DNA of 64,000 nt. It comes from a virus. Positions within the stretch are counted from its first letter, which is position 1; every line of letters begins with the position of its first letter. This document shows, in pieces, positions 1 through 64,000 of this stretch. Position numbers and translations under genes: made by a program. The DNA is taken from positions 1-64,000 of the IMG/VR virus record IMGVR_UViG_3300044946_000220. One strand, written 5' to 3'. The notes below the pieces were generated by a model, which did no database searches, was not told where the DNA came from, and saw nothing but the letters and a program-made list of their open reading frames with translations.

Positions 1-149
1 GTCGAGGAGTCGCCGCTGGACGCCGCCGTCGAGGAGTAGCCGCTGGACGCCGCCGTCGAGGAGTCGCCGCTGGACGCCGCCGTCGAGGAGTAGCCGCTGG
101 ACGCCGCCGTCGAGGAGTAGCCGCTGGACGCCGCCGTCGAGGAGTAGCC
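1..149. repeat. 27-bp tandem repeat, about 5.5 copies
   Basis: Units begin at 1, 28, 55, 82, 109 and 136 (the last partial). Copies differ only at unit position 11 (C or A). The period is a multiple of three, so the minus-strand gene covering it stays open and gains a nine-residue repeat, AASSGYSST or AASSGDSST. The array continues off the left edge, so its true copy number is unknown. Confidence 0.95.
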
Positions 150-719
150 CTCCTTTTTCTGCCAGGCATCGGCGCCCTCCATCGCCCGCGTCATGGCTTC
201 CGATCCGCACAACACGCGGATGGTGGCCTCGACGCGCGAGCCGGAAAACAGGACGTTGCCGCGCGGGAATTTCGACTTCTTCCCATCAATGTTCACGAGC
301 AGCGCCGTGTCGACCTCGACCACTTGCCAGACCGCGTCGTCTGCGGAGCTTAGAAGCGACCAGTCTCCGTTGCCCCACGGAAGGCCGTGAAGACCGTTGC
401 CGCAGACCGGCTTCGGGTCCCAGTCCGGACATTCCACCGGACCCTGACGCGGCCACTTCATGGAATACGTGCCGCCGCTTTCCGTTTTGCCCGTAGCCAC
501 CATGTCGGCTGGACAGGTGCGAAGGACGAGCGTTTTGTCCGTGGCGGCGACGGACGCTGGAGGCGCTGCTTTCTTCGCCACCACCGGCTTCTTCTTCATA
601 ACCTTCTTAGGCTTTGCCTTCAGCTTGCTCAACATCATCCTTTCCAGCCCCCACCACGCCGAGCGGCCCTTCTTGCCGCCGTAGCTGGCGCGCCTTACGA
701 GTTGCGCTGCCGAGATCAT
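1..719 (-). CDS. Phage protein with Ser/Thr/Ala repeat tail (3' end missing)
   Basis: The reading frame is open from ATG 719 through the left edge of the window. The ATG overlaps the upstream stop as TGATG, which favours this start over ATG 638 or 635. The N-terminus is basic (Lys-rich). The middle carries a Trp/Cys-rich block (LRTCPADM, GPVECPDWDPKPVCG, GLHG, FPRGNVLFSG) that I recall from uncharacterised phage proteins. The C-terminus is a nine-residue AASSG(Y/D)SST repeat. The core looks like a folded domain of unknown function and the repeat like a flexible, possibly surface-exposed tail. No function can be assigned. Confidence 0.75.
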   Translation of the reverse strand, partial: MISAAQLVRRASYGGKKGRSAWWGLERMMLSKLKAKPKKVMKKKPVVAKKAAPPASVAATDKTLVLRTCPADMVATGKTESGGTYSMKWPRQGPVECPDWDPKPVCGNGLHGLPWGNGDWSLLSSADDAVWQVVEVDTALLVNIDGKKSKFPRGNVLFSGSRVEATIRVLCGSEAMTRAMEGADAWQKKEGYSSTAASSGYSSTAASSGYSSTAASSGDSSTAASSGYSSTAASSGDSS

Positions 720-1009
720 CACGCGTCCCAGTTGACCCCGAAGGCATTCTTTCGGTCAATCTTGCCGCCCACGTCCATCTGTCCGCCGCAGCCACCACAC
801 CTCTTTTGTTTGAGTACGGCAACCACCGCCTGTGGTCCTTCTCTCTTGGCAACTTGCATGACAAGCCCACGTCGGCACGTGGGGCGGTTCTTGCAAAACG
901 CCACCACACCCACGAACTTAGGACCCGGTCTGTACAGACCAAACGTAGCCACAGCCGCCGCGGCAGCGACAACTACGCCGGCATTTTGCAGGAACTCTCG
1001 CCTGTTCAC
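719..1009 (-). CDS. Small protein with Tat-like N-terminal signal and Cys pairs
   Basis: 96 residues. The N-terminus MNRREFLQNAG followed by a run of Val/Ala matches the twin-arginine signal pattern (RR-x-F-L, then a moderately hydrophobic stretch). The rest is basic with C-x2-C and C-x4-C groups that could bind a metal. The start overlaps the upstream stop as ATGA. A Tat signal on a phage protein is uncommon; export is inferred only from the pattern. Confidence 0.75.
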   Translation of the reverse strand: MNRREFLQNAGVVVAAAAAVATFGLYRPGPKFVGVVAFCKNRPTCRRGLVMQVAKREGPQAVVAVLKQKRCGGCGGQMDVGGKIDRKNAFGVNWDA

Positions 1010-1212
1010 GGCTTCAGCCTGCCAAGCGATTCGTACATGGCCCTGTCTCGCTCAGCCTTCAGCCCCTCGGCCTTCTCGTGCTCTGCCTCAACCGCCGATC
1101 TGGCAGCCACGCGAGTGATGAAGTAGTCGGCTCCTGAAATAAGCAGGATTGACGCAATTATGCCAACCGTCACGCGCTTGAGGATCAACAGCGTAAAGTC
1201 TCTTTCGTCCAT
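1006..1212 (-). CDS. Small single-pass membrane protein
   Basis: 68 residues starting at ATG 1212, preceded by a strong GGGAGG ribosome site. One hydrophobic helix lies near residues 14-30 (VTVGIIASILLISGADYF), followed by a charged, Glu/Lys-rich helical tail likely to be a coiled coil in the cytoplasm. Stop overlaps the next gene's ATG. The layout resembles membrane-anchored lysis accessory proteins, but no specific family is recognised. Confidence 0.75.
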   Translation of the reverse strand: MDERDFTLLILKRVTVGIIASILLISGADYFITRVAARSAVEAEHEKAEGLKAERDRAMYESLGRLKP

Positions 1213-1259
1213 CTTTACCTCCCTTTCAATGTGGCCTGGCTCCCTGTACGAATCGACCA

Positions 1260-1799
1260 CTACCGCCCCCGCGGGTTCGCCGAGGCCGCTGTCAGTTCGT
1301 ACGTGGTGCCCCGCTTCTGCCCGAAGGTGCGCAGAACGCCGGTTTCCGTGCCGTGGGACAGCGCCTTCTTCAGGGCCGCCTTGGGCAGGTTCAGCTCCAG
1401 GTGCAGGTGCTCCGCGCGCATGGGCTCCTTGCGGGCGCTTAGCGTGGCCTGTACGCGCTCCAGATTTCGGTTGACAGCCTTGGGCGTCTTGCGCCCGGAA
1501 GTCGCTGTACGGCCCGCTTTCGTGCCACCGTTGGCCTTCTTGGCGTTGTTGGCCAGGGAACGGCGGTTGGCGGCGGTGATTCGGTTGTTGCGGTTGGTGT
1601 TATTTCCGATGCTGCCGTAATTGTTGGCGTTCAGCGTGTTCCCGATCGTCTCGTTGACCACATTCGTGATGTTTTCAGCCACTTGCTTTCCGACTTCTTC
1701 CAGCACGTTTCGCGTGAACGAGATCGCAAGGTCATTCAGCACGAACGAGAGCGTGTTGTTTTCGTTTGAATTGGCGTTGTTCTTGTTGTTGATCGTCAT
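1260..1799 (-). CDS. Asn-rich N-terminus, winged-helix-like C-terminus
   Basis: 179 residues from ATG 1799, with GAGGAG just upstream. The first 25 residues are Asn-rich (MTINNKNNANSNENN). The middle is helical and basic (NAKKANGGTKAGR). The last about 60 residues (MRAEHLHLELNLP, then ALKKALSHGTETGVLRTFG) look like a small winged-helix unit ending in Gly-Arg. The MTINN Asn-rich start recurs in the gene at 53825. A DNA-binding role is an inference. Confidence 0.75.
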   Translation of the reverse strand: MTINNKNNANSNENNTLSFVLNDLAISFTRNVLEEVGKQVAENITNVVNETIGNTLNANNYGSIGNNTNRNNRITAANRRSLANNAKKANGGTKAGRTATSGRKTPKAVNRNLERVQATLSARKEPMRAEHLHLELNLPKAALKKALSHGTETGVLRTFGQKRGTTYELTAASANPRGR

Positions 1800-1828
1800 G
1801 TCAATCTCCTCGTGATTTTGCGTTACGG

Positions 1829-1960
1829 TTACGGCGTGCCCACGGTTAGCATGTGCCAAGCGGACGTGCAAACCGCGACACACGCCCATACGGCCAGACA
1901 CGCGCAGCAGATTGCTAGCACTATCTTGCCAAACTTCTCCAGTTTTTCGTCTAGATCCAT
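1829..1960 (-). CDS. Very small membrane protein (43 aa)
   Basis: The frame runs from ATG 1960, two bases after the ssb stop, to TAA at 1829. It has an acidic/basic head (MDLDEKLEKFGK) and one Cys-rich hydrophobic helix. It fills the only gap between two real genes in the operon. No clear ribosome site is visible, so it may depend on translational coupling to ssb. Confidence 0.5.
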   Translation of the reverse strand: MDLDEKLEKFGKIVLAICCACLAVWACVAVCTSAWHMLTVGTP

Positions 1961-1962
1961 GG

Positions 1963-2385
1963 CTAAAACGGCAGCGGGTCTGAATCGTCCAGATCCGCGT
2001 GTTGCGGCTTCTGCGAAGTAGCCTCCGGCACCACGCTCTGCTGCCGGCTTTCGCCCTTGCTGCCGGTGAAAGACAGCTCGTTGACGCGCACGGTGTAGAA
2101 GCTCTTACTCGCGGCGCCCTCTCCCACCTTCTCCGCGCGAAGTCGGCCGCTGATAATGACGCCGGTGCCTTTCGTCATGAACTTCGCAAGAGCATCCGCC
2201 CGACGGCCAAAAAGTTCGGCTGCAAACCAATCTGTGCGCTCCTGCTTTGGTCCGTCTTTCTTGGCCCAAGTCTCGTTGACGGCGACACGCAGTTTGAGCA
2301 CGGTTTCTCCGTTGCCCATCACCTTCGTTTCGCCGTCCGCGCCGAGGCGTCCGGAAAGAACGATTACGTTGATGTCGCTGCTCAC
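1963..2385 (-). CDS. ssb: Single-stranded DNA-binding protein
   Basis: 140 residues with the SSB OB-fold: N-terminal NVIVLSGRLGADGETKV, central RTDWFAAELFGRRADAL, KGTGVIISGRLR, then a variable linker. The acidic C-terminal tip DDSDPLPF is the classic protein-interaction tail of bacterial SSB. It protects single-stranded DNA during replication and annealing. It sits in the same operon as the PD-(D/E)XK nuclease and RecT-like protein, a standard phage recombination set. Confidence 0.97.
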   Translation of the reverse strand: MSSDINVIVLSGRLGADGETKVMGNGETVLKLRVAVNETWAKKDGPKQERTDWFAAELFGRRADALAKFMTKGTGVIISGRLRAEKVGEGAASKSFYTVRVNELSFTGSKGESRQQSVVPEATSQKPQHADLDDSDPLPF

Positions 2386-2564
2386 GTGTTGTTCTTCCCG
2401 TGCGTGTTGCCGTAGCTAAGGGCGCACCACTCCACTATACGATTCTGAGCAACTGGCGTGAGCGTGTCCATCACCTTGGCGATCTTCTGCATGGCATTGG
2501 CGTCGGCCAGGTGCGCGGGAACCGTCTTCTTCGTGCGGGTCTTCTTGTTTTCGATAGTCGTCAT
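2382..2564 (-). CDS. Small basic protein, unknown
   Basis: 60 residues, start overlapping the ssb gene's ATG by ATGA on its downstream side. The N-terminus is Lys/Thr-rich (MTTIENKKTRTKKTV), the rest a predicted amphipathic helix pair (MQKIAKVMDTLTPVAQNRIVEW). Its place between recombination genes suggests an accessory role. No family recognised. Confidence 0.7.
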   Translation of the reverse strand: MTTIENKKTRTKKTVPAHLADANAMQKIAKVMDTLTPVAQNRIVEWCALSYGNTHGKNNT

Positions 2565-2571
2565 GTTGCCC

Positions 2572-3006
2572 TCAATCCTCGTAGGTTTCGTCTGTCAGGT
2601 AGTCATCTGTCGTTGGCGCCGGTTGCGCGTATTCGTCCGCTTCGGCCGCGGGAGGCTTCCATCCGGCCTTTATCTTGGCACTCCAGCCGCGGGCGCGGGC
2701 CGCGTCCTTCGCGCTTAGTGCGGCGTACTGCGATTTGCCTTCCTTTGGATGTTCCGCACTGTATTGCAACGCCTCTGCGTACATGTCCAGGAAGGCCGGC
2801 GGGCATTCGCTGAACTTCTTGTTCACGCAACTCACGCCGCGGTAGTTCTTGGGTGAAAAACGGACGATTGGGTTGCCTTTCGGTGAGGCCAGGTCCGCCT
2901 CGTCGGCTACCATCGGCACTGAGCTTACGGCTTTCGCCGCGATCAGCCCGTCCAGCTTCTTTTCCAGCCGCTGAATGCCGGCCAGGATGTCTTCGCCGAT
3001 GCCCAT
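2572..3006 (-). CDS. Recombination-operon protein, unknown
   Basis: 144 residues from ATG 3006, whose A is shared with the upstream stop (TGATG). It starts with a coiled-coil-like segment (ILAGIQRLEKKLDGLIAAK). The middle has SPKNYRGVSC and a segment YAEALQYSAEHPKEGKSQYA. The tail is acidic and Tyr/Asp-rich (DDYLTDETYED). Likely an SSB- or nuclease-associated factor by position only. Confidence 0.75.
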   Translation of the reverse strand: MGIGEDILAGIQRLEKKLDGLIAAKAVSSVPMVADEADLASPKGNPIVRFSPKNYRGVSCVNKKFSECPPAFLDMYAEALQYSAEHPKEGKSQYAALSAKDAARARGWSAKIKAGWKPPAAEADEYAQPAPTTDDYLTDETYED

Positions 3007-3545
3007 CAGCCCATTCCTCCCGTCGGCACCCAACGCAAGCTGTAGAACCGCTGCTGAAGCGAGGCTAGGGCGATGTCGCGGCGCTCTGCGGCATACCTTC
3101 TCCACGAACCGTCGTCGCCGCGCGGTTCACTTAGCAATGTAGCCTTTGTGCGCAACAGACCAACCAGGTAGTCGTCGTGCTTTTTGTTGATCGCTACCGT
3201 GTCGTCGTAAAATCGCCCGCACCTGTCCAGCTCCTCGTCCGAATGCTCGGCGACCGGCCTTAGGCACCAGCCGAGAAGGCAGGTGGACGCCGGTTTATGA
3301 TAACAGGCAACCGGCTGCACATGTTCCACGCGTCTGCAAAAACTCAGCGCGTACATGTTTTTTGGCCAACACTGCTGGAATTGCTTTAGTGATTCCTCCG
3401 CCTCGGAGCGGTTACCGTACTCCCTGCACTCAGCTCCGGTTACCACCAGATAGCACTGATCTCTGTAGCCAACATCGCCTGGCCGAGACATCGCAACGCC
3501 CCAGCACGTGCAGTCTCTGTCTTTGCGCTCATGCGTGCACGCCAT
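3006..3545 (-). CDS. Cys-rich protein, unknown
   Basis: 179 residues from ATG 3545 (AAAGGTAGG upstream). The first 50 residues carry spaced Cys and His (CTHERKDRDCTCWG) and the middle several more Cys (CYHKPASTCLLGWCLR). The C-terminal half is charged and helical. Metal binding or disulfides are possible. The open frame extends further upstream, but that part lies inside the nuclease gene in another frame and is not used. Confidence 0.65.
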   Translation of the reverse strand: MACTHERKDRDCTCWGVAMSRPGDVGYRDQCYLVVTGAECREYGNRSEAEESLKQFQQCWPKNMYALSFCRRVEHVQPVACYHKPASTCLLGWCLRPVAEHSDEELDRCGRFYDDTVAINKKHDDYLVGLLRTKATLLSEPRGDDGSWRRYAAERRDIALASLQQRFYSLRWVPTGGMG

Positions 3546-3552
3546 CGCCCGC

Positions 3553-3738
3553 CTACCTTTCGTGACCAAGCATAACCGGCTTACCTTCCAAGACACTCCC
3601 ACTCCCGTAAAAGTACCCGCACTCCTTGCACGCAAAGCACTGCGCCTTGCAGTATTTGAATGAGTAGTACGGCTTCTTCTGGGCGCATGCAGAGCAAAGG
3701 CCAGACTTGCCGGACTTGAACGTGTGCTCACAGAACAT
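3553..3738 (-). CDS. Zinc-ribbon-like small protein
   Basis: 61 residues from ATG 3738, overlapping the end of the nuclease gene by 11 bp. It has C-x2-C at CSAC and CKEC plus other Cys (CKAQC) around aromatic residues, matching a small treble-clef or zinc-ribbon fold. One of many such small metal-binding proteins in this genome. Function unknown. Confidence 0.65.
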   Translation of the reverse strand: MFCEHTFKSGKSGLCSACAQKKPYYSFKYCKAQCFACKECGYFYGSGSVLEGKPVMLGHER

Positions 3739-4894
3739 CGGACGCTGCCTTCTTGCGTGGCTTTTTGAAGCCCTTCTGCGCCCCCTCCCGAACGGTGTCG
3801 ATCTGCACTGTCCGGTAACACGTCGCCAACTCGCCTGGCGTGATGCCCTTAGACTGCATAAGCGCGATTGCCTTGGCCTGCACGAAGGACTCTTTTGGAT
3901 ACGAGACGCGCCTAGCCTCCTTTCCGTTACCAAGCGGTAGCGCCTCCTCCATTGCCCGCATCTTGAGCGACTCCTCCACGCGGTCCAGGAGTGAGCGAAT
4001 CTGTCGCGCTTTAGCCCACGCTTTGCCCGCATCGTCAAGGCTCAGTGCGAAGATCCTGTCACGCAATTGCACGTCGGACAGGTTGGCCCCCAACGCGTCC
4101 ACTTCGGTTACCATGGCGCGCGCGAGGGCCACCTGCGAAGGGCACGAAGGCAGCGCACCGCAGTATTGACACCACTCGCCTGGGCTCACCGTTGGTACGC
4201 CTCCGGCAAGCCAAACGCGTCGTGCGGCCTGCACTTCGTCCATGGCCTGCTCCAGCTCCATAGCGAATGCGTCCAGCGTAAATCTGTCGTACACAGCCGA
4301 GTCAATGTGGACGGCGCCGCTTGGCGAAATGTACGCGATTCGCCCCTCCACTTCGTCGGCGCCAGACAGCCATAGTAATGCGCACCCGTAGGTTCGCAAT
4401 TGACTGTTCGTTTCGGCCGGCTCTACGCGCTGGAAACCAAACTTGGCGTCAAGCACTACCGGACGGCCCCCGTAACACTCGTCCACGCCATCAATATCTG
4501 AGCTTCCAGCGATCTCGTCCTTCGTGATATTGAAACGCGCGTAGTCCCTGCCGATGTTGGACCCCAGGAAACGCGCGCTCAGCTTGCGCGGGTTGATCGC
4601 GAAGGCCGACTCGCACCGGATGTTGGACAGGTCCGCCCCGAGTTTGCGGAAGTCGATGTTGCGCGCCGTTTCGCGGAACTCCTCTGGAAGGCGCTCCAGG
4701 GCCTGCTCGGCGGAGGTGCCGGTGAGGACGGAGCGGACGTATTCGTGCAGCGACGAGCCGCGATCAGAATCGTCGGTGCTGCGTTGGCTTTGAGGGAGCA
4801 CGACGTTGGCAGGGCACTGGACGAGGCGCGCGACTCCGGAGGCGCTGCCGTTGACAAGGCCTTCGTGGACTACCTCTGCGACTACCGCCTCCAC
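3728..4894 (-). CDS. PD-(D/E)XK nuclease (DUF2800/Cas4-RecB-like)
   Basis: 388 residues, GTG start directly after the upstream TAA with AGGG seven bases before it. The core shows GSSDIDGVDE and, after a loop, VVLDAKFG: the Asp and Asp-x-Lys of a PD-(D/E)XK active site. QLRTYGCALLWL follows, typical of the RecB-like motif III (Q-x-x-x-Y). A later CQYCGALPSC segment resembles the Cys group of DUF2800/Cas4-type proteins. Probably the exonuclease that produces single strands for the neighbouring annealing protein. Confidence 0.85.
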   Translation of the reverse strand: MEAVVAEVVHEGLVNGSASGVARLVQCPANVVLPQSQRSTDDSDRGSSLHEYVRSVLTGTSAEQALERLPEEFRETARNIDFRKLGADLSNIRCESAFAINPRKLSARFLGSNIGRDYARFNITKDEIAGSSDIDGVDECYGGRPVVLDAKFGFQRVEPAETNSQLRTYGCALLWLSGADEVEGRIAYISPSGAVHIDSAVYDRFTLDAFAMELEQAMDEVQAARRVWLAGGVPTVSPGEWCQYCGALPSCPSQVALARAMVTEVDALGANLSDVQLRDRIFALSLDDAGKAWAKARQIRSLLDRVEESLKMRAMEEALPLGNGKEARRVSYPKESFVQAKAIALMQSKGITPGELATCYRTVQIDTVREGAQKGFKKPRKKAASDVL

Positions 4895-5812
4895 TTACTG
4901 ACCCTGTCGCAAGTCGCTGCTACATTTCTTGTAGGCGGCCCGGATCGTATCGGCGTGCTCCTTGGGCGCCTCCTCGGCGAATCCAGTTATCATCGGAAGC
5001 AACGCCTTGAGCGCGTCCTGCGTTTGGCAGCCGGCGATGTTGTTGCAGATCAACGCGACTTCGCTGGCCCAGTCGCGGCTTTCCACGGCTTGGCTGGGCG
5101 GGCGTTGAGGCTGCGGCGCGATCTCTCCGCGAGCTTCGCGCTCCAGTCGATCCGCGCGGACATCTTCCATCTCTTCGGAGCTTGGCAGCCCCAACATCAG
5201 GTGCGGGGCCACGATGTCTGCCAACTGAGCGCTAGCGCGGGCCCTCAGCATGGCCGCTGGATGTTTCGCCCAGTTGGAGTTAGCCTTCGCTGCCTCGTCC
5301 TTGCCGCGGTTCAGAAGTTTTGCTTTGTCCGCCATGGCGATCGTGTATTTGAACTTGATCGCTGGGTCTCCAACACGTTTTGCCTCCCATTCGGATTCTT
5401 CGTCTGAAGTTGACAGGAGACGAAAATACTCCACCTCGTCGCGACGGCTCATGCACAGCGCCACCTTGGTCTTTGCCTTTAGTGACGGGCGCCCCTCAAT
5501 GACGTCGATCCCTTGCACGCTAGCGGTGGCCGGCATGCCTAGGCTGCGACCCGTTCTGATCCTAATCCAAGCGTCCTCTGGGGACTGGATCCCGCACATC
5601 CCGCTCTTGGCGAAACGTTGAGCCTCTTTCCATGCCTCTTCGTCCGTCGTGCTCTCCAGGGCATTACGCCAGATCTCCGTCTCCGTCATGATCGCTTCTA
5701 GAATGCCAGGATCGTGACGCGCCTCCTTCTTTGCGGGAGGCAACTCCCCACTCGCCGTCACCACCGTCTTCGTCTCCGCAATCGTCTGCCCCGGCACATT
5801 GCTCTGCGTCAT
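4895..5812 (-). CDS. RecT-like single-strand annealing protein
   Basis: 305 residues, ATG 5812 with AAGGTGAGGG upstream. Key stretches fit the RecT superfamily: ATASVQGIDVIEGRPSLKAK, the segment VEYFRLLSTSDEESEW, FKYTIAMADKAKLL, and NWAKHPAAMLRARASAQLA. The protein would anneal phage DNA strands with the downstream nuclease and SSB. First gene after the promoter at 5935-5963. Assignment rests on motif pattern and operon context. Confidence 0.8.
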   Translation of the reverse strand: MTQSNVPGQTIAETKTVVTASGELPPAKKEARHDPGILEAIMTETEIWRNALESTTDEEAWKEAQRFAKSGMCGIQSPEDAWIRIRTGRSLGMPATASVQGIDVIEGRPSLKAKTKVALCMSRRDEVEYFRLLSTSDEESEWEAKRVGDPAIKFKYTIAMADKAKLLNRGKDEAAKANSNWAKHPAAMLRARASAQLADIVAPHLMLGLPSSEEMEDVRADRLEREARGEIAPQPQRPPSQAVESRDWASEVALICNNIAGCQTQDALKALLPMITGFAEEAPKEHADTIRAAYKKCSSDLRQGQ

Positions 5813-5934
5813 GGACCCTCACCTTCTTTGTTGAGTCTCACCGCCCCGAGTCGCCACACCGATCGTCGCGCATTGCCGGAAGGGGGGTTACGGCAAAAAC
5901 GACCGATGTGGCGGCTCTGAGCGGCGAGTCCCGA
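5813..5934 (-). other. Leader of the recombination operon
   Basis: About 115 bases between the predicted start point (near 5928) and the RecT-like ATG. No credible ORF lies here. The minus strand contains a T-run (GGTCGTTTTTGCC near 5895) that could mark an attenuator, but I could not find a convincing stem in front of it. Confidence 0.4.
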
Positions 5935-5963
5935 GTGATACTATTGTCGTGCGCTCAAGTCAA
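5935..5963 (-). promoter_or_regulatory. Sigma70-type promoter for the recombination operon
   Basis: On the minus strand TTGACT (5963-5958) and TATCAC (5940-5935) are separated by exactly 17 bp. The predicted start is near 5928, giving a leader of about 115 bases before the RecT-like gene. Confidence 0.6.
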
Positions 5964-5974
5964 CCGAAAAGCAC

Positions 5975-6214
5975 TCACAGTGCAACCCAAACGCACGCCT
6001 TCCTTCCGCTCCGAGTGGCCCTCTTCTCGTTGCTGACGATCTGGCCCATCTTTGCCATCTCATTGAAGCGCGCGCTCACCGTTTGGTGCGGCATATCGGT
6101 CACCACCTCGGCTTCGTCGCACGTGAGGCCGTTCGCGCCCGCCGCCTTGACGAGCTTGTGAAGCCTCTCCCGCATGCCTGGCGCCAGCTTCTCGATGGAG
6201 CGCTTGGCGGACAT
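5975..6214 (-). CDS. Winged-helix DNA-binding protein
   Basis: 79 residues from ATG 6214 with AAGGA seven bases upstream. The sequence MRERLHKLVKAAGANGLTCD, then MPHQTVSARFNEMAKMGQIV reads as a winged-helix domain with recognition helix around QTVSARFNEM. The end (TRSGRKACVWVAL) would be the wing. Similar small proteins in phages are thought to act as regulators or replication factors. Its stop lies in the -35 region of the recombination promoter, so it could influence that promoter. Confidence 0.75.
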   Translation of the reverse strand: MSAKRSIEKLAPGMRERLHKLVKAAGANGLTCDEAEVVTDMPHQTVSARFNEMAKMGQIVSNEKRATRSGRKACVWVAL

Positions 6215-6231
6215 GGATGCATCCTTGGTAG

Positions 6232-6681
6232 TCAAAACGGGTACTGCATGGTGACCCGTTGGCCATTCATTTGTTCGGTGGTGACGAAATATCGAATCTT
6301 CTTGGCCACGCGCTTGGCCGTAGCGTTGATCCCTACTTCGGCATCTGGTATGAACAGATGTCGCGCCTCATCAACCGTTAGGGCAAACACAACCGTTGCG
6401 GCATATATAGATGGATCCGCGAATTCCGGACAGCTCCCGCCCACCAGCCCCACATAGCCGTAGTCGCCTTCGTTACACATACGCAGTCCTGCCTTGCGCA
6501 AGGACGGCAGCGTAGTCGCCCAACCAAGCGCGCATGCCACTGTCCCGCACGACAAGTCCTTCTTGCCTCCCCAGTCTCCGCCAACCCAGACGTCGTAGTT
6601 GAACCGCCCTCGCGGCAGCGACTCCAGCTTCTTGGCCAACAGAAGCAGCCTACGCATGCCAACTTTGCGTGTCGTTTTCAC
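6232..6681 (-). CDS. Conserved phage protein, unknown
   Basis: 149 residues from a GTG at 6681 that overlaps the upstream stop (GTGA). Features include RRLLLLAKKLESLPRGRFN, YDVWVGGDW, then SCGTVACALGWATTLP and a C-terminal helix. The CGTVACALGWA block is shared by uncharacterised phage proteins I recall. No catalytic signature. Confidence 0.7.
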   Translation of the reverse strand: MKTTRKVGMRRLLLLAKKLESLPRGRFNYDVWVGGDWGGKKDLSCGTVACALGWATTLPSLRKAGLRMCNEGDYGYVGLVGGSCPEFADPSIYAATVVFALTVDEARHLFIPDAEVGINATAKRVAKKIRYFVTTEQMNGQRVTMQYPF

Positions 6682-7135
6682 TTCCCCTCCATGTTCTTGA
6701 GTTGCGTAGCCAGCGACTCCACCTCGGCGCGCACGTACGGCATTGTCCTGTAAGTCGCACCAATTTCGCGCCCAAGTGATGGCGAAATCGCCTCGTATCC
6801 TGGAGTGCGATCGCCCATATGCGCACAGTCGAACCCGAACCAAAATACGTCGTCAGGCATTCCGGGTTCCGGCACATGGCAAATGCTGCCACGACACTTC
6901 TCGGCGTACGTCAGGCCGCCGTGCACGGACACCTGCGGATCGTCGTAGTTCGCGCGTAGTGTGGATGCTTGCTGGGCACTCCCACGTACCCACACAGCGC
7001 ACCGCCGTGGTTGCGCACGATCATCCCGGCGTACCACGCCTTGGTCACCCAGTTGACCTTGTCAGGCTCGTCGTCCCAAGGCCCTTTCGGCCACCCGGTG
7101 CGATCGATCTTGTGTGCCTTCTCTTCTGTCGTCAT
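6678..7135 (-). pseudogene. Conserved phage protein split by a -1 frameshift
   Basis: The first part begins at ATG 7135 (GGAAGG upstream) and reads GWPKGPWDDEPDKV...GYVGVPSKHPHYAR before running out of frame to a stop at 6911. The adjacent frame continues NYDDPQVSVHGGLTYAEKC...CHVPEPGMPDDVFWFGFDC to a stop at 6678. The two halves together match one phage protein family (N-terminal GYVGVP, then HGGLTYA and HVPxPGxPD). The join is near 6955-6966; one inserted base would restore a single frame of about 152 codons. Either a true mutation, programmed slippage, or a base missing from the assembly. Confidence 0.8.
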
Positions 7136-7350
7136 GGTCTCACCTTCCCTCCGCATCTCTCGCGAAACCGCCACAGCGCCTCAATGTCCCCCGTCATTAC
7201 CCAGCTCTGAAACAGGTACGCCGGCTTCATGAACGCGTCCACCAGGCTACCGCGCGCACACTTCATACAGTAGACGCGTGGGCACGCGTTTTCGTCGGTG
7301 CAAACCTTCACGCCTTCCACGGTTTCGGCGCAAACGCAGCACTTGGTCAC
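7132..7350 (-). CDS. Small double zinc-finger-like protein
   Basis: 72 residues, GTG 7350 overlapping the upstream stop (GTGA) with GAGGAG before it. N-terminus CCVCAETV, then CPRVYCMKCARG: paired Cys groups of a small treble-clef or RING-like fold. The rest is helical. Stop overlaps the next gene by ATGA. Function unknown. Confidence 0.7.
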   Translation of the reverse strand: MTKCCVCAETVEGVKVCTDENACPRVYCMKCARGSLVDAFMKPAYLFQSWVMTGDIEALWRFRERCGGKVRP

Positions 7351-8045
7351 GCGGCTCTCCTCGCCACCCAGCCCCTTGCCTCCATTACGGCCCTGTCCCA
7401 CTCCCTCGTCTCGGCGCGCCACCAACCGTGACCCTTTGCCTTTTTCATGCGCGTCATCTTGCCGCCACATGCCAGCATCATCTGTAATAGCGTCCTGTCT
7501 CCCATCCTGCGCGCTTTCGCCGCCGAATGAAGGTACTCTGACGCAAGCCACCGCTCCACGGCGTCGTCTACGTCGAACGATTCCACGATCATGCGCCTGC
7601 ACTTCGTCTGCCGCGTAGCGTGGTATGCCAGAATGATCTTGGCGTCCGCCCACGCTAGGATGTTGCGCAGCGAGGAGACAGCGTAGCCAGATCGCCTTGC
7701 CGCAGCCGTAATCGTTTCCCACCCCTCCGGTGCCCCCACCTTCAGGCCGATCTTCTCCGCCTTCCAGTGCACAGAAGCGCGCGATCTACGCAGGCGCGCG
7801 CAAAGCGTGTCCATCGGCTCCACACCCCAGTTGCTCCTCAGCCAGGAAGCTTCCTTGTCCGTCCAGTGCCTACGCTTCTTGAGGCCCATAGAGTAGGCCT
7901 TGCTGAGAATGGAGGACCTGCTGCGCCCGGGAAGCCGCTTGAGCATGGCCTTCATTCCCACCTTCAGGTAGGACGCGCGCATGACGCCCTTCTCCGTCTC
8001 AGTCCACGGTACGCTGTTGCAGAAAAGCTGACGCCCCATAGTCAT
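7347..8045 (-). CDS. DNA-binding protein with two SANT/HTH-like repeats
   Basis: 232 residues, ATG 8045 sharing its A with the upstream stop (TGATG). Two repeats of a Trp-led HTH are visible: PWTETEKGVMRASYLK with LPGRSRSSILSKAYSMG, and HWTDKEASWLRSNWG with LRRSRASVHWKAEKIG. This resembles phage Myb/SANT-like or GcrA-type DNA-binding domains. The C-terminal half (KKAKGHGWWRAETREW) is basic. Likely a transcription factor or a homing-endonuclease-type binding module without its nuclease. Confidence 0.75.
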   Translation of the reverse strand: MTMGRQLFCNSVPWTETEKGVMRASYLKVGMKAMLKRLPGRSRSSILSKAYSMGLKKRRHWTDKEASWLRSNWGVEPMDTLCARLRRSRASVHWKAEKIGLKVGAPEGWETITAAARRSGYAVSSLRNILAWADAKIILAYHATRQTKCRRMIVESFDVDDAVERWLASEYLHSAAKARRMGDRTLLQMMLACGGKMTRMKKAKGHGWWRAETREWDRAVMEARGWVARRAA

Positions 8046-8401
8046 CACACTCCCTTCAGGTACCTCTCGTTTCGTTGGGCTTCCTTCACTCGCCCGATGC
8101 CTGCAGAAACGGCGCGCAAAGACACGCCGGCCACGATCGCAATCTCTCCGTGGCTTGCACCTTCGCGAGCCAGGCGAAACCACTCCAAGTGCCTGTCGGA
8201 CGGCCTTTCAATACCCTTCGGCCCGCGGGTCACGTCAATCTCACGCACGCCGTGGCGCCACCAGCGCTTCTCCGACGACTCTCCGGTGTCCACCACCAGA
8301 ATGTCGCCACCCTTCTCTATGCGCACCACCCGGCCGATGACGCGCGTCTTTTTGTCAACTACACGCTCCCCAGGCTCCGGAATCCTTGTCGCGGCAGGCA
8401 T
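8045..8401 (-). CDS. HTH protein with beta-rich N-terminus
   Basis: 118 residues, ATG 8401 with TTAGGAGG upstream. The first 60 residues look like a small SH3-like barrel (RVVDKKTRVIGRVVRIEKGG). The C-terminal part, FRLAREGASHGEIAIVAGVS then LRAVSAGIGRV, is a helix-turn-helix. Followed directly by another HTH gene, so the pair may act together on transcription. Confidence 0.75.
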   Translation of the reverse strand: MPAATRIPEPGERVVDKKTRVIGRVVRIEKGGDILVVDTGESSEKRWWRHGVREIDVTRGPKGIERPSDRHLEWFRLAREGASHGEIAIVAGVSLRAVSAGIGRVKEAQRNERYLKGV

Positions 8402-8481
8402 CTTGTCCTCCTAAGCCGCGCACTAAAACACATGCCCGATGAGAACGCAAGTAAAGACTGTTCAGCGAGGCGAAAAGTTCC

Positions 8482-8712
8482 TCACCGCGGGCGGTTCTTC
8501 TCAACGAACTCCAGCAGTTCGTACAGCGCAGCCACGAGTGTGCCGTCCTCAATATAGAACGTTGGCACACCACCACGCATAGCTGCTGCGTTGTCAATGA
8601 GCTGCCCAAGTCGCTGTTCTGGAATTCTGCGCCACACCTGTAGCAATACGTCAACTACGTGCTGCTTCTCCTCGTTGGTGCTTGCCCGAACGATCCCACT
8701 GGCCCTGCGCAT
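8482..8712 (-). CDS. Small phage protein, unknown
   Basis: 76 residues from ATG 8712 with GGAGGAG upstream (a GTG two codons earlier overlaps the upstream stop). It contains RRIPEQRLGQLIDNA and TFYIEDGTLVAALYELL, a pattern I recall from small phage proteins of unknown role (LGQLL/N, FYxED). Predicted helix-strand-helix fold. Confidence 0.7.
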   Translation of the reverse strand: MRRASGIVRASTNEEKQHVVDVLLQVWRRIPEQRLGQLIDNAAAMRGGVPTFYIEDGTLVAALYELLEFVEKNRPR

Positions 8713-8714
8713 GA

Positions 8715-8924
8715 TCACTCCTCCCAGATACTTACGCTAGGCGGCTGAATCCCGTCACCGGGCGTCAGATCAGACCATCCGTGATCGTACTCAGACTCGA
8801 CCAGCGCCCTCGTTCCGTCCAAGAAATCGATGACCGTTTCGCCGTCCCCGTCCTCAAATTGGACCACCGACTTGCCTTGGACCCACACGCACCACTCAGC
8901 CCATCCAATCGATTTCCAGGCCAC
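8715..8924 (-). CDS. Small protein, unknown
   Basis: 69 residues from a GTG at 8924 with GAAGGAGG upstream. Acidic, beta-rich (SVVQFEDGDGETVIDFLDG). The C-terminal WEE codons form the ribosome site of the next gene. No family recognised. Confidence 0.65.
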   Translation of the reverse strand: MAWKSIGWAEWCVWVQGKSVVQFEDGDGETVIDFLDGTRALVESEYDHGWSDLTPGDGIQPPSVSIWEE

Positions 8925-8967
8925 TTTCGCCTCCTTCTAGCCTTCGCTAAGCCCTCCCTGTCGGAAG

Positions 8968-9390
8968 CTAGGGCCTCAATCTGGCCGCCTCTACCATGGT
9001 CTTGCATGCCCTGCACTGCCTCCCGCCGCTGCTTGGTATGATGTATGTGTTTTCAGCCGTAAATTCGTGGCCGCGCTTGCAGTGCGTCTGACGGCTAGAG
9101 AATTCTAGTGGCCTGCGGCCTTTCGCCCAGCTGTCCTCTAGGTTGTCTTTGTGCGTGCCCTCAAAGATGTGTCGCCAGTCCACGCATGGCGGGTTGTCGC
9201 ATTTGTGCAGGCCAAGAGGGAACGGCCAGCGACCGTGCTTCAGGAAGAATGCCACTCTATGCGCACCGCGGTGGTGGCCGTCAATCCAGAATAGGCCATA
9301 ACCACAATTATTTGTTGGTCCGGTCCAGATGAGGCACCCCGTTTTGTTGTCACGCCTCACCCGCGAAAAGAACCGCTCCTCTACCGTCAT
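8968..9390 (-). CDS. HNH homing-type endonuclease
   Basis: 140 residues from ATG 9390. Pattern of a phage HNH_3 nuclease: [49 protein letters not shown], then a C-terminal zinc group [13 protein letters not shown] and CRAC. The His of LHKC, the Asn of the CDNPPC loop and the later His-containing helix are the HNH residues. Such genes move by cutting phages that lack them. No host gene is obviously interrupted here. Confidence 0.9.
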
Positions 9391-9395
9391 TCTGT

Positions 9396-9581
9396 TCACT
9401 CCGCCTTCCCTTTCTTGACGAACTCTTCGCACGCTGACGGCTCTACGCCGTGCACGTCGTCGCGGAATCGGCACCGCGCGCAGAATCGCATGGCGAACAC
9501 TGGGTCCTGTAGCCTTTTGCGTACCGCCAGGTCCAAGTCTTCGCAGAACTCGGCCTCGTCCTTCGCTGTCCACGGTCTCAT
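9396..9581 (-). CDS. Small Cys-containing protein
   Basis: 61 residues from ATG 9581, which overlaps the upstream stop (ATGA), with GGGGAG upstream. Acidic helical N-terminus, then [15 protein letters not shown] and SACEEF: a possible four-Cys metal site. Unknown. Confidence 0.65.
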
Positions 9582-9883
9582 CCGCACTCCCCATCAAACC
9601 CGCCGTCCTTGGCGCCAGCGGGGCGGACTTCGCGCGCGGCGACGGTCTTGCGGAGCGCGTCCAGTTCGTCCAGCAGCTCGGGCAGGGCGTTGATTGCCGA
9701 CATAATAAGCAGTGAGTCCGAGTGAGCCCGAGTCACGTCACCATGTCCGCAGAACGCAATACCGCCGCCGTTCTCGTCGCGCACTTCGCGCAACCAGTGT
9801 GCGTCACCGGATTTCGTCCGGGACCACGGCCCCGGCGTCGCTTCCGCCAACAACCTGCGCAGTTCCTTGGTGTCGACGGTCAT
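9578..9883 (-). CDS. Ea22/Ead-like phage protein
   Basis: 101 residues. It begins [20 protein letters not shown], the hallmark of the Ead/Ea22-like family found in accessory regions of many phages, and ends with the family's helix ([23 protein letters not shown]). Role in the family is unknown. ATGA overlaps on both sides. Confidence 0.85.
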
Positions 9884-10995
9884 GGTCTACTCCCAATCTG
9901 AAGACACAGATTACAAGCACAATCGCACCATGACGGCTGGTCGTTCGCGCGGCACGCGTTCATCGTCCGACCGCAATGGGTCGACGGCCGTAGAGGTTCG
10001 GCTACCGCGACCTTCTCTCGCAGCTGCGCAATGACCGCCTCGGCGTTGCTCAGCTGGATTCGCAACGACTTGGCTGTAGCGTTCGCGGCGTCCTGGGCAC
10101 CCAAGGCGCCGTCGCGCTGGCGGGTTAGGTCGGCAATGGTGGCGTCCTTGCCCTTGGCGCCGTCGACCGCGCGTTGGAGGCGTAGGCGCATCTCGTTGCA
10201 CTCGGTGTACGCCGAGTCTCGCTCGCGCATGGCCTCCATCGCCACGCGGGCCGGCTCCAGCATTGCGGCGTTGTACTCGGCCGCCTTGTCCTCTGCGCGG
10301 GTTGCCACCTCGCGGGCGTCTCGCAGCTGGTCCTCCGCCGTCTCTGCCCTCCTGCGAAGGTCTATCTTGTCGTTCTCCAGCGTGGCCAGCTCCAGGCGCA
10401 TCCGATCGTTCGCCGCCTGCATGAGAGTGACGGTGTTCGCGTTGCCTGCCTTCCACTGTCCTAGCAGCTTCTCCGCCGCCTCCGCACGGCGCAGGGCTGC
10501 GTCTAGCCCGTCTACGGCGCGCCCGTACTCGTTCAGCGCGTGCACAATGACGCCCGCCGTCGTCTCGTCGTCGACCATGCCCACGCACTCGCCGTCTCGG
10601 TAGAGCGTCCTGCCCAACTTGCGGCCGACTCGCCATCGGGGCTCCTCCGCGCGCTCTGTCGCGGCGGGAGCGGCATGCGGCCATGTGCAAGGGCAGCACT
10701 CGAAGGCATTGCCCCAGTCGCAGAAGTCGGCGCGCTGGTGCACGTGTCCGCACGCGCAGCACCCCACCGACCCACTCGGCCCGTGCCCTGGCCGGCCTAC
10801 AGGCGCATCAACGGTAAAACCCGGTGGCACCGGAATCACCACCTGCGCGTTGGCCACACACGCCGCGAGCTTGGCGTCGATGATGGCCTCGTTGGCTTGA
10901 TTGAACGCGACCATGGCAACATCGCTGCCGCGCGTGTTCCAGAGCGCAGCCAGTGCCGCGCACATCTTCGCCTTCGCATCGTCTATGGCGGTCAT
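9880..10995 (-). CDS. Long coiled-coil protein with Cys-rich segments
   Basis: 371 residues from ATG 10995 (GGAGACGATG upstream). Residues about 70-110 carry many Cys and His (CCACGHVHQRADFCD, CCPCTWPH). Residues about 165-335 are an Ala/Glu/Arg-rich coiled coil (RAETAEDQLRDAREVATRAE). The C-terminus again has a Cys cluster (CDCACNLC). It may be an extended member of the same accessory group as the Ea22-like protein after it. Function unknown. Confidence 0.75.
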   Translation of the reverse strand: MTAIDDAKAKMCAALAALWNTRGSDVAMVAFNQANEAIIDAKLAACVANAQVVIPVPPGFTVDAPVGRPGHGPSGSVGCCACGHVHQRADFCDWGNAFECCPCTWPHAAPAATERAEEPRWRVGRKLGRTLYRDGECVGMVDDETTAGVIVHALNEYGRAVDGLDAALRRAEAAEKLLGQWKAGNANTVTLMQAANDRMRLELATLENDKIDLRRRAETAEDQLRDAREVATRAEDKAAEYNAAMLEPARVAMEAMRERDSAYTECNEMRLRLQRAVDGAKGKDATIADLTRQRDGALGAQDAANATAKSLRIQLSNAEAVIAQLREKVAVAEPLRPSTHCGRTMNACRANDQPSWCDCACNLCLQIGSRP

Positions 10996-11064
10996 GTCAT
11001 CGTCTCCAGGTTGCTCGCGCGCAGGGTCGGACGCCCGCGTTGACGTCCGACCGAGCACCACCCT

Positions 11065-11292
11065 CTACTTCGCCCTCGGTCGCACCACGTAGAACCCGGT
11101 CGCCTCGTCGTGAACGGCCTCGTTCGGCATGGCCTCGTTGCCCGGGTCTCCGGTGATTGCGGTGGGGCATCCGAGGCTCCGCCACACGGCCGAGGCGCCC
11201 TTGCTGTACGCCTCCTGTGTCTCACGATCGATCGCCGCTCGCAGCTGGTCGCTGATCGGCGGCAGGTTCTTCACCATCTCGTCTTCGGTCAT
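11065..11292 (-). CDS. Small accessory protein
   Basis: 75 residues from ATG 11292 with AAAGGAGA upstream and a GCGCGC motif at 11329. N-terminal helix MTEDEMVKNLPPISDQLRAA, C-terminal short strands with VRPRAK. No family recognised. Confidence 0.65.
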   Translation of the reverse strand: MTEDEMVKNLPPISDQLRAAIDRETQEAYSKGASAVWRSLGCPTAITGDPGNEAMPNEAVHDEATGFYVVRPRAK

Positions 11293-11339
11293 ATTCTTCG
11301 TCTCCTTTCCAGCGTCGTTGCCGTCCTCGCGCGCACGAG

Positions 11340-11861
11340 TCAGTGCGGCTTCTGATTGTTGAACGCGTCCCAGTCGGCATATCCGACCACACGCGGGTCC
11401 TCGTCGGGGTCTCCCGCACAACTACGTGCCCGCGCATCACCTTGCAGGTCCACATGCGGTGTACGGTGTGCGTTCCTGTCCTGACCGAGCCACGCGGGTG
11501 CATCCGCCCTGCGAGCCTCGGCCATGAAGGCGTTGGCGTCGTAGGGAGCGATGCTGTACCGCGTGCAGAGGGCCTCGGCACCCTGCTCCAAGGCACCCGT
11601 GTTCGCCCACATGATGGCGCCGTCGTCTGGGTCGATGATGGCGGGGACCACGGATGCGTCGCCGTCCATCATCTTGAAGTCGCTCTCCGGGTCCGCCTTC
11701 TCGCACGTGCGGATGTAGTCCTCCGCACGCCGGTAGTCGGCGAAGTAGGCCACGAAGTGAACTTCGTCACCCTCGCCCCCGGTGAAGACGGCCCACCCCG
11801 TGTGCTGTAGCTCGGTCTCTATCACCGTACCGTTCGGGGATTCCCCGTCCTTCTCGTGCAT
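11340..11861 (-). CDS. Accessory protein, unknown
   Basis: 173 residues from ATG 11861 with AAAGGAGAGG upstream. Acidic. The first half looks alpha/beta (HTGWAVFTGGEGDEVHFVAY, ADYRRAEDYIRT). The second half is Asp/Ala-rich and probably flexible. No motif that indicates a function. Confidence 0.65.
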   Translation of the reverse strand: MHEKDGESPNGTVIETELQHTGWAVFTGGEGDEVHFVAYFADYRRAEDYIRTCEKADPESDFKMMDGDASVVPAIIDPDDGAIMWANTGALEQGAEALCTRYSIAPYDANAFMAEARRADAPAWLGQDRNAHRTPHVDLQGDARARSCAGDPDEDPRVVGYADWDAFNNQKPH

Positions 11862-11906
11862 GACCTCTCCTTTCTTCCGTTTCTCGTGTGCTCGCGCGCA
11901 GGGCGC

Positions 11907-12320
11907 TCACGTAATCGCTCCGGTACAGAATGGGCAAGTCGGGTCGTACGACACATGGCCGCCGTGCTTCGCGCGCAGCTCCCTGACTTCCTCAAACGTG
12001 CTCTCGCATAGGTAATCCGGCTCCTGAGGCACCTTCTTCATCTCGGCCGTGCACCGAGTTGCCTCGTTTTGCAAGCCTGCGCCGCCGAGCTTACGGATCT
12101 CTTCTGCAAGCAAGAGATCCTGTTTCGATAACCCGATGTTCCACGTGTCGACCATGGCTGCCGCCTCGTTCATGGCGTCAGTCCGCACGCTCGCCAGGAG
12201 CGCCGAGAGTGCGTCCACATCGGCCGGGAGCGGCATGTCAGCGCTCGGGTCGCAGTCCACGTGACAGCCGTGGTGATTGTGCATGATGAGCCACGACGTG
12301 GCGCGTTCTCTCGTATCCAC
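11907..12320 (-). CDS. Accessory protein, unknown
   Basis: 137 residues from GTG 12320 with GGAGGAG eight bases upstream. It has a His-rich start (MHNHHGCHVDC), a long helical middle with EAAAMVDTW, and ends with CPFCTG, a Cys pair near the C-terminus. A later start at the ATG of MHNHH is possible. Confidence 0.6.
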   Translation of the reverse strand: MDTRERATSWLIMHNHHGCHVDCDPSADMPLPADVDALSALLASVRTDAMNEAAAMVDTWNIGLSKQDLLLAEEIRKLGGAGLQNEATRCTAEMKKVPQEPDYLCESTFEEVRELRAKHGGHVSYDPTCPFCTGAIT

Positions 12321-12359
12321 CTGGGTCTCCTCCGTCCTGTCCGTTCTCGCGCGCACAAC

Positions 12360-12557
12360 TCAGACCGTTTTCTCATCCTCCGAGCGCACCGGCTCGCACG
12401 GTTCCGCGCGACCACCGCGCGTGAAGTACATGCAGGCTTTTACGGGTGCCGGGACGACGCCGCACACCTCGCAGTACGGCCCCGCGCAACCCTGCTCGTG
12501 GTCGCACGCCCAGTCCTCGGCGCCACACACCATGCAGTAGATAGGCTCCTCACTCAT
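12360..12557 (-). CDS. Small zinc-binding protein
   Basis: 65 residues. Cys/His groups CMVCGAEDWACDHEQGC and CEVCG point to one or two zinc sites. The ATG lies inside the end of the upstream gene (8-bp overlap). Unknown role. Confidence 0.65.
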   Translation of the reverse strand: MSEEPIYCMVCGAEDWACDHEQGCAGPYCEVCGVVPAPVKACMYFTRGGRAEPCEPVRSEDEKTV

Positions 12558-12738
12558 GCTCGTTTGGGGCAACTGTTACCGTTTTCACGCGACGCGTGAG
12601 GAGTGATACCTCAGATGTACCGTCCTCGTAAAATACCTGCACTACCGGCATGTTCTCGTCCTCGTCGTGATCCCACACCGTGACCTCCAGGTGCGGCGGC
12701 TGCTTCTGTAGCGCCCTGATCAGCATATAGACCGTCAT
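12550..12738 (-). CDS. Small protein, unknown
   Basis: 62 residues, ATGA overlap with the upstream gene. It resembles a short phage protein type with TVYMLIRALQKQPPHLEV and WDHDED followed by two strands (VVQVFYEDG). Those features recall small acidic beta-proteins of unknown function in phage accessory arrays. Confidence 0.7.
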   Translation of the reverse strand: MTVYMLIRALQKQPPHLEVTVWDHDEDENMPVVQVFYEDGTSEVSLLTRRVKTVTVAPNEHE

Positions 12739-12989
12739 CGGTCATCCACGTCCATGTCCCCAACGAACACCTTGTCGGGAGACTCGCATTCGATGTCTAG
12801 ACGCAGTCGACCCATGTCCATCATGGCCGACGAGGTGAAGTCCGACATGCCTGTGTCCTTCACCCACCCGAAGAATGCGTCACGCATCTCTTCGCTGTCG
12901 AAACATACGACCACGTCGCAGTGCTTCCGTACTCTGCGGCGAGTCTGCTCTGTTATCCGCTTATCTACGCTCTTCGACCGCTTCGCCAT
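12735..12989 (-). CDS. Small protein, unknown
   Basis: 84 residues from ATG 12989 with AAAGGAGAG and a GCGCGC motif upstream. Basic start (MAKRSKSVDKRITEQTRRRV), then VVVCFDSEEMRDAFFGWVKD, an alpha/beta pattern like a small ferredoxin-type fold, and an acidic tail. Function unknown. Confidence 0.65.
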   Translation of the reverse strand: MAKRSKSVDKRITEQTRRRVRKHCDVVVCFDSEEMRDAFFGWVKDTGMSDFTSSAMMDMGRLRLDIECESPDKVFVGDMDVDDR

Positions 12990-13014
12990 CGTCTCTCCTT
13001 TGCTCGCGCGCAGG

Positions 13015-13374
13015 TCACTGCGCCGTTTCGTTCTCCGGCAGCGTACCGTCGAACAGGCTCCCATCGATCGCCTCACGTTTGATGGCGAACGGATGAACGG
13101 GGGCACGAAGTAGCGCCAGGAGTGCCCTTTCCGGCGTGTGCATGTCGTCCCCGTACATGTCCCAAAAGTAGCCTTGCCGTGGCCCATGGGAGTACCGCAG
13201 GAATGACTTGCCCAGCTTGACCACGCACGTGGGTCTAGTGTCCTGACGAGGGAACGGCGGCATGTAGTTCGGGATGATCTTGGCATGCTTCCGCCACGTA
13301 TCCAGGTTCCCGCTCATGTCGTCGAGCATGACGGCGAGAAGGCGCTCCACGGTGAACAGGCCCGGGTCAATCAC
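13015..13374 (-). CDS. Accessory protein, unknown
   Basis: 119 residues from GTG 13374, which overlaps the upstream stop (GTGA) and has AAGGA eight bases before it. Contains LFTVERLLAVMLDDMSGNLD, an aromatic loop YSHGPRQGYFWDMYGDD and a C-terminal LFDGTLPENETAQ. No family recognised. Confidence 0.65.
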   Translation of the reverse strand: MIDPGLFTVERLLAVMLDDMSGNLDTWRKHAKIIPNYMPPFPRQDTRPTCVVKLGKSFLRYSHGPRQGYFWDMYGDDMHTPERALLALLRAPVHPFAIKREAIDGSLFDGTLPENETAQ

Positions 13375-13619
13375 GGGCGCGATCCTTCGCAGACGTGCCC
13401 AGGTCGCATCACGTGGTCGCACTTCGGGCACGCCGGCACCCCGAGCAGTTGGGCCGCGAGACGGACGGCGTCCGGGTTCTTCGCAGCGACGCGAGCGAGC
13501 TGCATGGCGATCAGCGCGTTCGGATCACCTGACCCGTCCTCGTAAACGCCGTGCCTCCACGATGAGCAACCCGAGCACACGTCGGGTCCTCCGCAGTCAT
13601 GTTGGCTATATTCGCTCAT
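13371..13619 (-). CDS. Small protein with two Cys groups
   Basis: 82 residues from ATG 13619 (GGAAAGGAA upstream). CGGPDVCSGCSS at the N-terminus and CPKCDHVMRPGHVC at the C-terminus frame an Ala-rich helix (LARVAAKNPDAVRLAAQLLG). A single zinc site joining both ends is likely. Unknown role. Confidence 0.7.
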   Translation of the reverse strand: MSEYSQHDCGGPDVCSGCSSWRHGVYEDGSGDPNALIAMQLARVAAKNPDAVRLAAQLLGVPACPKCDHVMRPGHVCEGSRP

Positions 13620-13658
13620 CGACGTTCCTTTCCGTCGCGCTGATAGAGGTCGCGCGCA

Positions 13659-13850
13659 TTACCCCTTCGGCAAAGCGCAGACTTCGTTGAGCGCGGCGAC
13701 CACCGCGCGGTCCCACTCCACCTCGTCGGCGGTGGGGTCGCCGCACCGGAAGTCGGCCAGCGCGACTCCGCGGACGTCGAGAATGCACCCCTCCTTGCTC
13801 AGTGTGTAGGGGCCATGTTCCTTGAGTATGTCCAGCTCGTCAGTCGTCAT
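13659..13850 (-). CDS. Small acidic protein
   Basis: 63 residues from ATG 13850, preceded by AAAGGAA and a doubled GCGCGC motif (13864, 13874). Compact alpha/beta pattern (YTLSKEGCILDVRGVALADF, then DRAVVAALNEVCAL). No family recognised. Confidence 0.65.
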   Translation of the reverse strand: MTTDELDILKEHGPYTLSKEGCILDVRGVALADFRCGDPTADEVEWDRAVVAALNEVCALPKG

Positions 13851-13886
13851 GGTGTTTCCTTTCGCGCGCCGTCGCGCGCACTTTCC

Positions 13887-14267
13887 TCAACCCGAAGCCG
13901 ACACTGTCGCGTCCTCGCGAGCGACCTCTTTCCGTAAGACGGCCATCCCCTCCTCGGTAAACTCAACCCCCTGGTCGCCGTCCGCGTCCTTCTCTCCGAT
14001 CCACCTGGCGAAGCCCTTGGCGATCAAGTCATGCACGTCCGGCTTCACGAACGGGTTGCCTGCGATCTCTTTCCAGTTCCGGTTCACTCGCATAAGCGGG
14101 CGCATGGTCTCGGCAATCTGCTTCCACGTGACAGGCTTCCACGTGTCTTCGTGGTGGACGCACGTCGTTACGATGAAGGCCGCGGCCAACTCGCGCTCAA
14201 CGCGACCGAAGGTTGCCGTGAGCGGCACCCATGAGCGAGCAAACAACTTCACGTCGGACGGCTTCAT
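13887..14267 (-). CDS. Possible winged-helix protein
   Basis: 126 residues from ATG 14267 with GAGGAG upstream. Several helices followed by DLIAKGFARWIGEKDADGDQ and a strand pair (VEFTEEGMAVLRKEV), the helix-plus-wing order of many small winged-helix proteins. DNA binding is an inference. Confidence 0.6.
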   Translation of the reverse strand: MKPSDVKLFARSWVPLTATFGRVERELAAAFIVTTCVHHEDTWKPVTWKQIAETMRPLMRVNRNWKEIAGNPFVKPDVHDLIAKGFARWIGEKDADGDQGVEFTEEGMAVLRKEVAREDATVSASG

Positions 14268-14292
14268 TTCTCCTCGTTTCACGGCGCGCGCA

Positions 14293-14475
14293 TTATCCTG
14301 TGCGCGTTCCGCGCAGTTTCCGCTCCAGTAACGGCAGCCACTGGGACGCTACGGGATGGTCGGCGTGACGAATCGCGCCGACGGCGTCGCTCAGCGCGCC
14401 TTCCAATTCTCGGATGCGAGCCTTCAACTCCTCCGGTGTCGTTTCCCAACCGCCACTCTGTTCATCTTCACTCAT
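14293..14475 (-). CDS. Small coiled-coil protein
   Basis: 60 residues from ATG 14475 (AAAGGAGAG upstream). One amphipathic helix ELKARIRELEGALSDAVGAI, typical of a short coiled coil. Function unknown. Confidence 0.65.
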   Translation of the reverse strand: MSEDEQSGGWETTPEELKARIRELEGALSDAVGAIRHADHPVASQWLPLLERKLRGTRTG

Positions 14476-14511
14476 CGGTCTCTCCTTTTTCGGTGCGCGC
14501 ACTTCCGTGCG

Positions 14512-14832
14512 TCAGTTGCCGCCCATTACGCGGTCGAGTTCCCCACACTCTTCGCGGTTCAAAAGCCGCTGCGTCCACTCGGAAGGGATCACGGTGTCGG
14601 CCGGGATGGGCCCGACGCCCTTCACTTCACCACCCGGGTTGAGGCCCATCATCCTGGCGACCAAGGTGGCTCCGAGGAAGCCTCGTGCCTGCACCAAACA
14701 AGCTCCGAGGAACTGTTGGCCGGTCGGCAGTGACCCATCCGCAAAGGACAGCCACCACCACGCGACGGGCTTCGTCGACTCCTCCGTCAGCACATCGACC
14801 GTCCGCTTCTCGAATTCGTCCTTCGTCAGCAT
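14512..14832 (-). CDS. Phage protein, unknown
   Basis: 106 residues from ATG 14832 (GGAGGG upstream). It has PVAWWWLSFADGSLPTGQQF, then LGACLVQARGFLGATLVAR and NPGGEVKGV, a WLSFxD...GxxFLGxxxV pattern seen in small phage proteins of unknown role. No catalytic motif. Confidence 0.7.
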   Translation of the reverse strand: MLTKDEFEKRTVDVLTEESTKPVAWWWLSFADGSLPTGQQFLGACLVQARGFLGATLVARMMGLNPGGEVKGVGPIPADTVIPSEWTQRLLNREECGELDRVMGGN

Positions 14833-14871
14833 GATCGCCCTCCGTTTTTCCAGGCGCGCATGGCACTGAGT

Positions 14872-15036
14872 CTACTTGACCCACTTGTCATAGACGCGGT
14901 GGTACCCGCACTTCGTACATGTGGCCGAAACGCGCACTGTATCACCGCCCCAAAAGACGTAAGCATACTCCGCCTCTTCCGTCGTCCAGGCGTGGGTGCA
15001 GAACGCCTCTCGGAAATACTGAACTAGCCACTTCAT
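14872..15036 (-). CDS. Small Cys-pair protein
   Basis: 54 residues from ATG 15036 (GGGAGA upstream). Short basic helix (MKWLVQYFREAFCTHAW), two strands, then CTKCGYHRVYDKW. With the earlier Cys and His this could form a zinc site. Unknown. Confidence 0.6.
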   Translation of the reverse strand: MKWLVQYFREAFCTHAWTTEEAEYAYVFWGGDTVRVSATCTKCGYHRVYDKWVK

Positions 15037-15070
15037 CGCCAATCTCCCAGTGCGCGCAGAGCCGTGAGCC

Positions 15071-15208
15071 TCACTCTTCCACATTCAGCGCTACCAGTAC
15101 CGGCACCTCAACTACCACATCGATTGGCCTCACGTTGCACGGACGGTTCACGAGGATGAAGCCGGAGGCCATTGTGACTGCGAAAAACGTGACGATTGCG
15201 CGGGTCAT
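15071..15208 (-). CDS. Very small signal-anchored protein (45 aa)
   Basis: ATG 15208 overlaps the upstream stop as ATGA and is preceded by GAGGAG. The N-terminus MTRAIVTFFAVTMASGFILV is one hydrophobic helix. The rest is a Val-rich strand region ending VALNVEE. Likely membrane-anchored; function unknown. Confidence 0.6.
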   Translation of the reverse strand: MTRAIVTFFAVTMASGFILVNRPCNVRPIDVVVEVPVLVALNVEE

Positions 15209-15375
15209 TGGACTGTCTCCTCTTCATCCTCTGCGTTCACTGCCACTGTCCCCGTACCCAGGCATGCGAAACAGGCCCAGTCAGAACGAAACGACGTTTC
15301 CCCAGTGCGATCGTCAACCGTCTGGCCGTGGCCCGTACCGTCGCACGACTCGCAGGGCTTGCGATCGGGCGTCAC
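15205..15375 (-). CDS. DnaJ-type zinc-finger mini-protein (56 aa)
   Basis: GTG 15375 overlaps the upstream stop (GTGA) with GGAG five bases before it. It has two C-x2-C-x-G-x-G elements, CESCDGTGHG and CFACLGTG, as in the cysteine-rich domain of DnaJ but with only two of the four repeats. It could bind one zinc. The genes at 26016 and 45533 regions do not share its start; the gene at 26016 carries a similar pair. Confidence 0.7.
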   Translation of the reverse strand: MTPDRKPCESCDGTGHGQTVDDRTGETSFRSDWACFACLGTGTVAVNAEDEEETVQ

Positions 15376-15995
15376 GTCAACTCCGTTCGCTCAAACCTCT
15401 CGACTCGGAAACGCCCGAAGGTGGGTCTGAAGTCGCCAACGCCGACCAAACGGCCAGCGTTCGTTACCACATCCGACAACGAGTCCATGTCAATGTATTC
15501 CGGCGTTAGCACCTGTAGCTGAACCGTGGCCGTCCATCCAGACCGCATTGCGGGACGGTGGCGAGTAATGGCATTGCGTTGGATAACAACTCGACGCCTG
15601 TCGATGTAGTCCCAGTCCTTGACCCCAAATGAGGCGTGCTCGGTGAGAGACACGACGCCGGCCTTGAACAAATCCATCGCCGACTTTCGAGGAGATCTGG
15701 GATCCTGTCGGAACTTGGCCGCATGAATGATCGCCTGCCGCAAGTATTCTCCTGGTAAGCACAACTCTCCCGCATCGTCGCGATAAACGTAGGACTCAAC
15801 GTTGTCAGACTTCTTGGCCTTGCTGCCCTTCGCGGACTTCGCCTTCTCCTCTACCGCGTCACACGACCAACGGTGAAAAAGAAATGGGGCTGACCCAACG
15901 ATTGTGGCCTCTACCTGATAGGGTTCCCCCATCTGAATGTCGCACACTGCATCGCCGCTAACTTCGCCGATCGCCTCAATCTTTGTTTTTGTCAC
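15372..15995 (-). CDS. Phage protein, possibly RAMP-like
   Basis: 207 residues from GTG 15995 with GGACGGAGG upstream. Features include VGSAPFLFHRWSCDAVEEKA, ELCLPGEYLRQAIIHAAKF, a strand run (RRVVIQRNAITRHRPAM) and a C-terminal Gly-rich loop AGRLVGVGDFRPTFGRFRV. The order of strand, helix and a late Gly-rich loop recalls RAMP/Cas7-like RNA-binding folds, but that is a guess from pattern only and needs structure prediction. Second in the leftward operon below the divergent promoter. Confidence 0.65.
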   Translation of the reverse strand: MTKTKIEAIGEVSGDAVCDIQMGEPYQVEATIVGSAPFLFHRWSCDAVEEKAKSAKGSKAKKSDNVESYVYRDDAGELCLPGEYLRQAIIHAAKFRQDPRSPRKSAMDLFKAGVVSLTEHASFGVKDWDYIDRRRVVIQRNAITRHRPAMRSGWTATVQLQVLTPEYIDMDSLSDVVTNAGRLVGVGDFRPTFGRFRVERFERTELT

Positions 15996-16231
15996 GCTGC
16001 CTCCGTCCTGCCCAAGGGGGCCCATACCTCGCCAGGCCGCGCCCGACCCGACCAATCCATGCCACAGACGACCACACCCGGCCTCTCCGAGGCACGCCAC
16101 GCCATTCCCAAATCTGCCTTACTAGCCGGACTCCGTATAGCCGGAGCATTCCACGCCAATTCCCGGCCAGCCAAGTTTCTAAACCGCGCCCAAAACTCTC
16201 GCACAATCTTCGCCAGATCGCGTGAGCACAA
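15992..16231 (-). CDS. Possible small Arg/Trp-rich protein
   Basis: The frame ends in a TGA that overlaps the next GTG as GTGA, the rule in this operon, and stays open to TTG 16231. GTG 16204 is another possible start. Residues are Arg/Ala/Trp-rich (EFWARFRNLAGRELAW, MAWRASERPGVVVCGMDW). It overlaps the next upstream ORF by up to 53 bp. Coding is plausible but the start is unsure. Confidence 0.4.
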   Translation of the reverse strand: MCSRDLAKIVREFWARFRNLAGRELAWNAPAIRSPASKADLGMAWRASERPGVVVCGMDWSGRARPGEVWAPLGRTEAA

Positions 16232-16382
16232 AGGTGCCGCGATGCGCAGCCGCCGTCAGCATGCACCTGGCCTCCAACTCTCTCGCTGCCACCACCTCTG
16301 CCGCGTTACGCGGGATAACGAAACCGCCACAATCCAGGCCTCGGCTCAGAACTGATCTAATCCCCGCGCTCACCAGCATCAT
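16179..16382 (-). CDS. Small protein from a leaderless start
   Basis: 67 residues from ATG 16382 (an ATG follows at 16379). No ribosome site precedes it; instead the -10 box of a good promoter ends seven bases before the ATG, so the transcript should begin at or next to the start codon. Sequence has GGFVIPRNAAEVVAAREL and HRGTFVLTRSG, a small alpha/beta pattern. First gene of the leftward operon. Unknown function. Confidence 0.5.
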   Translation of the reverse strand: MMLVSAGIRSVLSRGLDCGGFVIPRNAAEVVAARELEARCMLTAAAHRGTFVLTRSGEDCARVLGAV

Positions 16383-16388
16383 GAGGGA

Positions 16389-16417
16389 AGACTAGGCGCG
16401 CGCGTTTGATCTGTCAA
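16389..16417 (-). promoter_or_regulatory. Leftward promoter, leaderless
   Basis: TTGACA (16417-16412) and TAGTCT (16394-16389) on the minus strand are 17 bp apart. The spacer contains a GCGCGCGC run. The predicted start falls on or beside the ATG at 16382. Divergent with the promoter at 16432. Confidence 0.65.
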
Positions 16418-16431
16418 GTCAGTTTTTGAAG

Positions 16432-16460
16432 TTGACGTGCGAAACGTCCGGCGCTACCCT
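16432..16460 (+). promoter_or_regulatory. Rightward promoter, near-leaderless
   Basis: TTGACG (16432-16437) and TACCCT (16455-16460) are 17 bp apart. The next ATG (16470) lies nine bases after the -10, so the leader would be only a few bases. The two -35 boxes of the divergent pair are 14 bp apart, making shared control by a single bound protein likely. Confidence 0.6.
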
Positions 16461-16469
16461 ACTCGAAGC

Positions 16470-16673
16470 ATGACAGAACGCAACAGTCCGCTAGACGCCC
16501 ATCTTGCGCTGCGCATTTCCAGCCAGCTTTACCGGGACATCGAGGCGCTGCAGGGCGATGCTCACGCAAGCCTTGGGTACAGGGTTCCGCTTGCAGACAT
16601 CGTCCGCGCGCTTCTTGAGGAGGCTGTGATGCATCGCCGTCTCTCTGCTGAGAGAGCGGCTAAAAGCCTCTGA
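16470..16673 (+). CDS. Ribbon-helix-helix regulator
   Basis: 67 residues. HLALRISSQLYRDIEALQG is a beta-strand plus helix, and GYRVPLADIVRALLEEAVMH the second helix, in the order of Arc/MetJ/CopG-type DNA-binding dimers. It is the first gene from the rightward promoter and sits beside the divergent pair, so autoregulation and control of the leftward genes are likely. No ribosome site is visible, in line with a near-leaderless message. Confidence 0.75.
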   Translation: MTERNSPLDAHLALRISSQLYRDIEALQGDAHASLGYRVPLADIVRALLEEAVMHRRLSAERAAKSL

Positions 16674-16692
16674 CTCAATCGATCGCCCTCCC

Positions 16693-17123
16693 GTGGACCC
16701 CAAGCTTCTCCCGCACGTTCTGCAGGCCCTACGCTTCACCAGGGCGCGTCTTGCGAACCCAAGCCATTGGACCAAGGGCTCTTCCGCTAGAGACGCGCTC
16801 GGCTATAAGCTGCCAGCTGGACATCCTGCAGCGGCCAGTCATTGCCTTATGGGCAGCTTGCCGCCGATGCCTGAAGCACTTCAGAACGAATATGGGCTGA
16901 ACTTGCAATTACGCTCAACGGCCAAGGCCCCGTGGAGTTCAACGACGCCGACGAGACGACGCATGCGGACGTCCTCCGCGCCATTGACGAGACGATTAGC
17001 CGGCTGTCTTCACCCCAAGCCAAGACATCGCAGTGTCAAGACTCACCTTCCCCAGAAACTCCCGCGCAGTGCGAACCTTCCCCGCCCTTATTGCAAACAG
17101 GGCCGACGAGCACAGAGTCGTAA
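16693..17123 (+). pseudogene. DUF6197-like protein with a -1 frameshift
   Basis: The frame from GTG 16693 reads ALRFTRARLANPSHWTKGSS, ARDALGYKLPAGHP and CLMGSLPPMPEALQNEYG, as in DUF6197 phage proteins. The expected ending (LAITLNGQGPVEFNDADETT, HADVLRAIDETI) lies in the next frame from about 16890 on. Reading GGG at 16894-16896 as GGGG would join them. The original frame otherwise runs on to a stop at 17181. The end overlaps the convergent RNA ligase gene. No strong ribosome site. Confidence 0.75.
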
Positions 17124-18105
17124 GGGCGGCGTGAGCGAAGTCCCTTTGGACTGGAATGTCCCTGAGGCGGTGGAAGTCTAGCTCAACTTCGTCGCACCAG
17201 TCGTCTATCTTGGCGCGGTAGACGTCCAGCTGCTCCTTTAGTTCGGGGAACGCTTGCTCCACCTCAGAGTTCTCACCGGCACGCGCAATCTCAAACAGGC
17301 TGCGCGGGTTGCAGCCGTCTTTCGCCCTATGTAGCAGTACGTAGGCAGCCGCTTTCGATTTTTGGCGATTGAAGTGTCCGTCTACCGTAACGAACCCCTC
17401 CTGTACCAACGGGTTCATCGTCTCTAGCGCCGCCGCGATCTCAGCAAACGAGCTGAGTGCAAACTCGCGTACCGGCGTTGCCGTAGGCAAGTACAGCGAG
17501 GCCACGTCACGCGCTGACAACTCAATCTGCGTGCGCAGATCGCGCCCACCCAGAAGCGTCAGGCTCGCCTTCTCGTGTCGTACAACGATCCTGTTGTAAG
17601 GGCTGCCGAGTTCAAAGAAGAACGAGCACCCAACGCCCTCCACGGGAAGCTCTAGGCCAACTTCATCCACCGTCTTCCAGAACAGCTCCTTGAAAGTAAA
17701 CCCAAAGCCGTTGCATTCTCCCCCGGCGTCCGGTGTCCCGCTGGTTGCAACGCGCCATTGGCCTGCGTACCAGTACACTTGGCAAAGCGAGCCGTCAACC
17801 TTCTCCTGAACGCAGGCCGAGGACCAGTCAATCGTCGCACACTCCGACATTCCTTCGTTGAAGAATCGGTCCAGCGATCGGCACACCACGCGGTAATTGT
17901 CAGCGGTGTCAAGAATGATTCCGCGGCACTGGACCACGAGCGGATGTGCGCGGCACTTGTCGGAGTCAATCTGATCGTACTTGTACAAGTGCAACTGCGG
18001 GAACTCGGCGCTGGCGCGCACCTGGATGCCATATTCCTCGGTGAGCTTGGCTTCCGTGCCGCCCTCGTCGAAGAACTGCTGGAGTAGAATGCGCTCATTG
18101 CCCAT
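16996..18105 (-). CDS. T4 Rnl1-like RNA ligase
   Basis: 369 residues from ATG 18105 (GGGGAGGG upstream). The nucleotidyltransferase motif I is QEKVDGSLCQVYW, with Lys102 the predicted adenylate acceptor. Upstream lies VVQCRGIILDT, and downstream FFFELGSPYNRIVV and QEGFVTVDGHFNRQKSK, which fit motifs IV and V of Rnl1-type ligases. It would seal broken RNA such as tRNA cut in the anticodon loop. It stands alone on this strand, facing the DUF6197 remnant. Confidence 0.85.
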   Translation of the reverse strand: MGNERILLQQFFDEGGTEAKLTEEYGIQVRASAEFPQLHLYKYDQIDSDKCRAHPLVVQCRGIILDTADNYRVVCRSLDRFFNEGMSECATIDWSSACVQEKVDGSLCQVYWYAGQWRVATSGTPDAGGECNGFGFTFKELFWKTVDEVGLELPVEGVGCSFFFELGSPYNRIVVRHEKASLTLLGGRDLRTQIELSARDVASLYLPTATPVREFALSSFAEIAAALETMNPLVQEGFVTVDGHFNRQKSKAAAYVLLHRAKDGCNPRSLFEIARAGENSEVEQAFPELKEQLDVYRAKIDDWCDEVELDFHRLRDIPVQRDFAHAALTTLCSSALFAIRAGKVRTAREFLGKVSLDTAMSWLGVKTAG

Positions 18106-18171
18106 ACCCTCCCCACCGATCGACGCGCGGTGCGGGCCAATCGAAGGCATGGTTAGAGGATTCAATCAGCC

Positions 18172-18696
18172 ATGACCGAAACTCTCACAATCTCGCAGGC
18201 GCTCCGCGCCATCAAAAAGGCCAAAGGAAAGCTGTCCGAACTCTCAGAGCGCGCCAAGTCGTGCGCCACCTTTGCCGAGGGCGAGTACCCGGCATTCGAG
18301 TGGTCTTCCACCATGGAGGCGATCCGCGACACTCGATCCAACCTGCTGAACTTGCAGGAAGCCGTGGCTCACGCCAACGCAACGACCAAGATTGAAGTGG
18401 ACGGGAAGAAGGTGTCGTTGGCCTACGCGGTGCGATTGCTCGGCGAGATCAAGAGCGAGATTGCTTTTCTGAAGACGGTGCCTGGGCGCACGCAGGAGCG
18501 CACTCAGGAGCTTGCCTGGGGCGTCAACCAGGCTGGTGAGCGCACGCAGATCTCTCGTAGCGTGATCAGCCACCTTCCCGAGGCGCGAAAGGCCGCCGCG
18601 ATTGAGGCTGCGCAGAATCGTTTTGATCTGCTAAACTCGATCGCAGAAAACGCCAACCATACAACCCCCGCTCCCGTCGCATCCGCGCGGAGCTAA
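18172..18696 (+). CDS. DIP1984/DUF6847-like helical protein
   Basis: 174 residues. The start MTETLTISQALRAIKKAKGK, the centre NATTKIEVDGKKVSLAYAVR and following helices match the pattern of small coiled-coil proteins of the DIP1984/DUF6847 type (helix, T-x-G-x-x-L-x-x-A turn, helix). Cytoplasmic and mostly alpha-helical. Function of the family is unknown. Confidence 0.7.
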   Translation: MTETLTISQALRAIKKAKGKLSELSERAKSCATFAEGEYPAFEWSSTMEAIRDTRSNLLNLQEAVAHANATTKIEVDGKKVSLAYAVRLLGEIKSEIAFLKTVPGRTQERTQELAWGVNQAGERTQISRSVISHLPEARKAAAIEAAQNRFDLLNSIAENANHTTPAPVASARS

Positions 18697-18994
18697 GACT
18701 GAGGTGACGGGCAAAGGCGGTGCTTGAACGGGCTGGGGAGTGGACTCCCAGAGCAGTAGAAGCGTGTCCAGCCAATTACTCTACGCAAAGAGACCAGCGC
18801 CTAGCGCTGCCAACCGTGACGACACCGAGCCGTACGAAGGGGGAACAAACACCCTCTCTCGATTTATGCGGCAGCCGTCAGCCTTCCTCTCTTCAGCGGT
18901 GAGCGATGAGCACACAGCCCACAGCAACCAGCACTTGTCAATCCCGTCAGGCGGCGCCTAGCCCGTCACCTCGCTGTATCCGAAGGACTTTCGC
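18697..18994 (+). other. 298 bp without a convincing gene
   Basis: A GTG-started frame (18740-18961, 73 codons) is open but Ser-rich, with no usable ribosome site. A small perfect inverted repeat GGGAGTGGACTCCC lies at 18733-18746 without a T-run. I see no tRNA, no promoter matching the other promoters here, and no conserved motif. Confidence 0.4.
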
Positions 18995-19105
18995 ATGCGT
19001 AACGCCATCGTCAGGTTCTGGACCTTTACCGTCCCGCTCGCTTGGATCATCTTCGTGAACGCCCTCCTCGGCGAGGCTCCCGAACCTGAACCGGTGCCCG
19101 CATGA
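18995..19105 (+). CDS. Very small membrane protein (36 aa)
   Basis: ATG 18995 with AAGGA seven bases upstream. One hydrophobic helix (FWTFTVPLAWIIFVNALLG) and a Pro/Glu tail (EAPEPEPVPA). Its stop overlaps the next ATG (ATGA), so it is probably translated together with another single-pass membrane protein. Confidence 0.6.
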   Translation: MRNAIVRFWTFTVPLAWIIFVNALLGEAPEPEPVPA

Positions 19106-19257
19106 GGCGCGCGTGGCCTCGGCTGCCGGGACTGCTCAAGTACCTGAAACAACCAGAGGAATTCCAACTCACCTTCGTGGACTGGGTGAACGTGGTGGGC
19201 GTTATCTTCCTGCCGATCGCAGCATGGTTGGCCTACGTGGCGAACTCAAGTCCTTAG
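19102..19257 (+). CDS. Small membrane protein (51 aa)
   Basis: ATG 19102 overlaps the previous stop. Basic N-terminus (MRRAWPRLPGLLKYLKQ), then a hydrophobic helix VGVIFLPIAAWLAYVA at the C-terminus. The pair of coupled mini membrane proteins resembles holin or lysis accessory pairs, but no endolysin is adjacent. Confidence 0.6.
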   Translation: MRRAWPRLPGLLKYLKQPEEFQLTFVDWVNVVGVIFLPIAAWLAYVANSSP

Positions 19258-19305
19258 CGATCTCGCCAGTTTACGCACGTTCGCCTCACAGGGGCGTTTT
19301 TGTTG

Positions 19306-19334
19306 TTGACCTAGCGAACGGGACGAAGTATCAA
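19306..19334 (+). promoter_or_regulatory. Promoter before the structured leader
   Basis: TTGACC (19306-19311) and TATCAA (19329-19334) are 17 bp apart. The predicted start near 19341 coincides with the first base of an 11-bp inverted repeat. The next gene starts only at 19518. Confidence 0.5.
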
Positions 19335-19341
19335 GCCCAGT

Positions 19342-19391
19342 CTTCCAGGACTCGTTCAGTGTGCAGGTCCGCGCGGACGCAGTCCTGGAAG
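19342..19391 (+). ncRNA. Structured 5' leader or small RNA candidate
   Basis: CTTCCAGGACT (19342-19352) pairs perfectly with AGTCCTGGAAG (19381-19391), an 11-bp stem. The 28-nt loop encloses the palindrome GTCCGCGCGGAC (19367-19378), which can form a second hairpin. A third hairpin with a GGAA tetraloop follows (GTGTC...GACAC, about 19453-19471). All lie in the 177-nt leader before the RNA ligase at 19518. It could be a regulatory leader or a separate small RNA; no known RNA family is recognised. Confidence 0.45.
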
Positions 19392-19517
19392 GTTGATGGT
19401 GGCTGGTAACGCAGTGCGGCCGGCGGGGTGGTGATAAGTCAGCGTGTGTGCGTGTCGCGGAAGCGGACACGGCGGTGAGTTGCGCGCGTCGATCGAAACT
19501 GGTGGCAAGGAGCCTAC

Positions 19518-20705
19518 ATGTCAGAGGAGAGTGCTGTACGCGTTGTCCGTCTCGGCGCCATTGAGAAGCACCCCAATGCGGACACGCTGAGCATCACGCA
19601 AGTTGACGGCGGGTATCCGGTCATCTGCAAGACCGGCGACTTCCGCACCGGAGACTTGGCAGTTTACGTGCCAGTGGACAGCTTGGTGCCGACTGAGCGA
19701 CAAGAGTTCTCCTTTCTGCTGAAAGAAGCCAAAGCAGACGGAAAAGCGCGTATCAAGGCTAAGCGCCTGCGAGGTGTCTTCTCTATGGGCATGCTGGTTC
19801 CCATGCCGGCGATTGCTCCGGAGTCCAACGCATATGCTTGGCGCGAAGGTGCGGACGTATCCGTGGCGCTGGGCGTCACGAAGTACATTCCGCGTGGCGA
19901 GGACGATGGGCCCAGCAACGCAACGCGTAAGCCGCGCCGCAGCGAGACGTACGAGTACGAGTTGCGCGCGTGGCTGTTCGCTGGTGCGGCCGTGTGCTTC
20001 CTGTTTGCGATATGGCCGCCGCTTGGCCTGCTGTTCCCGATACCGCTGCTGGTGGCGCGATACCTCATCCGCGCCGAACGCCTTCTGAACAAGAAGCCGA
20101 AGGTACCGTTCTACGACATAGAGGGTCTACGCAAGTACAAGACAGAATTCGTTGACGGGGAACCGGTAGACATCACCGAGAAGCTCCATGGATGCTGCTC
20201 CACATTCGTGCACACCGGCAAGCGTTTCTTCGTCCGCTCGCGTCAAGTGTGGCGAGACAAGGGTGACAGCTCCGATGACTTCTGGAAGATGGCGCGCAAG
20301 CACGATCTAGAGCGCAAGCTTGCCGCCTATCCAGGCTACGCCCTCTTTGGCGAAATCTACGGCTCCGTCCAGGACTTGAAGTACGGCGTTCCTCCAGAGG
20401 AAGGCATTCGCTTCGCTGCCTTCGACATGCTGAACACGAAGACGGGGACATATTGGACTCCGCCGCAGTTGCGCGTGTGGTGCGCCACCAACGACGTTCC
20501 CGTGGTGCCTGTGTTGTATGAGGGCCCGTGGCGCGAGGGCCTGGCGAAGCTGGCCGAAGGAAAAACCACCATGCCCGGCGCCGATCACGTTCGCGAGGGG
20601 ATCGTAATCAAGCCGCAGACGGAGCGTCTTAGCGCACGACTTTGCGGCAGGCTTGTGTTGAAGATCGCAGGCGAAGGCTATCTAACCAGAAAAGAGGCCA
20701 CATGA
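19518..20705 (+). CDS. DRB0094-type RNA ligase with hydrophobic insert
   Basis: 395 residues, ATG with AAGGAG upstream. Residues 1-120 form the OB-like N-terminal domain of DRB0094/Rnl5 ligases (GAIEKHPNADTLSITQVDGG, GDLAVYVPVDSLVP). The catalytic domain has TEKLHG at about 221-226, with Lys222 the expected adenylate acceptor, then FFVRSR, ALFGEIYGSVQDLKYG, EGIVIKP and VLKIAGEGYL, matching later ligase motifs. Between the domains, residues about 151-184 are strongly hydrophobic (AWLFAGAAVCFLFAIW, then LLFPIPLLVARYL) and could form two membrane-spanning segments. I know of no such insert in this family. Confidence 0.85.
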   Translation: MSEESAVRVVRLGAIEKHPNADTLSITQVDGGYPVICKTGDFRTGDLAVYVPVDSLVPTERQEFSFLLKEAKADGKARIKAKRLRGVFSMGMLVPMPAIAPESNAYAWREGADVSVALGVTKYIPRGEDDGPSNATRKPRRSETYEYELRAWLFAGAAVCFLFAIWPPLGLLFPIPLLVARYLIRAERLLNKKPKVPFYDIEGLRKYKTEFVDGEPVDITEKLHGCCSTFVHTGKRFFVRSRQVWRDKGDSSDDFWKMARKHDLERKLAAYPGYALFGEIYGSVQDLKYGVPPEEGIRFAAFDMLNTKTGTYWTPPQLRVWCATNDVPVVPVLYEGPWREGLAKLAEGKTTMPGADHVREGIVIKPQTERLSARLCGRLVLKIAGEGYLTRKEAT

Positions 20706-20833
20706 TTCGCGCCATGAAGTACGCCTCCCTGGCGCTTGCCAACGCCTCGAAGCGGCTTCTGCACGCCGTTGTTTTGCTGGAGCACGCGCTTTCTACTTTC
20801 GTTCTCTGCGACAACCTAACGGAGGAGGAATGA
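20702..20833 (+). CDS. Very small helical protein (43 aa)
   Basis: Overlaps both neighbours by ATGA. Sequence is one amphipathic-to-hydrophobic helix (YASLALANASKRLLHAVVLL) with an acidic end. The last codons (GAGGAG) provide the ribosome site of the next gene, which may partly explain its conservation. Confidence 0.6.
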   Translation: MIRAMKYASLALANASKRLLHAVVLLEHALSTFVLCDNLTEEE

Positions 20834-21240
20834 GCCAAAAAGACGTCCACCTGGACGCGCTGTGGAGTCACTGTGAGAAGCTGGAGCCGGACGCTGTGCG
20901 CGTACTGTCCCGTATCGCCGAAAGACTCGTGCACGGGCAGCGCAAGTACGGCCCCATTCGCATTGCCGGCGACACTCGTAGCTGGGCCGAAGAGGGTCTC
21001 CAGGAGAGCCTTGATTTGGCCGCGTACGTAAGTATCGGGTTACTCAAGATTGCTGACGCCGAAAAGGCGCAAGAGGAGAAGTCATGCGAACAGTTGAAAA
21101 ATCACGCATTGCTTGCAAGAAACTTGTCTCTCTGGCCGGAGGAGACCCTTTACGCCACTACGACTCCTCGCTCAGCGACGAGGACGCCCTTCGTAACGAC
21201 ATCTTCAGCGAACTTGAAGGAGAGTACGGCGAGCGTGTAG
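20830..21240 (+). CDS. MazG-like protein
   Basis: The first 85 residues read VRVLSRIAERLVHGQRKYGP, then SWAEEGLQESLDLAAYVSIG, the E-x2-E...D-x2-Y pattern of small MazG/dUTPase-like helical proteins that bind nucleoside triphosphates. After residue 85 the frame continues for another 50 codons while a second, better gene (21084) is already being read in another frame. The tail (TTTPRSATRTPFVTTSS) looks non-native, so a base error near 21084-21110 could have removed the true stop. Confidence 0.65.
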   Translation: MSQKDVHLDALWSHCEKLEPDAVRVLSRIAERLVHGQRKYGPIRIAGDTRSWAEEGLQESLDLAAYVSIGLLKIADAEKAQEEKSCEQLKNHALLARNLSLWPEETLYATTTPRSATRTPFVTTSSANLKESTASV

Positions 21241-21290
21241 AGCGGCTTTCAGTGCGCGATCTCCAGACGGACGTCGACTACCTTGGCTGA
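21084..21290 (+). CDS. Small acidic protein
   Basis: 68 residues, ATG with AGAGGAG upstream. Helical, acidic (SLSDEDALRNDIFSELEGEYG), ending DLQTDVDYLG. It overlaps the MazG-like frame by 157 bp, unusually long for this genome. Unknown. Confidence 0.6.
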   Translation: MRTVEKSRIACKKLVSLAGGDPLRHYDSSLSDEDALRNDIFSELEGEYGERVERLSVRDLQTDVDYLG

Positions 21291-21564
21291 AAGGCCACCG
21301 ATTCGCAACCTGATCAACGCGCTCCACGACCGCGGCCTGCTTGACATTGCGAAGGCCATTTGCAGCCAGCACCACGTCACCATTGACGAGATGCTCAGCA
21401 CAAACAGGGCGCAACAGTTCGTCAAGGCTCGGCGCGCCATCATCTCCCTTCTGGTAAACGACAAGGGCATGAGCCATCCGTTCGTTGGAAGGCTCCTGGG
21501 CCTTGACCAGTCTACCGTACAATACTCGGCCAAGGTGTCGCGGGTCAATCGACCTTCTGAGTAG
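21283..21564 (+). CDS. DnaA domain IV-like DNA-binding protein
   Basis: 93 residues from a TTG. The segment RAIISLLVNDKGMSHPFVGR, then LLGLDQSTVQYS follows the DnaA C-terminal domain (basic loop, HTH with S-x-x-x-x-G-x-x-x-x-x-x-x-S-T-V). It has no ATPase domain. Next to the sliding clamp and upstream of the helicase, it could bind origin DNA or host DnaA boxes. Confidence 0.75.
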   Translation: MAERPPIRNLINALHDRGLLDIAKAICSQHHVTIDEMLSTNRAQQFVKARRAIISLLVNDKGMSHPFVGRLLGLDQSTVQYSAKVSRVNRPSE

Positions 21565-21575
21565 GAGGGGCGGAC

Positions 21576-22007
21576 ATGCCGTGGCTGGGCTTGCACGAAG
21601 GCGTCCTGGAGATATTCGCTGAGCACGCGGAGAGGGCCCACTGCAACGAGTGGGAAGCGTGGGCACGACACGAAAACAGGGCGCGCAAGGCGATTGAAAG
21701 CGAGACGCTTGGCCTTGACGTTGCCTTCGCGGGCCTGAAAGAGCAGTACCTTGCGCCGCACGCCATTCGAGGCTTGAGCGTGCAAGAGGTGCTGGATCGT
21801 AAACGAGAGTACGAGCAAGCCATCGCTGACAAGGAATCCGAAATTCGCCGACTCCGCGCGAAGAAGATTTCCACCAGCGCCCGGGCCAGTCGGAATCACT
21901 ACACGCGCACGGTGAGCGATCCCGTGCTTCATGAGAAACGCCTTGCAAGTAAACGCGAGTCGCGGTATGCGAGGCGGCACCACGGACAGTTGGAAATTGA
22001 GTCCTGA
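21576..22007 (+). CDS. Helical, charged protein
   Basis: 143 residues, ATG with AGGAGGGG upstream. Long charged helices (REYEQAIADKESEIRRLRAK) and a basic C-terminus (RESRYARRHHGQ). Likely coiled coil and nucleic-acid-associated by charge. No family recognised. Confidence 0.7.
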   Translation: MPWLGLHEGVLEIFAEHAERAHCNEWEAWARHENRARKAIESETLGLDVAFAGLKEQYLAPHAIRGLSVQEVLDRKREYEQAIADKESEIRRLRAKKISTSARASRNHYTRTVSDPVLHEKRLASKRESRYARRHHGQLEIES

Positions 22008-22017
22008 GGAGGATAAA

Positions 22018-23145
22018 TTGAAAATTCAAGTCAACCGAAACGCGCTCATTGCGGCACTGGCGACAGTGTCTGGCGTACCCGAAAAGAAGGCCATCACGCC
22101 TTCGCTTTCCTGTGTGCTTTTGCGCGCGGTGGAGGACGTGCTGTACATTGGCGCCACGGACTTGACGGTATGCGTTGAGTCTTCGTGCGCACTTCTTGAG
22201 AACGCGAAACCCGGCGAGTGGGCCATTCCCGCCAAGGAACTGATCGATCGCGTGAAGTCCATGCCGGACGGCCCGCTCACGCTGTCCTTTGACGACAAGA
22301 CAAGCCGCGTCACCCTCACTGCAAAGGGCTCGCCGCGCAAGCACACGCTCAGCTACCTGGACGGCCAGGACTTCCCGAAGCTCCAGCAGCGTGACTACGA
22401 CTGGACGGGCGCCTCCACCATCAACTCCGGCCAGCTGCGCAAGCTCATCACGTCTACGCAGCACGCCATGCTTGCGGACGCCTCACGCCCGTACCTGTCC
22501 AGCGCGCTGCTCCAGTGGGACGACACGGTGGTGCGCATGTACGCCACAAGCGGTCATGCCTTGGCCAAGTGCGAGCTAATTGGCGTGCCCACGCTGGTGG
22601 CTCGCGAGTGCTTCATCCCGGGCAAGGGCATTGCGGAGATCCGCCGTGCGCTGGAAGCCGTGGGAGAGACGGAGACCATTGTCGAGCTTTCCGGCACGAA
22701 CAACGACATTTACTTGCGAGCCAACGGTTGGACCATGGCGTGTCGTTTGACGCAAGCCACGCCGCCGCCGTACGAGAAGGTGATCCCGAAGCACGAGACT
22801 GAGGTTGTCATCCCGCGCCTGCAACTCATTGACGCGGCTAGAAGCGTGCGCTTGGCCGCCAGCGAGTCCTCCGGCGCGCTGCTGTTCCGACTGTCCGAAG
22901 GCAAGCTCAAGGTGGAGGCAGAGTCCAGCGATCATGGCGAAAGCGTGGACGAGCTGGACGTAGACTACACCGGCGAGCACATTAGCGTGGGATTCAACGC
23001 CGGCTTCCTGCTGGAATCGCTGTCTACGCTGGACACCGAAGAGGTGGTGATGAAGCTTGGCGGAGGGTTGGATCCGGTGGTTGTTGTGCCGAATGTGGGG
23101 AAACCAAATGTTACATTGATCATTATGCCGGTTCGGTTGGCGTGA
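22018..23145 (+). CDS. dnaN: DNA polymerase III beta sliding clamp
   Basis: 375 residues from TTG 22018 with GAGGAGG upstream. Three clamp domains are visible: KIQVNRNALIAALATVSGVP, EWAIPAKELIDRVKSMPDG, SYLDGQDFPKL, then IPGKGIAEIRRALEAVG and NAGFLLESLSTLDTEEVVMK, ending near VTLIIMPVRLA as in DnaN. It forms a ring on DNA and tethers the polymerase. Length matches bacterial DnaN. A phage-coded clamp suggests that it replaces or competes with the host one. Confidence 0.95.
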   Translation: MKIQVNRNALIAALATVSGVPEKKAITPSLSCVLLRAVEDVLYIGATDLTVCVESSCALLENAKPGEWAIPAKELIDRVKSMPDGPLTLSFDDKTSRVTLTAKGSPRKHTLSYLDGQDFPKLQQRDYDWTGASTINSGQLRKLITSTQHAMLADASRPYLSSALLQWDDTVVRMYATSGHALAKCELIGVPTLVARECFIPGKGIAEIRRALEAVGETETIVELSGTNNDIYLRANGWTMACRLTQATPPPYEKVIPKHETEVVIPRLQLIDAARSVRLAASESSGALLFRLSEGKLKVEAESSDHGESVDELDVDYTGEHISVGFNAGFLLESLSTLDTEEVVMKLGGGLDPVVVVPNVGKPNVTLIIMPVRLA

Positions 23146-23804
23146 GAGTTCTTGTCATTGGCGGAGGTAGCGGCATTGGTCTCGCTGTCGCCGCGCGCAT
23201 GCGGCACAGAGGACATGCCGTTTTCGTCGCGGGGCGCCGCGCCGCCAAGATGAGTGAAGCGGGTGCCAGGATCGGCGCCGGATATGTCGTCGGAGACGTT
23301 CTCAATGCTAGGCTTTTGATCCGTCACACCTGCAAATGCCTGGATGGGTTGGATGTTGTCATCAACTGCGCCGCCATTTTCAACGGTCAACCCGATGAAG
23401 TCTTGAGTACTAATGTGCAGGGCGCATACATGTCTGCGGTTGGCGCAATAGAGGCGGGCGCCTCTATTGTCATTCTGTTTAGCGGAGCAGGGGTTGGTGG
23501 CCCAAGTCCTGGTCTAAATGCCCCCATTGTGTACACTTCCGCCAAGGCTGCGGTGGTGCAGATGGCGGAGTGCTTTGCGAGAGAATACCCGAAGTTACGC
23601 ATCAACGCCGTGGCTCCTGGTCCTGTGTCCACGCAGCTGACCAACTGGAGTGGAGGCTCTCCGGACCGCGCAGTTGATCTTGTGGAGTGGCTTTGCAGCG
23701 ACGCCGCCTCCCATGTTTCCGGACGCCTTATAAGCGTGAGGGACGACTACAAAGCCGCGCGCATGTCTGACGATTTCGGTAGACTAAGGAGGGTTGACGC
23801 GTGA
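23142..23804 (+). CDS. Short-chain dehydrogenase/reductase
   Basis: 220 residues, GTG overlapping the dnaN stop. The Rossmann Gly motif VLVIGGGSGIGLAVAAR, NCAAIFNG (N-A-G-like), and the active-site YTSAKAAVVQMAE (Tyr-x3-Lys) are intact, followed by RINAVAPGPVSTQL. Classical SDR length. Substrate unknown; a nucleotide sugar is possible given the UDP-sugar dehydrogenase-like gene nearby. An SDR tucked behind a sliding clamp is unusual for a phage. Confidence 0.85.
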   Translation: MRVLVIGGGSGIGLAVAARMRHRGHAVFVAGRRAAKMSEAGARIGAGYVVGDVLNARLLIRHTCKCLDGLDVVINCAAIFNGQPDEVLSTNVQGAYMSAVGAIEAGASIVILFSGAGVGGPSPGLNAPIVYTSAKAAVVQMAECFAREYPKLRINAVAPGPVSTQLTNWSGGSPDRAVDLVEWLCSDAASHVSGRLISVRDDYKAARMSDDFGRLRRVDA

Positions 23805-23823
23805 TCGTAAAGCTAGGCGTCAC

Positions 23824-24291
23824 ATGAGCCTCACCGGCGCAAGCCTAAACCGAGGCGCCTCACGCCAGGACTACGGCACCCCGCCAGATTTGCTGCGGGC
23901 TGTTGAGACGCGCTTCGGCCTGCTTACCGCGGACTTGGCGTGTACGCCGGACAATCAGGTGGCCACCACATTCGAGCACTTCTATCACGGATCTGATGAA
24001 ATACCGTGGCCTCGCGAAGGTCGGCTTTGGCTGAACCCTCCGTTCTCCAACATCGACACGTGGGCGGAGAAGTGCGCCGCGTGGCAGCCGCTGTATGGTG
24101 CCAAGCTTCTATTTCTGACTCCGGCTTCCGTTGGCTCCAACTGGTTTGCCAAACACGTGCATGGGCGCGCCATGGTGCTTGCGCTTTCACCGCGCATTAC
24201 CTTCGTTGGGTGCAAGGATCCGTATCCTAAGGACTGCATTCTTAGCGTGTTCGGCGAGTCACCCGGTTTCAATCTGTGGAGGTGGAAGTGA
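23824..24291 (+). CDS. Phage N6-adenine DNA methyltransferase
   Basis: 155 residues from ATG 23824. QDYGTPPDLLRAVETRFG, DLACTPDN and RLWLNPPFSNIDTWAEK show the usual start and the NPPF catalytic motif of the phage Dam-like family. ALSPRITFVG then closes the domain. It would methylate adenine in phage DNA, likely against restriction. An in-frame TTG at 23794 has no spacing to its ribosome site, so the later ATG is preferred. Confidence 0.9.
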   Translation: MSLTGASLNRGASRQDYGTPPDLLRAVETRFGLLTADLACTPDNQVATTFEHFYHGSDEIPWPREGRLWLNPPFSNIDTWAEKCAAWQPLYGAKLLFLTPASVGSNWFAKHVHGRAMVLALSPRITFVGCKDPYPKDCILSVFGESPGFNLWRWK

Positions 24292-24485
24292 GCCTCGTCC
24301 TCGAAACGATCGTAAAGACGTACGTTGGCACTCATGCCAAGATCGCGCCCACGCTCAAGGTGCAATGCGCTAACTGCGCGCGCGTTTACCAGACTACGCA
24401 ATGGCCTCTCGTTGTGCGCCGGTTGACTCAGTGTGCCTCATGTCGGACCAACGGATTCAAACCTGGAAATTGGATGGGCAAATGA
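24288..24485 (+). CDS. Small zinc-ribbon protein
   Basis: 65 residues from GTG 24288 overlapping the previous stop, GGAGG just upstream. VQCANCARVYQTTQW and LTQCASCRTNGF are two C-x2-C knuckles about 30 residues apart, a zinc ribbon. Unknown role. Confidence 0.7.
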   Translation: MSLVLETIVKTYVGTHAKIAPTLKVQCANCARVYQTTQWPLVVRRLTQCASCRTNGFKPGNWMGK

Positions 24486-25750
24486 AAATCGCAACCATCG
24501 GTTCTGGCCACCTCTGGCTCGTCTTCTCCGCTTGCTTGGCGGATCTCCTGCACGACGTGGTGGCGTACACACACGATCCGCATGTCTTCACGGATATTGT
24601 CTCGCACGGCGTCCTGCCTGTTGCGGAACGCGATCTGAGGGAGACGATTGACATCTCTCTCAAGGAGAACCTCATTTTCTCGCACGATCTGCCAGGGGCT
24701 GTCAGCGCGGCCGACATCACCTGGATCTGCTGGGACACCCCCACGGACGAGGAGGACAATGCGGACGTTGGCTTCGTGCTGCGGAACGCGGCGGCGTGCT
24801 TCCCATACCTGAAGGACGGCGCGCTTGTCGTTGTTTCTTCGCAGCTGCCCGTTGGCTCCGTTGCAAAGCTGGAGGCGGCGTACAGGGCTCTGGAGCGCAA
24901 GGAGCGCGTCACATTCGCCAGCGTGCCGGAGAACCTCCGCATGGGCACGGCGATTGAGAACTTCTGGAACGAGAAGTGGATCATTGGCGCGCGCCGCGTT
25001 GAGGACCATGAGCGCATTGCGGAGACCTTCACGAACGGCGGCTCGCACGAGTTTACCTTCGTCACGCCGGAAGAGGCTGAGCTTGTAAAATCGGGCCGAA
25101 ATTCTTGGTTGTATATGAACGTGGCTTTTGGCAATGAACTGGCCTCCATCTGCAGCGCCGTGGGGGCTGACGCGCGTAACGTCGCTGAGGGTATGCGCGA
25201 GGACAAGCGCATGTCTCGTGCGCCGATTTTGCCCGGCTCTCATGCGGACGGCGGCCACCTTTCGCGCGACGTCGGCTACCTCGGCAGTCTTGCCAACCAA
25301 TACGGCCTACCCGCCTACCTTCTCCGCGGCATGGACGCCAGCAACGAGCACCACAGCCTCTGGGTGTACCGCAAGCTGCACGACTGGTTCGACGGCTTGC
25401 GTGGGATTACGGTTGCGATTCTCGGCGTGGCATTCAAGGCTGGCACTGCGGACACGCGCCACTCGCCCGCGTTGAAACTGGAGCAGTGGGTTCTGTCTGA
25501 CGGAGGGACACCTCGTAAGTGGGATCCACTGGTGTCGGTTAGCAAGGAAGGTGTGCGTCACCTTCATCGTGACGCTACTGAGGCCTGCGAGAACGCCGAC
25601 GTTATCGTTGTTCTCCAGGACCCGGGACTAGAGACCAAAATCAAGATAGCGCGCAAGTTTCAAGACACGCCGGTTGTGGACCCAAACGGGTACTTCAAAG
25701 ACCACGGGCTCACCTGGCACCACTACGTCGGCCAACCTGAGGTAGCATGA
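24482..25750 (+). CDS. UDP-glucose/GDP-mannose dehydrogenase-like, catalytic Cys missing
   Basis: 422 residues. Overall UGD fold is clear: ADITWICWDTPTDEEDNAD, LPVGSVAKLEAAY, VPENLRMGTAIENF, EEAELVKSGRN, ILGVAFKAGTADTRHSPAL and DVIVVLQDPG. Two deviations matter. The NAD Gly motif is GSGHLW instead of GxGYVG, and the end of the second strand is AYTHD, not the usual acidic pattern. The active-site loop GG(S/H)C(L)xxD reads GGHLSRD, lacking the cysteine. The Lys and Asn of ELVKxxxN remain. It may bind a sugar nucleotide without oxidising it, or have a different reaction. Confidence 0.85.
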   Translation: MKIATIGSGHLWLVFSACLADLLHDVVAYTHDPHVFTDIVSHGVLPVAERDLRETIDISLKENLIFSHDLPGAVSAADITWICWDTPTDEEDNADVGFVLRNAAACFPYLKDGALVVVSSQLPVGSVAKLEAAYRALERKERVTFASVPENLRMGTAIENFWNEKWIIGARRVEDHERIAETFTNGGSHEFTFVTPEEAELVKSGRNSWLYMNVAFGNELASICSAVGADARNVAEGMREDKRMSRAPILPGSHADGGHLSRDVGYLGSLANQYGLPAYLLRGMDASNEHHSLWVYRKLHDWFDGLRGITVAILGVAFKAGTADTRHSPALKLEQWVLSDGGTPRKWDPLVSVSKEGVRHLHRDATEACENADVIVVLQDPGLETKIKIARKFQDTPVVDPNGYFKDHGLTWHHYVGQPEVA

Positions 25751-26013
25751 ACGAGCCCCTCTTCCGCTGGTGCTTCCGCGCCAACAACAGTGCGGTTGTG
25801 ATTCACGCCGACTCATTCTTCCTGGCTCGTGAGTATGCCACGCGTGTGCTTGGGTGCGGGCTGGACGAGTTGTCGTTTAGTGAATCGCCCAACCGGGACG
25901 CCGACGTAGAGGTGCGCATGGAGGGCCATGACGCTGGGCGCGTGCCGCAAAGGCATCGGGAGGTGCGGACGCGGGGTGAGGACGGGGAGTGGACAGACTG
26001 GCGTAGCGAGTAG
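25747..26013 (+). CDS. Small protein, unknown
   Basis: 88 residues, ATGA overlap with the previous gene. Alpha/beta start (FRWCFRANNSAVVIHADSFF, then LAREYATRVLG), charged C-terminus. No family recognised. Confidence 0.7.
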   Translation: MNEPLFRWCFRANNSAVVIHADSFFLAREYATRVLGCGLDELSFSESPNRDADVEVRMEGHDAGRVPQRHREVRTRGEDGEWTDWRSE

Positions 26014-26015
26014 TC

Positions 26016-26381
26016 ATGCTGCCTGACGTGTGGAAGAAGCCGACGAAGGCCGAGGCACCGAGTGGATACGTCCTCCAACACCTAGACGGTGGAGACATTC
26101 CCGGCGAGCCTCCGTGCAGCACCATAGACGAGGCCCTGAGGCGCGCTGCGAGGCGTTCGCGGCTGGAGCCCACTGAGCCAGTCATGGTGCGAGACGCCGC
26201 GCCACCGAGGCGTATACGGGCGGTAGCGCAAGTCGGTCTGTCTTGGTGGGTGGCCACATGCAAGCCGTGCGGTGGAGGCGGCCAAGTGTCGTCGGCTGGG
26301 CTCTATGGCTCAAGTTGGCACGAGTGTGCACGATGCGGCGGCACGGGATGGGTCACTGATAGCGTGGCTGCGCGAGGTTGA
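26016..26381 (+). CDS. Protein with DnaJ-type Cys pair
   Basis: 121 residues. The last 45 residues carry CKPCGGGGQV and CARCGGTGWV, two C-x2-C-G-x-G elements as in DnaJ zinc centres. The N-terminal part is alpha/beta (YVLQHLDGGDIPGEPPCST, then IDEALRRAARR). Its final codons (AARG and stop) lie in a 17-bp sequence that recurs beyond the methyltransferase cassette. Confidence 0.7.
   Translation: MLPDVWKKPTKAEAPSGYVLQHLDGGDIPGEPPCSTIDEALRRAARRSRLEPTEPVMVRDAAPPRRIRAVAQVGLSWWVATCKPCGGGGQVSSAGLYGSSWHECARCGGTGWVTDSVAARG
26365..26381 (+). repeat. 17-bp direct repeat, left copy
   Basis: TGGCTGCGCGAGGTTGA at 26365-26381 recurs exactly at 28167-28183. The copies bracket the whole cytosine-methyltransferase/HNH cassette. 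The left copy is the end of the gene at 26016. Confidence 0.85.
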
Positions 26382-26382
26382 A

Positions 26383-26436
26383 ATGCTCACCATCGGCTCG
26401 CTATTCAGTGGTATCGGCGGAGGCGACCATGCCTAG
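26383..26436 (+). pseudogene. Displaced start of the cytosine methyltransferase
   Basis: ATG 26383 opens [13 protein letters not shown], the first 13 residues of a C5-cytosine methyltransferase, then runs four more codons to a stop at 26436. The same 13 residues are encoded again at 26851 with 14 of 39 bases changed, all silent except the start codon (ATG versus GTG). An HNH gene lies between. This looks like the original gene start cut off from its body. Confidence 0.8.
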
Positions 26437-26857
26437 GGGTGCTCTCCCGAAGACGTACGACGCCTCTCTCGTCGAGAGTGTCCGCGGACTCTACGCGTCT
26501 GGGTACACCCAGGCCGAGATCGCGCACTCTCTGAGTATCACGCAGAAGGTAGTGTGGCGCCTGATGCGTCGACACGGCATCAATGCGCGCGTCGCCGCAA
26601 AGAGAGACCGACGAGGCGCAAAGAACTCTCTCTGGAAGGGTGACCTCGCGGGCTACGCAGCCATGCACCTGCGCGTGGCGTCGGTTCGCGGGACGCCATC
26701 GATTTGCGAGGACTGCGGGACGACCACAGCGAAGCGTTATGAGTGGGCCAACCTCACGGGCCACTACGAGGACGTGAACGACTACAGGCGCCTCTGCGTG
26801 TCCTGCCACAAGCGCTTCGACGGCATCGTCCGGAACCTGCGAGGTGCCGCGTGCTGA
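26429..26857 (+). CDS. HNH endonuclease with HTH, inserted at methyltransferase start
   Basis: 142 residues, ATG with GGAGG upstream. N-terminal [23 protein letters not shown] then [12 protein letters not shown]-terminal zinc/HNH part: [40 protein letters not shown]. It lies exactly between two codings of the methyltransferase N-terminus, and its stop overlaps the second start. A free-standing homing endonuclease is the best reading. Confidence 0.85.
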
Positions 26858-27501
26858 CGATCGGAAGTCTATTTTCCGGAATAGGCGGCCTCGACTTAGG
26901 CCTCCAATGGGCAGGCCTTGGCCCCGTTGCGTGGCAGTGCGAGATCGATCCGTTCTGTAGAGACGTACTTGCGAAGCACTGGCCTGACGCAGAAATAGTT
27001 GAGGACGTAAGGAGTATTTCTGTCATGTCTGGAAAGCTAAGGAAGCTAACGGAAGAGCAGGTTATGGCCTCTGTTCGACGGTACTCTGCCGGCGAAAGTC
27101 TTGGCAAGATCGGAGATTCGTACGGTGTGTCAAGACAGTCTATGTGGGACTTACTTCGCAGACGCATGACGCTCCGTCCGCAGGCTAGACACGGCGCTGA
27201 AAATCACTTCAGCCGTGGCGGTGGTGTTGCCGACGAAGAGGCGCACGATATGGTTGAAAGCGCCATTCGTTCTGGCAATCTGGTCCCTAAGTGTTCTTGC
27301 GAGAAGTGTGGTTCTTCGGGCACATTCAAGGATGGCCGTCGCTCTGTGCAGGCGCACCACGATGACTACAACAAGCCTCTGCTTGTGCGCTGGTTGTGCC
27401 AGCCATGCCACCACGATTGGCATAAGCACAACAGGGCCATTAGGAAGGAGGTGCCCGAGGAACTCCCCGCAGTCGATCTGATTTGCGGAGGGTTCCCGTA
27501 A
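26851..27501 (+). CDS. C5-cytosine methyltransferase N-part fused to HNH domain
   Basis: 216 residues from GTG 26851. Residues 1-57 are the SAM-binding start of a Dcm-type enzyme ([40 protein letters not shown]). Then about 140 residues form an in-frame HNH module: an HTH ([18 protein letters not shown]) and [33 protein letters not shown]. The methyltransferase resumes with [13 protein letters not shown] and then hits TAA where the catalytic Cys of the PC motif should follow. The HNH part could also start separately at ATG 27025 (AAGGAG upstream). Confidence 0.8.
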
Positions 27502-27505
27502 TGCG

Positions 27506-28150
27506 TGCCAAGATGTCTCCTCTGCAGGCAAGCGGGCAGGTCTTTCTGGATCTAGGTCCGGTCTATGGTATGAGTTTGAACGAATCGTTTCAGAATCAAG
27601 ACCACAGTTCGTCGTCGTTGAAAACGTTGCCAGTGGCAAACGACTCTGGTTGCCCACGGTGCGGCGATCTCTGCACATGCTTGGATACCGAACCCGCGCC
27701 CTGGGGATTGCCGCCAGAGACGTGGGAGCCCCACACATCCGTAAGCGAGTCTTCGTTATTGGCTACCCTTACGGCTACGGGGAACATGTTGTGTCCAAGC
27801 ATGCAGAAGCATCGTGGGTGCAGAAACTTCCTGCCGACGCTGACAGCGAGCACATTCGACAGCAACGTTGGTGGGGCGGCGGGGAGGGTGGGACCGAAGC
27901 GTTACAGCCTGTACGGGATGGCGAGAGTCGGGATGCTTCCCACGCTGACGAGGCGCGACGAGAAGGGTCCTGGCCCGACGCACACGAAGGCTGGCCAGGA
28001 CCTTCCGCAGAGCCTTGGCGGCCACCTGTCGGCGGATTGGTGCCGGTGGTTCATGGGCTTTCCGGTGGGTTGGCTGGACGTCAACGGCGCCAACGGATCC
28101 GAGCACTAGGGAACGCGGTTGTGCCACAGTGTGCCGAGATAGTTGGCTAG
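27506..28150 (+). pseudogene. C5-cytosine methyltransferase, C-terminal part, frameshifted
   Basis: After TAATGCG (27499-27505) the enzyme continues in another frame: CQDVSSAGKRAGLSGSRSGL, FVVVENVASGKRLW, DVGAPHIRKRVFVIGYP. It has no own ATG or GTG start. From about 27765 the best match moves to a third frame (LTATGNMLCPSMQKHRGCRN, LPTLTRRDEKGPGPTHTKAG, WCRWFMGFPVGWLD). The last motif RIRALGNAVVPQCAEIVG is back in the second frame. The gene as read cannot give one active protein, so it is decaying or carries several sequence errors. Confidence 0.75.
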
Positions 28151-28166
28151 GTGATACGGCAGATGT

Positions 28167-28183
28167 TGGCTGCGCGAGGTTGA
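28167..28183 (+). repeat. 17-bp direct repeat, right copy
   Basis: Exact copy of 26365-26381, seventeen bases after the methyltransferase stop. It suggests that the cassette between the copies was inserted or amplified as a unit of about 1.8 kb. Confidence 0.85.
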
Positions 28184-28240
28184 GGCTAGCCAGCTGGACG
28201 GTGGCGCGGTATGGGAGCGGGTTGAGAGGAGAGTCGGTCG

Positions 28241-29044
28241 ATGCTGTTCGCGAAGATAGACGTCTGCTTCTGGCGCCACCCGAAGTTCATTGAGGCAGGT
28301 CTGGAAGCGTGTGGATATTGGGCAGGTTGCCTTACATGGCTGAGGGAAAACGACTCACCTGACGGGATCGTTCCGGACAGCTTGCTGGGTCATATTTTGG
28401 ACGTTGGGAGCAAAAAAGCTTCCCAGATTTGCACCAAGTTGGTCGTCGTGGGCCTATTTGAGAGGGAGGCAAACGGGTACCATCTTCTCCGCTACGAGGA
28501 CAAGAACGAGACTAAGGAAGAGATTGAAGCTCGCAAGGAAAGGTCCCGAGAACGTTCGTCAAAGTGGCGCGCCGCCAAGGCGATTTCAGTTCCGCCACCA
28601 GCGGACGGTGACGCGTCACTCACACGTTCGTCACAAGTCAGTGGTGACGCGTACGTACCTGACTCTGGTTCTGGTTCTGGTTCTGATAGAGAGATCCAGA
28701 AAGAGGTAGGTGTGGCAGAAGGTACGCTCTTTTCCTTTGACGAATCTCGTCTCCCCCTCACCGAGGAGCGAAAGGCCATCGGGACGGCCAACACAACCGT
28801 GCAGGAAATTGACGCGACGTGGCAAAAGTTTACGCTCATGGCAGTTGAGAAAAACTGGCGTTTCGATTCCCGGGGCTGGGATGCCCGCTGGCAGCGTTTC
28901 TGTCTGGACGAGGCAAAGTACCAGCGGGTCGCTCGGGAACGCGCTGCTGGGTGGCAAGGCGGCTCTGGAAACGGGTCCTTGGAGGCTGCCCGAAGTCCAA
29001 GCCGGAAGAAGCTGGCTCCGCTACAGCGTCCGGCGCAGGAATAG
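28241..29044 (+). CDS. Replication initiator / helicase-loader-like protein
   Basis: 267 residues, ATG with GAGAGGAGAG upstream. The N-terminal winged helix (WRHPKFIEAGLEACGYWAGC, KKASQICTKLVVVGLFERE, GYHLLRYEDKNET) is typical of phage replisome organisers before dnaB. A flexible Ser/Gly linker (SGSGSGSD, from a CTGGTT repeat) follows. The C-terminal domain has FDSRGWDARWQRFCLDEA, as in DnaT/DnaD-like loaders. Confidence 0.75.
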   Translation: MLFAKIDVCFWRHPKFIEAGLEACGYWAGCLTWLRENDSPDGIVPDSLLGHILDVGSKKASQICTKLVVVGLFEREANGYHLLRYEDKNETKEEIEARKERSRERSSKWRAAKAISVPPPADGDASLTRSSQVSGDAYVPDSGSGSGSDREIQKEVGVAEGTLFSFDESRLPLTEERKAIGTANTTVQEIDATWQKFTLMAVEKNWRFDSRGWDARWQRFCLDEAKYQRVARERAAGWQGGSGNGSLEAARSPSRKKLAPLQRPAQE

Positions 29045-29047
29045 ACA

Positions 29048-30400
29048 ATGTCTGACAATGTGTATGAATGTAGGGTGCCGCCTCACGACCTTGAGGCGGA
29101 GGGCGCCATACTTAGCGCGGTGATGATCGACCCAGACGCCTTCCCAAAGGTGTCACCGATTCTCAAGCCGGAGCATTTCTACTCCGAAGCGCATCGCCGG
29201 ATATACGAAGCTTGCGAGTCCCTGTCGGAGGGCGGCAAGCCTATCGATGTGGTTCAGGTGGCCACGTGGCTGAAGGGGCATGACAGGATCGGGCAAATCG
29301 GAGGCATGGCCTATCTGACTGAGGTGCTGAACACGGCACCTGCTGTGGCTAACGTGGTTTCCTATGCCGAGATAGTGGCCAGTAAGGCTCGCGTACGCAA
29401 GCTTGTGCAGATTTGCCAGCGCATTACGTCAGAAGGCTACCAGCCTATGGAGGACGAGGACGCCTTTATTGACAGAGCCGAGACGGCCGTGCATCAGGTG
29501 TCGGCTGACAAGCGCAGACTCAGCGTTGAGACTATGCGCAGTGCGCTGCAGAAGGTTTTCAAACAGATTCAGGAGTCTGACCAGCGTCGCGAGCAAAAGT
29601 ATTCTGGCACACCAACCGGGCTCACCGTATTGGACGATCATATAGGCGGCCTTCACGCTGGCGAACAAACTGTCATTGCCGCGCGACCTGGCATAGGCAA
29701 GAGCGCGCTCATGATGAGCATTGCCTCCAAGGTGGCGGATCAGGATCTCGGTGTAATTGTATTTTCGCTGGAAATGCCAAGCGAGCAGTTGGCGATTCGC
29801 GCACTATGCTCCGCCGCCAACGTAGACGTACGCAAGGCTCGCGTGGGGGCGTTCGACGCCGGAGACCTCCGCGCAATCACCGATGCCATTGGGCCAGCAA
29901 TACGGCCAGAACACTACTACCTAGTGGAAACGCCATGCACGCTCATGGACGTCCGAGGCATTGTGCGTGCGCGCCAAGCGGACATGGCCCGCACTGGAAC
30001 GAAGCTGGGCCTGGTGGCCGTTGACTACGCACAGCTCATGGACGCCCGCGAAGGCGTCAAAAACCGCGAAGAGGCGGTTGCCATCAACGCTCGCGGGCTC
30101 AAGATGCTTGCCAAGGAGGTCGGGGCTGCCGTAGTATTGCTGAGCCAGTTGAACCGAGGCGTAGAATCTCGCGCGGATAAGAGACCAATGCTGTCTGACT
30201 TGCGCGAGTCTGGGGCCATTGAGGAGGCGGCGGATTGCGTCATCGGAATGTATCGCGACGACTACTACTACGAGGACAGCAAGACGCCTGGCATCGTGGA
30301 ACTTATCCTGCTGAAGCATCGCCACGGCCCAACGGGCACCATTGAGGTTGGATTCCGCGCACAGTCAACAAGTTTTTACAACATCGAATCTACATACTAA
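29048..30400 (+). CDS. dnaB: Replicative DNA helicase
   Basis: 450 residues. N-terminal DnaB domain: PPHDLEAEGAILSAVMIDPD. The RecA-type core has Walker A ARPGIGKSA (about 212-220), VIVFSLEMPSEQLAIRAL, Walker B GLVAVDYAQLM (about 321-331), LLSQLNRGVESR and LSDLRESGAIEEAADCVIG with the Arg finger region. Unwinds DNA at the fork as a hexamer, loaded by the gene before it. Confidence 0.95.
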   Translation: MSDNVYECRVPPHDLEAEGAILSAVMIDPDAFPKVSPILKPEHFYSEAHRRIYEACESLSEGGKPIDVVQVATWLKGHDRIGQIGGMAYLTEVLNTAPAVANVVSYAEIVASKARVRKLVQICQRITSEGYQPMEDEDAFIDRAETAVHQVSADKRRLSVETMRSALQKVFKQIQESDQRREQKYSGTPTGLTVLDDHIGGLHAGEQTVIAARPGIGKSALMMSIASKVADQDLGVIVFSLEMPSEQLAIRALCSAANVDVRKARVGAFDAGDLRAITDAIGPAIRPEHYYLVETPCTLMDVRGIVRARQADMARTGTKLGLVAVDYAQLMDAREGVKNREEAVAINARGLKMLAKEVGAAVVLLSQLNRGVESRADKRPMLSDLRESGAIEEAADCVIGMYRDDYYYEDSKTPGIVELILLKHRHGPTGTIEVGFRAQSTSFYNIESTY

Positions 30401-30413
30401 CTAGGAGAGTCTA

Positions 30414-30683
30414 ATGTCGGAACGCGAGCACATCTGGTTGCTGTGGGAGGACTTCCTGACCCTGTCGGCCGAGTCTCCGGCGACCGCAAAAGACTCAATC
30501 GACGGTATCTATGGATGGGGCTTAGCGTCCGCGGTGATCCCGTGCAAAGGAAAGAACTGGCGCGTGAACTTCCAGACACATAGGCAGTATGGTTGGAAGC
30601 CGTTGACCGGCAACGGGAAGGTCAAGGGATTTGAGGTCCACAAAGTATCGCGCACCGTGGAAGTTTGGGAGGAAGTGGGATGA
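30414..30683 (+). CDS. Small protein, unknown
   Basis: 89 residues, ATG with TAGGAGAG upstream. Beta-rich and aromatic (GKNWRVNFQTHRQYGWKPLT). Overlaps the next gene by ATGA. No family recognised. Confidence 0.65.
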   Translation: MSEREHIWLLWEDFLTLSAESPATAKDSIDGIYGWGLASAVIPCKGKNWRVNFQTHRQYGWKPLTGNGKVKGFEVHKVSRTVEVWEEVG

Positions 30684-31579
30684 GCGATTGGATAGGCGGT
30701 GGCATGTCGGTCGAGGTTATGTCTCTGCGGCGCGAAGTAGTCGCCGCTAATGAGCGCGCGGTGCGGCTTGACCATGCGCTGGCGGAACGCGAGCGTCAGG
30801 TGAGCGCGCTGAACGCGAAGGTTGTGGACATGCACACTCAGCTGGAGAAGCTGAACCGACTCAAGTCTGCCTGGTGTGAGAAGGAGATCAACGAGCGCAA
30901 GATATGCGCGGAAATGGTGTTGGCATACAACCGCGCTAACGAAGATCTGGCGTTCCAGATGAAGCGCGCCGAGACCGCCGAAGCTATCAACGAGTCCGTG
31001 CGCAAGTTTTGGACTTCGGTCTGCGACGTCGACTTTGACAAGGCGCAGCACTTCCTGCGTACCGGCGAGGGGCCGGACCCGTTCAACGTGGAGCGGGACG
31101 CGGCGGTTGCGCGGGCGCAGAAGGCGGAGGCGGCGCTGGACGAGATGGTGCGGCAGCGAGGCGAGGCGGGCAGGATTCTCAACGCGCGGGAAGTGGACAA
31201 GCTCAGGCGAGACAATGAGGAGCTTGCGTCTATGCTTGAGACGGAGCAAAAACGTCCGCTGTATGAGCGCGATCGTGCCGAGAAGGCCGAGGCCGAGGTG
31301 GCGCAGTTGCGTGACATTCTCAAGATGGACAAGCCAATGTTCTACGTCCCGCATCCTGAGGTTGTGCATCCGGCCTACGCCTGCGAGTACAGCGAGGAGG
31401 AGATCGCCAACAGGGCCCTCGACCTGGCCGTGACGGACCTGGAGTCGCTGCGCAACAAGATCGGCGCTGTCTCCGACTTCCTGCTTTCCCCGTACGATGG
31501 CGTCTCAGACGGTCCGCTGGAATGGCGGACACTGGAGGCCGGCCGCATGTTGGGCAAACTTCTGAAAGGTGGAGATTGA
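30680..31579 (+). CDS. Long coiled-coil protein
   Basis: 299 residues from ATG 30680. Most of it is a charged coiled coil (LRREVVAANERAVRLDHALA, REVDKLRRDNEELASMLETE, RDRAEKAEAEVAQLRDIL). The end is helical (NRALDLAVTDLESLRNKIG). Similar in style to the coiled-coil gene at 9880. Function unknown. Confidence 0.75.
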   Translation: MSDWIGGGMSVEVMSLRREVVAANERAVRLDHALAERERQVSALNAKVVDMHTQLEKLNRLKSAWCEKEINERKICAEMVLAYNRANEDLAFQMKRAETAEAINESVRKFWTSVCDVDFDKAQHFLRTGEGPDPFNVERDAAVARAQKAEAALDEMVRQRGEAGRILNAREVDKLRRDNEELASMLETEQKRPLYERDRAEKAEAEVAQLRDILKMDKPMFYVPHPEVVHPAYACEYSEEEIANRALDLAVTDLESLRNKIGAVSDFLLSPYDGVSDGPLEWRTLEAGRMLGKLLKGGD

Positions 31580-31581
31580 CA

Positions 31582-31752
31582 ATGACCGAATCAATCGACG
31601 TAACGAAGTGGTTTGGCAAGACGATCAAGGCGATCGTGTTGGACAAGCCGTTTGCGAAGCATGAGGTGGAAGTTGGCGATCCAAATAACGCTCTTCGCAT
31701 TGAGTCGTCAGATTCGCACGATTGGAAGCTATTGCGAACATGTCGGACTTGA
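31582..31752 (+). CDS. Small protein, possibly truncated
   Basis: 56 residues from ATG 31582 (GGTGGAGA upstream). Alpha/beta pattern VTKWFGKTIKAIVLDKPFAK. It overlaps a longer frame on the same strand that continues in a +1 register after about 31700, so the two may be pieces of one gene. Confidence 0.55.
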   Translation: MTESIDVTKWFGKTIKAIVLDKPFAKHEVEVGDPNNALRIESSDSHDWKLLRTCRT

Positions 31753-32080
31753 TCTTGCCCACGTGTATTGCGAACTTGCAAGCCGATACTCACTGTTGCA
31801 AAAGCGGCGTGGAGTACTGAAGCTTTATGATGGAATAAAGCAGCAACACGCGGATGTGATCGTCGTAGAGGCCGAGGATAGGATTGGCGAAGGCGAACTA
31901 TTCAGATTCGTGGACAGCGTGCGCCCACTGAGTGTTGCTTTCGCGTATGACCACGATCTGCCAGAACGTATTCGAGAGGCGGCAACGCCATGCACGCTTG
32001 TCGGGCCACCGGCCTGGCGGCGTCGCCAACGCAAGGCAATAGGTCTTGGGGTCTCGTCGCGAAACAGCGCGTTTTGCTGA
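31700..32080 (+). CDS. ORF with uncertain start
   Basis: Frame open to 32080; the coding-like part starts near 31740 (EHVGLDLAHVYCELASRYSL, ADVIVVEAEDRIGEGELFRF, YDHDLPERIREAATPCTLVG). No ATG or ribosome site is obvious; a TTG at 31700 is the nearest start and the frame is open back to 31613. May be the continuation of the gene at 31582 after a base shift. Confidence 0.45.
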   Translation: MSRQIRTIGSYCEHVGLDLAHVYCELASRYSLLQKRRGVLKLYDGIKQQHADVIVVEAEDRIGEGELFRFVDSVRPLSVAFAYDHDLPERIREAATPCTLVGPPAWRRRQRKAIGLGVSSRNSAFC

Positions 32081-32123
32081 CCTTCGACAACGCGGGTTAG
32101 CGAAGGCTAGGGAGTCAGGGACG

Positions 32124-32372
32124 ATGACCAATCAAGACAAGTCCATAGCGTTTCTGCGATCGCTTCACGCTGGCGACGTAGGCGTTACCATCTACCAAGA
32201 CGTCATAACCGACGTTCTGTGTAGGCTGAATCAGCTGCAGGACGTCGTGAGGCAGGCCGACAAAATGGCCGAGGCGGTGCTCATCGGTGCCGGCGCTAGG
32301 GAGAACATGCACGCTGCGCGTGAAGCCTATGAGAGTTCTCGCAACGCAATAGACGGGAGTATGAGCGCATGA
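32124..32372 (+). CDS. Small helical protein
   Basis: 82 residues from ATG 32124 (GGGAGTCAGGG upstream). Helices IYQDVITDVLCRLNQLQDVV and ENMHAAREAYESSRNAI suggest a coiled coil. ATGA overlap with the next gene. Unknown. Confidence 0.65.
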   Translation: MTNQDKSIAFLRSLHAGDVGVTIYQDVITDVLCRLNQLQDVVRQADKMAEAVLIGAGARENMHAAREAYESSRNAIDGSMSA

Positions 32373-32599
32373 ACAAGTCCGAGTTGCGCGCTCGGCTGGA
32401 CGAGCTGGATGCGGAGCGAAGAGAGGTGAGTGAGCGTCTGGCTTTGCTCAACGAGATGGAAGATAATGCCGCATTCATGACTTCCAAGATACGCACGGCG
32501 AGTTGTACATGGTTTAGCCCGTACGAGTGGGGAAATCAAAATATGTGCCGTTACTGTGGCGACGGAATATCGGTGCACAAACTGAGAGGTGTTGTATGA
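32369..32599 (+). CDS. Small helix plus Cys-pair protein
   Basis: 76 residues. N-terminal coiled coil (ELRARLDELDAERREVSERL), C-terminal CTWFSPYEWGNQNMCRYCGD, a possible zinc knuckle. ATGA overlaps at both ends. Unknown. Confidence 0.65.
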   Translation: MNKSELRARLDELDAERREVSERLALLNEMEDNAAFMTSKIRTASCTWFSPYEWGNQNMCRYCGDGISVHKLRGVV

Positions 32600-32880
32600 C
32601 AGCCAAGAAGACGAAGAAGCCGGCAGAGTACGAGCCGGACTTGAGCAATCCGGACGAGGCCTTCTACGAGGGCTACTGTCTGGCGCGCCAACAGATTGCT
32701 GACGCCACGGCACAGTGGGCTGCTTCGTGGGGCGTGGTGCGTAGCATGGAGGCTACCACCGTGGCACGCGTGCTGAGCGAATTGGCCGCCTCTATTCGAT
32801 ATGGCGTGTCGCCGGAGTGCCCAGGAAAAACGCCAGTGAAGGCCCCTCCCGCCAAACGCAAAAAGGCCGTTCGCAAGTAG
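32596..32880 (+). CDS. Small basic protein, last of rightward block
   Basis: 94 residues from ATG 32596. Lys-rich ends (MTAKKTKKP and KRKKAVRK) around a helical core (FYEGYCLARQQIADATAQWA). It closes the replication block before the convergent leftward genes. Unknown. Confidence 0.65.
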   Translation: MTAKKTKKPAEYEPDLSNPDEAFYEGYCLARQQIADATAQWAASWGVVRSMEATTVARVLSELAASIRYGVSPECPGKTPVKAPPAKRKKAVRK

Positions 32881-33062
32881 GGCCCAGAGATTTTGACATT
32901 CCCCACGGCGCAACGTCGTTTGAAAGGGCGCGTTTTCCGGAGCACTATTTCCTACGACTTTTCTGGCGGCGGGCCGAGTGATTTCCGGAATTCGCTCCCA
33001 AGGTGAGCATTTTCCAGTAACCCAATTTTGCTACAGGCGTACGATCGCGGGCCTCTACCACT

Positions 33063-33086
33063 GGCGTGGGCGGCGCCGTTATTTTT
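33063..33086 (+). terminator. Weak intrinsic terminator candidate
   Basis: GGCG (33063-33066) can pair with CGCC (33074-33077), a short GC stem followed by GTTATTTTT. Location after the rightward block fits. The stem is only four pairs, so confidence is low. Confidence 0.3.
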
Positions 33087-33107
33087 ACGCGGTGCGCCGT
33101 TTGCACG

Positions 33108-33148
33108 TTACGTGCCAGGCGAATATATGCAGTTTATGTGCCAGGCGA
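33108..33148. repeat. Two direct repeats, TTAYGTGCCAGGCGA
   Basis: TTACGTGCCAGGCGA (33108-33122) and TTATGTGCCAGGCGA (33134-33148) are offset by 26 bp and flanked by AT-rich words. Spacing of 2.5 helical turns would put bound proteins on opposite faces. Possible operator or origin-type sites. Confidence 0.5.
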
Positions 33149-33179
33149 GTAATATCGAGATCTCGATTCACCTAGCTGC

Positions 33180-33335
33180 CTAGAGACTATTCGCTTCCGT
33201 CCAAGGCTCGAAACCCCAGCTGACCAGGCGCCAGTATTCCACGTGCTCACGTCGAGAGCGGCCGAGTAGGGAGAGTAAGGGCCCGAGCTGGATGAAGGCT
33301 CTAGGCGCCCCGCTGAGCGGCTTTGGGGGAGGCAT
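33180..33335 (-). CDS. Possible small protein (51 aa)
   Basis: ATG 33335 with GGGAAGG upstream, six bases after the upstream stop. Pro-rich start then FIQLGPLLSLLGRSRREHVE and aromatic tail (YWRLVSWGFEPW). Coding is plausible from position only. Confidence 0.45.
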   Translation of the reverse strand: MPPPKPLSGAPRAFIQLGPLLSLLGRSRREHVEYWRLVSWGFEPWTEANSL

Positions 33336-33340
33336 AGGGG

Positions 33341-33532
33341 TTAGCCTTCCCTGCCCACGATGAGCGCGCAGAAGGCGTGCCTGCACGGCACGGGACAGCC
33401 GCCAGCCGGGGGCGCAAGACTGTCCTTCCGGTACTCCAGCGCTAGGCAATACTCCGCCAGCGTCATGGATCCGCTGTACTCGAAGCCATGCTCGTGTGCG
33501 ATAGACTGTAGGCGGCGCTCGATTCGGTTCAT
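33341..33532 (-). CDS. Small protein, unknown
   Basis: 63 residues from ATG 33532 that overlaps the upstream stop (ATGA). Sequence MNRIERRLQSIAHEHGFEYS, a helical start, and a C-terminal PVPCRHAFCALIVG with a Cys pair. Unknown. Confidence 0.6.
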   Translation of the reverse strand: MNRIERRLQSIAHEHGFEYSGSMTLAEYCLALEYRKDSLAPPAGGCPVPCRHAFCALIVGREG

Positions 33533-33792
33533 GGTGTGGGCTTGTCCTCTATCGCTTGCGCGATGCTTGCGATCATGTCTCTCGCCTCGATCGTGGAACA
33601 CTCGCAATCGCGCAAGTGCCGACCGATCTTGTACCATTGCCAATCGGGCCCTAGCGAACCGTTACCAACGGGCCAAGCGCCAGCAATGCGCGCGGCATCG
33701 ATAAACACCTGAGCCTGCCCCTCGTCGTCTAGCTCGCAAAAGGCCTCCGCTACCTCGGCTGGCGTCAGCTTGCGATCTACTGTTAGGAGCAT
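33529..33792 (-). CDS. Small phage protein
   Basis: 87 residues from ATG 33792 with GGAGGA upstream. LTPAEVAEAFCELDDEGQAQ then VFIDAARI and WYKIGRHLRDCECSTIEARD follow a phage pattern (xAFxxLxxxxQAxFF...IGxHL). Function of these proteins is unknown. Confidence 0.7.
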   Translation of the reverse strand: MLLTVDRKLTPAEVAEAFCELDDEGQAQVFIDAARIAGAWPVGNGSLGPDWQWYKIGRHLRDCECSTIEARDMIASIAQAIEDKPTP

Positions 33793-34025
33793 GTGACGTT
33801 GTCCTCCAATGCAATGGCTGTCCTGCACGCTTCACACGAGGGCACACCGTCCGCACGGCGCGGCACGCCTTCGTCATAGTCGGACTGGGGGATTAGCGCG
33901 TCGCAATGGTAGCACTGCGCTACGCATGGGCACTGCTGGCCCGTGTAACCGAAGCCGACGATCTTGCCCGTGCCAAGGCAGGAGTAGCAGTCGGCGTAGG
34001 CGAAGGGTGATAGCTCGCGAGTCAT
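33783..34025 (-). CDS. Zinc-binding small protein
   Basis: 80 residues, ATGA overlap upstream. CYSCLGTGKIVGFGYTG, CPCVAQCYHCDALI and SCEACR give at least six Cys in pairs, including one DnaJ-like C-x2-C-x-G-x-G. Likely two zinc sites. Confidence 0.7.
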   Translation of the reverse strand: MTRELSPFAYADCYSCLGTGKIVGFGYTGQQCPCVAQCYHCDALIPQSDYDEGVPRRADGVPSCEACRTAIALEDNVTCS

Positions 34026-34318
34026 GAGCCGACAAGCTTCGCAACGGTTGCCTTATTCTTTGCCGCAGAGGCGCGGCACCACTCTACTGCGCCTTCCGGA
34101 TGATCATTAGGGTCGCCAGTATCGTAAAAGCGTCCACTGGAAAGCTGCACGCTTACATCAGGATTAGGCGACACGCGAGCCCACGCAATAGCACCGGAGC
34201 GCACGATCGCATAGCGATCTTCGCGGTCGCTGGACGGCGCGGGCTCGGCCCATTCAATGAAGCCAGAGATCTTGGCGCTCATAGCGTCCCAGTCAGCCCA
34301 ACGTGTTTGGGTATTCAT
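34022..34318 (-). CDS. Small protein, unknown
   Basis: 98 residues from ATG 34318 (GAGGTAAACGAG upstream); a GTG at 34342 is an alternative. Alpha/beta pattern with FIEWAEPAPSSDREDRYAIV. A GCGCGC motif lies just upstream at about 34350. Unknown. Confidence 0.6.
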   Translation of the reverse strand: MNTQTRWADWDAMSAKISGFIEWAEPAPSSDREDRYAIVRSGAIAWARVSPNPDVSVQLSSGRFYDTGDPNDHPEGAVEWCRASAAKNKATVAKLVGS

Positions 34319-34375
34319 CTCGTTTACCTCGGCACGCGTCACCAGTAGGCGCGCATGCCGCGGGAAGCGAAAGGA

Positions 34376-34927
34376 CTAGCGCACGCCTAGCTTGAGCATC
34401 AATTCTTTCGCTGACGTATGTGGGGAGCGAAACAGGGCCGAGCTAATATCGCCTCGCGCGTACTCGGCTGCAGTGCTTCCGATTGCGTTGACTGGACGGT
34501 CCAAGCGATCCGCCAGCAATGCCGCGTCGCGCCTGCACGCTTCGGCGTAGCGCCGCGCTTGCGCCCGAATGCGCTCAGGGTACTTTGCGCCGTTGAACGA
34601 TTCGAGCGGCTGAGCGGCCCCATACTGTACGCAGGCCTCGACGGTGGCCAGCTCGTGGCAGTCGGCCGGAAGATCGTTCAGATCCATGCCTACACACTTG
34701 CGTGCCGATTCGATCTGCTCTTTCGACATATCGGACAAGTCGACACGTTGCACTTCGCAATTGAAAGGACAATCGGAAGCCTCATCGCCACACGCATCTA
34801 CCATGTTCGTCCATCGGACGATATACCAAGACCCATCCTTAGCCTTGCGACCCCACATGCCGTGGTGGTCAATCCAATTGACGTCAGAGCAAAGCTCGGT
34901 CCATCCACGCATGCTTGACTTGCTCAT
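34376..34927 (-). CDS. Protein, unknown
   Basis: 183 residues, ATGA overlap upstream. First half beta-rich and aromatic (GWTELCSDVNWIDHHGMWGR, GSWYIVRWTN), with scattered Cys; second half Ala/Arg-rich helices (ERIRAQARRYAEACRRDAAL). No motif recognised. Confidence 0.65.
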   Translation of the reverse strand: MSKSSMRGWTELCSDVNWIDHHGMWGRKAKDGSWYIVRWTNMVDACGDEASDCPFNCEVQRVDLSDMSKEQIESARKCVGMDLNDLPADCHELATVEACVQYGAAQPLESFNGAKYPERIRAQARRYAEACRRDAALLADRLDRPVNAIGSTAAEYARGDISSALFRSPHTSAKELMLKLGVR

Positions 34928-35283
34928 GACTGCGCCTCATCCCCTTCGCCTTCCGAATTGCCATCCGCGTCTACATCGTACATCTCTCGCACACTGAGCA
35001 ATGCGGCTTCCCGCGTTTCGTGCGGCCCGTCCCATTCGGTGCAGTCCATGTAACCTGGGGCGGAGAGGCGAGCGAAGTAGCCTGTAACTTTCTCGACAGA
35101 GTCAATCTTCGTACCCTCGCAATACTGTTCCAGCTCGCTCAGGTTCGCGCAAGATTCTGCGATGCTGCCATCGTCCTCTACGTCAAGCTCCCCAATGAGC
35201 GCGGTAGGCACGATCTCCGAGCCGCAATTAGTCTCTACGCGGTACGCAGAAAACTGCTGGACGTCTAGCTTCATGAATGCCAT
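34924..35283 (-). CDS. Acidic protein, unknown
   Basis: 119 residues from ATG 35283 (AGGGG upstream). Very acidic C-terminus (DVDADGNSEGEGDEAQS). The N-terminal part looks like a small beta sandwich (LDVQQFSAYRVETNCGS). No family recognised. Confidence 0.65.
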   Translation of the reverse strand: MAFMKLDVQQFSAYRVETNCGSEIVPTALIGELDVEDDGSIAESCANLSELEQYCEGTKIDSVEKVTGYFARLSAPGYMDCTEWDGPHETREAALLSVREMYDVDADGNSEGEGDEAQS

Positions 35284-35285
35284 AG

Positions 35286-35705
35286 CTACACCCCTTCCCT
35301 TCGGACATTGCCATTCTCGTCGCAGTATCGGTACTCCCGCTCGCAACCCAACGCCTCCCCGTACTCCTTCGCGAACGCCAATTGCTCTGGCGTGTAGGAG
35401 GCGAAGTACTCGTCGTCCGTATCGCCGGGCTGCATGGCGACGAGCGACATTACCAGCTCTTTCGCGTCAATGCCGTCCGTAGAGGTGCCAGCAGGGACAG
35501 CGCAGTAGGTGGCGCCGCGGGGAAAGATGACCTTGCCACCCATGCGCACTTCGACGTCGATGCGGGAGTGCGTGCAAGAAAAGTTGGGCCCGTCGAAGGC
35601 GTGGATGATGATGGTCGGGCGGTCGGTGCGGACGCGCACGCGCAGTGTGAACAGGTGCGAGAGATCGTGGCCGCAGTAGTCGGGGGAGCCGGGTTTAGAG
35701 CGCAT
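35286..35705 (-). CDS. Protein, unknown
   Basis: 139 residues from ATG 35705 (GGGAGGC upstream). Beta strands with LFTLRVRVRTDRPTIIIHAF, VEVRMGGKVIFPRG, then a helical acidic end. Together with its neighbours it forms one short operon under the promoter at 36499. Confidence 0.65.
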   Translation of the reverse strand: MRSKPGSPDYCGHDLSHLFTLRVRVRTDRPTIIIHAFDGPNFSCTHSRIDVEVRMGGKVIFPRGATYCAVPAGTSTDGIDAKELVMSLVAMQPGDTDDEYFASYTPEQLAFAKEYGEALGCEREYRYCDENGNVRREGV

Positions 35706-35706
35706 G

Positions 35707-36441
35707 TTACTTGCCTCCCTTCGAAGCGAGCGAAGCCAGGCCGTCGACGATGACGCGCCCGACGTTTGCGGCATCGAGATCGGCCCCGAGATCAACGAAA
35801 TAGAGGGAGATCCGGTTTGGGTACTCTTGCCCTCCGCTAGCCCACACGATCGGGCTTTCCAGCTGTACTGCGGCTCCGTTCTCTTCGGCGGCGTGAATGG
35901 AGTGCAAGTCGTTCGCTGGCGTGAACTTGGCGCGCTCGTATCGGAACCCTCCCTGGAATTCGACGCGCTTGGCGCTGTATGTGCCGATACCGCGATGATT
36001 CCACATTGGGCCCATCACAACGGTAACGCGCACCACACCAATGCCCTCTACCCGCGCGTTCCACTCAAGAGAGAGTGTCGGGCCCTGAAAGCCTTCAATA
36101 TGGGCGAGAACGGGAGAACACGGGACCTCCTCATTCCATCGCGCCTTACGTCCCTCCGGCAGGCTTTCCACGTGCTCAGTCGTGCGGAAGGACAGACACC
36201 CGTCTCGCACCATGGTCAAGCCCACGGGCGGGAGAGCGCGCACAAGCCGCTTAGCGTCATCCCACGTGCACGGCTTGCCTCCGAATGTGTCGCCATACTT
36301 CACGCTGGCCACGGTTCCGTAAAGCGAATGGACGTGGATGCGGCCACCATCCGGAATGATGCTAGCGATCTTGTCCTCCGCTTCCGACTCTGCCAGCTTG
36401 CGATCGTAATCTGCCTTGATCTGCTCTGCCTTGCTTGCCAT
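35707..36441 (-). CDS. Beta-rich protein, first gene of leftward operon
   Basis: 244 residues from ATG 36441 with GGAGAGG upstream. Starts with a charged helix (ASKAEQIKADYDRKLAESEA), then a beta-rich body (GRIHVHSLYGTVASVKYGD, LSLEWNARVEGIGVVRVTVV). The promoter lies about 60 bases upstream. Unknown. Confidence 0.7.
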   Translation of the reverse strand: MASKAEQIKADYDRKLAESEAEDKIASIIPDGGRIHVHSLYGTVASVKYGDTFGGKPCTWDDAKRLVRALPPVGLTMVRDGCLSFRTTEHVESLPEGRKARWNEEVPCSPVLAHIEGFQGPTLSLEWNARVEGIGVVRVTVVMGPMWNHRGIGTYSAKRVEFQGGFRYERAKFTPANDLHSIHAAEENGAAVQLESPIVWASGGQEYPNRISLYFVDLGADLDAANVGRVIVDGLASLASKGGK

Positions 36442-36498
36442 GGCGTCCTCTCCAGTATCTGCGACGGTCCCGCCGTTGCCCGGTGTCTCGCAAGTCAA

Positions 36499-36527
36499 AC
36501 AATAGAGCGTAAGGTTCCCTCTGTCAA
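36499..36527 (-). promoter_or_regulatory. Consensus-like promoter
   Basis: TTGACA (36527-36522) and TATTGT (36504-36499) on the minus strand, 17 bp apart. The -35 is embedded in CACCGGTTGACAG, which recurs at the promoter at 38186. Leader of about 50 bases with a normal ribosome site. Confidence 0.65.
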
Positions 36528-36537
36528 CCGGTGCACG

Positions 36538-36759
36538 TCACTTTTTCTTCGTGTCGTCCAACAAGGCAGCGACGCGACACCAGAAATGCCTCACGTGCTC
36601 GTGGTCGGAGCGGAAGTACGCTGCCCTACGCAGGGCCACTAGGCGGGCCGCTGAGCGGCTTCCGTGTTCCTTGGTAAGGCAGGCTGCCCAGTCGCGGGCG
36701 GAGCGTCTAGGCTGGCCTGGCGGGTCTGCAAGGCGTAGTTCGTCGCGGAGGGAGGTCAT
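36538..36759 (-). CDS. Small basic protein
   Basis: 73 residues, ATGA overlap upstream. Arg-rich helices (RSARDWAACLTKEHGSRSAA, RLVALRRAAYF). Its end lies ten bases before the -35 of the promoter at 36499. Unknown. Confidence 0.6.
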   Translation of the reverse strand: MTSLRDELRLADPPGQPRRSARDWAACLTKEHGSRSAARLVALRRAAYFRSDHEHVRHFWCRVAALLDDTKKK

Positions 36760-36929
36760 GCTACCTGAATCCCGCGCTTGGCTGCCTCGGCGCGTGCTGC
36801 GAATAGCTCCTCAGTGTTTGGCACGTTCCATGCGCGTTGTGCGAAGGCCCGCAAGTCTCCATCGTCAAGGCGAGCGCAGTAACTGGCGTTTGACTCGTTT
36901 AGTCCGCGGTAGCGGTTGTTTGCATTCAT
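36756..36929 (-). CDS. Small helical protein
   Basis: 57 residues from ATG 36929 (GGGAGTAAGG upstream). YRGLNESNASYCARLDDGDL, then LFAARAEAAKRGI. Unknown. Confidence 0.6.
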   Translation of the reverse strand: MNANNRYRGLNESNASYCARLDDGDLRAFAQRAWNVPNTEELFAARAEAAKRGIQVA

Positions 36930-36933
36930 AGCC

Positions 36934-37128
36934 TTACTCCCTCTCTTCGGTGCAGCGTACCCAAGGCCCCGCACCGTCCGTCCCACGTGTCTCGAAACCG
37001 ACGTCACATGCGGGCGCTTCGATGTAGGCGCCTGCGTTGACCGTGTGTGCGCTTCCGTAGAGGTGCAGGGGGAACAGGAGCACCAGCAGGAAAGCGGCGG
37101 CAAGGGCCAGGCAGGTGGTGCGGCTCAT
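36934..37128 (-). CDS. Small exported protein
   Basis: 64 residues. MSRTTCLALAAAFLLVLLFP is a signal peptide or membrane anchor; the rest has two Cys (ACDVGF, RCTEERE) that could form a disulfide outside the cytoplasm. ATGA overlap upstream. Confidence 0.65.
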   Translation of the reverse strand: MSRTTCLALAAAFLLVLLFPLHLYGSAHTVNAGAYIEAPACDVGFETRGTDGAGPWVRCTEERE

Positions 37129-37316
37129 GGGAGCACGCTAACGCGGTACACGTACCCGCCGACGTCCAGCCACGCTTTCGCGTTCGCTAGCGCCGCATGT
37201 GTGTAAACGTCAAAGGCGCGCATGCCGAACGTAGGCTCGTAGTAACTCACCTTCCATCCGTCTATAGACAAGCGCTGGCGCGGCTTGCTCGGCGGCGCGG
37301 GTGTGAAGCGGCTCAT
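37125..37316 (-). CDS. Small protein, unknown
   Basis: 63 residues from ATG 37316, overlapping the upstream stop. Beta-rich with RLSIDGWKVSYYEPTFGMRA and a helix, ending YVYRVSVLP. Unknown. Confidence 0.6.
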   Translation of the reverse strand: MSRFTPAPPSKPRQRLSIDGWKVSYYEPTFGMRAFDVYTHAALANAKAWLDVGGYVYRVSVLP

Positions 37317-37522
37317 GGCTGGCACCCCTTGTCTTTCGTGTAGTCGGGATATTCGCGCACCTCATAGCTAGAGCCTGCCCCTAGCTTATCCTTTGCCCAA
37401 GCGTGCGCATCGGCTTCGGTAGGGAAGGCGCCACGCGAGATAGGCGAGAAAGCCTTCTCGCTAGGGTGCCATTCGGTGCGGCCCTTGGTAACGAACGGGA
37501 TGATAACGCTGTAGTAGCTCAT
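37313..37522 (-). CDS. Small protein, unknown
   Basis: 69 residues from ATG 37522, ATGA overlap. Pattern SVIIPFVTKGRTEWHPSEKA, then ADAHAWAKDKLGAG and YEVREYPD: one small alpha/beta domain similar in layout to the gene before it and to the one at 37980 (strand, helix, strand). Confidence 0.65.
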   Translation of the reverse strand: MSYYSVIIPFVTKGRTEWHPSEKAFSPISRGAFPTEADAHAWAKDKLGAGSSYEVREYPDYTKDKGCQP

Positions 37523-37767
37523 GGCTGCACCTTGCCGTCCAGCGTGTCTAGGCATTGGAGTGCGCTGCGCCCAAAGTCAATGCGTTCCCTCACGAGGCAG
37601 GAGAAGCACGTTTCGCGCTTTGGCCCGCAATTGCAGCCGGTACGGTGCAGCACTCGGCCATGGTCAAGCGCGGCGTCCAGCAGGTTTAGTGCGTCTGCCA
37701 GCTGTAACCGTAGGGCCGTGACGGTCTCGCGTGTCGCTCGCGTCTTGTTGCTCTCTGAGCGGGTCAT
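37519..37767 (-). CDS. Small helical Cys protein
   Basis: 82 residues, ATG 37767 with AAAGGCACC upstream. Helix TALRLQLADALNLLDAALDH, then GCNCGPKRETCFSCLVRE with four closely spaced Cys, a probable zinc site, and a final helix. Confidence 0.65.
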   Translation of the reverse strand: MTRSESNKTRATRETVTALRLQLADALNLLDAALDHGRVLHRTGCNCGPKRETCFSCLVRERIDFGRSALQCLDTLDGKVQP

Positions 37768-37791
37768 GACGGTGCCTTTCGGGGTGGGGTG

Positions 37792-37983
37792 TTACTTCGC
37801 GTTGCGTGCGTAGCGGATTCGTATCTCTGAAGCCATGGCACGTACCGTAGCGCGCGGCCAAGAGTAGGACCGCGCGTCAAGCTCTAGGTTCCCAAGCGCC
37901 TCGTCAAGGGTAAGACCCTGCAGCGTGGCCATGAAATTGGCGATCTGCGATTCGAGACGGCGCGTGTTGACTGGCGTGCTCAC
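37792..37983 (-). CDS. Small protein, unknown
   Basis: 63 residues from GTG 37983, overlapping the upstream stop (GTGA). Helical (RRLESQIANFMATLQGLTLD, then RATVRAMASEIRIRYA). Unknown. Confidence 0.65.
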   Translation of the reverse strand: MSTPVNTRRLESQIANFMATLQGLTLDEALGNLELDARSYSWPRATVRAMASEIRIRYARNAK

Positions 37984-38156
37984 TTTACACCAACTTGCTT
38001 TGCAGCAGCTGTTGCGGCCTTCGCCGTCGTAAACCAGAGGGTCCGATCGCCAATGCGCGCGCCGTACTTGTGCGCCGCGTCATGTTTCGGCATCGCGCCA
38101 CCGAGAACTAGGCCGAACACCAGAAACCCCGTCGTCTTGTCTGCTGCGTTGCTCAT
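37980..38156 (-). CDS. Small protein from a leaderless start
   Basis: 58 residues from ATG 38156. The -10 box ends eight bases before it and there is no ribosome site, so the message should begin at the start codon. Strand-helix pattern (TTGFLVFGLVLGGAMPKHDA, ARIGDRTLWFTTAKAATAAA). Unknown. Confidence 0.65.
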   Translation of the reverse strand: MSNAADKTTGFLVFGLVLGGAMPKHDAAHKYGARIGDRTLWFTTAKAATAAAKQVGVK

Positions 38157-38163
38157 GTCCAGC

Positions 38164-38191
38164 AAGATAGCAACGCCACGAAGTCTGTCAA
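38164..38191 (-). promoter_or_regulatory. Leaderless promoter
   Basis: TTGACA (38191-38186) and TATCTT (38169-38164), 16 bp apart, on the minus strand. The start point falls at the ATG 38156. The -35 lies in CACCGGTTGACAGA, shared with the promoter at 36522. Confidence 0.65.
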
Positions 38192-38260
38192 CCGGTGCCA
38201 AGAAAGAAAGTGCAGGCCTGAGCAAAAAGGGCGGGTTGACCTGGCGGTCAAGGGCCCGGG

Positions 38261-38434
38261 TTAGGCGGGGTCAAACGGATGCTGAATCAACCGATCGGGC
38301 AAGCGCTCCGGATGGTTGAGGCGCACGCGATGCTTGCTCGGTAGCTCGCGCTTTGAATTCCACCAAGCCCAGCCCCATTCAGGCTCGTTTATGATGATGT
38401 CGAAGATCGTAGGGTAGCGGGCCAGTGTAGGCAT
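38261..38434 (-). CDS. Small aromatic protein (57 aa)
   Basis: ATG 38434 shortly after the upstream stop, with GGAGG 13 bases before. RYPTIFDIIINEPEWGWAWW and basic end (RVRLNHPERLPDRLIQH). Unknown. Confidence 0.55.
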   Translation of the reverse strand: MPTLARYPTIFDIIINEPEWGWAWWNSKRELPSKHRVRLNHPERLPDRLIQHPFDPA

Positions 38435-38439
38435 GTGGG

Positions 38440-38595
38440 CTAGGGTACCTCCTGCAGGCGGTAGTGGTGCTTGCACAAGCGCGAGCCAGTTGGGTGGGCC
38501 CAATGCGCCGTACGGTGGCAAAAGTCGCACGTCAGTCGGACGATGCGATACCAGCCCACGGGAGGCGTGCACGGCGGTTCGGTAGAGATAGGCAT
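38440..38595 (-). CDS. Small zinc-type protein (51 aa)
   Basis: ATG 38595, eight bases after the -10 box of its promoter. RLTCDFCHRTAHWAHPTGSR then LCKHHYR gives a C-x2-C...C-x2-H group. Probably read from a near-leaderless message. Confidence 0.6.
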   Translation of the reverse strand: MPISTEPPCTPPVGWYRIVRLTCDFCHRTAHWAHPTGSRLCKHHYRLQEVP

Positions 38596-38603
38596 GGTGC
38601 CCC

Positions 38604-38632
38604 AATGTAACGCGTAGCGTTGTGTGCGTCAA
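38604..38632 (-). promoter_or_regulatory. Near-leaderless promoter
   Basis: TTGACG (38632-38627) and TACATT (38609-38604), 17 bp apart on the minus strand, ending eight bases before ATG 38595. Confidence 0.6.
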
Positions 38633-39152
38633 TTGTGGGGAGGGGGAAACCTTAAGGAAGGGGGTGGGGCGTAAGTGTGTAGGTTGGTAGTCGGTTGCGT
38701 TAGTGTCAGAGTGTTACGGTTTCTGTAACGTTCTGCAGTCGCTGCAACCGATGGGAGTGCGTCAGTGTGGGTGTAGTTGCTGGGGTTGCGCTGTTCACGT
38801 GGGGTGTGTAGAAGGCGATTGTGGCGCAGTGCTTTGGTGTAGGTTTGAGTGAGTCTGTTGTCTAGAAAGCGGGTGTTGCACGTTGTGCGCAACAGTGGGG
38901 TTTTAGGCAACAGTGCGGGTGTGGGTGTTTGGAGCTTTTGGTTTGAGGGCGGTTGACGGTGGGCGCGGCCCCTAGCGGGTGTCTCAAACCCCGGACACTG
39001 AGCGTTCTGAAGTTTCAAAAGAAAGTGAAACATGCTTATTTGTACGCTCCGTTCGTCTCGAGCTATGCTCCGGCCGCGTACTTGGTGCACACTCGAGCGC
39101 CGGCGTCAAGCGCTAGTTGTTTCTAGCTTACGACAAGGCCCGTTGTCGAAGG
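38633..39152. other. GT-rich gene-free region, possible origin or control region
   Basis: About 520 bp. From 38633 to about 38960 the plus strand is dominated by G and T, a strand bias seen nowhere else in the window. It holds small inverted repeats (GTTAC-7-GTAAC near 38720; GTTGC...GCAAC near 38875), repeated GCAACAGTG words near 38889-38915 and repeated GGTGTGGG-like words. The open minus-strand frame here (to 39090) is low-complexity Pro/Thr/Asn and is not accepted as a gene. Candidate replication origin or regulatory DNA. Confidence 0.45.
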
Positions 39153-39473
39153 TCAGGGCACGTTTGACGCCTCACAAGCGATGCAAAGCGGCGAGTCAGT
39201 CCAAACCCGAGTACTGCAACGTATGCAGCGGTCGATGGCGCACACCTCCGCCCTGACCGCCAGCTCGTCTTGCGGAAGCGCATAGCCCATGTCTTGGGCG
39301 TTCTGGAGTCGTCCCGTGCCGCGCCCCTGCTCCCATCCCTCGCGGTGTATGCGGTCAAAGGCCCTTGCGAGGGCAGCCAAGGCGTGCGGCCTATCCTCGG
39401 CCACCATGTACACGTACCGATGCAGAAACGCCTTAGCGCGCCGTGTAGCGCCGGGAGAGGGTTGCTTGGCCAT
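39153..39473 (-). CDS. Protein with C-terminal zinc group
   Basis: 106 residues from ATG 39473 (GGGCGGG upstream). Helical middle (DRPHALAALARAFDRIHREG), then CAIDRCIRCSTRVW and LCIACEASN, a four-Cys zinc ribbon. Unknown. Confidence 0.7.
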   Translation of the reverse strand: MAKQPSPGATRRAKAFLHRYVYMVAEDRPHALAALARAFDRIHREGWEQGRGTGRLQNAQDMGYALPQDELAVRAEVCAIDRCIRCSTRVWTDSPLCIACEASNVP

Positions 39474-39518
39474 ACCCGCCCGTTCGATTGAGGCGGGGCG
39501 ATCGAAGGCTGGGGCAGG

Positions 39519-39692
39519 ATGCTAGTTGACGTTCTCTTCGACGGTCCGCCCAGCGCCGAGGGCCCGCGGTTCGTCGAGGTCGAGTCGCCGCCAGGCCGCT
39601 CCATCCGAGCTGGCCAATGGGTCGACAGGGGCGGAGGGTACTGGGCGCTACGGCGGACGTGGCAGACTGTAAGCACGCCGCGTACAACGTAG
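39519..39692 (+). CDS. Small phage protein (57 aa), opposite strand
   Basis: ATG 39519 with GGGGCAGG upstream. DVLFDGPPSAEGPRFVEVES, then SIRAGQWVDRGGGYWALR fits a conserved short phage protein type (DGPPxxExxRFVEVE...SIxxGxW). It lies between leftward genes but reads rightward. An inverted repeat (CCCGCC...GGCGGG, 39476-39498) precedes it. Confidence 0.65.
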   Translation: MLVDVLFDGPPSAEGPRFVEVESPPGRSIRAGQWVDRGGGYWALRRTWQTVSTPRTT

Positions 39693-39757
39693 CGGACCTT
39701 CCGCCCACGTGCGCGCAATGTGGTGCGACATTGTACGCGACGGTAGTCAAAACCTAG
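39659..39757 (+). CDS. Tiny zinc-ribbon protein (32 aa)
   Basis: GTG 39659 inside the end of the preceding gene, open to TAG 39757. ADCKHAAYNVADLPPTCAQC then GATLYATVVKT: Cys-x-His and C-x2-C, enough for one zinc. Its stop shares CTAG with the stop of the convergent gene at 39754. Confidence 0.5.
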   Translation: MADCKHAAYNVADLPPTCAQCGATLYATVVKT

Positions 39758-40167
39758 GCAGGCAAGGCGCGAGCCGACAACCGCGGGCGAGACTCAGGGA
39801 CGGGAATGCCGATTCCGGCGCCGTGGCGGGGTCGCCAGGCGACTTTCGAGCTCCGGACGTACTCGCGGTCGTTTTCGGAAAACGGACGCGTCCTAGGGCC
39901 TACTGGTACGGCAGAGCTTGTCCAGCCCTCAAAGTAGCACCATGTAAACGGGTGTGCGTTCTCGTAGGCTGCCTTCCAAACGGCGGTCAACGTACTGTAG
40001 TCGGCCGTCCCTGTAGCTCGCCGAAACTGCACCTCGCCTTCCGCTAGGTCAAGCCGTGCGCACGCGTCTAGCCCATCGTCTATGGCTTCGGCTAGACACT
40101 CGTCGCACGTGCCATCCGCTACGATAGCCTCGCTACACCGGTCGCAACGGTGCGCGCGCGCTACCAT
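39754..40167 (-). CDS. Protein with N-terminal zinc ribbon
   Basis: 137 residues, ATG overlapping the upstream stop region (ATGGTAG). RCDRCSEAIVADGTCDECLA is a clear zinc ribbon; the middle is aromatic (TWCYFEGWTSS), the end Arg/Pro-rich. Unknown. Confidence 0.7.
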   Translation of the reverse strand: MVARAHRCDRCSEAIVADGTCDECLAEAIDDGLDACARLDLAEGEVQFRRATGTADYSTLTAVWKAAYENAHPFTWCYFEGWTSSAVPVGPRTRPFSENDREYVRSSKVAWRPRHGAGIGIPVPESRPRLSARALPA

Positions 40168-40457
40168 GCCGCACCGTCAAGATACCGCCGCCATCGTGCA
40201 CAATCGCCCTGCAATGCATCCGCCGACGGACAGCTACACTTGGCCAGGTGAGGCAACACGCTATCCGCACGGGACGGCAGAGGCCTGCCATTGGCCAACC
40301 TAAACGCATCGGCGCCGTGACGAACGATTCGCACGACGCTTACCGCCCGACCGTGTCCCACACCGCCGCGCCGCATGGCCGTAGCCTCGTCATCGGCAAG
40401 TGTGTTGCAGATAAAGCCGCCAGACTCCACGTCAAACACGGCGTAAGCGCCTACCAT
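40161..40457 (-). CDS. Protein, unknown
   Basis: 98 residues from ATG 40457, which overlaps the upstream stop in the same ATGGTAG arrangement used by its downstream neighbour. Starts GAYAVFDVESGGFICNTLAD and continues with DDEATAMRRGGVGHG, a strand-loop-helix order. Unknown. Confidence 0.65.
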   Translation of the reverse strand: MVGAYAVFDVESGGFICNTLADDEATAMRRGGVGHGRAVSVVRIVRHGADAFRLANGRPLPSRADSVLPHLAKCSCPSADALQGDCARWRRYLDGAAW

Positions 40458-40756
40458 GACGGGCCCGAGTAGTGGCGCGTCCCGACCGGAAACCCGCCAG
40501 GGTACGTGCTGCTGAAGTGGCACATGTTCGCGCTCAGCATTGGGTGCAGATCGTTGTCCAGCAACCGCATCGCATACTCCCGCGAGAGAACACCAGCGCT
40601 TACCAGCTGGCCTAGCTGCTCTAGCTTATGCGTCGGTTCGGGCGCATGTTCCGTCCCGCAGTAGCTGCACCGTTCCAGGCTGGCCACCGTCCCACTAGGC
40701 GCATGGCCACGGGGAGCGCCGCACCATCGGCAGGTGACGCGATCGTGCTGCCTCAC
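40451..40756 (-). CDS. Zinc-ribbon protein
   Basis: 101 residues from GTG 40756 (GTGA overlap). VTCRWCGAPRGHAPSGTVAS then ERCSYCGTEH is a two-knuckle zinc ribbon; LVSAGVLSREYAMRLLDND is helical. Unknown. Confidence 0.7.
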   Translation of the reverse strand: MRQHDRVTCRWCGAPRGHAPSGTVASLERCSYCGTEHAPEPTHKLEQLGQLVSAGVLSREYAMRLLDNDLHPMLSANMCHFSSTYPGGFPVGTRHYSGPSW

Positions 40757-40923
40757 CAGCAGGGCCCCGGCCGATGCTCACGACGGCAATACTCGCAAAA
40801 ACGCTCCGGCTTCTCTAGGGCCCACATTATCAGCGGGATGGACCACCATAGCGGCCAAGTCACCAAAAACCCTAGTACGGCTAGTTGCACGTACCACGGT
40901 CCAGCAGTCAGCGGTTTGCTCAT
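40753..40923 (-). CDS. Small membrane protein (56 aa)
   Basis: ATG 40923 overlaps the upstream stop (ATGA), GGGGAGG upstream. One long hydrophobic segment (LAVLGFLVTWPLWWSIPLIM), then CEYCRREHRPGPCW, a Cys cluster outside the membrane. Unknown. Confidence 0.65.
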   Translation of the reverse strand: MSKPLTAGPWYVQLAVLGFLVTWPLWWSIPLIMWALEKPERFCEYCRREHRPGPCW

Positions 40924-41195
40924 TCCGGTTCGCCTCCCCTGGCATTGTCTAGGGCCGACATGACGGCGCCCCAATCGTACAGGCCGCCATACTGAAGGCA
41001 GCGCCTTAGCGCCCTGTACAGCTCGGGCGCCGCTGCAGCCAGCGTGATTGCCGCAGGCGCGCCGCACAGGTCGTGATTGCCTTCCGACGTCGGCTCGCCA
41101 TACAGCACCAGTTGGCCGGCCTCGTTCTCTACACGCACCGAGCCGTAGTCGTCCCGCGCGATCCACGTCTCCTCCCACGGCCTGCGCCCGCTCAC
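40920..41195 (-). CDS. Small phage protein (Ea22-like ending)
   Basis: 91 residues from GTG 41195 (GTGA overlap). DLCGAPAAITLAAAAPELYR then ALRRCLQYGG resembles the helix shared by many phage accessory proteins (NAxLIAxAPELYxAL). Unknown. Confidence 0.7.
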   Translation of the reverse strand: MSGRRPWEETWIARDDYGSVRVENEAGQLVLYGEPTSEGNHDLCGAPAAITLAAAAPELYRALRRCLQYGGLYDWGAVMSALDNARGGEPE

Positions 41196-41440
41196 GACCT
41201 ACCCCGACACACCGCCACGTCATGGCACGACCCATTAGGCAGGCCTGGCCAGCCGGTGCCAGACTGCGGCATGCGGACAGAAAGGTCCCCATTCCCGAGC
41301 CAGAGCGTCAACCCGCAGGCCTCTAGCTCTGCTTCCAGCGCATCGTAGCGCGGCCGACACATGGTAACCTCATGAATCGTAAGCCCTTCGTCACGAAGCC
41401 TGCACACGGTTGACGCCAGCCGTTCGCGCTCGCTCACCAT
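41192..41440 (-). CDS. Small protein, unknown
   Basis: 82 residues, ATG 41440 overlapping the upstream stop. Helix then strand (YDALEAELEACGLTLWLGNG). Unknown. Confidence 0.6.
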   Translation of the reverse strand: MVSERERLASTVCRLRDEGLTIHEVTMCRPRYDALEAELEACGLTLWLGNGDLSVRMPQSGTGWPGLPNGSCHDVAVCRGRS

Positions 41441-41712
41441 CGCATCACCGGCCCGCTAAGGTGGCTTCCGTGTCCTCCAAACGTCACCTGAACCGGCGAG
41501 GTATTGGCCGACGGATCGTGTGCCGCGTCAAGCTTGGCCTGCTCTGACTTCCCGCCCATGCTGGGATCAATCTCGTGCAGGAACACCATGGCCAGGTGGC
41601 GCTGCAGGCACTCCACCTGCTCGCGCGTCATGCCCTTGGCATTGCCCTCGTTACCGGCCTGAAACAGCTCTAGGTAGCCCTGTAGCCACCAGCAAAAGCC
41701 TTGGGAGGTCAC
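41434..41712 (-). CDS. Small protein, unknown
   Basis: 92 residues from GTG 41712 (GTGA overlap). FCWWLQGYLELFQAGNEGNA, then MTREQVECLQRHLAMVFLHE, a WWLxGxxEL...QxxxIxxHLxxVF pattern typical of a short phage protein of unknown role. Confidence 0.7.
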   Translation of the reverse strand: MTSQGFCWWLQGYLELFQAGNEGNAKGMTREQVECLQRHLAMVFLHEIDPSMGGKSEQAKLDAAHDPSANTSPVQVTFGGHGSHLSGPVMRW

Positions 41713-41924
41713 CGCCCCCACCGCGGCTTGCTGTCCGTCATGGCCGCAAGCAGCGCCACGCCGATGAGCAGACCGACGATGCCCAGTCCAATCCAGGCAG
41801 GCGCTAGGACCCAAACCCAAGACCAATCAATGACATGGCCAAGCTTTAGGCCGACGAATAGGAGCAGCAGACCGCTGCTCAGGCCGATACCGCCAGAGCC
41901 GGACGACGAGCTAGAGTCGCTCAT
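41709..41924 (-). CDS. Two-helix membrane protein
   Basis: 71 residues. Ser-rich start, then LLLLFVGLKLGHVIDWSWVW, VLAPAWIGLGIVGLLIGVAL. The KLxxVIDWSWxWVxAPxWI segment recurs in small phage transmembrane proteins (Tmemb_185A-like). Could serve as a holin, but no lysin is next to it. Confidence 0.75.
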   Translation of the reverse strand: MSDSSSSSGSGGIGLSSGLLLLFVGLKLGHVIDWSWVWVLAPAWIGLGIVGLLIGVALLAAMTDSKPRWGR

Positions 41925-42106
41925 GGCCGCTCCATGCGCGCTCGACAGTATGCGTAGATGTCCTCTTCCGCCTCAACAGACCGCATAAGCTTGTCGCCAA
42001 GTGCGCTATCATGCTTGCCAATGTCGGCCGCCCATTCGGCCCGCTCTTTCGGGCAGTAGCCCAGCCCCATGCTTTTCACGAACCCTCGAAACTCTTCTTT
42101 CGTCAT
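41921..42106 (-). CDS. Small protein, unknown
   Basis: 61 residues, ATG 42106 with AGGGCAGGG upstream. Helical (MTKEEFRGFVKSMGLGYCPK, YAYCRARMERP). First gene of the leftward set that ends at 39754. A TTGACA box lies at 42169-42164 without a good -10. Confidence 0.65.
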   Translation of the reverse strand: MTKEEFRGFVKSMGLGYCPKERAEWAADIGKHDSALGDKLMRSVEAEEDIYAYCRARMERP

Positions 42107-42186
42107 ACCCTGCCCTTCGATTGGCCCACCTTGCGCGGGAACCTTGGCATGCTAGCGCTGTCCTGTCAACCGATGGAGGTAGGACG

Positions 42187-42363
42187 ATGAAGCGAGAGCA
42201 GGCGGCAAAGGCAGCGTGGGACAAGGCGGCGATAACCGTGGCGCAAGACAAGGAATATGAACGGCTTACGCGGCCGTCCATGGTGCACCCTCGGCCCGCG
42301 TGGATGGACGACAGGAGCGCGCTACCGAAGCGACCGCCGAGCCGGCCGAGGGCAGACGGGTGA
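42187..42363 (+). CDS. Small basic protein (58 aa)
   Basis: ATG 42187 with GGAGGTAGG upstream, the first gene after the divergence at 42.1-42.2 kb. Lys/Arg-rich helix (MKREQAAKAAWDKAAITVAQ). Unknown. Confidence 0.65.
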   Translation: MKREQAAKAAWDKAAITVAQDKEYERLTRPSMVHPRPAWMDDRSALPKRPPSRPRADG

Positions 42364-42860
42364 CCGCCAGCAACGTTGTGCCGATCCAGCAACCCACATG
42401 GGTTCGCATCGCTCTGCCTCGCTACGTCCGTCCGCACCGCATGATAGGTTGGCTGGGCAAGGCCGGCCTGCGGCTTCTGGCCCTTGTTATCACGCGTGAA
42501 AGCGGCGCGTGGACGTACGCCGTGTGCGCTGAGGGAGTGGACGCCTTGACCCCGCTTGTATCCGAGTGGATCGGGCTTCCGGTTTCGCCAGACGGTTTCG
42601 TCCGCCACTCCCATTGGCTCACGCATCGAACCGTCGCCGCACGTAACGACGACAGGTCGCAGCCTAAGGTATTCACGCGGTGCACACTCGCGTGCGGCTC
42701 AACCGACATAGACACACACATGCCGAACGTTGGCGTGCTGGTCATAGAGCAGGCGACGCGCACGTATAAGCCGTTGACATCTCTAGACGAAGTGGTCAAA
42801 CAGAGCCCCAACGCAAGGCGGGAGCTTTGCAAGGCGTGCTTTATCGGCGGCGCGCCGTGA
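42360..42860 (+). CDS. Protein, unknown
   Basis: 166 residues from GTG 42360, GTGA overlap. Beta-rich N-terminal half (VRIALPRYVRPHRMIGWLGK, WTYAVCAEGVDALTP) and Cys near the end (ELCKACF). Upstream partner of the integrase remnant. Unknown. Confidence 0.65.
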   Translation: MTASNVVPIQQPTWVRIALPRYVRPHRMIGWLGKAGLRLLALVITRESGAWTYAVCAEGVDALTPLVSEWIGLPVSPDGFVRHSHWLTHRTVAARNDDRSQPKVFTRCTLACGSTDIDTHMPNVGVLVIEQATRTYKPLTSLDEVVKQSPNARRELCKACFIGGAP

Positions 42861-43168
42861 CCTCCGCCCTCGCCCGCCTTCCGCCGAATCAACCGCTTGC
42901 AATCGTTGACCTCATCCCACGCGCCGAGGCCTACGCGCTGGACAGCAAAGCGTCCAACACGAGGCGAGCCTACCGCGCGGCGTGGCTGCGCTTCTCAGCC
43001 TGGTGCGCCTCGGCTGGACTGGACGCCCTGCCTGCGAATCCAGCCACATTGGCGGTATATTTGGCGGGACTGGCCGAATCCGGCCTGAAGGTAGCGACCA
43101 TCGAGCTAGCCGTGGCTGCTATCGCACATGCGCATCACCGCGCCGACGTCCCTTCGCCCCACAGGTGA
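42857..43168 (+). pseudogene. Tyrosine integrase, N-terminal domain
   Basis: 103 residues from GTG 42857 (GTGA overlap). SNTRRAYRAAWLRFSAWCAS, PANPATLAVYLAGLAESGLK and VATIELAVAAIAHAHHRADV are the SAM-like core-binding domain of a tyrosine recombinase. It ends at TGA 43166-43168, in the same frame as the catalytic part. The bases around the stop would read TGEPV, expected here, in the +1 frame, so two small compensating indels are likely. Confidence 0.8.
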
Positions 43169-43186
43169 GCCCGTGTAACCGAGACC

Positions 43187-43852
43187 ATGGCTGGCATACG
43201 CCGGGCCCTCGGGTGCGCGCCAACCGTCAAGGCGCCGCTCATGGCCAGCTCGTTACGGCTCATGTGCGCTACGCAATCCGGCGCAAAGACTCATGGATCG
43301 CACGAATGTAAAAACCTACTGTATGTTCGTGACAGGGCGCTGCTTTTGCTCGGCTGGGCTGGAGCCTTCCGTCGCAGCGAGCTTGTAGCGCTAGACGTGC
43401 GTGACCTGGCGTTCACAGACGAAGGCCTCGAAGTGACCATACGTAAGAGCAAGACGGACCAGCAGCGCGTTGGGCGGAAGATAGGCATCCCGCTCAGCGC
43501 CTCTCCCAGCGTCTGCCCCGTCCAGGCTGTACGCGCATGGCTTGACCTCGCTGGAATCGCGTCAGGGCCCGTCCTACGCGCAGTAAACAGGCACGGCCAG
43601 GTGTCCTCCACGCGCCTGACGGGTCACTCGGTGGCCCTGATAGTGAAGGCTCACGCCAAACGACTCGGCTTGGACCCTACACTGTATGCCGGGCACTCCC
43701 TTCGGGCAGGCTTTGCCACCAGCGCCGCCAAGGCTGGCAAGAGCGAGGCGTCAATCGCCCTCCAAACGGGACACAAGTCCATGACAATGCTTCGCAAGTA
43801 CGTTCGCAATGCCAGCCTGTTTGAGAACAATGCCGGGCGCGGCCTGTTGTGA
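43187..43852 (+). CDS. Tyrosine integrase, catalytic domain
   Basis: 221 residues from ATG 43187. All catalytic elements are present: GAFRRSELVALDVRDL (first Arg), SKTDQQ (Lys region), AGHSLRAGFATSA (His-x2-Arg), LQTGHKSMTMLRKYVRNASL (His and Tyr). Only the stop at 43166 separates it from the core-binding domain. Either expressed alone or dead. No attachment site was found. Confidence 0.85.
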   Translation: MAGIRRALGCAPTVKAPLMASSLRLMCATQSGAKTHGSHECKNLLYVRDRALLLLGWAGAFRRSELVALDVRDLAFTDEGLEVTIRKSKTDQQRVGRKIGIPLSASPSVCPVQAVRAWLDLAGIASGPVLRAVNRHGQVSSTRLTGHSVALIVKAHAKRLGLDPTLYAGHSLRAGFATSAAKAGKSEASIALQTGHKSMTMLRKYVRNASLFENNAGRGLL

Positions 43853-44190
43853 CGCAATCCAGCCTCACCGCCGCCCTCATCCGCGAGTGCTCCGCCTGCC
43901 CACACGTCGCCGTGGCCTGGGTTTCGCCCTTGTCTACCGCCTGCACCATCGAAGCTGCCCGCACCCAGCGCTGGCGCACGCACAAGATGTGGCGGACCTT
44001 GGAGGTAATCTACGCAGATTCCATGCAATGGCGCGACTGCTCGGCCGTAGCGGCCAGCATTCGCAAGGCGTTTCCGGCGGTTGACGTAAGCGTGGTGTCC
44101 TACTCGTTTCACCCTGGCGGCGGGTGGAAAGACGTCTACCGCAAAGACGCGGTCAAGGCGCCGGTTGACACCAAGCGGTCGAGGCGCTAG
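43849..44190 (+). CDS. Protein, unknown
   Basis: 113 residues from GTG 43849 (GTGA overlap with integrase). Starts MTQSSLTAALIRECSACPHV, beta-rich later (VSVVSYSFHPGGGWKDV). Its last codons contain the -35 box of the next promoter. Unknown. Confidence 0.65.
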   Translation: MTQSSLTAALIRECSACPHVAVAWVSPLSTACTIEAARTQRWRTHKMWRTLEVIYADSMQWRDCSAVAASIRKAFPAVDVSVVSYSFHPGGGWKDVYRKDAVKAPVDTKRSRR

Positions 44191-44193
44191 GCT
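44165..44193 (+). promoter_or_regulatory. Leaderless promoter
   Basis: TTGACA (44165-44170) and TAGGCT (44188-44193) are 17 bp apart. The start point near 44200 lies on GTG codons that open the next gene (44197 or 44200). Confidence 0.65.
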
Positions 44194-44196
44194 CAT

Positions 44197-44475
44197 GTGG
44201 TGGTACTTGACAAGACAGGGCGTAAGCGCGGGACGGCGGCGTGGATGGGTTATACGCCATACGGGTACAAGGTGGGGCTAGTGCCGGATCACGTAGAGAT
44301 GGAAACCATGGCGCGCGCGCACGAACTGAAAGAACAAGGCCTTTCATTGCGAGACATTGCCTCTCAGCTCGCCGTTGAGGGGCGGCTCTCGCGCAAGGGC
44401 AAGCCGTTTCTGCCACAGCAGGTGAAGGTCATCCTTGGCGAAGGCACGCTCATTTCGATAAGGACGAAGAAATGA
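44197..44475 (+). CDS. Serine-recombinase-like C-terminal fragment
   Basis: 92 residues from GTG 44197 or 44200. GYTPYGYKVGLVPDHVEMET, ELKEQGLSLRDIASQLAVEG and FLPQQVKVIL follow the Recombinase domain of large serine recombinases (PxGY...G.S.R.IA..L...G). The catalytic resolvase domain is absent, so it likely acts as a DNA-binding regulator. Confidence 0.7.
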   Translation: MVVLDKTGRKRGTAAWMGYTPYGYKVGLVPDHVEMETMARAHELKEQGLSLRDIASQLAVEGRLSRKGKPFLPQQVKVILGEGTLISIRTKK

Positions 44476-44699
44476 ACAACATCATGCGGTTCCCAAACAG
44501 CGGCCTAGCCGTTGACCTCGACGACACGTTGGCGGACCCGCCGCGCCTGACGGAGGCCCAGCTGCGCACGCTGACGGTTTACCTGAAGCGGAGGTACGGC
44601 TTTCCGCTGACGCGGTGGGAGCTTGTAACCGAGGCGTGGGGGCGGTTTGCGGCGCGAGTAAGGCTGGCGTTTCGGAAGGCGTTTACTCGTGGATGGTGA
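44472..44699 (+). CDS. Small protein, unknown
   Basis: 75 residues, ATGA overlap. LAVDLDDTLADPPRLTEAQL then RTLTVYLKRRYGFP. The DLDDT stretch recalls HAD enzymes, but the protein is far too short to be one. Confidence 0.65.
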   Translation: MNNIMRFPNSGLAVDLDDTLADPPRLTEAQLRTLTVYLKRRYGFPLTRWELVTEAWGRFAARVRLAFRKAFTRGW

Positions 44700-44925
44700 G
44701 GATTTCGCGACGCATTGGGTGTGGGTTACGCCTGTCGGCTCGTTCGGCGACGCCTTGCTGTGTGAGCCCAGCAGTGGGCGTCTGAACCTTGTCGTCTTCA
44801 AAGAGGCTTCTGGCCAGTGGGCTCTATGGGATAACGCGAGCCAAAGAACCGTTGCAAGCGGCCCGTTACGGAGCGCAGTCGAGGCGGCCTATAGGCTCCT
44901 CAGTGGAGGGTGCAATGTCCAGTGA
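44689..44925 (+). CDS. Small protein, unknown
   Basis: 78 residues from GTG 44689. Beta-rich (HWVWVTPVGSFGDALLCEPS, LNLVVFKEASGQWALWDNAS). Unknown. Confidence 0.6.
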   Translation: MDGEDFATHWVWVTPVGSFGDALLCEPSSGRLNLVVFKEASGQWALWDNASQRTVASGPLRSAVEAAYRLLSGGCNVQ

Positions 44926-45445
44926 AGACATAGACTTCGCCGCGTACAACGGATTCCGCAGGCCCGGCGGTCGCGAGGTCGTGCCAACGCGGGACGTGTT
45001 TGGGTACAGGCAGGACCAGCCGGCGTTGGCGCACCACCGGCCTGGGCGCAGCTACCTAGAGTACAGGCGAGCGCTTGAGGACGCTCAAGAACTTGAGGAC
45101 GCTCAAGAAAAGGTGATGCGTCGGGCGGCGGAAGTCATCAGGGCTGCTGGGCATGAGCACAAGTGGCGTGGTGCCTATGTCTTCAATGGGGATGAAACGT
45201 CGTTTTGCGAGTGCGGAGACGTGCGTACACAGCCGGCTGCTCCCACACCTGTGACGGAAGATTCGATAGGCGATACGTGTGAAATCAATGGGCGATTGTG
45301 GGGATGGAGTCCAGGTCATGTATGCGACTGGGTGCCGCTAGCTGGTTCCGATGGCGTGGATGAGTGCAGAGGGTGCGAGTGCACTAGATTCAAGGCCGAA
45401 CTTGTGTGCACGGCGCCGAGCTATGTGGGCAAGATTACGTGGTAG
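44915..45445 (+). CDS. Protein with duplicated EDAQEL segment and Cys groups
   Basis: 176 residues from ATG 44915 (GGAGGG upstream). Helical middle with ALEDAQELEDAQEKVMRRAA, the product of a perfect 18-bp duplication. Later FCECGDVRTQ and DECRGCECTRF suggest zinc binding. Last gene before the terminator. Unknown. Confidence 0.7.
   Translation: MSSEDIDFAAYNGFRRPGGREVVPTRDVFGYRQDQPALAHHRPGRSYLEYRRALEDAQELEDAQEKVMRRAAEVIRAAGHEHKWRGAYVFNGDETSFCECGDVRTQPAAPTPVTEDSIGDTCEINGRLWGWSPGHVCDWVPLAGSDGVDECRGCECTRFKAELVCTAPSYVGKITW
45074..45109 (+). repeat. 18-bp tandem duplication
   Basis: CTTGAGGACGCTCAAGAA occurs twice in succession (45074-45091 and 45092-45109). Each unit holds CTTGAG-4-CTCAAG, a small palindrome. 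In frame within the gene at 44915. Confidence 0.9.
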
Positions 45446-45463
45446 TGTCAAAAATCGCGGGAC

Positions 45464-45490
45464 AGCGCTGCAATGCAGCGCTTCGTTTCC
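45464..45490 (+). terminator. Intrinsic terminator before the late genes
   Basis: AGCGCTGC (45464-45471) and GCAGCGCT (45475-45482) make a perfect 8-bp stem with an AAT loop, followed by TCGTTTCCTT. It separates the integrase-region genes from the terminase block. The T-run is interrupted. Confidence 0.6.
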
Positions 45491-45532
45491 TTGGTGAAGC
45501 TGCTGGGTTGAGTCAATCGAACGCCATGATGA

Positions 45533-46252
45533 ATGGCGAAAAAGAAGGATGACGGCAGCATTGTCGGCGGGTTTATCCGCGAAGGACACGGGAGCGATCG
45601 CGGGAAGCCGCACATCGAGGTGGTGGCGGACGAGCTTCCATGGCCTGTACCGGCCCAGGTGGCGGCTCCAGCCCGTCCGATCGAGCGGCTGCCAGATGGC
45701 AAGCTAGCCAGTAGCGAGGCCGCCAAGGAACTCGGTAGGCTGGGCGGCGAGGCCAAGGCCCGCAGGGTGCGCATGGTGGACGCCCTTGGGCTGTCTAAGC
45801 TCGCCGAGAGCGCCGCATTCCTACCTTATCGCACAGCGGCCGAGGAGTTCTCAAGGCACCATCTGGAAGAGTTGGCCGAGATGTCCGGTGGTGTGGTTGG
45901 GGCTGGGCCAAGCTCCATGGTTGCCAGCGCGGCGATCCAATTGGGAGCCTCGCGCTTCCTCTTCGACAAGGGCAGCGAGGACGGCGACCCAGACCTGTTC
46001 GCTAGTGCCTCGCGCCTGGCCGACTCGTCTAGGCAGAATCTGCTGGCCGCGTATGCCCTCGCCGTACGTGCCGCCGAGTTGCGAAACAAGAGCAAGTCGA
46101 AGACGGTTGACTTCGACGCCCTCACCCGTCAAGCGGTGGCTGAAACTGAGGCTCGCCGGGAGTCTGAAAAGAAGGCGCGCCAGAAGGCGATAGACGCTGC
46201 CGATTCGGAAGACGAGTCTACGCGCCTTCGCGTAAGCGCAGGTGCGACATGA
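45533..46252 (+). CDS. Putative small terminase subunit
   Basis: 239 residues from ATG 45533. Directly upstream of the large terminase with ATGA overlap. KLASSEAAKELGRLGGEAKA and helices through residue 200 (ADSSRQNLLAAYALAVRAAE) suggest an oligomerising helical protein. Assigned mostly by position; sequence family not recognised. No clear ribosome site. Confidence 0.55.
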   Translation: MAKKKDDGSIVGGFIREGHGSDRGKPHIEVVADELPWPVPAQVAAPARPIERLPDGKLASSEAAKELGRLGGEAKARRVRMVDALGLSKLAESAAFLPYRTAAEEFSRHHLEELAEMSGGVVGAGPSSMVASAAIQLGASRFLFDKGSEDGDPDLFASASRLADSSRQNLLAAYALAVRAAELRNKSKSKTVDFDALTRQAVAETEARRESEKKARQKAIDAADSEDESTRLRVSAGAT

Positions 46253-47805
46253 CCGCACTGTCGTTCCGTTCGTTTCTGGAATCCAAGCACTACTGCAACC
46301 TTGAGTTGTCTCCGCTCATCGGGGCCATTGCGGACGCAGCCGACTCGATAACGCCGACAAGCATCGATGACCTCACCTGCCAGAGGCACTTTGGGTGTCC
46401 ACTTTCCGGCCTGCCCGTCACGCGTAAGCGCACAATCGCAGTGCGGGCCGGCGGTCGCGGCGGAAAGACATCACGACTCCTGGCTCCGAAGGCCATTCAC
46501 TCTGCATGGACGGTTCCTCTGCCTACCCTCAATAAGGGTGAGGTGGCCTCCTCTATTCTAGTGGCTCCAGATCTCAAGCTGGCCAAGCAGACGCTGTCGT
46601 TCGTCATCGGGTACATAGAAGACTCTCCGATCCTTCGGCCGGCGCTGGTCAAAGACCCGACTCAGGACGCCTGCACGCTCCGGCGCCCAGACGGAAAGCT
46701 GGTTCGCATAGAGATTCTGGCTGCGTCTAAGGGCGGAAAGGCCTTGCGCGCCCGCACGCTTGTATTCGCTGGGATGGACGAGGCATGCTTCTTTTTTGAC
46801 GAGCACTCCGGCGCGATAAATGACGCGGACATTTTCCGAGCCGTGGCCATGCGCGTCGTGCCAGGCGGACAGGTGTGGGTTGTAAGCACTCCGTGGCTTG
46901 CGAACACTGGAATCCTAGAGACATTCGTAGACAAGGATCTTGGCATCCACAAGCACGCGCTTGTATGTACTGCCGGGACTCGTGCGCTGAATCCTACTTG
47001 GGATCCTACTGGCGAGATCGAGTCCGTCATGCGCGAGCAGGATCCGGACGCCGCGCGAAGGGAGATAGACGGAGAACCGCTCGCTGGCGCTCTAACTACG
47101 TTTTTCGATTGGAAGAGCGTTGACGACGCCGTAGATCGGACTATGTCTTTGCCTCGCACCGCGTTGCCTGGGGAAGAGATTACGGCGGGCGGTGACTTCG
47201 CTTTCACGTCTGACTCCTCGGCCATGGTGGTGGTGCATCGCGACCATGAGAAGTACCGTGTGGCGGACATACTGGAGCTTCGGCCTCAGTCCGACAAGCC
47301 GCTGAAGCCGTCGGAAGTTGTGAGTACGTACGCCGAGCGAATGATGCGTCACGGCGGGTTGACGCGCATCACGGCCGACGGCCATTACAAGGAGACGATT
47401 CAGGAGCACCTGAACAACGCGGACATGTCGTTGAAGCTTGCTCCGCCGGGTAGCGAGGGTGTGGCCGAAACGTATCAAAAGGCCAGATCACTTTTCAGGG
47501 AGGGCAAGGTTGTATTGCCAGACAATGCTAGGCTGATAGCCCAGATCAAGTCCATCAACTGGAAGGCTAATCCAGGCGGTAGCATTTCAATAAAGAAGCC
47601 GCACGACAGGAATGGAGGCCACTGTGACATCTGCGACGCTATGGTACTAGCGTTGTGGGAGGCATGCGGGCTTGCCGTGCCGTTGCCCAGGCCAAAGGTA
47701 GGCACAGCGGAATACTTCAAGCTGGAGGAGGAGCGGATGATTGAGTCGCTCGAAGCCAAGCTTAGCGCCAGCAAGGGCGGCGAGTGGTGGGAGCAGTACA
47801 AGTGA
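46249..47805 (+). CDS. terL: Terminase large subunit
   Basis: 518 residues. ATPase: Walker A AGGRGGKTS (67-75), Walker B LVFAGMDEAC (171-180), with coupling VWVVSTPW. Nuclease: ITAGGDFAFTSDSS (Asp316) starts an RNase H-like fold, ending GGHCDICDAMVLAL with further acidic residues. It packages DNA into the procapsid and cuts it. Length is normal for TerL. Confidence 0.92.
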   Translation: MTALSFRSFLESKHYCNLELSPLIGAIADAADSITPTSIDDLTCQRHFGCPLSGLPVTRKRTIAVRAGGRGGKTSRLLAPKAIHSAWTVPLPTLNKGEVASSILVAPDLKLAKQTLSFVIGYIEDSPILRPALVKDPTQDACTLRRPDGKLVRIEILAASKGGKALRARTLVFAGMDEACFFFDEHSGAINDADIFRAVAMRVVPGGQVWVVSTPWLANTGILETFVDKDLGIHKHALVCTAGTRALNPTWDPTGEIESVMREQDPDAARREIDGEPLAGALTTFFDWKSVDDAVDRTMSLPRTALPGEEITAGGDFAFTSDSSAMVVVHRDHEKYRVADILELRPQSDKPLKPSEVVSTYAERMMRHGGLTRITADGHYKETIQEHLNNADMSLKLAPPGSEGVAETYQKARSLFREGKVVLPDNARLIAQIKSINWKANPGGSISIKKPHDRNGGHCDICDAMVLALWEACGLAVPLPRPKVGTAEYFKLEEERMIESLEAKLSASKGGEWWEQYK

Positions 47806-48449
47806 AACTCGTCCTTATATCCGACACCCACGAGCAGCACCGCAAGCTCAAGACCCTTCCGTCCGCAGACGTCATCATCCACGCCGGAGACTTCACGTAC
47901 CGTGGCGAACTGAAAAAGGTAGCCGACTTCGCCGACTGGCTCTCGCACCAACCGGCCGCCGTGAAGATCGTCATCGCTGGCAACCATGACCTGAGCTTCG
48001 AGGACGTGCGCTACGAAGCCGCCCGTCACGAACTGCAGTCCCGCGGCATCGACTACCTCGAAGGCGGCTCACTCGAAACGGGTGGCCTCAAGTTTTACGG
48101 AGCGCCTTGGCAGCCTGAGTTCTGCCAGTGGGCGTTCAACGTTCCGCGCGACTCCGAAGCCATCGCAGCGAAGTGGGCCGCCATTCCAGACGACGTTGAC
48201 GTGTTGATCACTCACGGGCCGCCCAGCGGCATCCTCGACTTGTGCAGCAACGGACATGTCGGGTGCTTGCGACTCCGCGAGCGCGTTGGCGAGTTGAAAC
48301 AGCTGAAGCTTCACGTGTTCGGACACGTGCATGAGGGGGCTGGAATACGCATGCCAGCCAACGGACGCAGGTTTCCAATGTTCGTAAACGCTTCCCAGTT
48401 GGACGGACAGTACCGGCACGTCCATGAACCAATCGAAGTAGATCTGTAG
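47802..48449 (+). CDS. Metallophosphoesterase
   Basis: 215 residues from GTG 47802 (GTGA overlap with terL). All motif blocks are present: LISDTHEQH (D-x-H), HAGDFTYRG (GD), IAGNHDL (GNHD), LITHGPPSG (H), VFGHVHEG (GHxH). Two-metal phosphodiesterase or phosphatase acting in the cytoplasm. Next to Thg1 and a kinase/phosphatase pair, it may belong to RNA end processing, but this is inferred from place. Confidence 0.9.
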   Translation: MKLVLISDTHEQHRKLKTLPSADVIIHAGDFTYRGELKKVADFADWLSHQPAAVKIVIAGNHDLSFEDVRYEAARHELQSRGIDYLEGGSLETGGLKFYGAPWQPEFCQWAFNVPRDSEAIAAKWAAIPDDVDVLITHGPPSGILDLCSNGHVGCLRLRERVGELKQLKLHVFGHVHEGAGIRMPANGRRFPMFVNASQLDGQYRHVHEPIEVDL

Positions 48450-48453
48450 GACC

Positions 48454-49296
48454 ATGAGCGGATCAGACAAGACAGCGTTAGGCGACCGCATGAAGGCATA
48501 CGAAGACGCCTACCGCGTCTACCTGCCGAGGCGTGTGCCCATCCTTCTGCGCGTAGACGGCAAGGCTTTCCACACCCTCACGAAACATTGCGAGCGCCCG
48601 TGGTACGATCGCCTGTGTGCAGCCATGGACGCGGTGGCCCTTGCGTTGTGCGAAGAGATCCAAGGCGCACAGCTTGCCTACGTTCAGAGTGACGAGGTTT
48701 CCGTACTCATCCACGGCTACAGAACAATCACAAGCGAGCCTTGGCTGAACAATGGCCTTCAGAAGATTGTCAGCGTGTCGGCCAGCGTGGCTACGGCGGC
48801 GTTCAACGATGCGTACAGGTCGTCCGCCGTCAGGTGGCTTGTCCCTGCCGGCACAGATCTGGATGTGATGGACGGCAACATTGGTATCATTCGGTACGTG
48901 GGGCCGAACTGCGTGCCAGAGTTGGCGCCAACGAAGTCCGCACACTTCGACTCGCGCGCATTCATGATGCCGGAAGACGAGGTTGCCAACTACTTCCTAT
49001 GGCGCCAGCGCGACGCTGAGCGCAACTCGATACAGATGCTGGCGCGGGCGCACTTTAGCCACACCGAATGCCACAAGAAGTCGTGCGTCGATCTGCAAGA
49101 TATGCTGCACACGAAGGGTGTCAACTGGAACGACTGTCCCACTGTGCACAAGCGCGGCAGGTGCGCCGTGCGCGCCGATTTTGAACGAGACGGCACCGTG
49201 CGCAGCGGATGGGTGATAGACAAGGAGATCCCGATGTTCGGGCAGGATCGCGCGTACGTCGAACGCCACGTGAACGTTCACAAGGAGGCTGCGTGA
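48454..49296 (+). CDS. Thg1-like 3'-5' polymerase
   Basis: 280 residues. LLRVDGKAFHTLTKHCERPW supplies the DGK/R-x-F metal-binding start (Asp35, Gly36) and AYVQSDEVSVLI the SDE motif (Asp80, Glu81) of tRNA-His guanylyltransferase family proteins. NKxH-type region appears as ARAHFSHTECHKKS. Thg1-like enzymes add nucleotides to tRNA 5' ends in the reverse direction and can repair damaged 5' ends. Confidence 0.88.
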   Translation: MSGSDKTALGDRMKAYEDAYRVYLPRRVPILLRVDGKAFHTLTKHCERPWYDRLCAAMDAVALALCEEIQGAQLAYVQSDEVSVLIHGYRTITSEPWLNNGLQKIVSVSASVATAAFNDAYRSSAVRWLVPAGTDLDVMDGNIGIIRYVGPNCVPELAPTKSAHFDSRAFMMPEDEVANYFLWRQRDAERNSIQMLARAHFSHTECHKKSCVDLQDMLHTKGVNWNDCPTVHKRGRCAVRADFERDGTVRSGWVIDKEIPMFGQDRAYVERHVNVHKEAA

Positions 49297-49550
49297 GCCT
49301 CGACATTGAGCCCGGCACACTTTCCGAGGACGAGTTCCAGACGCTCATCCGGCACCTAGACGCCTTCCCTGCCGCAGAAACGTGCCCCGTATGCTCTTTC
49401 ACCGAATGGGACGTCCCCGCGATGAAGGAGCACCCCGTGTACGTGGAGGCTCGCGAAAAGCGTATGACTGGTACGCTGCTCGTGTCGCTAGTGTGCTCCA
49501 CGTGTGCGTACGTTAGGCAGTTTGCGTGGAGGGGGGTTTGCCGTGAGTGA
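49293..49550 (+). CDS. Zinc-ribbon protein
   Basis: 85 residues from GTG 49293 (GTGA overlap, AAGGAGG upstream). ETCPVCSFTEWD and LVCSTCAYVRQF are two C-x2-C knuckles separated by about 45 residues. Unknown. Confidence 0.7.
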   Translation: MSLDIEPGTLSEDEFQTLIRHLDAFPAAETCPVCSFTEWDVPAMKEHPVYVEAREKRMTGTLLVSLVCSTCAYVRQFAWRGVCRE

Positions 49551-49914
49551 CGTCGTCTTTGTGTCCGTACCAATTCGCACGGTGTCCGAGGCCAACATTC
49601 GCGTTCACTGGGCTGTGCGGGCCAAACGCGTCAAGGCGCAGCGGCAGGCCGTAGCCATGACGCTGAGTGCGCGCCGCAAACATGTCCGCCAGCCTCCGTA
49701 TACCGTGACGCTGTGCCGTGTTGCCCCCAGCAAGGGGCTTGACGGGGACAACCTATGCAGCTCACTCAAGGCGTCCAGGGATGCGGTAGCCGAAGTGCTG
49801 GGCATCGACGACGGGGACTCGCGCATCACATGGCGGTACCTGCAACGCCGAGGCAAACCGAAAGAGTACGCCGTGGAGATAACCGTCGAGAGCCAATCGA
49901 ACCCTAGTACATGA
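49543..49914 (+). CDS. RusA-like Holliday junction resolvase
   Basis: 123 residues from GTG 49543 (GGAGGGGGG upstream). PIRTVSEANIRVHWAVRAKR, then KGLDGDNLCSSLKASRDAVA and LGIDDGDSRITW: the D-x-D-N and DD acidic residues of RusA enzymes. It would resolve branched DNA before packaging. Confidence 0.75.
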   Translation: MSDVVFVSVPIRTVSEANIRVHWAVRAKRVKAQRQAVAMTLSARRKHVRQPPYTVTLCRVAPSKGLDGDNLCSSLKASRDAVAEVLGIDDGDSRITWRYLQRRGKPKEYAVEITVESQSNPST

Positions 49915-50156
49915 GCCTTGACCAACTCATTCCGTGGCGAGTCAGTCCGCAGGTGCTTGCCGACTGGTGCGCCTACCAGATTCAGCACAACGGCAAGGCG
50001 GCGTCCTACTGCTCGGCGATACTCCGCATGATCGCGCACAAGAAGTGGCCGGTCGCCACGAAGGACGCGTACGGAACGGCGTGCGACTTGGGCAGCGAGT
50101 TGGGCGAAACGCTTGGGGAGACGGTGGGTGTTCCGATCGTATGGGACGAGAACTGA
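49911..50156 (+). CDS. Small protein, unknown
   Basis: 81 residues, ATGA overlap. Helical start (PWRVSPQVLADWCAYQIQHN, SYCSAILRMIAHKKW). Unknown. Confidence 0.65.
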   Translation: MSLDQLIPWRVSPQVLADWCAYQIQHNGKAASYCSAILRMIAHKKWPVATKDAYGTACDLGSELGETLGETVGVPIVWDEN

Positions 50157-50485
50157 TCGATGCGCTGGACAAGCTTCTCAAGCTGTACGACGACGCTTAC
50201 GCGCGAGGTATCGACATTGCCATTGCAGAGGCGTGCGACGACGCAACGGGCTGGAAGATCCGGCAACTGTTTCGCGAGGAAGACGCGCGCTACGGCAAGT
50301 GCTGGCCGGAGATGCTTGGTAGTCCGGCGTGGCAGGTGGAGCTTTCGGCCGGACGGCTTGCGGTAATTCTACGACTGCGGAGACTGAAGAAGCGACTATC
50401 CAATGAGCAACGTAAACAAGCGAAAACGAGCAACACTCCCTGTGCTGACGGCGAAGCAAGCGGAGGAGCTGCTGCTGTACTTTGA
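50141..50485 (+). CDS. Helical protein, unknown
   Basis: 114 residues from ATG 50141. Charged helices (LIDALDKLLKLYDDAYARGI, VILRLRRLKKRLSNEQRKQA). Overlaps the next gene by 83 bp, so the true end may be earlier or the overlap real. Confidence 0.55.
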   Translation: MGRELIDALDKLLKLYDDAYARGIDIAIAEACDDATGWKIRQLFREEDARYGKCWPEMLGSPAWQVELSAGRLAVILRLRRLKKRLSNEQRKQAKTSNTPCADGEASGGAAAVL

Positions 50486-50777
50486 CGGCAACCAGCCTTC
50501 GGAGCCAGGGGCCGAGTCAACGCACGGCGCTGTGGTGAAGTGGCTAGCGCGCGGGCAGTTGGAGGCTCCGGACATGCTGTCTTCGTCAGAAGACGAGATG
50601 CTTGAGTACCTGGATGCCAAGCGAGAGTGGGACATGGTGGAGGCGAAGGTAGAGAAATGCTCAGACGCAACCCTAGGCGTTCTTGCAGCGTGGTTCGCGG
50701 CAAAAGAGGTGGATCGTCACCGAGTCGCAGACGACGAGGTCTTGGCGGCGGCGTGCAAGGAGTACGCAGCAACATGA
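50403..50777 (+). CDS. Helical protein, unknown
   Basis: 124 residues. NKRKRATLPVLTAKQAEELL, then acidic helices (SSSEDEMLEYLDAKREWDMV). ATGA overlap with the kinase gene. Unknown. Confidence 0.65.
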   Translation: MSNVNKRKRATLPVLTAKQAEELLLYFDGNQPSEPGAESTHGAVVKWLARGQLEAPDMLSSSEDEMLEYLDAKREWDMVEAKVEKCSDATLGVLAAWFAAKEVDRHRVADDEVLAAACKEYAAT

Positions 50778-51229
50778 ACGTCATCGTCTTGAGTGGGTGC
50801 AGCGGGAGTGGGAAGTCCACATACGCCAAGAAGCTGCTGGAAGACGCCAACGGCCGCGCCACGTGCGTTAGTGCAGACCACTATTTTGAGCGTGGCGGGT
50901 ACTATGATTTCAAGTCCGATGAGTTGCCACAGGCCCACGGCTACTGCTTCCGCCGGTTCATCAACGCCCTTCGCGACGGCAACGCCGGTGTGCTGGACAC
51001 GATCATCATTGACAACACAAACCAGTCTGCGGCGAACATTTCGCCGTACTTCCTCGGCGCGCAAGCCTTCGGCTGGACGTCGGAGTTGGTGACGGTGCTG
51101 TGCGACGTTGAGGTGGCCGCCGCGCGCAACAAGCACGGGGTTCCGCCGGAGAAGGTGAGACAGCAGGCCGCGCGAATTGCAAAGCGGCAGGTCCCGAAGA
51201 CGTGGAAGCAAAGGACGGTGGAACTGTGA
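50774..51229 (+). CDS. P-loop polynucleotide kinase-like protein
   Basis: 151 residues. VIVLSGCSGSGKSTYAKKLL is the Walker A of the T4 Pnk-type AAA_33 kinases, followed by VSADHYF (Asp of the phosphoacceptor region) and DNTNQSAANISPY. No phosphatase domain; one is encoded separately at 52480. Likely phosphorylates 5'-OH RNA or DNA ends. Confidence 0.8.
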   Translation: MNVIVLSGCSGSGKSTYAKKLLEDANGRATCVSADHYFERGGYYDFKSDELPQAHGYCFRRFINALRDGNAGVLDTIIIDNTNQSAANISPYFLGAQAFGWTSELVTVLCDVEVAAARNKHGVPPEKVRQQAARIAKRQVPKTWKQRTVEL

Positions 51230-52323
51230 CATTGGACATGAGTGTGTTTGGTCGAGAGCTTGGCCGTATTCTGAACGTGCCGAAGATGGCGGCCGAGGGG
51301 CATCCGCTGCTTGAGCGCGTGATGCGGAATGAACAGTTTTACGGTAACACCCATGTGTCGCCATGCACCGACGGTCTGCCGTTGGGCAGAAGCGTCACAT
51401 ACACGAGCGTCCACGCGCACAAGCAGCCTCAGATCAACTGGCTGACGCATCGCCTGAAGGACTACGAGCGCGTGGTGCTGGACTCATATCCGGAGCGCGC
51501 AATTGCGGACTGCAAGTTCGCCGTGAGATGCCTTGGCGATCGGCTGTCGCGGGCCCTGTACACGACCACCAAGTCCAAGGGTTTTGACGGAACGTTCACG
51601 ACTGACAACGTGGTGGATCCGCTGAGCGACTGGGTGCCTCCGTATGCGCCGGGGAAAGGCGACTGTTGGCGCGGTGTAGATCGTACGACAGATCCCGCGC
51701 GTCTCGCTGGGCAACGACTGAACGCATCCGGCGCTGTGGCGTCAGAGGCCCTCATCCTAGCCGACCAGCTTGGCGTGCGCGAAGGGTCCGATGAAGACGA
51801 ACCGTTGTACGTGAACCCGATCACGCACTGTCGCATCCCCAAGTCGGACCGACGCGCCTCCATGGTGCTGGACTATTCGTGCCCAGAGGACACGATCTGG
51901 CGGCTGCCGGACGGATGTCTGGAGATTCTGAGCGCTTGGCACGCGCCGCAACTGCTGGACTGGGATAGTAGGCCCATTGTGCGGCGAGATGACGGCAAGA
52001 TGGAGGTGCGACTGGGGTTCTACGGAAACACCGTTATGAAGAATGTGGGTAAGGTGGTACGCATTATGGGTTTGAGCCTACCGGAGGTGAAGCCCAGTGC
52101 GACGTGGGTCATCGGCAGCGGCAGACCGTTCAGCGAGTTGCCCACGCTGAAGGAGCCGGCGTCCGACGTGTGCGAATCCACAATTCTGTCCTACGGGAAG
52201 ATGCCTGCGCCAGTGGTGACGCCGCCCGCAATCGCCGAGAAGGCGTGCCCCAATCCTACGTGCGGGAAGATGAATGACGTGGGCACGACTAAGTGCTGGT
52301 TCTGTACTGGGAGCTTGACGTGA
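51226..52323 (+). CDS. Protein with C-terminal zinc ribbon, unknown
   Basis: 365 residues from GTG 51226 (GTGA overlap). No known domain in the first 330 residues (YGNTHVSPCTDGLPLGRSV, RLGFYGNTVMKNVGKVVRI). The end CPNPTCGKMNDVGTTKCWFC is a zinc ribbon. Large for this gene set and inside the RNA-repair neighbourhood. Confidence 0.7.
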   Translation: MTLDMSVFGRELGRILNVPKMAAEGHPLLERVMRNEQFYGNTHVSPCTDGLPLGRSVTYTSVHAHKQPQINWLTHRLKDYERVVLDSYPERAIADCKFAVRCLGDRLSRALYTTTKSKGFDGTFTTDNVVDPLSDWVPPYAPGKGDCWRGVDRTTDPARLAGQRLNASGAVASEALILADQLGVREGSDEDEPLYVNPITHCRIPKSDRRASMVLDYSCPEDTIWRLPDGCLEILSAWHAPQLLDWDSRPIVRRDDGKMEVRLGFYGNTVMKNVGKVVRIMGLSLPEVKPSATWVIGSGRPFSELPTLKEPASDVCESTILSYGKMPAPVVTPPAIAEKACPNPTCGKMNDVGTTKCWFCTGSLT

Positions 52324-52487
52324 AGCAACCCAAGAAACTGCGCCGCAAGGCATTGGCTCGCGCACGCCGCAAGCTGGCCGCACTCCAGTCGCGTAACGCG
52401 AGGCCGCGCACGATCAAGCGACAGAAGGATCGTTGGGCGAAGCGAACGGCGGCACAATTCATGTACGACAGGCTGCAAGATGGCTGA
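52320..52487 (+). CDS. Tiny Arg/Lys-rich protein (55 aa)
   Basis: GTG 52320 overlaps the previous stop. More than a third of residues are Arg or Lys (KKLRRKALARARRKLAALQS, RTIKRQKDRWAKR). Likely binds nucleic acid. Ends eight bases inside the phosphatase gene. Confidence 0.6.
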   Translation: MKQPKKLRRKALARARRKLAALQSRNARPRTIKRQKDRWAKRTAAQFMYDRLQDG

Positions 52488-53112
52488 TCTGCCCAAAGCG
52501 ATCATCTGCGACCTCGACGGCAGTCTCGCCTTGATTGGGCCGAGAAACCCTTACGACGCCGCCAAGTGCGAGGTAGATACGCTGAACTGGCCTGTAGCCG
52601 CTACCGTGCACGCCCTTCGCAACGCAGGCTACCGTGTCATATTCATGTCTGGCCGCAAGGAGTGCGATCGAAAGCCAACCGTTGACTGGATCCGCAAGAA
52701 CATGCTCAGCGGCGTGTGCGGTTGGGTTGAATGCGTAGACTACGAGCTTTTCATGCGCGAAACGGACGATAACCGTCCTGACAATGTGGTGAAAGTCGAG
52801 CTTTTTGAGAAGTACGTGAAGCCTAGGTACGACGTGCTTCTGACGTTAGACGATCGCAAAAAAGTGGTCCGCGCGTGGAGGGACGCACTGGGGCTCGTAT
52901 GCCTGCAGGTCAACGACGGTCCGCTAGAGAAAACGGACTGCATTCATTGCGGAGGAAGCGGCACCAGTAAGGCCCTTGTAGGCGATGAGCAAGAAGCCGC
53001 GTTGGCGCTATGCGATCTGGTGGGTAAGCCGTCCTGGGAGCCGCACCTGCGTGAAGCCGAGTATGCAATCAAGTCGATTATCAAGGCTGTGAGCAAAGGG
53101 AGAGCGAGATGA
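52480..53112 (+). CDS. HAD polynucleotide 3'-phosphatase
   Basis: 210 residues. ICDLDGSLAL (Asp11, Asp13) and IFMSGRKECDRKPTVDWI are the first two HAD motifs; LLTLDDRKKVVRAWRDALGL and CLQVNDG are close to the T4 Pnk phosphatase half. A later CIHCGGSGT adds a Cys pair. Removes 3' phosphates so ligases can seal ends. Confidence 0.85.
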   Translation: MADLPKAIICDLDGSLALIGPRNPYDAAKCEVDTLNWPVAATVHALRNAGYRVIFMSGRKECDRKPTVDWIRKNMLSGVCGWVECVDYELFMRETDDNRPDNVVKVELFEKYVKPRYDVLLTLDDRKKVVRAWRDALGLVCLQVNDGPLEKTDCIHCGGSGTSKALVGDEQEAALALCDLVGKPSWEPHLREAEYAIKSIIKAVSKGRAR

Positions 53113-53828
53113 TTTATGCACTGTGTTTGTGTCTTACGGCGGCCCTGATCGTCAGTCGAGTGCTTGCGCGACTCGGGCGCCTTAGACTAGCGGATGAAAA
53201 CGAACTGCAGGCAAGCCGGTTACAGGTGGCCAACAATGTTATCAACGCCGAGCGAATGCTACACAAAGAGTTGCGCGCCGAGCGAGACGGTTTGCGCGCC
53301 GAGCTTGCCGCAAAGGCCAATACGGTTGCGGTCGCCCCAAAGTGGGAGACGTGGCACAAGAGCGGCAATTGGCCGTCGTTTCGCGAGCGAGAAGAAGCTG
53401 GAGATCCGTGGGTGTCCACCCTAAATCAGTTGCGAAAAGAGCTGAGCGCCCTACAAAACCACGAGCGAACTATCTCCGATTTGCGAACGAAACAAAACGC
53501 TCTCGTGACGGAGATGCACTACGTGTCTGGTGCCATGTTGAAGTCAGAGAAGGTGGCCGAGGAGTTGCGCTTCAGGTTGAAGCGCAGGGATGTGCGAATC
53601 AGGGTGCTGGAGGCCGAGGCTGTGCTTTACGGGCGCAAGCCGCCTGTGGCAAGGTTCGCCACACCCAAGGGCTGGGATGCGTGGGACGACAAGAAGCAAA
53701 ATAAGTGGCTGCTTGACAACATGAAGCCGCTACTTGCGGCTCATCCGCCCTATCCGCTCGGCCGCCCACCGGAAGACGACAAGTCTCAATCGAAACCCAG
53801 TACAAGGAAGGCAAAGGCCAAGAAATGA
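53109..53828 (+). CDS. Membrane-anchored coiled-coil protein
   Basis: 239 residues. N-terminal hydrophobic helix (YALCLCLTAALIVSRVLARL), then a long charged coiled coil (ERMLHKELRAERDGLRAELA, VAEELRFRLKRRDVRIRVLE), basic end. Could be an inner spanin-like or structural spacer protein; no partner recognised. Confidence 0.7.
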   Translation: MIYALCLCLTAALIVSRVLARLGRLRLADENELQASRLQVANNVINAERMLHKELRAERDGLRAELAAKANTVAVAPKWETWHKSGNWPSFREREEAGDPWVSTLNQLRKELSALQNHERTISDLRTKQNALVTEMHYVSGAMLKSEKVAEELRFRLKRRDVRIRVLEAEAVLYGRKPPVARFATPKGWDAWDDKKQNKWLLDNMKPLLAAHPPYPLGRPPEDDKSQSKPSTRKAKAKK

Positions 53829-54133
53829 CGATCAATAACAACAGCAACACCAATCGCAACGTCGACGTGAACAACGACACCCTCGCTTCGGCGATGCGGA
53901 CGATTATCAACGATCGGCTGACGATTGATACGCATACGCCGACCAACAACAACGTGAATGCCACCCAGAACGACGACTTCGAGCCCACGCACGTCATTGT
54001 CAGCGGCTTCGGCGTCACGATCAGCGAGTTTCTGGATCCGGACGAGTACACCAATAACGCGATCTACGGCGAGACGCTGGTGCGCATGGTGGCTGCGTAC
54101 AACTCGGCGGACAAGGTGCTGACGGGAACGTGA
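53825..54133 (+). CDS. Asn-rich N-terminus protein
   Basis: 102 residues, ATGA overlap. MTINNNSNTNRNVDVNNDTL closely matches the start of the gene at 1260 (MTINNKNNANSNENNTL). The second half is a folded-looking segment (HVIVSGFGVTISEFLDPDEY). The shared start may be a common assembly or targeting tag. Confidence 0.7.
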   Translation: MTINNNSNTNRNVDVNNDTLASAMRTIINDRLTIDTHTPTNNNVNATQNDDFEPTHVIVSGFGVTISEFLDPDEYTNNAIYGETLVRMVAAYNSADKVLTGT

Positions 54134-54420
54134 TCGGGGACGGCGCCATCTTCGCCGAGGAGCTTGGTAGGCACTTGAAAATGTCTACCAAGCGCGCGCG
54201 AAGGCTGATGTGGGAAGTGTTTGCCAGATACGGCGAGACGGTTGTTTCCGCCGTGCCTGGCAAGCGCGGGTTCAGGCCTTGGACCACCTGGGCGGCGTGG
54301 GAAAGCAGGTTGCCTTCCCTTAGGTCTGGCGGAAAGGACATTTTTGACAGAGTTTCTACACTGGAGACTGAGATCGCTAGGCTAAAGGCCCACTTAGGGC
54401 CACAAGGTGGAGGAATCTAA
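54130..54420 (+). CDS. Possible winged-helix protein
   Basis: 96 residues from GTG 54130. FAEELGRHLKMSTKRARRLM then EVFARYGETVVSAVPGKRGF: helices then a Gly-Arg turn and a C-terminal coiled coil. The ending of the 1260 gene has the same helix-helix-GxKRG order, so the 53825-54130 pair may be the split equivalent of 1260. Confidence 0.55.
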   Translation: MIGDGAIFAEELGRHLKMSTKRARRLMWEVFARYGETVVSAVPGKRGFRPWTTWAAWESRLPSLRSGGKDIFDRVSTLETEIARLKAHLGPQGGGI

Positions 54421-54891
54421 CCTTATAGGTAGGAGCATGTCGCAACAGGAACTGACTGGATCTCGCGCTTCTGCGCCTCCCAGCCTGTGCACGAAATGTG
54501 CGCCGCCCCAAACGGGACATCGGCGCGTCTTGCTCAGCTTTTCGACTAGTGCCAGCCGCGTTACGCTTGAGCCGGGCATCGACCCTCGCTCTGACGCTTT
54601 GTCCAACGCGGCGCGCACTAACCGGCCCGGGAATGGGGGAACACCCCAGATGGGCCATTTTGCGGTCGCTACCCGTCTCGCTAGGTGCACGCGCTGGTCG
54701 CGTCCACTGGTACCCTGCGTGCGGTCGGCCGTTGCCGGTTATGTTCGGGTAGCTCCCGACTCCGGCGTGCAGTCGGCGGCGGTAAAGGGCCGCGCGACGT
54801 CCCCCAGTTCGACTCTGGGCGTCTGCACCGGGCGGCCACGGCCAGGACGATGGGCGCTTGCCTGTGGCGGGCAGCGCAGCGGTTGCGGGCG
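54421..54891 (+). other. Low-information stretch with weak ORF
   Basis: A frame from ATG 54437 (GGTAGGAG upstream) to 54895 overlaps the next ATG as ATGA, in keeping with this genome, but its product is Ser/Arg-rich and unlike its neighbours (CTKCAPPQTGH near the start, then low complexity). The stretch also holds an inverted repeat GCACGC...GCGTGC (54689-54718) and a tRNA-like fragment. Coding status unresolved. Confidence 0.35.
54769..54827 (+). other. tRNA-like fragment without anticodon arm
   Basis: A good T-arm, CCCAG-TTCGACT-CTGGG (54803-54819), is followed by CGTCTGC-A. GCAGTCG at 54769-54775 can pair with it at six of seven positions (one U-U mismatch). GCGG...CCGC (54776-54793) can be a D-arm. 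Only nine bases lie where the anticodon arm should be. A decayed tRNA or a mimic are both possible. Confidence 0.3.
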
Positions 54892-55146
54892 ATGAGGCGG
54901 CACTACGTCTTTTCGGCGATTGTGGCCGTCCTGGCCATCGCCTTCACTGTTTTCTCGTGTGGCGGCATCCTTGCGACACCATACTGCCTTGCGGGGCACC
55001 ACTACTGCGGCGGAATCGCCGAAGGCGCCGCTGTTTGCTGCCCCAACACTGCGGTGTGCGGGACCGATGTAAATCGGTGTCCACGGGGCGAATGTTGTCC
55101 CCTGGCCGACGCCCCTCCCGGCACCAAGCCGGACGGCGACTTTTGA
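54892..55146 (+). CDS. Cys-rich putative lipoprotein
   Basis: 84 residues from ATG 54892. RRHYVFSAIVAVLAIAFTVF-SC gives a signal peptide with a lipobox-like VFSC. The mature part has ten or more Cys (PYCLAGHHYCGG, AVCCPNTAVCGTDVNRCPRG, ECCP), likely forming disulfides outside the cell. Candidates are superinfection exclusion or surface proteins; no family recognised. Confidence 0.65.
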   Translation: MRRHYVFSAIVAVLAIAFTVFSCGGILATPYCLAGHHYCGGIAEGAAVCCPNTAVCGTDVNRCPRGECCPLADAPPGTKPDGDF

Positions 55147-55202
55147 TCACGCAGGCCGTTCCCGTGACCCTCCTCCACGCGTGGGACGGCCGAACTCTTC
55201 GA

Positions 55203-55275
55203 TGCGAGGTAGCACAATTGGCAGTGCTTTCGTCTGTTACACGAAATTATACAGGTCCGAATCCTGTCTTCGCAG
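55203..55275 (+). tRNA. tRNA-Asn (anticodon GTT)
   Basis: Full cloverleaf: acceptor TGCGAGG/CTTCGCA (one G-U), D-stem GCAC/GTGC with GG at 55220-55221, anticodon stem TTCGT/ACGAA with loop CTGTTAC (anticodon GTT, 55236-55238), T-stem ACAGG/CCTGT. Discriminator G fits Asn. The T-loop is TCCGAAT, with C in the place of the usual pseudouridine-55. CCA is not fully encoded (CCG follows). Confidence 0.93.
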
Positions 55276-55302
55276 CCGACATCGCCAATCGATACAAGTA
55301 GT

Positions 55303-55758
55303 ATGCCTACCCGCAATCAGCCGATCTACCAGCAACTCGTTGACGCCGTCATTGAGCGAGACGCGTCCTGCGGCGTGCAGTCGCTGCCTAGCGCGCGCGA
55401 TCTGGCGATCAAAAGCTGCCTTGCGTCTACGGACTTCTCGCTGTACTTTGCCTCTTCGGCTGCGGCCAAGTTTGGGGGCGACTACCGAGCTTCGTGCGAC
55501 GGCCTCAACGTAACTGGCCTTCCTGGCCTTCCTGTTTCGCGCCACGGCCTTGAGCTGACCGCCCTTGTGCTGGCCGACGTGCGCGCACGCGAGGGCAACG
55601 GCTCGCCCGACGGTGGCCACCCTACGTTCAACATCGACGACTACCTGACTGATCAACCGCACCTGGTGCCTGATCGTTCTAACTGGCGCAACCCAGACCC
55701 AGGCGGCGGCGCTGGCGCGGCACGCCCAGTTGAGTACGAGTACCGGAAGGCGGCATAG
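55303..55758 (+). CDS. Protein, unknown
   Basis: 151 residues from ATG 55303, just after the tRNA. Helical N-terminal half (IYQQLVDAVIERDASCGVQS), a Gly/Pro-rich C-terminus (NWRNPDPGGGAGAARPVEYE). Unknown. Confidence 0.65.
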   Translation: MPTRNQPIYQQLVDAVIERDASCGVQSLPSARDLAIKSCLASTDFSLYFASSAAAKFGGDYRASCDGLNVTGLPGLPVSRHGLELTALVLADVRAREGNGSPDGGHPTFNIDDYLTDQPHLVPDRSNWRNPDPGGGAGAARPVEYEYRKAA

Positions 55759-56393
55759 TGGTTACGGCCGCCAAGCTACCGCATGGGTTCCGGTGCCACA
55801 GTTCCCTCGTGCACGGCCTAGAGCTTGTCTTCGGCGGCCTATACGAAGTGGACATGGAGCCGCACCCCGGCACCGTGCTGGACATCGGCGGCAACGCTGG
55901 CGCATTCACGATGTGGGCCCTTGGCCGCTGGCCGGGCGCGAGGATCACAACGTATGAGCCATCGGCAGCCACGCTGAGGAACCTGTACGAAAACGTAAAA
56001 CCGGAGACGCGCAACGGCTTAGTCACAATCGTTGGCAAGGCCGTCACATCATTGCCGGGGCCGTACGCGTTTCTTCACGACGGACGCCAGAACACCGGTG
56101 AACGGTCTCTGTATGACATGGGCGACCAGCTTGTCACTGGCGAAAGTGTTGCCGTGGAGCACCCCGAGGACTTGCCGCAAGCGGACTTCCTCAAGCTGGA
56201 TTGCGAAGGCGCTGAGCTGGACATACTGACCCACTACCCGCTGCTGGACAAGTGCCGCGCCGTCGCGTTGGAGTGGCACATCCCCGAGCAGTTGCCGGAC
56301 ATCATCACGACGCTCGCGAAGGCTGGACTGCGCATCTGCGCGCAAGACCGCCAAGAGCGTATGTTGAAATTCAAGCACCACACCGAACTGTGA
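55758..56393 (+). CDS. FkbM-type methyltransferase
   Basis: 211 residues from GTG 55758. PGTVLDIGGNAGAFTMWAL is the SAM-binding motif I, TTYEPSAATLRNLYENV motif II, and DFLKLDCEGAELDIL the FkbM signature. Members usually O-methylate sugars, fitting the glycosyltransferase fusion nearby. Confidence 0.88.
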   Translation: MVTAAKLPHGFRCHSSLVHGLELVFGGLYEVDMEPHPGTVLDIGGNAGAFTMWALGRWPGARITTYEPSAATLRNLYENVKPETRNGLVTIVGKAVTSLPGPYAFLHDGRQNTGERSLYDMGDQLVTGESVAVEHPEDLPQADFLKLDCEGAELDILTHYPLLDKCRAVALEWHIPEQLPDIITTLAKAGLRICAQDRQERMLKFKHHTEL

Positions 56394-56644
56394 TTGTGAC
56401 AAAGCTTATCTCCGTCACGAACGCGCAGTGGACGCTGTTGCAGCGTATTGTTCGCGGGATCCGGCTTCCGCTGAAACGGTATAGCCACGTGACGAGCGCG
56501 CAGGTCCGCGCCCTTTCGCGCAAGCACTGCATTGCCCATGTCGGCCATGCCCACTGGGTTATCACCCGCTTCGGCCGCGAGCTAATCGCTGGCAAGGGCA
56601 AGGCCCTGTATTCGGATGCGGAGCACGGCGGCAAGTTCTTCTAG
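56390..56644 (+). CDS. Small basic protein
   Basis: 84 residues from GTG 56390 (GTGA overlap). Winged-helix-like order (QWTLLQRIVRGIRLPLKRYS, HVTSAQVRALSRKH, then HWVITRFGRELIAG). DNA binding is possible. Confidence 0.6.
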   Translation: MIVTKLISVTNAQWTLLQRIVRGIRLPLKRYSHVTSAQVRALSRKHCIAHVGHAHWVITRFGRELIAGKGKALYSDAEHGGKFF

Positions 56645-57055
56645 ATGGCGATCACTTCGACAATTGCGGTTACGGTGGACGTAAACGGTGATGGACAGGT
56701 CAGTGGGCCTGAATCCATTGGTACCGTTGCGAATCCGGCCAGTCCCGCATCACTGCAGCAATATCAGCTTGTGCTCGGCAACATCGCCCTGGTGCTTCCA
56801 CTTGGCTTTGCGGTGAACTACCTGATGATCGACGCGAACACCACGACGTCCGGACAGACCCTTACAATCAAGGGCAACTCAGGAGATGTTGGCGTGACGC
56901 TGTCCAGCTCGATGCCGAGCCTGATCCCGGTGTCCAATGTAAACCCGTTCGTGACGTTTTTCAACCCAGACTTCGACTTCCCAGAGCCAACGCCGGTTGG
57001 CCAGGTTTGGCTTGAGGCGACCGGGCCCGGGCTTCTTGGCGTTGGCTGGTTCTGA
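56645..57055 (+). CDS. Structural-type protein, paralogue A
   Basis: 136 residues. Beta-rich with TSTIAVTVDVNGDGQVSGPE (calcium-loop-like DVNGDGQ), NIALVLPLGFAVNYLMIDA, KGNSGDVGVTLSSSMPSLIP. The last block and length match the next gene, so the two are tandem paralogues. Likely virion decoration or fibre parts. Confidence 0.65.
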   Translation: MAITSTIAVTVDVNGDGQVSGPESIGTVANPASPASLQQYQLVLGNIALVLPLGFAVNYLMIDANTTTSGQTLTIKGNSGDVGVTLSSSMPSLIPVSNVNPFVTFFNPDFDFPEPTPVGQVWLEATGPGLLGVGWF

Positions 57056-57459
57056 TGTCTCGTTACGCGAATTTGCAAATCAACATCCAGTGCGTTGGCG
57101 GCACTGGGCGCCGCGACACGATTTGCCGCACGCCGCTGGCGTTGGTTTCGCAGACGCTCACCACGAACCCGTCAGCGCTCAGCAGCAACACGCCAAGTGA
57201 GCTTTCGTACATTCAATTTCAGGCCGGCTACAACACCGTCGCGCTGCCGAACTCGTTCACGCAGAACTTCCCCATCCTCTACGTCGTCATTGCGCCGCCC
57301 ACTACGTCCACCAACGGCAAACTGCTGATGGGCAACGCCGCTGACGTGGGCGTTAGCCTTGTGCCCAATCTTCCGATGGTGCTGGCCGTTGGGCCACAGG
57401 TGACGAGCTTTGGTATTCAAAGCCAATTCAGCGAGAATTGTGACTGGTGGGTGATCTAA
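57055..57459 (+). CDS. Structural-type protein, paralogue B
   Basis: 134 residues, 1-bp overlap with paralogue A. Shares the order: N-terminal strand, GYNTVALPNSFTQNFPILYV, then MGNAADVGVSLVPNLPMVLA, against KGNSGDVGVTL in A. Identity is low, suggesting an old duplication. Role inferred as virion surface. Confidence 0.65.
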   Translation: MSRYANLQINIQCVGGTGRRDTICRTPLALVSQTLTTNPSALSSNTPSELSYIQFQAGYNTVALPNSFTQNFPILYVVIAPPTTSTNGKLLMGNAADVGVSLVPNLPMVLAVGPQVTSFGIQSQFSENCDWWVI

Positions 57460-57677
57460 TGGAAGCCGATGCGCCGTGCCTTAGCTGCATGTCTCTGACT
57501 GAGAAGATCAAGAGGCTGGAGCACAACCTGAAGCGCACGCAGGCCGACTTGGCGCACCAGAAGCACCTCAACAGCGGGCTTCGCGAAGAGCTTACCGAGA
57601 ATCTGCCCGAGCCGGACACGGTTGCCGAGCCTGTGGATCCCACGCGCCGCTTCGTTCCGCGTCCGCCACTTTTCTAG
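57459..57677 (+). CDS. Small coiled-coil protein
   Basis: 72 residues from ATG 57459, sharing bases with the previous stop (TAATG). CLSCMSL at the N-terminus, then LTEKIKRLEHNLKRTQADLA coiled coil, Pro-rich tail (RRFVPRPPLF). Unknown. Confidence 0.65.
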   Translation: MEADAPCLSCMSLTEKIKRLEHNLKRTQADLAHQKHLNSGLREELTENLPEPDTVAEPVDPTRRFVPRPPLF

Positions 57678-57682
57678 ACACT

Positions 57683-58108
57683 TTGACTCAACTCGACACA
57701 CTTGAAGGCGTGCTGAAGATCCGCCCCGGGCAACCTGGCGATCGAAGCTATGTGCTTAGGAGCTGGATCTCCAGCTTCAACAAGAGCCCACTGGCCAGAG
57801 CCCTGGGCGAGAACTACTACAAGGTGTACTCGCCCGTTGTTGAGCGCCAGTACGCGCGCAGCCAGATCCGCATTGCTTGCATGTCGGACGAGCCTGGGGC
57901 AATCGTTGGCTTCGCCGTGCTGGAGCCAGAGCGTTCCACGGTACATTTCGTGTGCGTTCGCGAGAAGTGGAGACGCAAAGGCGTTGCCTCACTTCTGCTT
58001 GCTAACGAGCTAAAGCAAACCGGCATTCAGTACACGCACTCCGCGCCACCGTACATTCGCGCGCCTCAGGTGTGGTCGTACATGCCACTATCAGGAGCAT
58101 TCAGTTGA
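57683..58108 (+). CDS. GNAT-like acetyltransferase
   Basis: 141 residues from TTG 57683. STVHFVCVREKWRRKGVASL then LLANEL is the acetyl-CoA motif (V-x-x-x-x-R-x-K-G-V/A) of GNAT proteins, preceded by IVGFAVLEPE. Substrate unknown. No ribosome site is evident. Confidence 0.75.
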   Translation: MTQLDTLEGVLKIRPGQPGDRSYVLRSWISSFNKSPLARALGENYYKVYSPVVERQYARSQIRIACMSDEPGAIVGFAVLEPERSTVHFVCVREKWRRKGVASLLLANELKQTGIQYTHSAPPYIRAPQVWSYMPLSGAFS

Positions 58109-58121
58109 CAGGAGCAACAGT

Positions 58122-60602
58122 TTGAACTGCAGCGAAGTCTACCCGAACCTTTGGATCGGCGCCCATCCGCAAACGCTTGGAGGCAGCGTCAGCGAGATCA
58201 AGGAGGCCGGCTTTACGCTGCACCTCGATTGTCGCGGAGAATGTCCGCCAGTAGCCACGGCGCGCACTGAGATTCAGACGGCGTATCTGCCGCTTTGGGA
58301 CGACGGCTCAACGCCGCTTACGCAGGACGTGATTGCGCGCGTCCGCCAGGCTGGGAAAAACATAGCCGCATGCGTGCGGGCTGGGCGCAAGACGCTGATC
58401 ACCTGCATGGGCGGCTTCAACCGAAGTGCGCTTGTGGCGGCGTTCGCCTTGCACGAGCTTACCGGGAAGTCTGGCGCTGAGGTGACGGAGATCATCCGCG
58501 AAGCGCGCGGGCTCCCTACGCCGGAACTTGTCAAGGCCGCTGGCATCACCCACGATCCGCCGCGCCGTGCACTGAACAATCCACAATTCGTGGCCGCAAT
58601 CTTGGCGCTAGAGACGAAGACTTACGACGCCGACTGCCTCATCTACGACGCGGTTGGTGGGGCGTACACCGCGGCTGACGCCGACGGAAGCTTCGCGCTG
58701 GGCGGTAGCGAGCTTGAGGTGACGCAGATTGCGCGTGCCCTCGCCGCTAAGGGGCACAAGGTTACGGTTGCCACCGGCGCCACTGAGGCGAAGGAAATCG
58801 AAGGCGTCCGGTACGTCCCGCTCAAGCAAGCCGTGGGACAGCGCGTCAAGACTCTGTACGTCCAGCGCCACAGCCCCATGCCACAAGTGGATGCGGATCA
58901 CACGATCATCCGCTCCACGGACATGAATGAGGCCGGCTATCGCACCCATGACGCGATTCTGGCAAGCGGCAACGCCGAGCTTCTGTGTGTGAGCAAGTGG
59001 CAGGCCGGCCAATTCCAGCATGCCATCCGCCGTGCCATCGTACCGTCCCCGCTTGGCGCCATGCCGAAGGTCGACAAGGTGCCCGGGCGCTTCGTATTCG
59101 CGTCCTCGGCGGCCAAGGGTCTGGAGCCCACGCTGGGCGTCTGGATGCACATGAAGGCCGCCTACGGCCAGGAGCTGGCGTCCGCAAAGCTGCTTGTCAC
59201 GGCCCCCAGCTACAAGTTTGGCAGAGCCCCCACGCTAACGCAGTCCATGAAGGATGCGGGCGTTGAGTACGTGCCGGCCAAGTCGATGGCGCACTACCGC
59301 GAACTGATCGCCAGCGCCCGGGGTGTTTTCTACGCCTGCTGCTACCAGGAAACGGCGTGCATGATTGCCGCCATGTGCGAGCGAAGTCACACACGCTTCC
59401 ACTTCTGGCCCATGACGGGCCTCGGCGGTGTGCCGGAGATGCTGACGAACAGTCGCCTCACCGCCGACAGTCAGGACAAGTTTGAGTCCGACTTTATGGC
59501 CGCCTGGCGTGAGCCGGACAGAGCCGAGTGGTATGCCGCCGGCAAGCTGAAGGATCTCAGCGTGGACGCCGTGCTTCCGATCTGGGAGCACGCCCTCCAT
59601 TTGGCGGATCACTCCGCGCACGAAGATAAACTGCCGCTTTACATTGCCGCAGACTCTATGGCGTCACGCCCCGGGATGCCACAACCGTTTATCGCCACGC
59701 CGGCCTACGGCGGCATGCTGACGATGCCGTACACGACTTCGCTTGTGTCGCTCATGTGCGGCATGCAGAAGCTGGGGCTAGATCCAACCCTCCACCTTCT
59801 CGGCAACGAGTCGCTGATCACGCGCGCCCGCAACAACTGCGTGGCAGACTTCCTCGCCTCCAGGTGCACGCACCTGTTTTTCATTGACTCTGACATTGGC
59901 TTCACGGCACAGCACGCCGTTGACATGATGACGTCCGGATTGGACGTTGTCTTCGGTGCGTACCCCAAGAAGTCCATCGAGTGGAACAACGTGCTTCGCG
60001 CGGCGCAGGAAGGCATCGCGAAGACGCCCGAAGACTTGGCACAGTACATGGCCGGGTTCGCGCTGAACTTCACCGAGGACTCCGTCAAGACCGGCGAGTT
60101 CAAGGTGTTGGAGCGTGGCGGCCTGGCGTTCATGCCCGTCAAGGAAGCCTCCACCGGCTTCTGCTGCATTTCGCGCGCGGCGATTGAGCGCATGATTGAG
60201 GCGTATGGCAGCGAGCTTGAGTACGTCAGCGATTCCAACCTGGGATACGGCGAGAAGCGCTACGCCCTGTTTGATTGCCCCATCTGCCCAGAAGGCGACA
60301 GCGACGCGCCACTGATTGCGTTGCGCAAGGCAGCAAAGGCATACGCGATCAGTAGAGATGACGTCACCTCCAACGCCGTGCTGGATGCGGCAAGTGCGTT
60401 TGCGACGGCGACAGCTGCTGGCGCATCTCGCTACTTATCAGAGGATTACGGATTCTCGCGTCGGTGGGCTAGCCTTGGCGGCGAAGTGTATGTCTACGTT
60501 GGGGCGGCGCTAACGCACACCGGTACGCACACCTTCTACGGCGACTTCCGAAAGATGTTCACCGCAAGTGTGGATGACGCCTCAACTTACACAGCTCCTT
60601 AG
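58122..60602 (+). CDS. Fusion: dual-specificity phosphatase + two glycosyltransferases
   Basis: 826 residues from TTG 58122. Residues 1-150 form a DSP-type phosphatase: VYPNLWIGAHPQTL, LHLDCRGE and TCMGGFNRSALVAAF (Cys95-x5-Arg101). Residues about 175-490 look like GT-B: GGSELEVTQIARALAAKGHK, FVFASSAAKGLEPTLGVWMH, GVFYACCYQETACMIAAMCE. Residues about 510-760 look like GT-A: NNCVADFLASRCTHLFFIDS, with DSD near 587-589, then DVVFGAYPKKS and FCCISRAAIERMIEAYG. Three catalytic units in one chain is unusual. It probably modifies glycans on the virion or host surface. Confidence 0.8.
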   Translation: MNCSEVYPNLWIGAHPQTLGGSVSEIKEAGFTLHLDCRGECPPVATARTEIQTAYLPLWDDGSTPLTQDVIARVRQAGKNIAACVRAGRKTLITCMGGFNRSALVAAFALHELTGKSGAEVTEIIREARGLPTPELVKAAGITHDPPRRALNNPQFVAAILALETKTYDADCLIYDAVGGAYTAADADGSFALGGSELEVTQIARALAAKGHKVTVATGATEAKEIEGVRYVPLKQAVGQRVKTLYVQRHSPMPQVDADHTIIRSTDMNEAGYRTHDAILASGNAELLCVSKWQAGQFQHAIRRAIVPSPLGAMPKVDKVPGRFVFASSAAKGLEPTLGVWMHMKAAYGQELASAKLLVTAPSYKFGRAPTLTQSMKDAGVEYVPAKSMAHYRELIASARGVFYACCYQETACMIAAMCERSHTRFHFWPMTGLGGVPEMLTNSRLTADSQDKFESDFMAAWREPDRAEWYAAGKLKDLSVDAVLPIWEHALHLADHSAHEDKLPLYIAADSMASRPGMPQPFIATPAYGGMLTMPYTTSLVSLMCGMQKLGLDPTLHLLGNESLITRARNNCVADFLASRCTHLFFIDSDIGFTAQHAVDMMTSGLDVVFGAYPKKSIEWNNVLRAAQEGIAKTPEDLAQYMAGFALNFTEDSVKTGEFKVLERGGLAFMPVKEASTGFCCISRAAIERMIEAYGSELEYVSDSNLGYGEKRYALFDCPICPEGDSDAPLIALRKAAKAYAISRDDVTSNAVLDAASAFATATAAGASRYLSEDYGFSRRWASLGGEVYVYVGAALTHTGTHTFYGDFRKMFTASVDDASTYTAP

Positions 60603-60610
60603 GATTCAAT

Positions 60611-60859
60611 ATGCCCGCAGTCAAACCCAAAAAAGACGTTGACTATACCGACACAGGCCTCCCGCCGCAGACTGACGATAAGGGCAAGCGCAAGCTGAGC
60701 CCCAGCGTGCAGAAACAGGTGAAGGCGGCCACCGGTGAACTGCCGAATTCGGTCGGTCAGCCCAAGGTTACTGGCGACGTCGAAGATGAGGCGTTCAAGA
60801 AGGCATACGAGCGCATTGAGCAGCTGAAGAAAGACAAGTCTGGCGAGCAGTATTTCTGA
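60611..60859 (+). CDS. Small Lys-rich protein
   Basis: 82 residues. Disordered, Lys/Pro/Asp-rich (AVKPKKDVDYTDTGLPPQTD), with a helix at the end (FKKAYERIEQLKKDKSG) and final QYF. The next gene has a similar composition and ends DSYF, so the two may share origin or fold. Confidence 0.65.
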   Translation: MPAVKPKKDVDYTDTGLPPQTDDKGKRKLSPSVQKQVKAATGELPNSVGQPKVTGDVEDEAFKKAYERIEQLKKDKSGEQYF

Positions 60860-60877
60860 TCAGACTAACGCGTCCAG

Positions 60878-61135
60878 TTGGGCGTAAAGAAAGCGATTGA
60901 TAACATGGGAGCACCCAGCGTTGCGAAGCCGTCCGGTCAGCCGGACTTCAAAGAACCCAAGGTCAAGGTTGGACCGCAGTCCCCTGGCACGAAGGTGCCC
61001 AAGAGTGGCACTAATGATTTTGAGGCTGGCGGTGGCAAGAAGCAAGTCGGCTCGGCTGGCGGAGACGCCAGTGACGCGACTGATGCGTACAAGCACGAGC
61101 GTCAGGCGCAGGAAACAGGGGACTCATATTTCTGA
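60878..61135 (+). CDS. Small Lys/Gly-rich protein
   Basis: 85 residues from TTG 60878 (ATG 60905 also possible). Disordered (SVAKPSGQPDFKEPKVKVGP), ends GDSYF and overlaps the next ATG by one base. Unknown. Confidence 0.6.
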   Translation: MGVKKAIDNMGAPSVAKPSGQPDFKEPKVKVGPQSPGTKVPKSGTNDFEAGGGKKQVGSAGGDASDATDAYKHERQAQETGDSYF

Positions 61136-61296
61136 TGCCGCTCAAGAATGGCTCTGATCCGGATACGGTCAGAAAGAACATCAAAGAGATGCGGTCTGCC
61201 GGCCACCCTCTTGACCAAAGCATTGCGGCGGCGCTGCGACAGGCGCGCGAAGATCACAACAAAGACAAGAAGAAAAAGAAGAAGGACGACAAGTGA
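61135..61296 (+). CDS. Small helical protein (53 aa)
   Basis: ATG 61135 shares a base with the previous stop. NGSDPDTVRKNIKEMRSAGH then PLDQSIAAALRQARE matches a short protein seen beside structural genes in many phages; poly-Lys tail. Role unknown. Confidence 0.7.
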   Translation: MPLKNGSDPDTVRKNIKEMRSAGHPLDQSIAAALRQAREDHNKDKKKKKKDDK

Positions 61297-61625
61297 CCAC
61301 AGGCGAACGGCACGTTTTCGACGACATTCAGGCCATCAGCGACGTTACCATCGCAGAGATGCTTGACCCCGAAAAGAACACCAAGGGCGGGCTCATTCTG
61401 CCAGACACGGTGGCGAAGTCTCCGATCTGGTGGAAGGTGATCAGCGTTGGACCCAAGGTAACAGACGTGAAGGTGGGGCAGCGAATCCTGTTCTCCGCCA
61501 ACGTGCCTCGCATTGAGCACGAAGGGCGCACCATCATCTCGCTCAAGCCGGATCACATCATCGGCACGCTTCCTCCGCCCAAAGAGGCGGTTGTAGAGCG
61601 CGTGTTCGATCCTACTCGATACTAA
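61293..61625 (+). CDS. groES: GroES-like co-chaperonin
   Basis: 110 residues from GTG 61293 (GTGA overlap). KNTKGGLILPDTVAKSPIWW and KVISVGPKVTDVKVGQRILF follow Cpn10: the mobile loop GGLILPD region, GxV...VGP...VKVGDxV. It would cap host or phage GroEL for capsid folding. No GroEL in the window. Confidence 0.85.
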   Translation: MTTGERHVFDDIQAISDVTIAEMLDPEKNTKGGLILPDTVAKSPIWWKVISVGPKVTDVKVGQRILFSANVPRIEHEGRTIISLKPDHIIGTLPPPKEAVVERVFDPTRY

Positions 61626-61676
61626 TACAGGCGAACGAATCCAGGCCAGGCGCCGCTTTGCACAGGTGATTGATAA

Positions 61677-62066
61677 GTGTCAGACCACAAAGAATCTCGA
61701 CTTACCCGCATCAGCTTCCCGGCTCAAGACGCGGTTTCCCTTTTCTTCCAGCCGACGTCTTCGGCAGCCACGGGATGGGATCCGGTTTACGAGGCGGACG
61801 CGTGTGGATCTCCAGGCAAGAAGGCATGGGAGATGTGGCTCTTTGAGAGCAGTCCCGGCGTGGGATACGTAAAGGTATATCACAAGGATAGGCCCACTGG
61901 TGCCGTCAAGGTGCCGCTGTCGTCGATCAAGTCCTATGAGGAACGTTGGGCTGAAGAGCCATACAAGTCCCTTTTGCTTCGCGAGGCCGCTGCCGCCAAG
62001 GCCGGCAAAGAGGCCAGGGAAGCGGCGGCGCTGACTGAGGCGGACAAGGCTACTGCCAAGAAGTAA
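61677..62066 (+). CDS. Protein, unknown
   Basis: 129 residues from GTG 61677. Beta-rich first part (SLFFQPTSSAATGWDPVYEA, KAWEMWLFESSPGVGYVKVY) and an Ala/Lys-rich helical tail. Unknown. Confidence 0.65.
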   Translation: MSDHKESRLTRISFPAQDAVSLFFQPTSSAATGWDPVYEADACGSPGKKAWEMWLFESSPGVGYVKVYHKDRPTGAVKVPLSSIKSYEERWAEEPYKSLLLREAAAAKAGKEAREAAALTEADKATAKK

Positions 62067-62075
62067 CGGTGTGAC

Positions 62076-62690
62076 GTGGGGCATCTTGTCGAAATAAGGC
62101 ACGGTCATACGGCTTTGAACGCCGGTGGTGAGAGTGCCGAAAAAATACGTGGGTGGGCAGATGTGCCACTTGACGTAGAAGGCCGTAACGAAGCGACCAG
62201 ACTTGCTCACCGTTTTGCCAAAGACAAGGTCGTAGAGATCTACTGCAGTCCTCTTGATCGTGCACAAGAAACCGCACGCGCAATCGCCAAGTCAACCGGC
62301 GCTCCGCTGCACATAAACTTCGCGCTTATGCCGTGGCATCTGGGCTACATGACTGGCGAGCCCGTAAAGAGCGTCTTACCGATCATGAACTACCACGTGG
62401 AGCATGAGGATGAACCCGTGCGCGGAGGAGAGCCGTTCTCCGTGTACCGAAAGCGCTTCCTCGGCTTCTTGAAGCGCAAAGCGGAAGAGTCGAGTCAACT
62501 GTACGACGGCAACTTCATCCTGCTTGTCACGCATTCTCGAGGGCTTCAGATCACTAAGTCGTGGCTGAAGGCCGGATCGCCGGATGACCTGTCAATATCG
62601 GTCCCCAGGATGCTCGATTACAAAGACGAGACCAAAACTGGCGGCGAGCTGAGTCTATACGTCAAGTCTGGCAGGGCTGAGTCGGCATGA
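62076..62690 (+). CDS. Histidine phosphatase (PGM-like)
   Basis: 204 residues from GTG 62076. VEIRHGHTALN is the RHG catalytic motif, YCSPLDRAQETARAIAK the second Arg, and LLVTHSRGLQ the second His. Substrate unknown; could act on sugar phosphates or nucleotides made in the surface-modification block. Confidence 0.85.
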   Translation: MGHLVEIRHGHTALNAGGESAEKIRGWADVPLDVEGRNEATRLAHRFAKDKVVEIYCSPLDRAQETARAIAKSTGAPLHINFALMPWHLGYMTGEPVKSVLPIMNYHVEHEDEPVRGGEPFSVYRKRFLGFLKRKAEESSQLYDGNFILLVTHSRGLQITKSWLKAGSPDDLSISVPRMLDYKDETKTGGELSLYVKSGRAESA

Positions 62691-62965
62691 ATGTGAACGA
62701 CTTGGTAGCGTTAGCAGATCTCTCCGGGGTCATGCGAAGCAACGGCATTCGCCGCGCTTGCTTTGCGACAGATGGCAGCGTTTCTGAGTGTGAGCTGGAT
62801 CCGAAGTATGAGCCGCCGCCAGAGCCCGAGCGGGCGTTGACCCCTGAAGAGCAGGCGGTCGCCAAGGTGGAGCGAATGAAAGCCGCCGAGCGACAGAAAC
62901 GAATTGACGACGCCCTGATGTTTGCTGCCGCAGAGGGGTTCCCAAGGGAGCTTATTGAGTCATAA
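62687..62965 (+). CDS. Small acidic protein
   Basis: 92 residues, ATGA overlap. FATDGSVSECELDPKYEPPP, then AVAKVERMKAAERQKRIDDA and FAAAEGFPRELIES. It sits right before the portal-like gene, as small head-assembly proteins often do. Unknown. Confidence 0.65.
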   Translation: MNVNDLVALADLSGVMRSNGIRRACFATDGSVSECELDPKYEPPPEPERALTPEEQAVAKVERMKAAERQKRIDDALMFAAAEGFPRELIES

Positions 62966-62966
62966 T

Positions 62967-64000
62967 ATGAGCCATAGAGTGGCCCGCAAAACTGCACACC
63001 CGGCATAGCGTCAGTAGTCGAATACACTCCTTCTAACGACTCCAGGGATCTTCGCTGGTGGGGCCGCGATGTCAAGGACGCCGAACGGTACACTAAGCTG
63101 ATCGGGGCCGTCTCGCGGATCCGACAGAATCAGGTCGGCCGCAAGGAGATGGATCTGCGCAACATGCGCCTGTACGGCAACGCGCCGACTATGGGCCTTG
63201 GGCTGATGAACTACTCGCGCTCCAGCGTGTTCGGCGAGTCTAAGGTTGGCCTCAACGTAGTCAAGAATTGCAGCGACGCCTTCGTTGCCAAGATTACGAA
63301 AGACAAGCCCAAGGTAACGTTCGTCACTAGTGGCGGAGACTGGGACCTACAGAACCGCGCGCGCGAGCTGGAGAAGTTCGTTGACGGCCAGTTCTACGAG
63401 CTTGACATCTACACCCAGTTCACGCGCTCCGTACTGGATTCGTGCATATGGGGTACCGGATTCCTCAAGTTCTACATTGCCGGTGAAGGCAAGGAAACGC
63501 GGCTCAAGTGCAACCGAGTCTTCCCGTGGGAGATGACGGTTGACGATCAGGAGGGCCTCTACGGAGAGCCGCGCAACCTGTATCAGTCCCGCTGGATTGA
63601 CAGGCTGGTTGTGCTGGCCACGTACGGGGCGGATGACGAGGAGTTGGCCAAGAAGATTCGTGCGGCCAAGCGCGACACGGACGAAACGGACGGCATCGGC
63701 TACAACGCCACGGCCGATCAGCTTCTCGTGCGCGAGGCGTGGCACTTACCTAGCAAGTCCGGCGACACGGACGCGGCCACCACGGACGGCAGACACACGA
63801 TCGCCATTGAGAACGCAACGCTCTTCGATGAGCCGTATCTCTGCGACCATTACCCATTCGTCATCTACCGGCGCCTATACCCGCCCACTGGCTTCTGGGG
63901 CGTGGGGCTAGCCGAGGAGCTTACGGGACTTCAGATTGAGCTGAACGTCCTCATGCAGAAGGTGCAGCGGTCGTTCCACCTGCTCGGCTTTGGCCACTGG
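62967..64000 (+). CDS. Portal-like protein (3' end missing, frameshift near start)
   Basis: ATG 62967 reads MSHRVARKTAHPA and stops at 63008. The long open frame, one register back, begins IASVVEYTPSNDSRDLRWWG and runs to the window edge (VFGESKVGLNVVKNCSDAFV, RVFPWEMTVDDQEGLYG, LTGLQIELNVLMQKVQRSFH), in the style of phage portal proteins. It has no ATG or GTG near its beginning. Reading CCC at 62999-63001 as CCCC joins the ATG to the long frame. Portal assignment is from pattern and its place after terminase and chaperonin genes. Confidence 0.7.

Follow-up and report, generated by a model that had tools for sequence, protein, structure and literature searches.

The stretch of DNA analysed here (the window, 64,000 nucleotides) comes from a virus record of 102,034 bases. 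It carries a C5-cytosine methylase gene whose start is duplicated around one HNH gene, HNH1, and whose body is interrupted by a second one, HNH2. The features are, in order:

26383–26421, + strand: upstream copy, the first 13 codons (5′ end) of the methylase that was presumably invaded, identified by translation and cut off just past SGIGG
26429–26857, + strand: HNH1, a 142-aa HNH endonuclease with an N-terminal helix-turn-helix (PHROG 8446 HNH endonuclease, E=3e-19)
26851–26889, + strand: downstream copy, 13 codons opening with a new GTG start and extending through motif I, in the methylase frame and without insert
26851–27024, + strand: methylase N part, motif I to EDVRSISV (Pfam DNA_methylase, E=1.6e-7; PHROG 363, E=8e-20)
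27025–27501, + strand: HNH2, a 158-aa endonuclease (PHROG 2340, E=3e-20) with its own ATG and an RBS-like TAAGGAG
27459–27496, + strand: predicted RNA hairpin, arms 27459–27472 and 27483–27496, the 3′ arm in motif IV coding sequence
27499–27505, + strand: TAATGCG, a stop and frame-breaking 7-nt insert between GGFP (CCG, 27496–27498) and CQ (TGC, 27506)
27506–28150, + strand: methylase C part, CQDVSS ... ALGNAVVPQC (Pfam DNA_methylase, E=2e-19), 214 open codons in another frame

The preliminary description of this locus had reported that the same 13 codons occur at 26383–26421 (ATGCTCACCATCGGCTCGCTATTCAGTGGTATCGGCGGA) and 26851–26889 (GTGCTGACGATCGGAAGTCTATTTTCCGGAATAGGCGGC) with a complete HNH gene between them, and translation confirmed this. 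The two copies differ at exactly 14 of 39 nucleotides, as had been counted, and all residues past the start are the same, with three codons identical, nine synonymous and one different (the ATG or GTG start). Such a 12-residue identity on both sides of an HNH gene is not due to chance. As also described, the frame opened by the GTG at 26851 overlaps the HNH1 TGA stop (26855–26857); a GAGG lies upstream of this GTG, with 6 nt between them. The upstream copy is a stub, which runs for 4 further codons (..GGGDHA*) into a TAG stop, and HNH1 is out of frame with it. Motifs I, IV, VI and X of C5-cytosine methylases are all present (LFSGIGG, GGFP/CQ, ENV and LGNAVVP, respectively), distributed over two frames. 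The HNH2 interruption and the TAATGCG insert had been overlooked; because of these two interruptions the window methylase is not a clean working ORF. The whole HNH1-methylase-HNH2 block is bracketed by a perfect 17-bp direct repeat, TGGCTGCGCGAGGTTGA, at 26365–26381 and 28167–28183, the first copy of which forms the end of the upstream gene (..VAARG*).

For HNH1, as for HNH2, the Pfam match lay below cut-off only. The AlphaFold2 model of HNH1 had a pLDDT of 83, and its comparison with the PDB returned mostly helix-turn-helix proteins, none at E<=0.001. Relatives of HNH1 (45–71% protein identity) were found directly 5′ of C5-methylase starts in unrelated phages and prophages, at L003, L004 (AT-rich), L091, L095, L096, L114 (a Nocardiaceae MAG), L116 (Leucobacter), L158–L161, L163 and L178 and in the Gordonia phages Gudmit and Lton; none were found in plasmids. 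The duplicated arrangement also recurs. An HNH1-family gene lies between two methylase starts at eight loci besides the window (L004, L095, L096, L160, L161, L163, L178 and L197), making nine with an upstream stub, HNH1 or its remnant, and a second start. At L197, on the same contig as L226, only some 13 C-terminal residues of HNH1 are left, ~250 bp ahead of position 3001; this locus keeps a TGACC insert at motif I and has HNH2 downstream. The same layout was observed at another gene, since in L164–L181 (many near-identical isolate prophages) and L115 an HNH1 relative lies between two starts of a YqaJ-like recombinase gene (DRTKYLGGQ and DRSKLLGGSDVAGILG).

The upstream methylase copies at these eight loci all end at or near FSG[I/Y]^GG, which from sequence comparison is likely the cut site of HNH1. 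An empty and an occupied site could be compared in the Gordonia phages CheeseTouch (L153, no HNH) and Lton (L087, HNH), whose flanks are homologous. The native ATGAAAACCGGCTCACTCTTCAGCGGTTAC of CheeseTouch is replaced in Lton by the HNH gene and a start ending CGCACTGGAAGCCTGTTTTCGGGCTAT-TGAAC, and homology picks up again at GGCGG. Both kinds of junction, the stub ends and the CheeseTouch/Lton pair, locate the break close to the codons for I/Y and GG. For the window methylase itself no HNH-free close relative was found, the best methylase relative being at ~61% protein identity. Marks of a free-standing homing endonuclease are present in this set of loci, namely an HNH domain recognized by PHROG in both HNH1 and HNH2, and empty as well as occupied sites.

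These observations suggest, with a probability of about 0.7 in our estimation, that HNH1 homed at motif I, importing the donor 5′ end and stranding the resident one, and that HNH2 is a second homing gene, at motif IV. HNH1 would be a free-standing homing endonuclease gene that targets the motif I DNA of C5-cytosine methylases (FSG[I/Y]GG) and sits, in the donor, just 5′ of this site. The nuclease would cut a resident methylase close to the codons for I and GG, and repair would copy leftwards from the donor, bringing in HNH1 together with the donor 5′ end (the 26851 copy). The left end would then be joined with little or no homology, so that the resident 5′ end (the 26383 copy) is left stranded. 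HNH2 would be a homing gene of a different family, with motif IV (GGFP^CQ) of the same methylase as its target. On the best reading of the sequences, the 26383 copy is the broken 5′ end of the recipient and the 26851 copy came with HNH1 from another methylase, which sets the presumed direction of transfer. Codon-usage scores of the two 12-codon copies were -0.00 and -0.09, a difference too small, with so few codons, to name the native copy.

Because repair would have imported the donor start and stranded the resident one, the two copies would represent the 5′ ends of two diverged methylases and not a designed recoding. The preliminary description had instead read the silent differences as a recoding that protects from cleavage; a start rewritten to escape the element's own nuclease while the protein is kept would amount to a natural home-and-rescue drive. 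This reading is consistent with the different coding of the start in most loci, with its being still in frame in the window, L095, L160 and L178, and with the restored methylase 5′ end. However, the window copies share 3/12 codons (25%) at identical residues, and unrelated methylase starts share a mean of 0.36, or 0.40 for those with GC>55% (71 starts, pairwise); 23–33% of random methylase pairs had a codon identity as low as that of the window pair or lower. At L163, moreover, just 5/38 bases differ between the two copies, and in most relatives the site is broken by an insert instead. Since codon identity is similar to that between unrelated methylases and the L163 copies barely differ, selection for protection is not required to explain the silent differences, and this reading appears unlikely. 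The differences are best read as ordinary divergence between two methylase 5′ ends; the nearly identical L163 copies imply that some duplications may arise within one lineage. Of the earlier homing interpretation, the part that stands is that the HNH gene behaves like a mobile element and that the duplication ends at a probable cut site; the protective recoding does not. That the element brings a usable 5′ end is supported by Lton, where the native start is replaced by the HNH gene and a differently coded start. Recombination between two related methylases, which had been offered as the alternative, fits the data better than protective recoding, with the HNH gene as its likely cause.

The motif I site bears further changes, which in the relatives are short insertions, mostly with a stop codon. 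A frame-breaking insert at or next to this site was found in 11/16 methylases directly following HNH1 and in 0/79 controls (Fisher p=6e-11), the controls being fetched by C-terminal similarity only, with HNH genes disregarded. The inserts were TAT[TGAAC]GGC, TAT[TAAC]GGC, ATT[TGACC]GGA, ATT[TAGTC]GGC, ATT[TAGTT]GGC, ATA[AGTA]GGC and GTT[G]GGT, and L158 and L159 have one extra base after GGCTTT. The methylases following HNH1 in the window, L095, L160, L178 and L091 carry no insert. Sequencing error is an unlikely cause of the motif I break, as none of the 79 unselected methylases shows one; the single frame change among them (L028) is in a C8 run elsewhere. A pattern scan detected TGACC in ten distinct methylases, of which seven have no HNH1 within 1.1–1.2 kb upstream, two have HNH1 and the tenth, L197, has the HNH1 tail only. 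When 301 genomes from one family were scanned for the TGAAC site, the known one alone was found. In the GenBank records of Gudmit (L086, 2929–4314) and Lton (L087, 2917–4047), the methylase start is a GTG or ATG in frame past the break; the N terminus so annotated (VTPYVRNTPHRKPVFGLLNGG) is not conserved, and no annotation covers the conserved MSETLRTGSLFSGY leader and its RBS.

At motif IV, an HNH2-family gene precedes GGFPCQ at 34 loci including the window (33 further), and the insert always lies between GGFP and CQ. In the window, the methylase N part and HNH2 share one frame, and the C-terminal residues of HNH2 are methylase motif IV (VDLICGGFP), followed by TAA. The N part is in the HNH2 frame in 31/34 loci, with a stop directly past the Pro codon in 31/34. 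The CCN-TGY gap measures 6–10 bases, and the triplet before TGY is mostly NCN. The window C part has no ATG, GTG or TTG start ahead of the catalytic Cys, and an ordinary start codon is lacking in the C parts of 32/34 loci. Several other observations were made on these genes. At L117, L119, L120, L121, L129, L131, L198 and L202 a sigma70-like promoter (TTGACA and a TATAAT-like box) and an RBS are found just before HNH2; they seem to form part of the in-frame codons that link the methylase N part to HNH2. At L125, L126 and L127, HNH2-family genes lie directly 5′ of intact methylase starts, outside motif IV. The window C part has two long overlapping methylase-like frames, 27501–28109 and 27506–28150, with FLPTLTAST..WFMGFPVGW in one and ALGNAVVPQ in the other, and L003 is alike (WPTPTAND.. 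vs VADADGER..); this is perhaps frame switching in the target-recognition domain. In the Gordonia phages L149–L152 and L157 (genera Vividuovirus and Leonardvirus) the methylase is annotated as a joined CDS, as split CDSs or not at all, and in L149–L152 an HNH or LAGLIDADG gene further downstream overlaps an open methylase frame. A short match to HNH2 DNA at window position 13031 (minus strand), where there is no HNH ORF, looks like chance.

Introns often carry HNH genes, and a self-splicing intron or intein was therefore considered. An Rfam search of the window and 20 related loci detected no intron or other RNA family, the HNH genes leave little space for a ribozyme core, and the exon end is present in both of its copies. 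As for an intein, HNH2 has its own Met start and TAA end, and HNH1 and the upstream copy are read in different frames. Splicing of either kind is thus highly improbable.

The sequences before the breaks are prone to fold. In the 60 bases before the break, the fold z was -3.57 at HNH2 loci compared to 0.11 in intact methylases (n=34 and 52, p=5e-13), and -1.94 at motif I loci compared to -0.22 in intact ones (n=18 and 71, p=5e-6). The predicted hairpin ends at or just ahead of the codon preceding the stop. Its 3′ arm at HNH2 loci is the GGF-coding stretch and its 5′ arm falls within the codons for the HNH C terminus; at TGACC loci the predicted partners are the region of the start codon and the FSGI codons. 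The paired positions covary. For the 45-nt class of HNH2 loci, 90.6% of cells were paired (36–65% when slid), with two-sided changes in 7/16 pairs (0/500 shuffles), and in the 42-nt class 83.8% were paired, with two-sided changes in four pairs and a covariation score reached in 0/500 shuffles. The motif I arms, counted as arms only and joined via a constant GAAA spacer, were 91.7% paired vs 13–37% slid; here the shuffles gave a weaker result, 7/500 on the covariation score. The HNH1 copy of the window shows no such hairpin (z -0.97).

Taken together, relatives of both nucleases seem, from these alignments, to mark the same spots in dozens of phage methylases, where a short stop-codon insert, usually after a hairpin, seems to be tolerated. 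One explanation is that ribosomes skip the 4–10 nt in a hop or short bypass like that of T4 gene 60, which lies beside mobA, so that invaded methylases still yield enzyme. The interrupted bodies argue for it, since 100 codons past the break are open in 29/29 HNH2-interrupted methylases with enough sequence, while a simulated 5% neutral change would close 47% of such frames, and pN/pS is 0.43 in the interrupted genes, close to the 0.48 of intact controls. We used this comparison with intact controls as dN/dS in HNH2 pairs is not decisive alone. The absence of an ordinary start codon in nearly all motif IV C parts and the hairpin just before the stop at both sites, covarying at HNH2 loci, point the same way, and so does the persistence of TGACC in the seven loci without upstream HNH1 and in L197. 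In particular, L221 and L225 both carry TGACC with HNH1 absent nearby, and their first 90 body codons are 88% identical in protein, with a dN of 0.09 and saturated synonymous sites. Against a bypass, the insert length is variable, the landing codons are near-cognate only, no nascent-peptide signal is known, the 3′ arm of the hairpin would sit within the ribosome at take-off, and the product in the HNH2 case would carry an HNH domain. Furthermore, repeated fresh invasion of intact genes could mimic conservation, because methylase bodies were already conserved before invasion. Overall, bypass is an open possibility that we place somewhat short of even odds.

Alternatively, the inserts may be inactivating scars left by recent invaders forever jumping to intact genes. 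HNH2 proteins are indeed more conserved than their host methylases, whose bodies diverge more than the HNH (95% for HNH2 vs 56% for the methylase in L183/L187), insert length and frame vary, and in related phages the methylase has been described as non-essential (PMC11855218). Yet bodies are open in every HNH2 case with enough sequence, inserts persist without HNH1, the hairpin covaries, and the leader is more conserved than the HNH gene (98% vs 82% and 92% vs 68%; p=3e-4 and 3e-5). We regard scarring as slightly less likely than bypass. A third explanation is that the motif I hairpin hides the first ATG and sets the RBS by an in-frame UUG (ATTTGACC), giving a shortened methylase by initiation or re-initiation. 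At TGACC and TGAAC loci this UUG shares the frame of the methylase body, and folding of the hairpin would give it a normal RBS spacing; nevertheless the product would be without the FSG of motif I, there is no UUG at TAGTC, TAGTT, TAAC and AGTA loci, and such a start is unavailable to most HNH2-type loci, which makes it quite improbable. In its fullest form, our proposal is that two HNH homing families each mark their cut site in phage methylase genes with a mobile recoding cassette, an RNA hairpin and a short, mostly stop-bearing insert, that ribosomes pass it and still make the methylase, and that it can outlive the nuclease; we put this forward tentatively.

In phage T4, the HNH gene mobA split the topoisomerase gene 39, and ribosomes bypass the gene 60 insert with the aid of stem-loops; this insert is 50 nt long, has a stop right past the take-off codon and perhaps protects from cleavage (PMC3014915, PMC5009743, PMC11194080). 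The loci described here resemble mobA/gene 60 in having an HNH gene upstream of the new start, a short leader ORF and the rest of the gene downstream, a stop directly past the last codon before the insert (CCG TAA in the window, and in the 31 HNH2 loci above), and an insert that is retained although the HNH gene looks defective. In contrast to gene 60, the inserts are of 4–10 nt and not ~50, the hairpin precedes the insert instead of lying inside the gap, the take-off and landing codons differ (CCG vs GCG in the window; triplets before TGC are NCN or CTG), and the HNH1 copy of the window has neither insert nor stop. Many hosts are involved, the gene encodes a methylase and not a topoisomerase, and bypass is here a candidate only. 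The ShiLan domain, an HNH hidden out of frame in actinophage methylases whose methylase frame is stop-free (PMC11855218), is similar in its location in a phage methylase, in the element end TAAC, in the T or S after the site in invaded genes where uninvaded ones have P, and in that no intron or intein was found. However, HNH2 shares the frame of the methylase N part, and the hairpin and the recurrent motif I and IV inserts are not described there; the ShiLan domain may be a different form of the type of element studied here. The mobE insertion in nrdA of Aeromonas phage Aeh1 (PMC2988022) likewise splits a conserved gene by an HNH gene. Unlike in that case, two separately made methylase proteins are unlikely here, because 32/34 motif IV C parts are without a start codon. 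The Gordonia phages Gudmit and Lton have the HNH1 family directly before the methylase at the same site; unlike the window, they carry the TAT[TGAAC]GGC insert and an annotated start in another frame. In the open-access literature we found no paper that describes the duplicated starts at motif I, the inserts with stop codons or the hairpins.

Homing genes without an intron are believed to adjoin their targets, or else to interrupt them at some cost. In the present loci, two families recur inside a conserved enzyme gene or at its beginning, each at one of the motifs that are conserved best, and the enzyme gene is open and conserved despite a hairpin, stop and insert at the putative cut site. 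If the sites are not passed by ribosomes, they would constitute a clean natural record of HNH cut positions and of repair copying in foreign gene starts. If ribosomes do pass them, these broken-looking phage genes are not broken and bypass becomes a testable and widespread process; short sites of translational bypass would then form a broad class in nature, and T4 gene 60 would no longer be the single case among phages.
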